Positions 1-29,844 of a stretch of 29,844 nucleotides of DNA are shown in pieces. The stretch is from positions 1-29,844 of the IMG/VR virus record IMGVR_UViG_3300021197_000474. One strand, written 5' to 3'. The DNA is from a virus. A model generated the notes under the pieces. It was not told the origin of the DNA, searched no databases, and saw nothing but the letters and a program-made list of their open reading frames with translations. The translations under genes and the position numbers were made by a program. Each line of letters begins with the position of its first letter. Positions within the stretch are counted from its first letter, which is position 1.

Positions 1-3000
1 GCATCAGCAAGCGCATGCTTGGCCGCAGCTTCTTCCTTCTTTCCCTTAGCATTAACAAGTGTGCGTACTAAATCTGGAATGTCAGCGTTCGCGTGAAGAA
101 GATCTGCTCCTTCCATTGTTTCCTTGGATACAGAACCGTCATTCTCGCTCTTAATTTTATCAATATTATTAACAGCGTTCTTAGCTGCCTGCTTGCCAGA
201 CGCACTCTTTTGATTGATGGCTCGCTTAACTTCCTTAAACTTACGGGCTTTGTTGATTGTGTCCATGCCGACCACTTCACGCAATCCCATGAAGTCTTTC
301 GTAGGCACGTATGATGGCATGTCACCATATTCTACGTCTTGGAACCCAGTGTTTAAACGCTCCATAACTTCTGTAAGGATCTGCTTTAACTCTGTGTCGT
401 AAAACTCCTTTACGTTTTCGACAGTATTAAGGCCCACTACTCCTGCTTCGTTTCCGTTTGGATCGAATACGTCTTTCTCATTTACGATCAGCTCGTTTAT
501 TCTACGGCCTGCGGCAACCATTCTGTTACTCAGACCCTTGCCCTTCATTACAGACAACGTGCCGCTTGTCGTAACCTTGCGCATCTCTGCATCCGTAGGC
601 GTTCTGTTTTGTTTCGCAGCATCAGATATAATTTTTTTATTCTGAGAGCGCACAATCATTTCGGCGTCTTTTTTACTCATACCCATCGAGTAAAGAGCCG
701 ACTGAATTTCGCGTGCTGCAATAGCTACGGCTTCGGGGTCGCCAGACTTTAACTTGTCTTGCAAGACTTTGCGAGCATCGTAGACTTCTCTGTACCTACG
801 CTCCAAAGCTTTGCCTTTCGATGACTTGGCTTCGACAGGATTTAGGTAATTTCGGTAAACAAACTCGCGCTTGTCAGCAATTAGGTTGCGGAAGATAGGC
901 TCTAACTGCGGATCGAATATGTTTTCGCCTCGGATCTTTTTGTAAAGAACCTTGATCTTGTCGTACCACTTCTCAAAGAAGAACTTATGACGCTTGAAGA
1001 ATTCCTTTTCTCCAATGTCGATCCCCTTGCGATGCAACAGATACATAGAAAATTGGTTTGCCCACATCTCTTGCGGCGTTTGCTCTGAGATGTCTTGACC
1101 AATAGACTTTTGGTTCTTTTTGCCCCAACGGAAAACAGGAGACATTTCTTCCATTACCGCATCCGCGTCAGATTTCACTTGTCCTGTCGGGGTAGAGAAC
1201 TTCTCACTCATTATTTCCCAGAACTCACGCTTAAGCTGAGAGGACGCGATGTTATCCCAAGACCAATGGCCCAACTCGTGAGCAAGAGTGAGGTTAAAGG
1301 TTATGGGCCCAGCTTTATCAGCGATTTCCACGGCATTCGTGTTGGGATCAAACGCGCCCATGACATCGCCGCCATCTTGATTGAAGCGCAAGATAGGTGC
1401 TTTGTTTTCTGTTGAAACAATATCCAGTAGTTCTTCGGCAACTTGACGCTCTTTTTTCGATACGCCTTTGGTTATGTATCCTAGCTGCTTTTGTGCCTCT
1501 ACAAGTTTTTCTGTCGGCCTTCTAAAGCCGTTTGGCGCTAAGTCGTAACGCAGCCCTTCCAAGAATGACAAGACTTGAAGCCTCGTCTGCATCGGTACTA
1601 CTTCCCCGTTCTGCCCTTTGAAGGTAAACGGCGCGACTTCGTAGGTACGAATTATTTGGTTCAATTCGTTCAACGTAAATTCACGGTTCTTCATATTGTC
1701 ATTGAAGTGTTCTAACCGCTTGCCACCTCTAAGTTCTTCGGGAACTCCGCTCGCACCGGCATCATCAAGAACCTTGAAGATTGCGCGTTCTGCTCCGATA
1801 GATACCTTCTCATCGCTCAACTTAAATGTTGTCTGATTTGTCTCAGCAGCGGTTAAAGGCATCTTCCGAGGTACGAACGTTTCAAAGCCTTCGGCATCTC
1901 TGCCTATTTCCGAAGCCGCGCCCAGGCCATTCTCTTTGTTGAGAGGTACGAATAAGTCCTCGATGCGGCGTCTGTTTGACCGGAACTTTCGGGCTTGGAC
2001 AGGCAAATATCCTATAGCAAATTCGTTGAGGTCATTCTTTTCTAATGAGCCCAACAACTCTTTGACGTTGGCACCCGCTTCGATCTGCGTGTCATTAATT
2101 ATTCTGGCAATTTTAGAACCAGCTCTCTTAACTGAAACTCCAACCATGTCGCGTGGAACCAGTGCAAGAACCATGTCCTCGTTTTCATCGCGGAACACAG
2201 GCACGGTTGGGATGTCTTTTGCGTTAGTCTTAGGCTTGGCTTTTGGCTTAACGGTAGTGCGCCTTAGTTCTTCGATTAGCGCAGCTTTTTCTTCTAAAGT
2301 CTTGTCGCCAGACAAAGCGTCATCAACAGCAGAAGTCATCTCTTCTGAGCTACGAACGATTGACTGAGCTTCGTCTTCGTCAGCTTTACGGACGTTTCCT
2401 AAAAATTCGTTAAGCCTTTCTAGCGAAGCGAATGTACGGAACTTAGGCCCATCTGCTGTACGAACAATCGTTTCGTAGGCAATATCGTAATCCGTATCTC
2501 TAAAGCGAGTGCCTTGCGGCAAGTCGTCTGCGGTTTGATTGCCGTTCGGCTTGTACGCAACGTATGTGTCTGTAGGCGGAGTTGCTAATTCTGCTGCCAA
2601 CCTTTCCTTAAGGCCCGCTAGATTTGCTTCACCTTCTGGCTTTAGCTTGCCAGATTTGTTTTTAGCTTTTTGCTTTTCTAGCCGAGCTATTCCCTTTTCC
2701 AGCTTGGCAATCGAAACTCCACGAGTGTCTTCATCAAGGATAGACTGAGCTTCCATCTTGTTGAGCTTGGAGTTTGTTATTACGTCATCGATGCTAATGA
2801 CCGTGCGACCGTCGTCGCTGCCGCTTGCGTAACCTCTTTTTAAGAAAGACTGTATCTTCCCTTTGTAGACTGAGCGGCCTTCTTTCGTATCTGGCTCTAG
2901 TCGGAACGTAATACCAGCAGTCTTCTCACGCTTCATAGCAGTTTCGACGCGACCACCGCCGCTACGAATGGTACGGTTTGGAGTGGGATCTTGCCCTGTT

Positions 3001-5447
3001 TCCAACTGAGCCGTAATCATTTGCTTTACGCGCCGTTTCAGCTCACCGCTGTAACCTTCATGCGTAGATACTTGGTCTATTAATCTGTTTAATTCTTTTG
3101 CAGGGTCACTGGCGTCAGAAACCATTTCGACAATGGCCCGATAAACTACTTCGGCATGTACATTAGTGGTGCCCCACTCGCCATCGTAATTCTCTTGATT
3201 GATTGCTTGATCGTAATCAACAACTCTTTCGTCCGCCGTCTTGCCCTTTGGCTTCTTCAGGTATTCGTCTATGTCTTTCGAATACTCTTCGGCTTCCTTC
3301 TCAAAGATCTTCTTGCCTTCTTGAGACAGTTTTCCTTTTGGTGTGAGCTTTACAATTCCCTGTTGGATCAAGCCATCAAGGAAGTCTTCGTCTACACCAA
3401 ATTTTGCGTAAGACGCTTCGATAGATGATTGCTGGCCCTCAGACCGGAAGTCCCACTCCAACTCGCTGTTATCGTTTTCAGCTTGGACGTATTCTTCTAC
3501 GCTACCATCTGGGTTTTCTTCGACTGAGCTTTCGCTGTCGAATTGCGCCATATCGTCAGCGTCTTCCATGTCCTGCTGTACAATGGCTTCCGCATTTACG
3601 CCGTCTTCGACGCCTTCGGTAACTGGCTCGTCGGCTGCTGTAGCAGCTTTACCTTTTACGAACTCTTTTACTTCCTGCCCAGCAGCCTCACGGATTTCGT
3701 TATTGACCTTACGGAGTACGGCTATCGGCGTGCGCGCAGCTAACTTAGACCCGTTTGTTTTTAGTTTCCCTGCGTTGAATAAGTCTACAACGTCTTGCTC
3801 TGTGATGACACTGTTCTTCCCGTCAATCAGCTTGCGCACTGCTGCCTTTTGGCTTGTTGAGTTGTATTTAATCTGATCGAATGAAGTCACAGCTTTCTTC
3901 GGGACAACGCCCTCAATTTCGCTTGCCGCTTTAGTTTCAAGAGCATTGAGTTTTACTGGCTCTGCTTCTACCGTTGGTTTTGAAGCTGCGCTTTCTGGTA
4001 AATTAGATTTTACGCCATTCTCATATGCTGCTGCGGCTTCCTCGCCAACGTTTTCAGCAATAGCTTTCCTTTTTGCGTCAAGCGTGTTGGTCATAAGACC
4101 CTTCGTTTTTACGCCATCAGCAGTTCCCACTTCCAAAATTTCAGCAAAAGGTTTCGGCGTGGCGGCTGCATCTACCGTTTCTGCTGGCTTTGCTTCTGTA
4201 GCTTTCGTTTTCTTCGCAGCTTTTTTCTGAGCTTTCTTAGATATTGGGGGCGTAGTATCGACCTCAACGGGTTCGTCTAAGTACGATCTGGATAGCAAAT
4301 CTCTTGCTTGGTTTTGCAACGCAGACATCTCAGCCGTAAGATCGTTGATGCTTGCAGAGACTTCGGCTTGCGCTTCCGTATCTACCTTACCATCTTGGCC
4401 GTAAGCCTTCTGATAGATAGCGTCCATTGCGCGTTGCCGCTCGACAACAGCACGTTCGAGAGCTGATACTTGCTCAATCGACATTTTAATGTCGTTGATC
4501 TCAGTTTGTGATGCAACGATGTTCTCGGCGGCTGATGCTTTGTCAGGTGACGTTGGATCGTTGATTACCGTTTGGCTTTCTTGAATGTCAGCTTCCAAGT
4601 CAGCTATACGTTTGCGTGTGTTAATCGCTAGGTTCGTACCGCCCTCGATCCAATCCGCATCCGTAATCTTCGAAAAGTCTGCGAGGTCTGGGTCTGACGC
4701 CATAGCTATGGCGTTCGTATCTGCTATCGCACTTTCTGTTGCGCCACTGAAACGGCCTATGCCGCCACCGATTAACCCACCGACCGTGCCGCCTACCGCG
4801 CCACCGATTGCAGTCGCTTTCGCTGCATCGCTCACAGAGTATTCGTCGCGTAGACCGTAATCAATTTCACGCTTTTGATCCATCGCGTTGAAGCCCAGCT
4901 CAACGCCTGCGCTGATCGCGCCTTCTTGCTTCGCGCCTTTCGCTGCACCAGCAACCATTCCTGCACGTTTAGCCTGAGCAGCAGACTTCCCAGCCTGTGT
5001 CGCAAGCTGTGCCGCTTTCGCACCTTTAGCAGCCACACCGTAACCACCAGCAAAGTTCAGTGGATCAGCGATTAACGCACCGCCGATGTCGCGTGTCTTA
5101 TCCCACCAAGAACCGCGAGTGGGAGCGTTTGACCACGCTCTACCTAGTCGCGCTATAAGCTCTTTGTCTGAGCCCGCGTTCGCGTACTCAATGATGTCTA
5201 AGCCCTTAGAAAATGAGTTCCAGTCGTCCCAACGCTCGTCGGTGTACCACTCGTCAAGCATGTCTTCGGTCGAAGTAAAACTCTGACCGGACATTCTATA
5301 ATATTTTGTGAGGTCTTGTAAGAACTGATTGTTCTCAAGTAGCTGCGAGCCTGACAGCGTTGTGTAGTCTTCGGGTGCAGTTACTTCTTGTTCTTGATCG
5401 AATAGAGCTGAAACCTCGTTCAAGGTTTGCAAATACGACTTAGCCAT
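1..5447 (-). CDS. Giant internal virion / ejection-type protein with zinc metalloprotease domain (3' end outside window)
   Basis: Open from an ATG at 5447 (GGAG eight bases upstream) to base 1, at least 1,815 codons with no stop in the window. Seen: a region around residues 95-240 rich in Ala/Gly with a glycine-zipper run (about residues 211-236, including GGTVGGLIGGGIG), then coiled-coil-like stretches, a Pro/Ala/Lys linker and acidic segments. Much later comes a zincin signature, HELGHW at residues 1390-1395, with a likely third ligand E1460 in the context QEMWANQF. Known: very large proteins of short-tailed phages often combine membrane-active segments, coiled coils and enzymatic domains and are ejected into the host; HExxH plus a downstream Glu is the gluzincin zinc site. 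Inferred: a virion-borne ejection protein whose peptidase may cut host or virion proteins. It is last in the visible late operon, 58 bases after the 969-residue protein. The exact role and the C-terminus are unknown. Confidence 0.85.
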   Translation of the reverse strand, partial: MAKSYLQTLNEVSALFDQEQEVTAPEDYTTLSGSQLLENNQFLQDLTKYYRMSGQSFTSTEDMLDEWYTDERWDDWNSFSKGLDIIEYANAGSDKELIARLGRAWSNAPTRGSWWDKTRDIGGALIADPLNFAGGYGVAAKGAKAAQLATQAGKSAAQAKRAGMVAGAAKGAKQEGAISAGVELGFNAMDQKREIDYGLRDEYSVSDAAKATAIGGAVGGTVGGLIGGGIGRFSGATESAIADTNAIAMASDPDLADFSKITDADWIEGGTNLAINTRKRIADLEADIQESQTVINDPTSPDKASAAENIVASQTEINDIKMSIEQVSALERAVVERQRAMDAIYQKAYGQDGKVDTEAQAEVSASINDLTAEMSALQNQARDLLSRSYLDEPVEVDTTPPISKKAQKKAAKKTKATEAKPAETVDAAATPKPFAEILEVGTADGVKTKGLMTNTLDAKRKAIAENVGEEAAAAYENGVKSNLPESAASKPTVEAEPVKLNALETKAASEIEGVVPKKAVTSFDQIKYNSTSQKAAVRKLIDGKNSVITEQDVVDLFNAGKLKTNGSKLAARTPIAVLRKVNNEIREAAGQEVKEFVKGKAATAADEPVTEGVEDGVNAEAIVQQDMEDADDMAQFDSESSVEENPDGSVEEYVQAENDNSELEWDFRSEGQQSSIEASYAKFGVDEDFLDGLIQQGIVKLTPKGKLSQEGKKIFEKEAEEYSKDIDEYLKKPKGKTADERVVDYDQAINQENYDGEWGTTNVHAEVVYRAIVEMVSDASDPAKELNRLIDQVSTHEGYSGELKRRVKQMITAQLETGQDPTPNRTIRSGGGRVETAMKREKTAGITFRLEPDTKEGRSVYKGKIQSFLKRGYASGSDDGRTVISIDDVITNSKLNKMEAQSILDEDTRGVSIAKLEKGIARLEKQKAKNKSGKLKPEGEANLAGLKERLAAELATPPTDTYVAYKPNGNQTADDLPQGTRFRDTDYDIAYETIVRTADGPKFRTFASLERLNEFLGNVRKADEDEAQSIVRSSEEMTSAVDDALSGDKTLEEKAALIEELRRTTVKPKAKPKTNAKDIPTVPVFRDENEDMVLALVPRDMVGVSVKRAGSKIARIINDTQIEAGANVKELLGSLEKNDLNEFAIGYLPVQARKFRSNRRRIEDLFVPLNKENGLGAASEIGRDAEGFETFVPRKMPLTAAETNQTTFKLSDEKVSIGAERAIFKVLDDAGASGVPEELRGGKRLEHFNDNMKNREFTLNELNQIIRTYEVAPFTFKGQNGEVVPMQTRLQVLSFLEGLRYDLAPNGFRRPTEKLVEAQKQLGYITKGVSKKERQVAEELLDIVSTENKAPILRFNQDGGDVMGAFDPNTNAVEIADKAGPITFNLTLAHELGHWSWDNIASSQLKREFWEIMSEKFSTPTGQVKSDADAVMEEMSPVFRWGKKNQKSIGQDISEQTPQEMWANQFSMYLLHRKGIDIGEKEFFKRHKFFFEKWYDKIKVLYKKIRGENIFDPQLEPIFRNLIADKREFVYRNYLNPVEAKSSKGKALERRYREVYDARKVLQDKLKSGDPEAVAIAAREIQSALYSMGMSKKDAEMIVRSQNKKIISDAAKQNRTPTDAEMRKVTTSGTLSVMKGKGLSNRMVAAGRRINELIVNEKDVFDPNGNEAGVVGLNTVENVKEFYDTELKQILTEVMERLNTGFQDVEYGDMPSYVPTKDFMGLREVVGMDTINKARKFKEVKRAINQKSASGKQAAKNAVNNIDKIKSENDGSVSKETMEGADLLHANADIPDLVRTLVNAKGKKEEAAAKHALAD

Positions 5448-5499
5448 CTTAGGTTCTCCAGTTTACCTAAGATTAAATTATCGTGTTTGTTTTGTCGGA

Positions 5500-5507
5500 T
5501 CGTCCCT
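5500..5507 (-). promoter_or_regulatory. Recurrent AGGGACGA element, gap before giant protein gene
   Basis: Minus-strand AGGGACGA overlaps the TAG stop of the 969-residue protein at the start of the 58-base gap before the giant gene. The gap is AT rich (GATAATTTAATCT) and ends in the GGAG ribosome site. Same placement as at 27400-27408. Confidence 0.4.
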
Positions 5508-8415
5508 ACGGATAGTTCACTTGGGATTCTTCTGCCTGCATCTCCATAACGTCCCGCCTTAACATCGCTGACTCCAGTGCGTCTCTGTAAGCAACATCAA
5601 ACTGATCTGGTGATAAGAAGTTTCGCCCATCCCCATATCTGCCCGCTTGCCCAGTCTGTAAAATACTTACGTTTCGGGACTCGATTTCTCTCAGAAGATC
5701 TCTAGTATTCGTGAAACCGTTAGCCAATAGTTCATCTATATCGCCGCTAATTGCTCTCTCTATATAATCAAACGCTTGGGACTTGAGGAGTTCTGGCACG
5801 TCGTCTTCATTATAACCACCCGCGCCTAAATCTAGGTACTTATTTCTGATTTCGTTTACGCCTCTTGGCTCCAAGTCCATTTCGGTTTTAGTTAGTGTTT
5901 GATTTAGGCTACTTAAAGTCGAATAAAGCCTTTGGAATTGCTGTATGTTTTGATCTAAAGTTCGTATGTGGCCAAGCATCTTTTCTTTAGTACCTACATT
6001 ACTGTTGGAAATCTGTGACTCATAGAAACTGCCCTGTTGTATTTGAGCTGAGATTTTTTCTTTATCCTCTACTGCTCCTATTAAAAGATCCTTAACGGCG
6101 GCAGCGTTTCTTTTAAGTTTATCTGTAATATCAGACCTTGAGTTGCTGAACTCTGTTTTCTGAGATAAAGAAAAAGGCTGCTGCGCATTTTGACCAGAAT
6201 AGATATCTGTCCATGCTTTCGCGTCAGCTTGAATGCCATTAACAATGGTTAGAACTTCGCTGACGTTTTGTGTTGTAAGGTTAACATCTACCGCAGCGTC
6301 TTTTTCAATCTGCTCGACTGTTAATACAAGGCCCGCATCCCTTTTCCCGCCATGTCTAGGATGCCCAACAGCACCCAACCCTGCGGCTGGGATAACATCA
6401 AATTTTTCTTCGTAATATTTAGTTTTCCCGCCGCCTGGGCCACCCCATTCTTGACCAACTCTTCGCCTTTGCGCTTCGGTTAAAGCCGACAAGGACACGC
6501 CAAGTCGATCCCGAGAAAGGTTCATTACAGATAGCGTACTCATATATTTTCGCATGGAAGGGCTTGTGCTATAAGTCTCAGATAAATTTTCCTGCATAGC
6601 ATCCAAAAGTGTTTGTTCTAAAACACCGTTGGCTGACACTATAGACAGGCTGTCAGAATGGTTCCCAGTTGCAATACTTATAAGTGTTGCCTCAACGAAC
6701 TCCTTGTTCAATGGTATCCCAAGTTCTTTGGCAAGAACACTCATCTTTTGGTACGCAGATGTTAAGTTCGTGCCAAGTATAGCTCTATCGCTTTCAGATA
6801 GTGAGAGGCTAGGACTTACAAGTGAGCCAACGCTTTCTATGGATTTTACGGCTTGTTCGGTCGTTTGAAAACTTGCAACCGTAAGTGCATTGTCTTCTGC
6901 GACCGCTGTCATCGCATTAGTCTTTTCGGCTTCGTTCGCTTTCGTTGCTTCTCTGGTTAAGTTCGTCTCAAATTCCTCAGTCAAAGTGTCTTCTAAATTT
7001 GTTATATCTTGAGAGGGAATGTTTAAATGGGACACACTTGCCAATTCAGACGCAAGAGCTTTTTGCACGTCTGCAAGGTTAGCGAAATTACCTGCTATTA
7101 TAGCTTTTTCGAAATTACTATTTAAGTTGTTTACGGCTTGTTTTCTAGCAACTTTAAATTTGTCCCTAACGCCAGCTTCCGTAACTTTCGCACCGTCAAA
7201 AGCTGCGTTTAGCTTATCTTTACCGAGCAAAGGAAATTGAGCTCCAAGGCTCGCCTTGATTGCCTTTATTTCGTCTTCGCTTGTGGCGCTTGCTACTTGT
7301 TGAGAAAATAAACGCTTAACTTGTGCTTCCTCATTATTCCTAGCGGTGTTGCTTGCCTGAGCTTTTAAGTTGGTAATTAGATTTTGATTGCTTGGGCTTA
7401 ACGTTGCCGGATCAAATTCAGAACCAAACTGTCCTTCGCGGCCCCACTGGTCGGGGTCAGCATTAGAGCCATTATTCTTGTCAGCCCAAGCGGCGATACT
7501 CGCTTGAATTTTTTGGGCTACGTTACTATCGTGTTTTTGCTTTGCTGTAAATATAGCGTAGTTTTGAGCGCCTGCGTCCAATTCCCCAAACTCAGGATTA
7601 AGTTTTGTGTACTCTGTTATTATCTTATCAATGGGGGTCTGGCTGTTAAACGAAGAACCATCGTTAAACATATTTAAGAGAGGTGCCACGCTACCGTCAG
7701 CAATCTGATAATCGTATGATTTCATTTGGCTTGAAGTTAATCTTTGATTAATCTCTATGGTATTCTTGCGATCTTGAAGTTGTGTCTTAAACTGCTCTGG
7801 ACTAATCAATTTTCCAAACGAAGAATAAATACCGCTTTTCTCCATATAATCTGTGAAATCTTTATATGTCGGGTCTTTTTCTAGGGCAAGAAAATCAAGG
7901 GCTTCTGATCTTCTAGCTGCTTGTTGCTTGTCAATACTAGCGGTCGCAGCGAGTTTTCTTGACAGCTCTAAAGCGAGTTGGTCGTCTGCCATATTATTAT
8001 TTCGGAACTGTGCGCTTTCCCGATTAAGTCGAGCAGTATCTAGTTGAATATCTGACAACGATTTTCGATTGGCAGCGCCATCTTGCCACTCTTTATACCT
8101 TTCTTGAGCTTCACTGTCTCTATTCGCCGCATACCCTGCTGCTGCGGCAGCGCGATCACGTTGGTCTTGCTGATCTTGACGGAACTGAGTTTGAACGCCC
8201 ACGTTTTTTGTTACGTTGGACTTCTCAGGCATCAAACGTGTGAGGTAGTCCATGCCCCCGCCAAGAAGCTTTTGGCGCTCAATGCGTTCATCGACTGTGC
8301 TATCAGGGTTGCTCTGGACATAACGGTTGTACTCATCACGAGCCTCTGCCGCCTTCTTTGTCCAGTAGTCGTTACTTTCGCGAACGCCTTGTAAGAACCC
8401 AACTATATTAACCAT
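5506..8415 (-). CDS. Large helical internal virion protein (putative)
   Basis: 969 residues, overwhelmingly polar and predicted-helical by eye, with many Gln/Asn/Ser/Lys/Glu and no obvious signal peptide or membrane segment. The N-terminus (MVNIVGFLQGVRES) is followed by a charged coiled-coil-like region rich in Arg, Asp and Gln. A glycine-rich loop near residues 655-665 (GGPGGGKT) mimics a P-loop but lacks the preceding beta strand. I recognise no enzyme domain. Its place between a 495-residue virion protein and the giant metalloprotease protein, its size and its coiled-coil character match the internal core or ejection proteins of podoviruses (T7 gp15-like position), which is an inference from context. 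The ribosome site is weak (AAAGATAAG upstream of the ATG). Its TAG stop overlaps a copy of the recurrent GGGACGA motif. Confidence 0.75.
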   Translation of the reverse strand: MVNIVGFLQGVRESNDYWTKKAAEARDEYNRYVQSNPDSTVDERIERQKLLGGGMDYLTRLMPEKSNVTKNVGVQTQFRQDQQDQRDRAAAAAGYAANRDSEAQERYKEWQDGAANRKSLSDIQLDTARLNRESAQFRNNNMADDQLALELSRKLAATASIDKQQAARRSEALDFLALEKDPTYKDFTDYMEKSGIYSSFGKLISPEQFKTQLQDRKNTIEINQRLTSSQMKSYDYQIADGSVAPLLNMFNDGSSFNSQTPIDKIITEYTKLNPEFGELDAGAQNYAIFTAKQKHDSNVAQKIQASIAAWADKNNGSNADPDQWGREGQFGSEFDPATLSPSNQNLITNLKAQASNTARNNEEAQVKRLFSQQVASATSEDEIKAIKASLGAQFPLLGKDKLNAAFDGAKVTEAGVRDKFKVARKQAVNNLNSNFEKAIIAGNFANLADVQKALASELASVSHLNIPSQDITNLEDTLTEEFETNLTREATKANEAEKTNAMTAVAEDNALTVASFQTTEQAVKSIESVGSLVSPSLSLSESDRAILGTNLTSAYQKMSVLAKELGIPLNKEFVEATLISIATGNHSDSLSIVSANGVLEQTLLDAMQENLSETYSTSPSMRKYMSTLSVMNLSRDRLGVSLSALTEAQRRRVGQEWGGPGGGKTKYYEEKFDVIPAAGLGAVGHPRHGGKRDAGLVLTVEQIEKDAAVDVNLTTQNVSEVLTIVNGIQADAKAWTDIYSGQNAQQPFSLSQKTEFSNSRSDITDKLKRNAAAVKDLLIGAVEDKEKISAQIQQGSFYESQISNSNVGTKEKMLGHIRTLDQNIQQFQRLYSTLSSLNQTLTKTEMDLEPRGVNEIRNKYLDLGAGGYNEDDVPELLKSQAFDYIERAISGDIDELLANGFTNTRDLLREIESRNVSILQTGQAGRYGDGRNFLSPDQFDVAYRDALESAMLRRDVMEMQAEESQVNYP

Positions 8416-8426
8416 TGCTTATCTTT

Positions 8427-9914
8427 CTACTCTTCACTAGCCCAAGAAATGCTATCGAAGTAACCTTTTTTCTTCATAGTATCGTACATCGAACCTATCG
8501 CGCTGCCTGCTTCAGTTGCTGCGTTTGCTGCATAACTTACGTTGTTTGATAATGCTCCAAGAGTTCCCTTGCCAGCAGTATTAGTCGCGTTGTATCCGCC
8601 AGCAGTGTAAGAGTACGGCTTAGAGTATAAGTCCATCGTATTGTTCATGTAGCCCTGCGCTACATCCGCACGATTTGATACTGCCGTAAGAGCGTTGTTC
8701 ATGTCGGTCAAAGCAGTGTTATTACGCATGCCACGTAGGTTGTTGATGTCACCTATTGGAGCGTTGTTTAAAGTGTTCTCGTAAGCCAGGTTCATACCAT
8801 CAAGACCTTTTTGAAGGCTGAACTTACCCTGTCCATAATTTCCACCAGCAAGTGCGTTCGTAAACATAACACTGTTTTCGTTTACCGCATCGCCTCTAAG
8901 GTTTCTGGTCATGTTGCGCTCGTTCATGCCCAAGGCTTGATTGGATGTAGTAGCCCCGATGCTGTCGCCGTAAATGTTTCGAGACATGTTACGTTCGTTC
9001 ATGCCCAGATTTTGCTGTGCGGCTGTGCTGCCAGAAACGTTATTCATGTATGCGTATGCGTCGTCGAACGCAGCCAACAGATTTTCGTTAGCCTTTTCTG
9101 CGGCTAAGTTCATACGAGCTTTTTCTAGCTGAACAGCCATAGTGCTGTTCTTCATACCATCAGGTAAGTCTACTCTGGCTTGTTCATATTGTTCTTGAAT
9201 TGCCGCGTCAGAGTTTGCTTGCCTTAGCTGGAAAAACTTAGAAGCTATCTCGTCTGTCTGCCGAGATTTCTCCATGATGTCTGGAGCCGCGCCTAAAGCC
9301 GCTTCATCCCTTAACTCAAGGGCAGAGAGATAATCATCGACATTAGGTGCGCCAGCAGCAGCGTTTATATCTCTGTTTACTGTGTTACCGTAAAGCTGGT
9401 TTAAGTCTTCATCAGACATTTCCCGAAAGTTCTTTTCGAGTTTGTCTAGTTCTAGGATGTCATCGTCGGTAAGATCTTTTACGTCTTTTTTGTATTGGGT
9501 AATAGCTTCTGAAACTAAGTCTGCATTAGAGCTTTCCTCACTTGCCCTTTGCTTGGACAAGTACTCTGCAAACTCGTCAAAAATGTCAGGGCTAATCTGG
9601 CCGAACGTACCAAACTCATCCGTAAGCATTCTAAGATTTTCCATCATGGCGTCACCGCCTTCGGTAAAATCTTCCTGCGAACTGAGCATCATTTCCAAGC
9701 TGGCTTTTGTAGCCTCACTTGAAGCAGCCCATGCTTCGTCTAATTGCGCTTGGGTTTTAGTGCCGTTTTTTACAGCCTCTATTGTTGACCACAGCTCTAC
9801 GACGTCGCCCAAGTCGCTTGGCAAAATGTTTGTTAGGTTTAGAGCTTTGTTGAAATCAATATCTGGTAAATCTAAACCAGTTGCTTCCTTCACCATACTT
9901 AGAAATGCTGACAT
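8427..9914 (-). CDS. Virion-associated protein with internal LGMNERNM repeats
   Basis: 495 residues preceded by a good ribosome site (AAGGAG). The first 300 residues are acidic and helical. A Met/Asn/Gly-rich second half contains two near-identical 17-residue units at 303-319 and 328-344, both beginning LGMNERNM and spaced 25 residues apart. The C-terminal third is rich in Asn, Ala, Gly and Tyr. No catalytic motif or transmembrane segment is evident. It sits in the block of long virion proteins between the two acidic paralogues and the 969-residue protein, so it is probably an internal or tail-associated structural protein. I do not recognise the family; the function is inferred from position only. 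Confidence 0.75.
   Translation of the reverse strand: MSAFLSMVKEATGLDLPDIDFNKALNLTNILPSDLGDVVELWSTIEAVKNGTKTQAQLDEAWAASSEATKASLEMMLSSQEDFTEGGDAMMENLRMLTDEFGTFGQISPDIFDEFAEYLSKQRASEESSNADLVSEAITQYKKDVKDLTDDDILELDKLEKNFREMSDEDLNQLYGNTVNRDINAAAGAPNVDDYLSALELRDEAALGAAPDIMEKSRQTDEIASKFFQLRQANSDAAIQEQYEQARVDLPDGMKNSTMAVQLEKARMNLAAEKANENLLAAFDDAYAYMNNVSGSTAAQQNLGMNERNMSRNIYGDSIGATTSNQALGMNERNMTRNLRGDAVNENSVMFTNALAGGNYGQGKFSLQKGLDGMNLAYENTLNNAPIGDINNLRGMRNNTALTDMNNALTAVSNRADVAQGYMNNTMDLYSKPYSYTAGGYNATNTAGKGTLGALSNNVSYAANAATEAGSAIGSMYDTMKKKGYFDSISWASEE
8883..9008 (-). repeat. Two-copy 75-bp-period coding repeat
   Basis: Two copies of a segment encoding LGMNERNM(S/T)RN..GD, the first at 8958-9008 and the second at 8883-8933, lie in frame within the 495-residue virion protein. 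The two DNA copies differ at synonymous and non-synonymous sites, so the duplication is not brand new. Confidence 0.8.
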
Positions 9915-9926
9915 AGCGGTTACTCC

Positions 9927-11495
9927 TTAAAACATGCTTCCGAAGCCCGCTCGGCGGTTTTCTTGGAAGCTGCCGCCACCAGAAGCCATGTCTCCTATCG
10001 GCACGTTAATATATCGTATCTCGCCCGTATCTCGGTCTTTGACTGCTTTGCGTGTATATACGTTATCTGAGCCTGAGTACGTTGGGATCATAAAGTCAAA
10101 GTCCTTTTCTGTATCACCGTCCGTAAAGCCGAACATGTTCAACAGCGCTGCGGGGCTGTAACCAGAACTCATGTACTTTTCAAATAACTCTTCAAGTTTT
10201 TTCACTAGACCTTCGAAGTCAGTAGTTTCGTCTACTTCAGCGTCTTCTTCGGCAGAACTCGTTAGTAACTTTATCTGTTCTTGTAATTTCTGTATCTGAC
10301 CCGCAAAGTCGTTAGGGTCTGTATCAGCGACAACTTCGGCTGCGACTGATGTCGCAAGGGAGCTGCTAGTTCCGTCAGCATCTCCCTCCGCACTAACGGG
10401 TGTAAAAACCCCATCAAGCATCGTGCCGATCAAGGCTCCATCTGCGTCAAATACGTCCTCTCCGGTATCGCCGCCAGTTGCGCCAGTTGCGTCAATTTCC
10501 GCAATACTAGCAGGAGCCGATCCAGTATCTTGATATTGCTTCACCGCCGCTTGATATTGCGTTATGGTCAAACCCCTTAAGGCTCCATAACTATAGGTTC
10601 CAGAGTCTTGATCGAACTCATTTAAGAAGCTCGAACCGGAAGAAGAATCGCCTGCCAAATCGCCGCCAGTTGCGTCAGTTGCGTCAGTTGCGTCAGTTGC
10701 GTCAGTAAGGCCAAGATCGGCAATGCCCGCAGCAGCCGAGCCATTATCGTTGTAATACTGCACCGCCGCTTGGTATTGTTCTGCGTTTAAACCCGTTAAA
10801 TTCCCATGACTATAAGTGCCCGATTCCGCATCAAACTCATTTAAGAAGCTCGAAGCTTTTACATCTTCTAATTCGTTCATCATAGCAGTGTTATCAATCG
10901 TACCATCTTCTAATAGTACAGCGTCAACTTCACCGCCCGCTGGCTCGTTTGCATTACTCGTAAAGTATTTTAAGTTTTCTGTGTCCGGCATAAAGTTGCC
11001 GCTAAAACCTGAATCTATTTTATTTGGATCTAGTGTGTACGAATCCCCATAATAGTCTGTGTAAACCAACTGACCATCGTCATCCTGAGTATAGCTGTCA
11101 CTGCCTTGCGCTAACTTACTTGCTTGAAGGTTGAGATTGTAACCATAATCGTTATCTCCAACAGAGTAGCTGCCATAGGTTGTATCGCCATAAGCGCCGT
11201 CTTCAATTAGTCCCGCGTATGCTGCAAGCGCGGTTTGGTCAGCAGCTAGACCGTTTTCTTCCTCCAAAAGCTCCTCTCCTTCCGGTTGGAACTCAGTAAG
11301 ACCCGTTTTGGGGTTCATTCCACCAGAACCGCCAAGGGCTTTAAGTAAGTTTTGAGTAAATGGAGATGCGTGGATAGCCATCGTATCTCCGCCCCGTCCC
11401 ATTTGGGAAATCTTTTTCCCCGCTGAGTTTGCCGCTGCTCGCTGCGCTATACTCACGCCGGTATTCGGACCGAAAACTGCTGATGAAAAAGCCAT
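9927..11495 (-). CDS. Acidic repeat-containing virion protein, paralogue of the upstream gene
   Basis: 522 residues, AGGAG ribosome site. The N-terminal module (about residues 29-69) contains GRGGDT, then LGGSGG and NPKTGL, and matches the N-terminus of the upstream 524-residue protein. The middle has two copies of a ~46-residue module (215-261 and 288-333; both begin SSFLNEFD and contain QYQAAV), separated by a Thr-Asp-Ala minirepeat (DATDATDATDAT). The C-terminal part has a coiled-coil-like segment with many Glu/Lys and ends in GDMASGGGSF-type glycine-rich sequence. Strongly acidic overall. From memory, the GDT...GGSG..NP.TGL signature occurs in virion proteins of marine podoviruses; not verified here. 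The location among late structural genes supports a virion role; no enzymatic motif seen. Confidence 0.75.
   Translation of the reverse strand: MAFSSAVFGPNTGVSIAQRAAANSAGKKISQMGRGGDTMAIHASPFTQNLLKALGGSGGMNPKTGLTEFQPEGEELLEEENGLAADQTALAAYAGLIEDGAYGDTTYGSYSVGDNDYGYNLNLQASKLAQGSDSYTQDDDGQLVYTDYYGDSYTLDPNKIDSGFSGNFMPDTENLKYFTSNANEPAGGEVDAVLLEDGTIDNTAMMNELEDVKASSFLNEFDAESGTYSHGNLTGLNAEQYQAAVQYYNDNGSAAAGIADLGLTDATDATDATDATGGDLAGDSSSGSSFLNEFDQDSGTYSYGALRGLTITQYQAAVKQYQDTGSAPASIAEIDATGATGGDTGEDVFDADGALIGTMLDGVFTPVSAEGDADGTSSSLATSVAAEVVADTDPNDFAGQIQKLQEQIKLLTSSAEEDAEVDETTDFEGLVKKLEELFEKYMSSGYSPAALLNMFGFTDGDTEKDFDFMIPTYSGSDNVYTRKAVKDRDTGEIRYINVPIGDMASGGGSFQENRRAGFGSMF
10497..10853 (-). repeat. Duplicated ~46-residue SSFLNEFD...QYQAAV module
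   Basis: Two in-frame copies, about 10713-10853 and 10497-10634, each encode SSFLNEFD, a GTYS turn, a GL..xQYQAAV helix and an alanine-rich tail. They are separated by the 9-bp minisatellite. The copies are clearly diverged at the DNA level but keep the same protein pattern. Confidence 0.8.
10669..10704. repeat. 9-bp minisatellite, four exact copies of gttgcgtca
   Basis: Four perfect tandem copies of gttgcgtca (plus strand) occupy 10669-10704 and encode alternating Asp-Ala-Thr on the minus strand. A shorter degenerate version (ccagttgcgccagttgcgtc) is at about 10473-10493, at the equivalent point after the second protein module. Perfect identity suggests recent expansion by slippage. Confidence 0.85.
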
Positions 11496-11546
11496 AATAA
11501 TCTCCTGTGTTACCTCATATTATTTACGAGGTGTTGTACTGTCGTC

Positions 11547-13121
11547 CTACGCAGCTTGCATCTTTGCCAAAGCTGTTAAGTAAGTCTTGTGTTCCATAGC
11601 CGCGAGAGAATACGCAGCCTGATTAGAAAGATCATCGCCGCTTCTTCGCGCCAGCTCACGATCTATAAAGTCAATTTCTGAGTTTAACTTTTGAGCCGCT
11701 TGTTCGTATCCAATAGAACTGGGGTCAAGAAGCCCAAGTTCCGCAACAAGAAGCGTTTTGTCGTACTGTATGTCATCCGTAAGTTGGTTTACGAACGAGT
11801 TATAAGAGTTGGTTCGACCTATAAAGCCGCCATTGAAGTTTGTGTCGTTCTCAGTGTTGGCGAAAAGAAACATATTTTCTACGTCAGACATAAGGCTTGC
11901 GTATCCATCGTCGCTAAGAGCGTATGTTGCCTCAGTGTAACCCGTATCCTCGTCACCTACATAAAGAACGTATCCGTCCTCGCCGTTGTCGATTACGTTT
12001 ATGTTGCCCACAAGGTTGTCTTGCAGATCCGTAGGAAGATCCATGATAAAGCTGTTTATCTCATTGGATGCTGTCTCTGTTTTAGCCCAAGTTGCTGGGG
12101 TGTACCGACTGCCGAAGCTCATAACGAGAGGTTTGGCTTCACCTTTGTAGCTGTCTATTGGGGTTCCAAAACCATCTGCGTAATTGTAATTAATAAACTT
12201 AGCGCCGTTCGTAGAAGTCGATAATCCGCTTTCGTATTTGTCTGGGTCATACTCACCGTATGTACCTTCGAGGTAGGCGTTAGCGTCTTCTTGAACTGCT
12301 GTGTCGGTAGCGCCTACAGCATTGACAGCATCATTGTTATCACCGTCAGTGTTTTTCATATCCTCGAGAAATTGCGCGGCTTTTTCGCCCCCAGTTAAGT
12401 CGCCCTCTTTTCCGTCGCCACCCAAGTTCAGATCAGAAAACTTTAAATTAAAGAATGTGTCATTGAGGTAAGTTCCCGCCGCATAAGCAATCGGGTTAGC
12501 TAGAAGCAAAGCTGTGTTTGTGACCGTAGCAAGTATGCTATCGTTGTCACCGTCGATGCCGCCCTCAAGTCCTGAAAGACCAGCCTCTTCTATTTCTGTT
12601 TCTGTTATGTTTTTATCTTTGTCATTATCTAAGTGCAGGAAGTTACCAGCGCCGTAAGTATCGCCCTTCGCGCCCATACCGCCGCCATCAGTTGCATCGG
12701 TTAAGTCGTCGTAGCCAGTGATGCGACGGAAAAGACCGTGTTCTGCTTCTTCGTCTCCGTCGTCGTTGATGGTGTGCGCAGAAGCTCTACTGTCGCCGGT
12801 TTCCTTAACATAGTCTTCATGCGAACCAGAGAAATATTCAGACCCAGAACCGCCTGCTCCTCCACCGTCGAACATGTCTGTGAAGCTGGTGTATTCCCCA
12901 AAGAAGAATTCTCGCAAACCTGTCTCTGGGTTAATCGTACCAGAGCCGCCCATCTTCTTGAGCATCTCAACTTCTTGAGGGTTTACGTGGACTACTTCGG
13001 TATCTCCGTACCTTCCCATTTCAGAAAGGTCTTGCGCGGTTTCTTTTATGTTTGTTCGACCTCTTTGCATAACTGGCCCTCTGTTCGTGTATATACTTTT
13101 GTATTTACGGGGATCAGACAT
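11547..13121 (-). CDS. Acidic virion protein with an EF-hand-like calcium loop
   Basis: 524 residues. The start overlaps the stop of the upstream fibre gene by 8 bases and has no strong ribosome site, which fits translational coupling. Residues 31-71 (GRYGDT...GGSG..NPETGL) are paralogous to the start of the following gene. Residues 165-176 read DNDKDKNITETE, an EF-hand/dockerin-type loop (D1, D3, D5, I8, E12), and a second D-x-D-x-D stretch follows at 190-194. The middle is Asp/Gly/Asn rich and the C-terminus is a helical segment rich in Ala, Leu and Glu. Known: such loops bind calcium and often rigidify extracellular or virion proteins. Inferred: a calcium-stabilised structural protein of the tail or core. 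No enzymatic domain recognised. Confidence 0.75.
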   Translation of the reverse strand: MSDPRKYKSIYTNRGPVMQRGRTNIKETAQDLSEMGRYGDTEVVHVNPQEVEMLKKMGGSGTINPETGLREFFFGEYTSFTDMFDGGGAGGSGSEYFSGSHEDYVKETGDSRASAHTINDDGDEEAEHGLFRRITGYDDLTDATDGGGMGAKGDTYGAGNFLHLDNDKDKNITETEIEEAGLSGLEGGIDGDNDSILATVTNTALLLANPIAYAAGTYLNDTFFNLKFSDLNLGGDGKEGDLTGGEKAAQFLEDMKNTDGDNNDAVNAVGATDTAVQEDANAYLEGTYGEYDPDKYESGLSTSTNGAKFINYNYADGFGTPIDSYKGEAKPLVMSFGSRYTPATWAKTETASNEINSFIMDLPTDLQDNLVGNINVIDNGEDGYVLYVGDEDTGYTEATYALSDDGYASLMSDVENMFLFANTENDTNFNGGFIGRTNSYNSFVNQLTDDIQYDKTLLVAELGLLDPSSIGYEQAAQKLNSEIDFIDRELARRSGDDLSNQAAYSLAAMEHKTYLTALAKMQAA

Positions 13122-14649
13122 TCGTGATTACCGCCGCCAGCGTTACCTCAATATCTTGCACAGAGGATGCCGAGCTAACCGTAATCGCTATTTTCTTGGA
13201 AAGAGTTGTCGCGTCCACGGTGATCGAAGATGATAAGTTTTGCTCCGTAAGCGTTGAGCTTGCTGCAACCGTGTCTCCAAAGTTTGAACCAGCCAAGTTA
13301 AGCTGGACATTGCACGTACCGCTTGTTGTTTTTACGGCAATAGCATCGATACGAACATTCTGTTTGAACGCTCTAGTGATGGTGTATGTACCATCTGCGA
13401 CGGAACCATCCTTACTAAAGAAGAATGAACGGGTGGCGAACGTGTCGGGCAACTGCGCTATGGGCAGTTTACCCGTACTATCCAGACCAGCTACACCATC
13501 TGCCGCTCCGATATACGTTTGCGGAATAAGTGCCGATACATCTACTGCTGCGAACTCTAGCCCACCACCAGTAGAGTTTACGCGCAACTGCTGTAACGCA
13601 TTCGCATTCGTAAAGGCGGGGATGCCTGTGTCTGGACTTGTTAGGAGCCAACCCGTTCCATTGTAAAACTTAAGAACATTTGGTGATGCAGACGTATCAA
13701 CCCAGAAGTCACCCGCATTTACGTTGCTTGGCGTGGAACTACTCACATAAACCCTGCCTCTATTGGCAAGTGTCGCGGCTAAGTCCGCAATCTTTGCCTG
13801 TGGTATTCCTGCGTCCGCGATTGCTAACTTTGAATATGGGATGAAGCCGTTAACATCCGTAAATGCATCCTCGGTCATCAGCCCAGAAACTTTAACAGAG
13901 CTAACGTCTTCTACGCGAAGCAATGAAATAAGATCGCCCGCGCTTAGTGCAGATGTAAACGTAACCGTGGATGAAGCTGGGTTTGTGGTGTAATCGTTCC
14001 CTGAGCCCTCGCGCTGCATAACACCGTTACGATAAATCATAATTGTTTGGCTTGCTGTATGCACGTAAGGGAACACAGCTTGGTTTGCGTTAGCCGTAAC
14101 GTCCGTTCTACTAAACCCAGAAGTATTAGCAGATTGTACTTTGAATATAGAAATTACATCTCCTGCGGAAGCACCGGCCCCTAAAGTAATCGTGTTGCCA
14201 ACTGTGCTTGCAGTAATAGTTGCCGCAGCTTGAAGTGCCCCGTTCTTGTAAACAAGAATAGCATCCGTAGAAATGTGAGAGTAACTAAATACAGTTTGCC
14301 CAGCCGTGGCCGTAAAGTCCTGCCGACCTGAGAAGATTGGCGCACCAATAGTTCCGACGTCTACGCCACTTGCTCCACGTAATTCAGCAGTTGTAGCAAG
14401 GTTTATCCAACCAGAATTTGCGTCAGTATATGTGCCAACGCGATACTGCAATCCGTTCGTAGGATCGTTTCGAATCTCGACGACCCCCGTTACCGTACCT
14501 TGACTGTCGAACAGCTTTTTCATTAGCTCGGATAACGTATTATCACCAAGCTCAGCGGAGTTGACGTATCGAACAATATTCTCAATGTCAGCGCCAATGT
14601 TGCCACTGCTTGTGTGGTTGTTTGGGTAAAGAATTTTCAAACGTGCCAT
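13114..14649 (-). CDS. Tail fibre protein
   Basis: 511 residues. The N-terminal segment (about 20-60) contains SELMKKLFDSQG and matches the anchor of the other fibre gene at 23981-25198. Residues 111-171 and 184-247 are two copies of a ~60-residue beta domain starting with an FTATAGQTVF-type strand, then a (V/I)YKNG/YRNG turn and a SAGD strand; this pattern is common in phage fibres. Next comes a GDFWVDTS...YNGTGW motif typical of fibre repeats, then a LDSTGKLPIAQLP segment like those of tail-fibre shafts, and a beta-rich C-terminal domain. Low charge, many Thr/Ser/Ala/Val. It follows the tail-hub gene by 2 bases, so it is probably attached to the tail. The receptor target is unknown. Confidence 0.82.
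   Translation of the reverse strand: MARLKILYPNNHTSSGNIGADIENIVRYVNSAELGDNTLSELMKKLFDSQGTVTGVVEIRNDPTNGLQYRVGTYTDANSGWINLATTAELRGASGVDVGTIGAPIFSGRQDFTATAGQTVFSYSHISTDAILVYKNGALQAAATITASTVGNTITLGAGASAGDVISIFKVQSANTSGFSRTDVTANANQAVFPYVHTASQTIMIYRNGVMQREGSGNDYTTNPASSTVTFTSALSAGDLISLLRVEDVSSVKVSGLMTEDAFTDVNGFIPYSKLAIADAGIPQAKIADLAATLANRGRVYVSSSTPSNVNAGDFWVDTSASPNVLKFYNGTGWLLTSPDTGIPAFTNANALQQLRVNSTGGGLEFAAVDVSALIPQTYIGAADGVAGLDSTGKLPIAQLPDTFATRSFFFSKDGSVADGTYTITRAFKQNVRIDAIAVKTTSGTCNVQLNLAGSNFGDTVAASSTLTEQNLSSSITVDATTLSKKIAITVSSASSVQDIEVTLAAVITNV
13909..14319 (-). repeat. Two tandem ~60-residue fibre beta-domains
   Basis: In the 511-residue fibre, residues 111-171 and 184-247 align strand by strand (TA.A.Q.VF.Y.H, then I.(V/I)Y(K/R)NG, then T.(T/S)AGD.IS), showing an old internal domain duplication. 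Confidence 0.7.
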
Positions 14650-14651
14650 AT

Positions 14652-16169
14652 CTATTTTTCCTTATGGGTCAGAAAGGCGAAAGAGATAATTGTCATCTCG
14701 CTCTTGGTGTCGGTTTCTTCCGTTCGAAAGCGCAGCCTTACGCCTCGGAATACGTGGTTAAAGGGAAAGCTGAAATCGTGAGATAAAGGCATGTCGCCCC
14801 ACCTTGGGTCGCCATCGATCCTGTCGAGATTTACTTCGATAGACCCCATGTCGCGGTCTTCTTCATCGAGGGCGTCCATGTAGAAACGGCCCTTCCCAAA
14901 TGCTTGAATTATAACAGTGTGAGTGCGCTTGCTGGATAGAAAGTCTCCGAGCCATAGTATCGGAGTTTCAGCGACGAAAGTGGACCTTCGTAATGCAACA
15001 AGTCCTGTGTCTACGTGATTAGTTGGCGTTAAACTTTCGTACAAACCATCGCTAGTTCCGAATACGAGACGACCACCAAGAAAAGATCCGCACCGAGGAA
15101 GTAGACTGCTTCCTACTTGAAAGTTTACTTTTTCGTATCCGTTGCGGAAGTTCATAGATAGGCGTTCGGATTTGCCCCCACGCAACTTAAAGAAGACATG
15201 GTATGTCTGAGTGTCGCTATCATAAACCGCTGATATATCTTCTTTGTTTTCTACATTACGCAACAAGTCCTGATAGTATTTCTCCATGTCATCACTGAGG
15301 GATGCTTCGGCAATCGTAATTCCGTTTTGCTCGCTACGCATAATGGAGTGGATACCCCTGCGAGAGCAGAATAGTAGGTCAGAACCAGCGTTTACGATTG
15401 TGTTGTGGGAAATGCACCCGATGCGTAGGTTCGCCCGACTATCTAGCGACCACTGCTTAAAGTCTGGGTCAAGAATGTAAACAAGCGTTTGGTCGTTCGT
15501 AAACACCGCCAAGCGGTTTGCCTCAAACGTACCAAGTCCAGTAATCTCATCAGCCGTACCGATCAAGTTGGTGATGTCGATGAACCCAGCTTGAGATGCT
15601 TGGTCTGACGGAGGCTCCTCAACAAGAAATATATCTGGCTGATCTACTCTGCTGAGTTCTATCATCCGTGGTCTGTCGGCAAAACCAGCAACGGCTAGAC
15701 GGCTTTGAACGGCTACACCGAAAGCAGGAGCTATAGAAGCAGTCGAACTAGAAAACTCAAAGCCATCGTAATTATATATTTTCGATCCTTTGGAAAAGAT
15801 CTGAACTTTGCCCTCATAGTTTGTCATAGAAATAACAGCGTCTTTTTTATAAGCGCTTGTTACCCTGTGGCCCCTATCCGATGCTAAGTGTGTACTGTTA
15901 GCATCTTCTTCCGCCCAGACGACACCGCTCCGATTGTAGAACCTAGCAGTCTTTATAGTAGATCTGCTTGATCCTTCCTTTAAAAAAAACGCAGGGTCGC
16001 GACTAAGTTGCCCCCGATAGTCCACCTTACCGTTTTCGATCAGCCAGAAATGCTGCTCCTCTTCACCCTCCATAGAGGTAATGTCACGCGACCGATCCAT
16101 GCCGCGAAAACTAAAGTAAGATTTCGCGTTGGATTTTATAGCAATGGGAGCATATGAAAGTCTGCCCAT
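14652..16169 (-). CDS. Beta-rich tail hub / nozzle protein (propeller-like, P22 gp10 or T7 gp12 position)
   Basis: 505 residues with strong ribosome site (AAGGAC). The sequence is a succession of short beta strands with repeated aromatic-Asp/Gly turns, including LAVFTNDQTLVYILDPD, SDLLFCSRRGIHSI and AVYDSDTQTYHVFF, which is how propeller-type tail hub proteins of short-tailed phages look. No signal peptide or membrane segment. It lies directly after the adaptor gene (1-base gap) and before a fibre gene, the classic place for the tail nozzle or DNA-stabilisation protein. The structural role is well supported by context; whether it is closer to P22 gp10 or T7 gp12 cannot be settled by reading. 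Confidence 0.72.
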   Translation of the reverse strand: MGRLSYAPIAIKSNAKSYFSFRGMDRSRDITSMEGEEEQHFWLIENGKVDYRGQLSRDPAFFLKEGSSRSTIKTARFYNRSGVVWAEEDANSTHLASDRGHRVTSAYKKDAVISMTNYEGKVQIFSKGSKIYNYDGFEFSSSTASIAPAFGVAVQSRLAVAGFADRPRMIELSRVDQPDIFLVEEPPSDQASQAGFIDITNLIGTADEITGLGTFEANRLAVFTNDQTLVYILDPDFKQWSLDSRANLRIGCISHNTIVNAGSDLLFCSRRGIHSIMRSEQNGITIAEASLSDDMEKYYQDLLRNVENKEDISAVYDSDTQTYHVFFKLRGGKSERLSMNFRNGYEKVNFQVGSSLLPRCGSFLGGRLVFGTSDGLYESLTPTNHVDTGLVALRRSTFVAETPILWLGDFLSSKRTHTVIIQAFGKGRFYMDALDEEDRDMGSIEVNLDRIDGDPRWGDMPLSHDFSFPFNHVFRGVRLRFRTEETDTKSEMTIISFAFLTHKEK

Positions 16170-16170
16170 G

Positions 16171-16659
16171 TCAGTCCTTGTATGTGTACGATGTGGTTAC
16201 AGTAGTTCCAGTTGATGATTTGACTGTTGTGCGAGACATATTGCTCTCTGGCGTTACGTCCGTGATAATCATCGAGTATCCCTTATTGCCGTTTGCCCGT
16301 TCGTGAAGAATGTCCGTAATGCCCGCTTGATAAAGCTTGAGCATTATCATCGCTTTCTCGCTGCCCTGTTGAAGCAAGTAATGGGCAGTCAGCCCGTCGA
16401 TCATAATAAGGTCTGGGACTGAGCGGCTTTGGGTGACATCATTGTAATAGTCGAGGTCGCCGCCCGTCCAATAAGGATGGCGGCGGATGTCCTCGATGAC
16501 ACGGTTGGCAAGCTCAATGAACATCATCATTACCTCGCCATCCACGCGAGCAGGACTAAAGTTTCCTGCCCGAACCAGTGCGCTACGAACCAAGTTCTCT
16601 AGGGGAGTATGACTGCCCTGCCCAGCGGCGAACGGTTTAGCTACACTGACTTCTGCCAT
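16171..16659 (-). CDS. Head-tail adaptor (P22 gp4 / T7 gp11-like)
   Basis: 162 residues. Mostly helical first two-thirds with PLENLVRSALVRAG, then a long helix ANRVIEDIRRHPYW, then DGLTAHYLLQQGSEKAMIMLKLY, followed by a short Thr/Ser-rich tail. This size, the four-helix pattern and the helix ending in HPYW/W plus a middle YLLQ..EKA helix match adaptor proteins that bind below the portal. Its start codon overlaps the stop of the preceding gene (TAATG) and it is followed at once by the propeller-like hub gene, consistent with a connector gene block. Confidence in the exact family is moderate. Confidence 0.72.
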   Translation of the reverse strand: MAEVSVAKPFAAGQGSHTPLENLVRSALVRAGNFSPARVDGEVMMMFIELANRVIEDIRRHPYWTGGDLDYYNDVTQSRSVPDLIMIDGLTAHYLLQQGSEKAMIMLKLYQAGITDILHERANGNKGYSMIITDVTPESNMSRTTVKSSTGTTVTTSYTYKD

Positions 16660-16973
16660 TAGTCTTTATCCTCTACGATGCGACCAGTCCAAGTGAAGTG
16701 ATGAACGCCCATTGCATCCTTCAATTCCGTGGGTATCTTCCACCGAACGTATTGCCGAGCAGCGTCCCAAGTTCCGCTAAAGCGGTCATCATTAAGCTGT
16801 ACATCGAAAACAGAAGTCTCTTTGTCGGACGAAACATACCAAGTGAATGCAGAAGTAGGCTTTGCTTTTGCTTTCTTCGGCTTTTCGTCATCCACCCAAG
16901 CCTCGTTTTCGGGGGTTGTCGGGTCGTCTTTTACAAAGTGACCGTCTTCTGTTCTTGCGCGTTTACGTGCCAT
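16659..16973 (-). CDS. Small conserved virion-region protein
   Basis: 104 residues when started at the ATG at 16973, chosen because GGAG lies five bases upstream. An in-frame ATG 66 bases earlier (17039) lacks such a site and would overlap the terminator-proximal leader. The N-terminus is basic and polar (RKRARTEDGHFVKDDP, then NEAWV), followed by a Lys/Pro/Ala linker and a compact C-terminal domain with Trp/Phe (FTWYVSS, WDAARQYVRWK, HHFTWTG). I do not recognise a named family; proteins starting this way occur, from memory, beside capsid genes of marine phages. It is the first gene after the capsid terminator, so it probably begins a separate transcript or is expressed by read-through. Confidence 0.7.
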   Translation of the reverse strand: MARKRARTEDGHFVKDDPTTPENEAWVDDEKPKKAKAKPTSAFTWYVSSDKETSVFDVQLNDDRFSGTWDAARQYVRWKIPTELKDAMGVHHFTWTGRIVEDKD

Positions 16974-17025
16974 GTTAGCTCCATGAGATTTGATATAATT
17001 ATTTATGGAGTTTTTTGGTGGCCCA

Positions 17026-17034
17026 GTCGTCCCT
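17026..17034 (-). promoter_or_regulatory. Recurrent AGGGACGAC element, copy downstream of capsid terminator
   Basis: Minus-strand AGGGACGAC lies between the terminator and the next gene. It is flanked by a short GTGGC/GCCAC inverted repeat. The same nonamer recurs at 18410-18418 and 27400-27408 in gaps. Function unknown. Confidence 0.45.
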
Positions 17035-17041
17035 GCCACAT

Positions 17042-17071
17042 AAAAAAGGGGCGCGGTATGGAACGCGCCCC
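17042..17071 (-). terminator. Intrinsic terminator after the major capsid gene
   Basis: Minus-strand RNA would form a perfect 8-bp GC stem (GGGGCGCG/CGCGCCCC at 17064-17071 and 17048-17055, loop of 8) followed at once by six U residues. It lies 26 bases past the capsid stop, and would limit transcription into the tail genes so that capsid mRNA is most abundant. Confidence 0.9.
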
Positions 17072-17096
17072 TCCTTACTACATCTAAATTTAAGAG

Positions 17097-18263
17097 TTAC
17101 GCGAGCGTAGTCCAATTTTTGATGTATGTGTGTGTTTTGCTCTGGGTCATTTCCAAGCCGCATTCCGTCAGGTATTCGTGCTTGATTTGGTCAGCGTCAT
17201 TGGTCTGACGATCCCGTAGCAATGTAGTATCACGACCATCAAGGTAACGATACTTGAGGTGTGGGAAGTCAATGATAATCATCGCATCGTCCATGCCAGG
17301 GATTTGGCGGAACTGGGGATGCAAGTGTACCATCAAATCACCCGCGAACGTGTGGTACTGAGAAATTGAAATACCGTAAGTATCGTCAATCACTGTTGGT
17401 TGCCAACGGTTCTTACCGATCTTCTGTAAGTGACCCGCTGTCTTCGCACCCACAAACGCAATCTTCTGCTTCGAACCAAAAGCAAAGATGCTTTCAATCA
17501 AATAGCGGTCGAACTGATCTTCTGTCATCGTTGATGATGCAGAAGCACGGTCGATTACGTTAGTGATGTTGTTTACCAAGCCGCCTGTGTAGCGAGTTGG
17601 TTGCGAGGTAGAGCCGTTTGCTTCGTGACGCTTTCCGAAGAACATGGCACGCTCAATATCCTGCATGTGCAGTTTAAGAGCTTTAGTAGCTAGTTCATCT
17701 TCCTTGTCACCAGTACGCAAGTTAGTTGCTGACAACGTATTTGAGAGGCCATAGGAAGTCCGAAAAATTTGCGTGTAGTTGTAGTCCACGCTTGCATCGA
17801 ACGAGATAGCTGTAGGGCTAGATGCCCCTTCCTCAAAAGCCGAACCAGAGATGAACAAGTTAGCGTCATCTGCGATTTGGTGTGATGTACCACCGATGTT
17901 ACGCTCAACTGTTAGACCAGTTGCCGTAGAATCTGCTGTACAACGCATTACTTCGCCTGTCGCTGCGTTTACAAGCATAGTGCCTTTAACCGCAAACAGG
18001 TTGTCGTTACCCGCATCAACAGTGATAGAAGTTGTTGATGTAGAAGAAACCGCACCGTTGACCGTAAGTTTACGGTCGGGGAGTTCATCTTTGAACAAAC
18101 GAAATTCGGGATCGTCTGTTGCTTCAGATGATGTCATTGATAACAATGCGTTCAGGGGAGCCGAGCCGTTTGGCTCAAGAAGAGTGTATAATTCTCTGTA
18201 GTTTTTAGGGCGGAAGTCACTGTCAAATTGACCCGTTCCGCGCAGTCCTTGAATAGCAGCCAT
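17097..18263 (-). CDS. Major capsid protein (DUF5309/SU10-type, HK97 fold)
   Basis: 388 residues with strong AGGAGG ribosome site. The N-terminus contains FDSDFRPKNYRELYTLLEPNG, followed by a beta-rich segment (residues ~65-135) and the ISGSAFEEGA signature at 138-147, then a helix ATKALKLHMQDIERAMFFGKR. These features agree with the DUF5309 family of phage capsid proteins as I remember it. It sits immediately after the scaffold gene with a 180-bp leader and before a strong terminator, the usual pattern for the most abundant virion protein. There is no sign of an N-terminal delta domain, which fits a separate scaffold protein. Confidence 0.9.
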   Translation of the reverse strand: MAAIQGLRGTGQFDSDFRPKNYRELYTLLEPNGSAPLNALLSMTSSEATDDPEFRLFKDELPDRKLTVNGAVSSTSTTSITVDAGNDNLFAVKGTMLVNAATGEVMRCTADSTATGLTVERNIGGTSHQIADDANLFISGSAFEEGASSPTAISFDASVDYNYTQIFRTSYGLSNTLSATNLRTGDKEDELATKALKLHMQDIERAMFFGKRHEANGSTSQPTRYTGGLVNNITNVIDRASASSTMTEDQFDRYLIESIFAFGSKQKIAFVGAKTAGHLQKIGKNRWQPTVIDDTYGISISQYHTFAGDLMVHLHPQFRQIPGMDDAMIIIDFPHLKYRYLDGRDTTLLRDRQTNDADQIKHEYLTECGLEMTQSKTHTYIKNWTTLA

Positions 18264-18443
18264 GATGGCCTCCTATATTAGATTACAAACTAGGCGGCAC
18301 AAATAAGTCTAAACGGAGTTCACGTATTAACTTTTCGTCCCAATAAAACTTTGTTCGGCTTGCGCGGAACTATGTCTTATTAGCAGCATGAAATATAATT
18401 GCAGGAGGTGTCGTCCCTCTTTTAAAAAAAAGGGACGATTTTT
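18264..18443 (-). promoter_or_regulatory. Capsid-gene leader with repeated GGGACGA elements
   Basis: 180 bases without a gene between scaffold and capsid. Contains AGGGACGAC at 18410-18418, GGGACGA at 18335-18341 and an inverted copy at 18431-18438. AT-rich tracts TAATCTAATATAGGAGG end at the capsid ribosome site. A promoter or mRNA-processing site is likely here given the capsid's usual expression level, but no consensus -35/-10 pair is convincing. Confidence 0.55.
18411..18438. terminator. Inverted repeat hairpin with T-tract on the plus side
   Basis: TCGTCCCT (18411-18418) pairs perfectly with AGGGACGA (18431-18438) over a 12-base AT-rich loop. On the plus strand it is followed by seven T residues, so it could stop antisense (rightward) transcription; on the minus strand no T-tract follows and it may act as an RNA-processing or stabilising hairpin at the 5' end of capsid mRNA. 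Confidence 0.5.
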
Positions 18444-19466
18444 TTATGTAACGCGACGATCCTGTGCGCGTTGGGTCAAACGATTAAGCATATCGTCACT
18501 GCCCTGTTGCCCGCCAGATGATGTCGGAGCCGTCGTATTCGTTTCCGTAAAGGCAGCACGCTTCTCGGAGAAAGATTTCAACCGTTCAAATTCACCAGAG
18601 TTCTTCTCGTTCTGGAATGCCTTCATAACCTTACGAGTTAGGCCCAGATCAGCAAAGTCTTCGCCTGTGTAGCCCATCTGCATAGCATAGTCAGAAAACT
18701 CAGGAGCCATTTCATCAGGGAGGTTTAGCTCCTGCTGAACTCTATCTAAGTTCGTCGCCACCCGCTCTTGATAACTCTGATTGGACTGGTTGCTTGCTTG
18801 CTTTTGGATCTGCTGGCTGACTTGCGCTTGCTGTTTTCCAGCCTGCATAACTCTGTTCATTAACTGAGTTTGCATAGCCATCTGCTTCTTCAAGCCTTCG
18901 ATTTCCGCGTAGCTCTCACGAAGTTTTGGCGGCAGGGAAATAGCGTTGCTATCTTCGTACTTACGGAATTCTTCTTCTAATGCCGCAGCTACGTTTCCAC
19001 CCTGTTGTGCGTTAGGGTTTGCTTGACCCTGACCAGCAGGAGGTTTTGCGCCCTTGCCAAATTGTGCGTTCTTTGTGAACGCTCGCTTTAGCGAGCCATC
19101 GATAAGCGCTTTGGCTTGTGAAGGGCTCATATTACCCTTCTCCATCATCTGATCGACGTATCCGTAAACCTCTGCGTTTTGAGAGTGCTTATTGTTTAAA
19201 GCTGCGTAACGATCTCGCGTGCCTTTTATTTGGGCGGCAGTCATCGTCTGGTCGCCCACCTTAAAAAACTCCACAGGATCAGCAGAAGTTCTATCGCCTT
19301 CTGTTTGGGGCGAAGCCATCTCTTGAGCTTTTTCCATATTCGTAGTTGGAGCATCCGCAGGCTTAGGGGCTGGCCCTTGTGGTTGCGGTTGAGGCGCAGC
19401 CTGTGGTGCTTGGCCTTTTTCTGGGCCTAGTTTCTTTTCTGTAAGTCGCTGTAAAGGATCAGCCAT
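18444..19466 (-). CDS. Capsid scaffolding protein
   Basis: 340 residues from the ATG at 19466, preferred because GGAG lies six bases upstream and its start overlaps the previous stop by 8 bases; three in-frame ATGs further upstream lie inside the previous gene. Starts MADPLQRLTEKKLG, followed by a Pro/Gln/Ala-rich disordered linker, then charged helical segments (ALEEEFRKYED, QQAQVSQQIQKQ) and a basic C-terminus (MLNRLTQRAQDRRVT) of the kind that binds capsid protein in scaffolds. No cysteine, no beta domain. Directly upstream of the capsid gene, where scaffolds normally lie. No protease is encoded nearby, so it is probably released intact; this is an inference. Confidence 0.85.
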   Translation of the reverse strand: MADPLQRLTEKKLGPEKGQAPQAAPQPQPQGPAPKPADAPTTNMEKAQEMASPQTEGDRTSADPVEFFKVGDQTMTAAQIKGTRDRYAALNNKHSQNAEVYGYVDQMMEKGNMSPSQAKALIDGSLKRAFTKNAQFGKGAKPPAGQGQANPNAQQGGNVAAALEEEFRKYEDSNAISLPPKLRESYAEIEGLKKQMAMQTQLMNRVMQAGKQQAQVSQQIQKQASNQSNQSYQERVATNLDRVQQELNLPDEMAPEFSDYAMQMGYTGEDFADLGLTRKVMKAFQNEKNSGEFERLKSFSEKRAAFTETNTTAPTSSGGQQGSDDMLNRLTQRAQDRRVT

Positions 19467-19674
19467 CGTATTCTCCATTTTCATGTAAGCGGCTTTCGCG
19501 GCTATTTGCATTTTCAAGGTGCAGCTCGTTCTCGACGCGGAGAATTAGCCGTTGAGGTAAGTCGAGCAACTGTCTAGCTGCCCAGATTGCACCCCGATTA
19601 TAATCCATCTGTTGCTGGCTCATGTCGGGGCTGTCGGCCATAGTGAGAGCGAGTGATACTATCTCGTCTTCCAT
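19459..19674 (-). CDS. Small helical protein of the portal-scaffold region; N-terminus uncertain
   Basis: 71 residues from the ATG at 19674, ending in the scaffold start. Contains MSQQQMDYNRGAIWAARQLL, then LDLPQRLILRVENEL, a helical pattern of small structural-region proteins. The reading frame is open a further 43 codons upstream (to 19803, bounded by TAA at 19804-19806), and that part also looks protein-like (LTELKELTALSKSKGWARLH) but has no ATG, GTG or TTG. The extension lies in the -1 frame of the preceding 37-residue gene. The true product may therefore be longer, through an ATT start at 19749, a frameshift, or a sequence error. Family not recognised; role unknown. Confidence 0.6.
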   Translation of the reverse strand: MEDEIVSLALTMADSPDMSQQQMDYNRGAIWAARQLLDLPQRLILRVENELHLENANSRESRLHENGEYDG

Positions 19675-19736
19675 AACCTTGTGTAATCTTGCCCACCCTT
19701 TACTTTTGCTAAGGGCGGTTAACTCTTTAAGTTCAG

Positions 19737-19850
19737 TTAGGTTAGTAATTTTACAGTTCCCTTCTTGCCAGTCCCGATATTGGCTGGCCCGAACTTCTGC
19801 ATGTTAGTTACGGGGGTGGATTTCTTAGATCCCTTTTTCTTCGTAGCCAT
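19737..19850 (-). CDS. Tiny basic protein
   Basis: 37 residues, too short for usual gene finders, but with an excellent ribosome site (AAGGAGG, eight bases before ATG). Starts MATKKKGSKKSTPVT and is rich in Lys, Gly and Thr. It lies 11 bases after the previous tiny gene, and its last ~20 codons overlap an open frame in the -1 phase that continues into the next gene. Could be an independent nucleic-acid-binding or decoration peptide, or the front half of a frameshifted protein. Confidence 0.55.
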   Translation of the reverse strand: MATKKKGSKKSTPVTNMQKFGPANIGTGKKGTVKLLT

Positions 19851-19861
19851 AGTCGGCCTCC

Positions 19862-19954
19862 TTACTTTTGAGTGCATGGACAGTTCGCATGCTTCATGTT
19901 TCCGCTTTTCGTTTTCTTACCGATAGCTTTTACATTCTTAGAAACTTGCGCCAC
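19862..19954 (-). CDS. Tiny basic protein with GTG start
   Basis: 30 residues beginning with GTG at 19954, seven bases after an AGGA site. The sequence is MAQVSKNVKAIGKKTKSGNM followed by a KHANCPCTQK tail with a C-x-C pair. Start is 4 bases past the previous stop. Size, spacing and Lys content match its neighbours; no function known. Confidence 0.55.
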   Translation of the reverse strand: MAQVSKNVKAIGKKTKSGNMKHANCPCTQK

Positions 19955-19958
19955 TTTG

Positions 19959-20114
19959 CTATCCTTTTTTCTTAGCTCTCTTAGCTTTGTTCTTTTTACT
20001 GTTAGGAAAACCTGCTTTCATATTGTCGTAGGCTTTATTCGTAATAGTTGACTTAGACTTAGAACGTGAAGTTCCTGCCTTTTTTCGCTTGTTTATGTTT
20101 TCCCAAAGGCTCAT
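19959..20114 (-). CDS. Small lysine-rich protein
   Basis: 51 residues. Starts MSLWENINKRKKAGTSRSKS and ends in a poly-Lys/Ala/Arg tail (KKNKAKRAKKKG). The ATG immediately follows the previous stop codon (no gap), so it is coupled translationally. I remember similarly starting small proteins (SLWENI..KRKAG.SRSKSKST) near capsid genes of marine phages; not verified. Strong positive charge suggests binding to DNA or to acidic capsid surfaces; this is inference. Confidence 0.65.
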   Translation of the reverse strand: MSLWENINKRKKAGTSRSKSKSTITNKAYDNMKAGFPNSKKNKAKRAKKKG

Positions 20115-20225
20115 TTAATAACCTTTTTTTTTCGTCATAGTCTTGCCAGTTTTCTTAGCATAAGCCGCAGCTTTTTTCTTCCCTGCTGGGGTGTACGCAA
20201 ACTTCTTTTTTCCTACTGTTGGCAT
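20115..20225 (-). CDS. Tiny lysine-rich protein
   Basis: 36 residues, ribosome site AGGAG seven bases upstream of ATG. Sequence begins MPTVGKKKFAYTPAGKKKAA and continues with YAKKTGKTMTKKKGY; about 40% Lys with no acidic residue. From memory this MPTVG..FxYTPAGK pattern recurs in marine phage genomes without an assigned function. Ends where the next gene starts. Confidence 0.65.
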   Translation of the reverse strand: MPTVGKKKFAYTPAGKKKAAAYAKKTGKTMTKKKGY

Positions 20226-20234
20226 GTCTTTCTC

Positions 20235-20489
20235 CTAACAATTCCACGCTCTGCGTGACCAATAGTTTGCGGAAAGTTTATTAGACTTTCCCTTTATTCC
20301 ACCGCTACGTGCGCAGTAAGATTTCTTGCGTGATGGTTGATCTTTTTTGATCGACATCTTCTTGTCACCAAAGCGGATGATCTTTTCCTTGCCGTTTGCG
20401 CACGCCTTGACCACAGACTTCTTGCTAGACCCCGCCGCTGCGCGGCGAGGCTTATTGCAAGGCATCTTGGCTTTATTTAGCCGCGCCAT
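20235..20489 (-). CDS. Small basic four-cysteine protein
   Basis: 84 residues, pI clearly basic, with Cys at 11, 30, 59 and 84. Core pattern is KIIRFGDKKMSIKKDQPSRK, then YC.R..G and a C-terminal SANYWSRRAWNC. I recall the RFGD..M.IKK..P.RR.S..AR motif from small cyanophage and other marine phage proteins of unknown function (DUF6321-like), not checked. The four Cys are widely spaced, so a zinc site is possible but not evident. Its ATG overlaps the stop of the chaperone gene by one base. It begins the run of basic mini-proteins. Confidence 0.7.
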   Translation of the reverse strand: MARLNKAKMPCNKPRRAAAGSSKKSVVKACANGKEKIIRFGDKKMSIKKDQPSRKKSYCARSGGIKGKSNKLSANYWSRRAWNC

Positions 20490-20788
20490 TAGCTAGGCTC
20501 AGTAGGCCAAGTAATCTGTTCGCTGTCGGGCCAGTTTTCGTCAGCCGTCGGAAGATTGCGAAGCGCGGCTCGGTAATTTGCCCAGGCTGTCTTTTTACTT
20601 GCGGTTAGCGGGCTGTCAGCCGCTTGCGTCCAATCGCAATCAGCAAGGCGAGCATCCCGAAGCATTCGAGATGCTTTGGCTTGAACCGCTGGCAAAGCAT
20701 CAGCAAATTTCTTGTCAATAGCAGCGTTTTCCGCTTCTTCCGCCGCTGTCATTTCGCGGTAAACACCGCCTTTGTATATGCCACCCAT
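20489..20788 (-). CDS. Tail fibre assembly chaperone-like protein
   Basis: 99 residues, good ribosome site (AGAGG). The C-terminal half contains RLADCDWTQAADSPLTASKK then AWANYRAALRNLP, the hallmark of the phage tail assembly chaperone family found beside fibre genes (D(C)DWTQ..DSPL...W..YR..LR.LP). N-terminal half is a charged helix with EMTAAEEAENA. It directly follows the last fibre gene (3-base gap), as expected for a fibre-assembly helper. Not itself expected in the mature virion. Confidence 0.85.
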   Translation of the reverse strand: MGGIYKGGVYREMTAAEEAENAAIDKKFADALPAVQAKASRMLRDARLADCDWTQAADSPLTASKKTAWANYRAALRNLPTADENWPDSEQITWPTEPS

Positions 20789-20791
20789 AAC

Positions 20792-21685
20792 TTAACCCTC
20801 TTCCATTTGCACTTCGACAACGAGCTTGCCGTGGTCGAAATTTCCTGATGTAGATTTGAACCGAAAGCCACCTTCCATTGCCGTTGGGGTGTTCTGACCC
20901 GTGTCATAACTGTTCCATCCCCCATGCTCGACATTGGGGTGAGTATGAGATGCGTATTGCCACATGATACTGTAGTGTGAACCGCCAGATTTAGTGGATT
21001 GACCGCCTGAACCTTCGCGCCAAGGAATAAACATAATTTGGCCTGTCAGGCCAAAGCCGTAGCTATAACCAGTGCTATAAATACTGTTCCCGTAGGATGG
21101 GAACCTCATATAGCCTGAGTTGCCGTTATTCGCCGTACCCTGCATGTTGTTGCTATTGTATCTGCCGTGATACGTGTTGCCAAAATAGCCAGAGCTTATC
21201 AGGCTGTCACTTGAGTCCAGACCGTAAATGTCGAGATACCAACTCCCAGTACAACTGACCTCGTACAGCGACAAGCGAACACCAGCAATTTTAGAATAGG
21301 CGAGTCCCGACTGTATACTGGCCCACGTAATGTCGTGATAATTGGCTGCTGTAAGAGTGTTGAAGTCGTATGTTTTCTTTATCGCTACGCCCTGTGGCGC
21401 CGCAACGTACTCAAGAGCGTTTGCGGCGCTGTTGACCGCAAGTTGCTGACCAGCCGTACCTATCGCGGCTGGTAGGGCCGCAGGGTTGAACTGCAACTGC
21501 CCAGAGCCGTCAGTGGTTATGGGCTTGTTCGCAGTCCCGTCGGCTGCTGGTAGCTGAAGTGGAGAGTACGCAAGCGTACCACTTCCGTTTGTGACAAGAG
21601 GTGCGTTAGCGCCTCCGTCTGTCGAGGGTAGGGTGAAAGTCGTACCCCCGTTTTTTTGTATTTGATCTACTACGATCTTACTCAT
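20792..21685 (-). CDS. Tail fibre / appendage protein with LPxxDGT repeats
   Basis: 297 residues, strong ribosome site. The N-terminus MSKIVVDQIQKNGGTTFTLP is followed by three ~23-residue repeats (LPSTDGGANAPLVTNGSGTL, LPAADGTANKPITTDGSGQL and LPAAIGTAGQQLAVNSAANA; residues ~19-93), typical of a trimeric fibre shaft. The C-terminal ~195 residues form a Tyr/Gly/Ser/Asn-rich beta domain (SGYFGNTYHGRYNSNN, EHGGWNSYDTG) likely to be the tip. Ends next to the fibre chaperone. Probably a receptor-binding or host-range determinant; target not predictable. Confidence 0.78.
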   Translation of the reverse strand: MSKIVVDQIQKNGGTTFTLPSTDGGANAPLVTNGSGTLAYSPLQLPAADGTANKPITTDGSGQLQFNPAALPAAIGTAGQQLAVNSAANALEYVAAPQGVAIKKTYDFNTLTAANYHDITWASIQSGLAYSKIAGVRLSLYEVSCTGSWYLDIYGLDSSDSLISSGYFGNTYHGRYNSNNMQGTANNGNSGYMRFPSYGNSIYSTGYSYGFGLTGQIMFIPWREGSGGQSTKSGGSHYSIMWQYASHTHPNVEHGGWNSYDTGQNTPTAMEGGFRFKSTSGNFDHGKLVVEVQMEEG

Positions 21686-21718
21686 TTTCTCATCCTTTCA
21701 AACGAGTGGGGGTTAATT

Positions 21719-22372
21719 CTATTTGCGGCGTTTCGTGCCATAGATTGTGTAAAAACTATCTGCGCCATCAGCCGCACTAAACGTGCCTGATGGCGTGCGA
21801 AGATAAAATCCGTTGCAAGTGAGGCTAGTCAACTTTGTGAACCATCTACAGCGGCTGGTGCTATTTGTTTGGTAGCCACCCTCCAGACCATTATAATTAA
21901 AGAAATCTCCTGTTACGCCTCTCTTTGTAGCGTCATCCGAAGTTGGAGGTGGAACATAGAAGTTAAACTCTAAAATTTTGTAACTGCCAGAGTTGTCTGC
22001 TTCTGAAAACGTATCGTTCTGACCTGTCGTGTACATCTCACCACTGCTATTGTTGGAAAAGGCAGTGTTTCCCCGAAAGCCTATCTGTGACCAAGATTGG
22101 GTAGTTACTCTGCTAGAGCCATTCATGCAGCCAAAGAAAAGATAACTTACTTGCTGTGACATATGAAGGCGCTGGCAGCGAACTTGGAAGCTTTCGTATT
22201 TATCCGTGTCTAAATTTGTAAACTCTATTACGTCCTTGCCACTGCTATCCACTTTGATTTCTTGCAGCTTTCGTCTGGTGAAAAAAGAATTCTCAATATC
22301 ATCAAGAGTTAGCCCTGATGTTGTTGCCGATGCGCCGCCGCTAGTCGTGTTTGTTCTTATAGTTCTTCCCAT
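21719..22372 (-). CDS. Beta-rich appendage protein
   Basis: 217 residues; GGAGG ten bases upstream of the ATG. Short Gly/Ser/Thr-rich N-terminus, then LTLDDIENSFFTRRKLQEI and a beta domain with Ser/Thr/Asn/Tyr-rich strands (LFFGCMNGSSRVTTQSWSQI, FLRTPSGTF-like end). No catalytic motif seen. The same overall style as the C-terminal domain of the next gene suggests the two are related tip or adhesin domains. A 33-base gap separates them. Role inferred from position in the fibre cassette. Confidence 0.68.
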   Translation of the reverse strand: MGRTIRTNTTSGGASATTSGLTLDDIENSFFTRRKLQEIKVDSSGKDVIEFTNLDTDKYESFQVRCQRLHMSQQVSYLFFGCMNGSSRVTTQSWSQIGFRGNTAFSNNSSGEMYTTGQNDTFSEADNSGSYKILEFNFYVPPPTSDDATKRGVTGDFFNYNGLEGGYQTNSTSRCRWFTKLTSLTCNGFYLRTPSGTFSAADGADSFYTIYGTKRRK

Positions 22373-22377
22373 ACTGA

Positions 22378-23970
22378 CTAGACCTCCACGAACGTAACGG
22401 TTGTGAAGACACTCGTGGCATCGTCTTGGTTTTCTAAATACAAATTGTCACCACTATTTAAGACGATACCATTTCGCTCAAATGTGCCGACACCTACGCC
22501 GTTTTCAAGAAGACCTGACTGTGGGATAGAGCTAAAACCAGTAGAGTCATTACTTAGCTTATTGTTGTTAGAGGTGCCTGCGAGCATAAATTTCTGCAAT
22601 GGAACGGTTTTACTATTATCCATAGCAACAAGAACTGCACTCGCATTGCCAGTATGCTCTGCCGCTGTCTTCCAGTTAATCAAGTCTGTAGAGTAAAGAG
22701 CGTCACCCTTAGTCATGCTCGTAAAGCAAACCCAAAGCGATGCGCCAATCCTCTGTGGCTGTGTTGTTTTCTGCGTAAGTTCGTGTGTTGCGGTTTCCTT
22801 TGTCAGAACAGAATAGAAATCTCTTGCAGCGGCTGTACTAAAAACGTCTTCATGGTCAAATGACCATATTCCCTTTCTAGCTGCGTTGTTACCCTGAATG
22901 TTTAAGTAGTACTTGTCGTTATTGGGGTTGTACTTAATCCAACTGGAAGAGTTGCCACTGTCTCCATCCATGTTTAATCGAGCGTGCCAGGTTTCACCTG
23001 ACTGAACGAAGCCAGCTAATCCTTGATTAGTGGTGCTGTCTTTGGCGTTCAGGATTGAAGTCGCACCCGCTGCGTAAGAACCGTTGTTCCTCCATTTCCG
23101 CGAAGATATTAGGCCTATTCGGTATTGGCTACCTTTGCTGTTTGCTGGGGTCACATTGTTATGAAGGCCAAACACAAAGACACCACCGTCAGATTGAAAA
23201 TCTAACGTCAGGCCATCATTTGCGGCGTAGCTGTTCCAATCGCCAGAGCTTGTATGACCATATTGGTAAGTAAAGCTATTAGATGTTGCGTTGCCAGTAG
23301 TCCTATTGACGCTAGAAGTGCCATTGAAGGCGTAAAAGTAACCACCCGTCATATAACCGTTGTCATGGACGCCCATAAAAGCATCCGTCCAAGGGTCGTG
23401 TATCGATGCTCTAGTGTAGTAATTAAGACCTATATTATCAATATAAGTTGTTCCACTGCTAGACCATGATCCTTGTAACCAATTCTGGAAAAAAGATTTA
23501 TCTGCCGCTAAGTCAGTATGAAAACGATAATCGTTGCTATTGACCAATACAGCTCCATACGCAGTCGCTTTGTTGTAAGCCGATGGGTTCTCAAAGAAGT
23601 ATGGCTCATATATTTGATACCTCATACCCTGATAGTCGCCGCTTTGCATATTATACTGCGTGCCGTTAAACGTCATGGCCTGCTTCGCCGCGCCAATACC
23701 AACGCTTAGTATCGTTGTCCCCTGTGCAGTAGTGCTTAACAAGTCAAAGTCACCTGTGTTGTAAGTGATGTTTTGCGCAAGTGTGTTGGAGACTGTTGTA
23801 AAGTTTAGTGGATAATTTCCTTCGCTATCAACAACGATTGAGCATTTTGGGTTCTTAGTGTTGTCGGCGCTAATCGCATTGATCGTAACAACGACAGGTG
23901 AAGCTGTGTTGTTTGTAAAAATCTTCCCGGCTTTGCCCGCCGCGACAGTGTTGCTTGATCTACCAGCCAT
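22378..23970 (-). CDS. Large fibre-cassette structural protein
   Basis: 530 residues with AGGAG ribosome site. N-terminal 35 residues (MAGRSSNTVAAGKAGKIFTN, then VVVTINAIS) and the last 40 (GVGTFERNGIVLNSGDNLYL plus a terminal beta strand) are like the ends of phage baseplate-wedge/fibre connector proteins in marine phages, as I remember them. The middle is rich in Tyr, Trp, Asn, Ser and Gly with LYSTDLINWKT, which resembles a single beta-propeller/BNR-like strand but is not a full Asp-box. No enzymatic site could be assigned. Sits in the fibre cassette between two other appendage genes. Confidence 0.65.
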   Translation of the reverse strand: MAGRSSNTVAAGKAGKIFTNNTASPVVVTINAISADNTKNPKCSIVVDSEGNYPLNFTTVSNTLAQNITYNTGDFDLLSTTAQGTTILSVGIGAAKQAMTFNGTQYNMQSGDYQGMRYQIYEPYFFENPSAYNKATAYGAVLVNSNDYRFHTDLAADKSFFQNWLQGSWSSSGTTYIDNIGLNYYTRASIHDPWTDAFMGVHDNGYMTGGYFYAFNGTSSVNRTTGNATSNSFTYQYGHTSSGDWNSYAANDGLTLDFQSDGGVFVFGLHNNVTPANSKGSQYRIGLISSRKWRNNGSYAAGATSILNAKDSTTNQGLAGFVQSGETWHARLNMDGDSGNSSSWIKYNPNNDKYYLNIQGNNAARKGIWSFDHEDVFSTAAARDFYSVLTKETATHELTQKTTQPQRIGASLWVCFTSMTKGDALYSTDLINWKTAAEHTGNASAVLVAMDNSKTVPLQKFMLAGTSNNNKLSNDSTGFSSIPQSGLLENGVGVGTFERNGIVLNSGDNLYLENQDDATSVFTTVTFVEV

Positions 23971-23980
23971 TTATATTCTC

Positions 23981-25198
23981 CTAATTGTCGCCAAAGTAGA
24001 CCACTCGGCCTGTTGACTGATACTTGTCTGCCGACGCCGATCCAGCATCTCCGAACGCATGTAAAACCATGCCAGAAGGAACCGTGATGGATGTACCATC
24101 ACCAACGTAGCCAATAGCGTAAGTGGCGTGGTTGCCTAGCACTGTGTCGGACTCAAAATAACTGTAGTGCGTGTCTATGGATGTGGCCTCGGAAACGTAA
24201 AGCGTGGCGTCTGCTGTAATGCCTTGATATGTTCCGGCTATTGCTGTCCCGTTGGGAATGATTTCTGTGGTCTTCCACATGTAATCAGTGGCAGTCGCAT
24301 CTGGAACTGCGTAGGCCGCTGCCGTACCGCCCGCACCAGCGCCACTAGATACTCCCGCATAACCGATAAAACCCATGCCAGAATGAGCTTGGCAATATGC
24401 GTAAAGCATCGGTGCGTCTTGCTCTAAAGTTACCTCTGTGTACGCACCAGCCTGACCCGCCGTACCAACCACTGTTATTCCTGTCGTGTACGACGTGCCC
24501 GCTGGTGTTGCGTGTGTGCCGTCAGCAGTTTCAGAAAAGCGTATCTGATGCCCAGAGTTTGATGGGTGAGACTGGTCAAATCGGTAGAAAATGCTCGGCA
24601 GTATATTCGCCCTAGACCTAACGCTCCCGTCTATAGCAAACTTGTTACCGCTCGACGTACTCACAACGGAAACTGCAATAGAAAAGTCTTCCTTTAAAAT
24701 TGCGCCAGATGTGTCAAAAACTGCGTTTACCCACGATGTACCGCTGTAAAGCTTTAATGCGCCAGCTTGTGTGTTAAAGTAAACTGCGCCAGTTTGAACG
24801 CCAGAGGTGCTTGGATCAGAAGCGTGTGCGCCCACGAAGACGGCTTGCACTTCACCGGCGCGTGTCGTCGCTGTTGTGGCGTGAGTGGACGCGGTGTTGG
24901 CATGGCTTAGCGCGGTAGCAACTTGGGTGTTCATGTTGGCTACCAGACTGGATACGCCAGCCATGTCCTGCCAAGGGCCACCTGTGGTGCGGAACTGTAA
25001 GCTCTCTTGCCCAGCCGTAGATACGAACTGAAATTCAAACGCAGTAATGCTGCCATTAGAGTTGAATAGCTTAGCCATCAACTGATCTAAGCGTAAGCCA
25101 CCGCGCTCTGCGTCTTCTAGGTACGTGTCGAGTAAATGCTCGCCAGTGGCGGCACTCCTAAAAGTAAGCTGCTCGGATGGTACTCTAGTCTGAGCCAT
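23981..25198 (-). CDS. Tail fibre protein with cupredoxin-like (copper-site) domain
   Basis: 405 residues. N-terminal anchor (residues ~22-55: LLDTYLEDAERGG, then LMAKLFNSNGS) shares a pattern with the other fibre at 13114-14649. An Ala/Thr-rich coiled region with His repeats (TALSHANTASTHATTATTRA) is followed by GAVYFNTQAG...LYSGTSW, a common fibre motif. Residues ~185-280 form a beta domain with SNSGHQIRFS (H217) and YAYCQAHSGMGF (C269, H272, M275). H...C-x2-H-x2-M is the type-1 copper ligand set of cupredoxins, with the amicyanin C/H/M spacing. C-terminal domain is beta rich. Copper binding is inferred; the fold could have lost metal. Confidence 0.78.
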   Translation of the reverse strand: MAQTRVPSEQLTFRSAATGEHLLDTYLEDAERGGLRLDQLMAKLFNSNGSITAFEFQFVSTAGQESLQFRTTGGPWQDMAGVSSLVANMNTQVATALSHANTASTHATTATTRAGEVQAVFVGAHASDPSTSGVQTGAVYFNTQAGALKLYSGTSWVNAVFDTSGAILKEDFSIAVSVVSTSSGNKFAIDGSVRSRANILPSIFYRFDQSHPSNSGHQIRFSETADGTHATPAGTSYTTGITVVGTAGQAGAYTEVTLEQDAPMLYAYCQAHSGMGFIGYAGVSSGAGAGGTAAAYAVPDATATDYMWKTTEIIPNGTAIAGTYQGITADATLYVSEATSIDTHYSYFESDTVLGNHATYAIGYVGDGTSITVPSGMVLHAFGDAGSASADKYQSTGRVVYFGDN

Positions 25199-25200
25199 TC

Positions 25201-25458
25201 TTATTTATCTCCAAGCTTCTCAGCAATCTGTTCAACCCGACCGCGAGAGAGATTTAGCACCGATTGTATTTTGACTACGTGAGCATTGATCGTGTCGCGG
25301 CCTTGTTGATCCGCATCTCTTAGTTCTGATATTGCAATCTTTGTCGCCAACAAGTCGTCCCTGATTGGAGATAATTCCTCTTTGATCTTTGCGTCGATAT
25401 AATCTCTGACCTTCGGATCTATTGCAGAGGCCAATGCTCTGCTGTCAGCTAACGTCAT
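25201..25458 (-). CDS. Small coiled-coil protein
   Basis: 85 residues, all helical: a Leu/Ile heptad pattern from LSPIRDDLLATKIAISELRD to RVEQIAEKLGDK. Starts inside the last codons of the portal gene with a 4-base ATGA overlap and ends 2 bases before the fibre gene, so it is translationally coupled. No homology recognised. Position beside the portal and fibre suggests a small structural or spanin-like role, but no signal peptide or membrane helix is present, which argues against a spanin or holin. Confidence 0.65.
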   Translation of the reverse strand: MTLADSRALASAIDPKVRDYIDAKIKEELSPIRDDLLATKIAISELRDADQQGRDTINAHVVKIQSVLNLSRGRVEQIAEKLGDK

Positions 25459-27368
25459 TTCTTATCTCCCATCGGGATAAGGTTCCCTTTCTGGACTTCG
25501 TTCTGGATATTCTCTTGGGGCTGTACGGATGCACCGCGCATCTTCTCCATAAGCTGCATCTGCTGCGCAGGAGTTGGGCCTTGAGCCGCCTGCTCCTTGG
25601 AGATTTTAAATTGCTCCAAGTCGGATATGCCCATAGCGCGGATAGCCTCCTCGACTATCTTGCCGCTGTTGTATTCCATGCTTAATCCGGTTTGGTTCAG
25701 CATGCCCAACATGTTCATCCACGTTTCTGCGTTCTTCGTGGGCTCAAGCGGGAGCGTTCCGTCAATCACGAGGTAGTCGATTTCCCCTTGAATGTCGGAT
25801 AGCTTGAAGTCGAGGTAGTTGTCTTGAACCATATCGGCTAAAGAACCCGTCGCATCACCGTCATTCATACGGATTGAGCCTTCGGTTGCGAAGAAATCCT
25901 GTATGTTTGACGTCATCATCCGTACCATTGGACGTATTGATGTTGATGATATGACGCGGCTAAGTACGCCAAGTCGTTGACTGCCCAGTTGGGTAAGCCG
26001 CTGTATTTCTGTAGCTGTTCGTACACCGCCTTCGGCTGTCGGCATTCCTTGCTGGGCATCTGATGCGGCTGATAGGCGCTGCTTTAAGCCCCCCATCGCC
26101 TCTATGTCTCGCCAATGACCCGCAGTTACGTCAGGTATTTGCGATATGAATACGCCTTCGTTGGGTTTGGAGCCTGGCAACGTCCGTACAAGTCCGTGCG
26201 GGTTACGGTCGATCAAGTCTCCGATGGCAACTTGCGTAGGATCTACGAATATTAGGTTGGACAAAGCCGCCTGCACGTTGTCAATGCGGCTGCGGAGCAG
26301 CCACGTAGCTATATCGTGCAGTGGAAGAAGCAGATCGTATAAGGATTGACCGTATGTCTTGTGGCTGTCGTGGTATAGCCCACCAATTACGACAGGGAAT
26401 TGCTTGCCGTATGGGTTTAGCTGGCAGCGTATTACCACGCTCTCGTCTAAGATGGTTACGACCATCCAAAGCTGGTCGATCTGAGGCAGATTAACCTCGT
26501 ATCCCGCAAGGCGCACCCAGCACTCGTCTACTACTCGGCTGTCACCAAGCGTAAATAAGGAGCCTCCGCTTTCTCTGCGGTTTCTGTCGGCTGGGTCGAT
26601 AGATAATCCACGGCCAGCCTCTTTGTGCCAAGTGTGTCCGTCCCACCCGTTATTTGGCGCAGAAATTCTATTGCGCAGCGCTGGGAACTCGCGAAGCTTG
26701 GGGTACAATCCAGATTGGAGGAGAGCATCATACGATGAGTAGTCAGCAAATATGATGTACTGCATGCGCTCCCAGTCGCCCCACTGTACGCGGGGATCAT
26801 GGAAAACCCTTCTCGGATCGACGTTTGTGATGACGTTGGTTCTGTTCTTTTGCGACCATGTGACCTTCGTAGGGGCGTACCCGTAGCGGATACAGTCAAG
26901 AAGATGTTGCGCAATTCGGGCCTCCCCTGCGGTTCTTCGCATTTGCTGATGAAGAAGGCGCTCAAGAATTGCTCCCGACTTGCGAGACTTTCTGTTCAAG
27001 CCCTCTAGCTGGAACATTGGGTTGCGGCCCGTAAGAGCCGCCATGAGATATGTCAGTACCGTGTCGCTGATTGCGCGTGTGTCAGCGATTACAGCTTTCT
27101 CACGGAACTTCGTAGCGTCAGGCTTAACGTAAACATCGTGAGCGCGGTCTGCTTGCTTCCAATGGCTGTAACGCTGCGATACCCTGTCGTATGACATTTG
27201 CATCGCTGACTTCGCGTAACTCACAAGACGTTGCTCTTGCTCGTCTGTTAAGTCGATTGAGATGTCGTCGTATCCCATCAACTTTTCGGCATGCTCAGAC
27301 AAATCGACAACGATACCGTCGTCGGATGGTGTGAACTCTGCGCGATAATTTGCGTTATTAATAGCCAT
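25455..27368 (-). CDS. Portal protein
   Basis: 637 residues. Starts MAINNANYRAEFTPSDD; ribosome site is a weak GAGGG. The central stem-like segment at about 340-376 (YGQSLYDLLLPLHDIATWL, then LSNLIFVDP) and the preceding YGYAPTKVTW and PRRVFHDP segments are typical of portal proteins of short-tailed phages with this terminase type. It ends in a Gln/Met-rich helical tail. Follows the large terminase by 38 bases with the recurrent motif in the gap and overlaps the next gene by 4 bases. Twelve copies would form the packaging vertex and tail attachment. Confidence 0.92.
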   Translation of the reverse strand: MAINNANYRAEFTPSDDGIVVDLSEHAEKLMGYDDISIDLTDEQEQRLVSYAKSAMQMSYDRVSQRYSHWKQADRAHDVYVKPDATKFREKAVIADTRAISDTVLTYLMAALTGRNPMFQLEGLNRKSRKSGAILERLLHQQMRRTAGEARIAQHLLDCIRYGYAPTKVTWSQKNRTNVITNVDPRRVFHDPRVQWGDWERMQYIIFADYSSYDALLQSGLYPKLREFPALRNRISAPNNGWDGHTWHKEAGRGLSIDPADRNRRESGGSLFTLGDSRVVDECWVRLAGYEVNLPQIDQLWMVVTILDESVVIRCQLNPYGKQFPVVIGGLYHDSHKTYGQSLYDLLLPLHDIATWLLRSRIDNVQAALSNLIFVDPTQVAIGDLIDRNPHGLVRTLPGSKPNEGVFISQIPDVTAGHWRDIEAMGGLKQRLSAASDAQQGMPTAEGGVRTATEIQRLTQLGSQRLGVLSRVISSTSIRPMVRMMTSNIQDFFATEGSIRMNDGDATGSLADMVQDNYLDFKLSDIQGEIDYLVIDGTLPLEPTKNAETWMNMLGMLNQTGLSMEYNSGKIVEEAIRAMGISDLEQFKISKEQAAQGPTPAQQMQLMEKMRGASVQPQENIQNEVQKGNLIPMGDKK

Positions 27369-27399
27369 AGTTATTTGTTACCCTCTTTGCGGTTAGCAA

Positions 27400-27408
27400 G
27401 TCGTCCCT
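27400..27408 (-). promoter_or_regulatory. Recurrent AGGGACGAC element, terminase-portal gap
   Basis: Minus-strand AGGGACGAC overlaps the TAG stop of the large terminase and continues into the 38-base gap before the portal. The 12-mer AGGGACGACTTG is shared with 25351-25362 inside the next coding region. Confidence 0.45.
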
Positions 27409-29044
27409 ACTCACCCCAGTTTCTCCACTCGGTTTTAGATGCGCCGGTGAGCCAAGCAGTTGAGTCAAATTGATTGATTGCCGCTGGCGTAAAGTAGTCG
27501 CCAGAGCTAGGCGTTCTAGCTAGAACATCCAGCCCAATAGAAAGAGCGTCTACTTGGTCGTCATGTGTGCCCGATGGGAAGGTTTGGCACTCTTCGTAGA
27601 AGGTATCTATCCAAGGCGCGTTCTCTGGCAGAAATACGCGACCGCCCTCTATGAGCGGGAGAACTGCGTTGAGGCGTGAAACTTTATCGCCCGATACTTT
27701 ATAGGGGATTACAGATACGCCGCTCTCGCGCTTGAGTTCTTGGATCAGTGATTGGCCCGAAGCTTTGTCTTCGATGTAAATGCCGCGCAATCCCTTGCCG
27801 CGCCACTTATTGTTCAGCATTATCATGCGCCGCTTTAGTTCTGGGAACTCAAACCGTTCGCGGATGACGTCAACTAGGTAAATATCGCCAGTTGTGTCCA
27901 TTCCAAGGACGCACATCACCGAATAATCGGATGTAGTTTTAGCTTTGAAGGCTGTATCGGCGGATATTACGAGGGTTGAGAAGGTTTCGGGCTTTAAATC
28001 AGATGGAAATGTGCGCCACCAATGCGCCTTTATCATGTTTCCGCCCACAATGTAGGGCGTTTGCTGGTATAATGAGGCAAATTCGCGTGGGTTTAGGCGT
28101 TCTCTGCGCTCCAAATCCTCCAAAGAGAAGCGTTCAGGCCACAATGCTTGCTTCTTCGTGCTGTGAATGTAGCGTTTTGCAGGGCTAACCTTCTGTAAAT
28201 CCGTGCCAGACATGTATTCTGGGTCGTCTTTTGGTAGAGATGCACGGCTTTTCTTGTCTGCCGTGCGCTTGGTTTCGATGGCAGGGAAGTTAATATGATG
28301 CCACCGCCCCTCGTTCCAGTCGTCACTCTGCATAAGGCGTCCCGCTAAGTCGTCAGGATGCCAACGAGTTAAGATAACGATCTGAGCTGGGGGCACCCCG
28401 TCTATGTCAGGCTGTAAACGGGTGGAAAGCGCGGAGACATAGTAGTTCCAAACCTTGTTGCGCTGAGTGGCGGATTCCGCGTCCTCGCGTGATTTGAAGG
28501 GGTCATCGAATAAGAGCAGATTTGCGGCCCGCCCAGAGGTGGTTCCGCCGATACCGATGAAGTACGCGGCTCCGCCGCTTGTGGTGCGCCACTGGTCAAC
28601 TGCGCGGCTGTCAGCAGACATCTCAAAGTCTGAGTAGGCTTGCCCTGTGAGGGGGTCGTTCACGAGTTCTCGCACTTGCCGTCCGAAGTCGGTGGCAAGC
28701 TGGGAGTTGTAAGAAGTGGACATCAGGAATCGGCTGGGCTTGCGTGCCATAAAGTAGGATGGGAACAAGACTGAACCGAATGTAGATTTTCCGTGGCGAG
28801 GAGGCATAGTGATTAGCAAATTTCGCACAGGAATTGCAGTTGACTTGTGTCTTTCTGTGGCGGGCATGTTGAATTGGTTGGTGAGGGTGTTCCTTTCTAA
28901 AGCGTCTAGCGCCCTAATCATCGTCTTGTGGAACAGTGGAATTTTCCAAGTGGGGTTATGTAGCTTAACAAAGCCCTCGAAGCTCTCCTCCGCCTTGCGC
29001 AAGGCTAAGAGGTGACGCGCAGCGGCTTGCGGGGTGAGGCTCAT
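27407..29044 (-). CDS. terL: Terminase large subunit
   Basis: 545 residues. ATPase domain: Walker A MPPRHGKST at 80-88, Walker B LLLFDD at 176-181 and the coupling motif LTRWHP at 225-230. Nuclease domain (RNase H-like): acidic residues in ISADTAF (D363), YIEDKASG (E425/D426) and HDDQVDAL (D495, D496, D499). Length and both domains are complete, so it should translocate and cut DNA. Start overlaps the small terminase stop by 4 bases (ATGA), the standard TerS-TerL arrangement. The P-loop is the PPRHGKS form, common in marine and lambdoid-like large terminases. Which packaging strategy it uses (headful or cos) cannot be told from the sequence. Confidence 0.97.
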   Translation of the reverse strand: MSLTPQAAARHLLALRKAEESFEGFVKLHNPTWKIPLFHKTMIRALDALERNTLTNQFNMPATERHKSTAIPVRNLLITMPPRHGKSTFGSVLFPSYFMARKPSRFLMSTSYNSQLATDFGRQVRELVNDPLTGQAYSDFEMSADSRAVDQWRTTSGGAAYFIGIGGTTSGRAANLLLFDDPFKSREDAESATQRNKVWNYYVSALSTRLQPDIDGVPPAQIVILTRWHPDDLAGRLMQSDDWNEGRWHHINFPAIETKRTADKKSRASLPKDDPEYMSGTDLQKVSPAKRYIHSTKKQALWPERFSLEDLERRERLNPREFASLYQQTPYIVGGNMIKAHWWRTFPSDLKPETFSTLVISADTAFKAKTTSDYSVMCVLGMDTTGDIYLVDVIRERFEFPELKRRMIMLNNKWRGKGLRGIYIEDKASGQSLIQELKRESGVSVIPYKVSGDKVSRLNAVLPLIEGGRVFLPENAPWIDTFYEECQTFPSGTHDDQVDALSIGLDVLARTPSSGDYFTPAAINQFDSTAWLTGASKTEWRNWGE

Positions 29045-29379
29045 GTGTCCGACTCCACAGTGTCGGCGTCTATTATTTGATTTACGCCCGAAGCAATGCG
29101 CTCAAGCTCCTCACGAGACATCTTGTCAGGGCTCTCTTGTACCGTGTGTTCGTGTTGTACGAATTGTGCGGTGAGATCGGGCATTACCTTGTTTAGTAGG
29201 GCTGAGAAGACGCGAGCTTGGGTGGGCGACCACTCTTTATCCCCCATAACTACGGCGTGAGCCTCGTCTATTTGGAACTCCACACGCTTGTATAGCCCAG
29301 AGCGCATGTTGGCGACTTGCAATGGTGTAAGCTTCTTGCCGTTGTGTGGGCTTAGTCGGCCCTTTGGATTGTTTGGCAT
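29041..29379 (-). CDS. terS: Putative terminase small subunit
   Basis: 112 residues. GGAG nine bases upstream of ATG. Helical and polar: MPNNPKGRLSPHNGKKLTPL, KEWSPTQARVFSALLNKVMP and a C-terminal acidic segment. The start (NPxGR...N..KLTP) with a helix-turn-helix-like segment and the position immediately before terL with an ATGA overlap support TerS, which recognises packaging DNA. No strong sequence hallmark, so the call relies mainly on position, size and composition. Confidence 0.75.
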   Translation of the reverse strand: MPNNPKGRLSPHNGKKLTPLQVANMRSGLYKRVEFQIDEAHAVVMGDKEWSPTQARVFSALLNKVMPDLTAQFVQHEHTVQESPDKMSREELERIASGVNQIIDADTVESDT

Positions 29380-29414
29380 TAAATTTAACTCCTAAATTTT
29401 CAATTTTGCTCAGA

Positions 29415-29627
29415 TTAGTCGCGGGGTCGGAAATGGCGATTGTCGAAAACCGGCTTTGGGGGTCGGGGGTAGCCCCCCCCATGCACGGATTGTGCAATTT
29501 CGGGGTCGTAAGCCATTGATTTCATTGAAAACCCTGTTTCTATGCAGGAAATGGATCGCATGTGAGGGCCAAAAAACGTTTTCAAACTTGCTTCAAGCGC
29601 GTTGGAACATGGGTGCGTAATAATCAT
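29415..29627 (-). CDS. Doubtful 70-codon ORF upstream of terS
   Basis: An open frame of 70 codons starting at 29627 with no ribosome site, containing MKSMAYDPEIAQSVHGGGYP and ending in FDNRHFRPRD. Composition is ordinary enough to be a peptide, but it overlaps inverted repeats and poly-C, and another frame is open over part of it. I list it so that it can be checked, not because it is convincing. Confidence 0.2.
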   Translation of the reverse strand: MIITHPCSNALEASLKTFFGPHMRSISCIETGFSMKSMAYDPEIAQSVHGGGYPRPPKPVFDNRHFRPRD

Positions 29628-29656
29628 TTCAGCATCTTACATGCGCGTGAGTGCGT

Positions 29657-29684
29657 GGTCGTCCACGACCGACGAACTTCGTTC
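29657..29684. promoter_or_regulatory. Two adjacent symmetric elements, operator-like
   Basis: GGTCGTCCACGACC (29657-29670; 6-base arms, 2-base centre) is followed after three bases by GAACTTCGTTC (29674-29684; 4-base arms). Placed between the divergent terS and rightward genes, they could bind a dimeric repressor or form a hairpin. Confidence 0.4.
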
Positions 29685-29701
29685 TGGGAATTAACAGTTG
29701 T

Positions 29702-29746
29702 CCAGCCAAGGAAGGCTGGGCCTATGTTCACAAAACGGAGGCCAGC
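29702..29746 (+). promoter_or_regulatory. Leader with two mutually exclusive hairpins over the ribosome site
   Basis: Hairpin A: CCAGCC (29702-29707) with GGCTGG (29714-29719). Hairpin B: GCTGGGCCT (29715-29723) with AGGCCAGC (29739-29746), 8 pairs with one bulged G; it would bury the GGAGG ribosome site (29737-29741) and reach the base next to the ATG. The shared GGCTGG strand means only one can form. Candidate translational switch for the rightward gene. Confidence 0.4.
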
Positions 29747-29844
29747 ATGGCACGCACAAACACACAAACGACTTCACCCGCCCCCACTTCACGCCATTGG
29801 GCGCATTCATACGCACCCGCGCAGCCCCCGGAGACCGGGCCGGG
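29747..29844 (+). CDS. Start of a rightward gene, cut by the window edge
   Basis: ATG at 29747 with GGAGG five bases upstream. First 32 residues (MARTNTQTTSPAPTSRHWAH, continuing SYAPAQPPETGP) are Thr/Pro/Ala rich and likely disordered. It is the only rightward gene with a convincing start in this window, and its DNA is clearly richer in G+C than the late genes, so it probably begins the other transcription module (or the assembly joins other DNA here). Product unknown. Confidence 0.55.
   Translation, partial: MARTNTQTTSPAPTSRHWAHSYAPAQPPETGP

Follow-up and report, generated by a model that had tools for sequence, protein, structure and literature searches.

A cupredoxin-like domain with a type-1-like ligand set in tail-fibre-type proteins of marine phages

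Known blue copper domains carry electrons or form parts of enzymes. The small blue copper proteins (amicyanin, pseudoazurin, plastocyanin, rusticyanin, auracyanin and halocyanin; PF00127/PF13473; TIGR02657, TIGR03095, TIGR03102) bind their metal with a His...Cys-x2-His-xn-Met set. A phage-encoded cupredoxin is also on record: plastocyanin (petE) is one of the auxiliary metabolic genes of cyanophages. Some phage fibres and spikes are likewise known to contain metal, for example T4 gp37 with its iron-binding HxH motifs and the P2-type spikes, and they are the basis of the 'Ferrojan horse' idea. The domain described here resembles each of these systems in part. It is like the small blue copper proteins in its predicted fold, and its ligand set is in register with theirs; the two residues that separate the second His from the Met are the spacing of amicyanin. 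In contrast to these proteins, it has no export signal, is embedded in a virion fibre protein and scores below every curated cut-off of their families; the domain's own family has Pro or Gln after the upstream His where the small blue copper proteins have Asn. His-Pro after the upstream ligand recalls the multicopper oxidases. Like petE it is a cupredoxin-type domain encoded by a phage, but petE is a host-like soluble electron carrier whereas this domain is part of a structural protein. With T4 gp37 and the P2-type spikes it shares a (putative) metal on a distal virion protein; these, however, hold iron in trimeric HxH sites, have no cupredoxin fold and use neither Cys nor Met as ligands.

The domain lies in a 29,844-nucleotide viral stretch from IMG/VR (the window, i.e. 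the whole piece of DNA that was analyzed), in a gene for a 405-aa tail-fibre-type protein (23981..25198, minus strand). The genes there follow the order terminase large subunit (27407..29044, minus strand), portal protein (25455..27368, minus strand; SU10_portal, PF23899), an 85-aa ORF (25201..25458, minus strand) and the fibre protein, with the major capsid gene (17097-18263) further on. Among isolates, Roseobacter phage CRP-810 (PMC11288001) was the nearest one found. It has the same order of terminase, portal, small ORF and 'tail fiber' (gp57); the terminases of the two phages are 59% identical, and the small ORF of CRP-810, at the equivalent place, encodes 90 aa. Residues 1-70 of the window protein (24989..25198, minus strand) form an N-terminal anchor region common to gp57 (53% identity, E 4e-18). 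The rest of the two proteins differs: the 1253 residues of gp57 contain no significant match to the cupredoxin-like domain. Because the N-terminus and the gene order are shared with gp57 while the domain is not, the window protein fills the tail-fibre slot of a CRP-810-related phage, and the domain is a swapped distal module that varies from one related phage to another. Relatives in IMG/VR that match over the whole protein retain the domain with every ligand. A 530-aa protein encoded directly downstream of the fibre gene (22378-23970, minus strand) has no Pfam or PHROG match; it may be a second fibre or spike.

The cupredoxin-like domain occupies approximately residues 171-285 (24344..24688, minus strand), as delimited by AlphaFold, fold searches, HMM-HMM comparison and family scans. 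The C-terminal region that follows it (residues 286-405; 23984..24343, minus strand) is conserved in four close relatives and matched no family. A preliminary description, made from the DNA letters, had assigned four copper ligands to the protein, and all four residues are present in the translation: His217 (24548..24550), the predicted upstream ligand; Cys269 (24392..24394) and His272 (24383..24385), two further predicted ligands; and Met275 (24374..24376), the proposed axial ligand that completes Cys-x2-His-x2-Met, all on the minus strand. The interval 24374-24550 given there runs exactly from the Met275 codon to the His217 codon. The first three assignments rest on the HMM-HMM register, the sequence and the family scan, that of Met275 on the sequence and the family scan. 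From His217 to Cys269 the distance is 52 positions, i.e. 51 residues lie between them. CxxHxxM arises in 0.055% of shuffled versions of the protein, and C-x2-H-x(1-5)-M is absent from all other structural genes of the window. The four-residue pattern lies far beyond chance, since homologues conserve all four residues. Cys269 is the sole cysteine of the protein. A single Cys per protein and per domain, with a His nearby in an adhesin-like protein, could also suggest a reactive nucleophile of thioester- or transfer-type adhesin chemistry rather than a metal ligand. We consider this very improbable; the residues fall in register with the copper ligands of known cupredoxins, and this register includes the upstream His and the Met, which one would not expect of a catalytic dyad.

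Next to the sequence we considered the predicted fold. An alignment of 38 sequences (window and fetched loci) gave an AlphaFold model of the domain with a pLDDT of 85 and a pTM of 0.79. In the model the upstream His (model residue 49) stands directly before strand 51-54, Cys101 closes strand 97-101, and the loop that precedes strand 109-113 contains His104 and Met107. The ligands of blue copper proteins occupy equivalent places in the strand order. Foldseek against the PDB placed rusticyanin and pseudoazurin at the top, followed closely by laccase and plastocyanin; the E-values were modest (0.007-0.02), and antibody domains occurred among the weaker matches. The best matches in VIA-align were to type-1 copper domains of larger enzymes, i.e. 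the N-terminal region of Hyphomicrobium nitrite reductase (Z 8.4) and laccase (Z 7.2); unlike these enzymes, the fibre domain is without type-2 or trinuclear copper ligands and without enzyme context. Rusticyanin, the Nitrosopumilus purple cupredoxin, auracyanin A, nitrosocyanin and plastocyanin followed with Z of about 6-7. These E-values and Z-scores are modest by themselves, and it is only jointly with the sequence evidence that they settle the cupredoxin fold. Taken with the HMM-HMM comparison, AlphaFold, Foldseek and VIA-align predict that the domain is a Greek-key beta-sandwich of cupredoxin type whose ligands, by strand order, fall in the canonical positions; structure prediction and a search of cupredoxin folds were the check that had been proposed for the site, and their outcome agrees with it. 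As a separate observation, some small giant-virus proteins labelled 'beta-sandwich' in BFVD match the domain model with a TM of about 0.65-0.68 (A0A481Z6J5 and A0A481Z7Q7 from Pithovirus, A0A481YVH3 from Marseillevirus).

Against an alignment of 51 PF00127-type (plastocyanin-type) sequences the HMM of the domain family reached a probability of 94.8, an E-value of 5e-8 and a score of 42.6 over 76 columns. None of sixty column-shuffled families exceeded 16.1, and reversing the family gave 15.2. With the ligand loop masked the score was 22.2, and with complete-ligand copies only it was 47.5. The alignment pairs the upstream His with His, the Cys with Cys and the second His with His; the loop to the Met is shorter than in plastocyanin, and the Met is matched by position and not by an aligned column. 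His, Cys, His and Met thus stand in canonical order and register. An Ig-like control (Big_2; small, n=3 sequences) scored 13.7.

The divergent cyanophage members of the family are closer to the curated models. Residues 752-829 of PSSM2_298 from P-SSM2 match the family HMM (A3) at E 9e-7. The same domain matches the rusticyanin (2e-4) and amicyanin (3e-4) models and, slightly below the curated thresholds, PF13473 (3e-4) and PF00127 (20.9 bits against a cut-off of 21.2); in the PDB it matches Cupredoxin 1 (6e-4) and then auracyanin A, rusticyanins, pseudoazurin and amicyanin. Such members seem to bridge the domain family to the known cupredoxins. The window domain itself had no match in a Pfam search, where the cut-offs of PF00127 and PF13473 were not reached. 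None of the NCBIfam copper models matches the window protein; one relative reaches the amicyanin model at 21.3 bits against a cut-off of 110.2. A direct phmmer search of the PDB with the window domain returned kinesin matches only, which we took as chance. Overall the domain looks like a genuine cupredoxin, as judged from models and sequence comparison.

The distribution of the ligands was scanned in all fetched loci (n=437 distinct copies). The full set of upstream His, CxxH and Met is present in 368 copies, a fraction that is biased upwards by the fact that the loci were partly found with ligand-bearing peptides. Sixty copies have neither CxxH nor, at its column, the upstream His, and nine have the upstream His only. 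This bias bears less on the lack of partial sets: CxxH occurs without the upstream His in 0 of the 437 copies and without the Met likewise in 0. At 70% non-redundancy 76 copies are complete, 27 have neither motif and six have the His only; the H-x2-M spacing is found in 73 of the 76 complete ones. All 40 distinct copies on cellular-genome contigs are complete. The alignment of homologues thus bears out that the four ligands do not vary freely; they appear to be kept or lost as a set, in an all-or-none manner. Parsimony requires at least six changes of the upstream His and at least nine of CxxH; on the weakly resolved tree, supported branches provide a single independent pair. Since many ligand-less copies fall into a single cyanophage baseplate clade, independence is overstated by the Fisher value of 4e-20.

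The ligand-less copies are clearly homologous to the complete ones (hhalign 99.9%), so the ligands do not seem to be needed for the fold. This finding, together with the antibody domains among the weaker Foldseek matches, could be taken to mean that the domain binds no metal and is an Ig-like adhesive beta-sandwich of cupredoxin descent, in which His, Cys, His and Met are kept for packing. However, the fold survives without these residues and yet they are kept or lost together, and the Ig-like control, albeit small, had no HMM-HMM similarity to the family. Hence we regard a domain without metal as improbable.

The explanation that we favour, with somewhat better than even confidence, is that residues ~171-285 form a cupredoxin-fold domain with an intact type-1-like site, and that it serves as an exchangeable fibre module which is loaded with copper and stabilized by the metal. 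Computation supports the fold and the register of the ligands, their all-or-none retention, the modularity and the setting in a fibre. Copper is the metal favoured by a His/Cys/His/Met ligand set. The apo domain would fold in the cytoplasm of the host and would acquire copper either at the host envelope or when the cell lyses or thereafter. Once bound, the metal would lock the His loop to the Cys-His-Met loop, and this lock may provide a rigid and stable surface that touches the host cell or a further protein of the virion; the ligand-less copies would be the same scaffold minus the metal lock. What speaks against copper loading is that the cytoplasm, in which virion proteins fold, contains little free copper. 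The same fold and site might instead form a purely structural clamp around Zn(II) or a different soft metal that is acquired in the host cytoplasm. A protein that folds there meets zinc first, blue copper sites can bind zinc when they are produced in bacteria, and the all-or-none pattern of the ligands suits any metal. Nevertheless, every copy with CxxH also has the Met; thioether ligation is atypical for zinc, and the closest solved relatives are copper proteins. We favour copper over zinc because the Met is invariable, and consider the zinc alternative unlikely. The preliminary description of a type-1 cupredoxin ligand set in the fibre protein stands with respect to the set, the predicted fold and the conservation; the occupancy by copper is a prediction, and the metal sensing and the binding to host redox proteins that it suggested are unsupported.

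A search by tblastn of 50,697 GenBank phage records found the domain in 130 records with the window query and in 178 with the S-B68 query. The names of the matched records refer to phages of Synechococcus, Prochlorococcus, Pelagibacter and Methylophilales, with a small number of environmental phages in addition. S-TIM5, P-SSM2 and Pelagibacter phage HTVC028P are among the isolates that carry the complete ligand set. Among GenBank phages the domain thus appears to be confined to phages of marine picoplankton. In IMG/VR one query confirmed at least 595 stretches and three others 344, 536 and 267, with possible overlap among the four; the total is at least about 600 loci with the domain. The preliminary description had mentioned YYC..HSGMG sequences in other marine phage fibres, and the GenBank and IMG/VR searches confirm this. 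The carriers are annotated as tail fibre, virion structural protein, gp9 baseplate-tail fibre connector or baseplate wedge subunit, and PHROGs labels such proteins as tail fibre or unknown.

T4 gp9 joins the long fibres to the baseplate. In several cyanophages the T4-like gp9 has a complete four-ligand domain at its C-terminal end (L154:9640-10866, L161:11083-12306, L163:8639-9865, L167:9598-10842). The gene after gp9 ('baseplate wedge subunit', gp10-like; L154:10873-15033 and the equivalents in L161, L163 and L167) holds one complete and one ligand-less copy. A stand-alone ligand-less copy is found in Cyanophage PSS2 gp080, a 112-aa 'baseplate wedge subunit' (L155:11980-12318). In cellular genomes, SAR92, SAR86 and marine group II archaea have the domain on lipoprotein-like proteins, mostly at the C-terminus; collagen-like or PEBP-like regions occur in some of these proteins. 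Three proteins of marine group II archaea (L134:5208-6326, L133:1698-2960, L138:5025-6302) combine collagen-like repeats with a terminal domain that has complete ligands.

The location on tail fibres and on the cyanophage connector gp9, and the similar domains on lipoprotein-like proteins of marine bacteria and archaea, could point to an active role of copper: the domain might dock on copper-uptake or redox proteins of the host, or its redox state might gate binding or trigger infection. Such roles are possible but unsupported. There is neither a partner nor a coupling to metal genes to point to, and ligand-less copies persist within the same baseplate proteins, so that we assign this alternative a low probability. 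The same caution applies to the broader idea of an ocean-wide class of virion metalloproteins, in which phages of the dominant marine picoplankton would have copper-loaded cupredoxin modules on their tail fibres and baseplate connectors, and these modules would act through copper or redox state in receptor binding or as an infection trigger; this we think doubtful.

The fold and the site of the favoured metal-stabilized module are of a known kind; what appears to be new is that they are used on the fibres of virions, in phages of major groups of marine picoplankton. The open-licence literature that was searched yielded no title or abstract on a cupredoxin-type domain on phage fibres; most subscription papers lie outside this scope, and an earlier report is possible. 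The annotation libraries used (Pfam, NCBIfam, PHROGs) do not name the domain. A complete type-1 ligand set in hundreds of marine phage fibre and baseplate proteins suggests that metal-dependent virion surfaces may be common in ocean viruses. It raises the questions of whether marine virions carry stoichiometric copper and whether infection depends on copper; if so, viruses would join the particulate copper inventory of seawater and metal-mediated host recognition.

Some of the matches on single-cell contigs of Pelagibacteraceae and Prochlorococcus were left out, since a fibre-like N-terminus and giant ORFs marked them as probable phage or prophage DNA. One contig filed as Prochlorococcus (G008:C3) contains four copies of the domain in giant ORFs together with a PF00127 plastocyanin-type gene (around 20249, 45305, 110907, 180813 and 185028); on account of these four copies and the plastocyanin-type gene it is probably a cyanophage genome.
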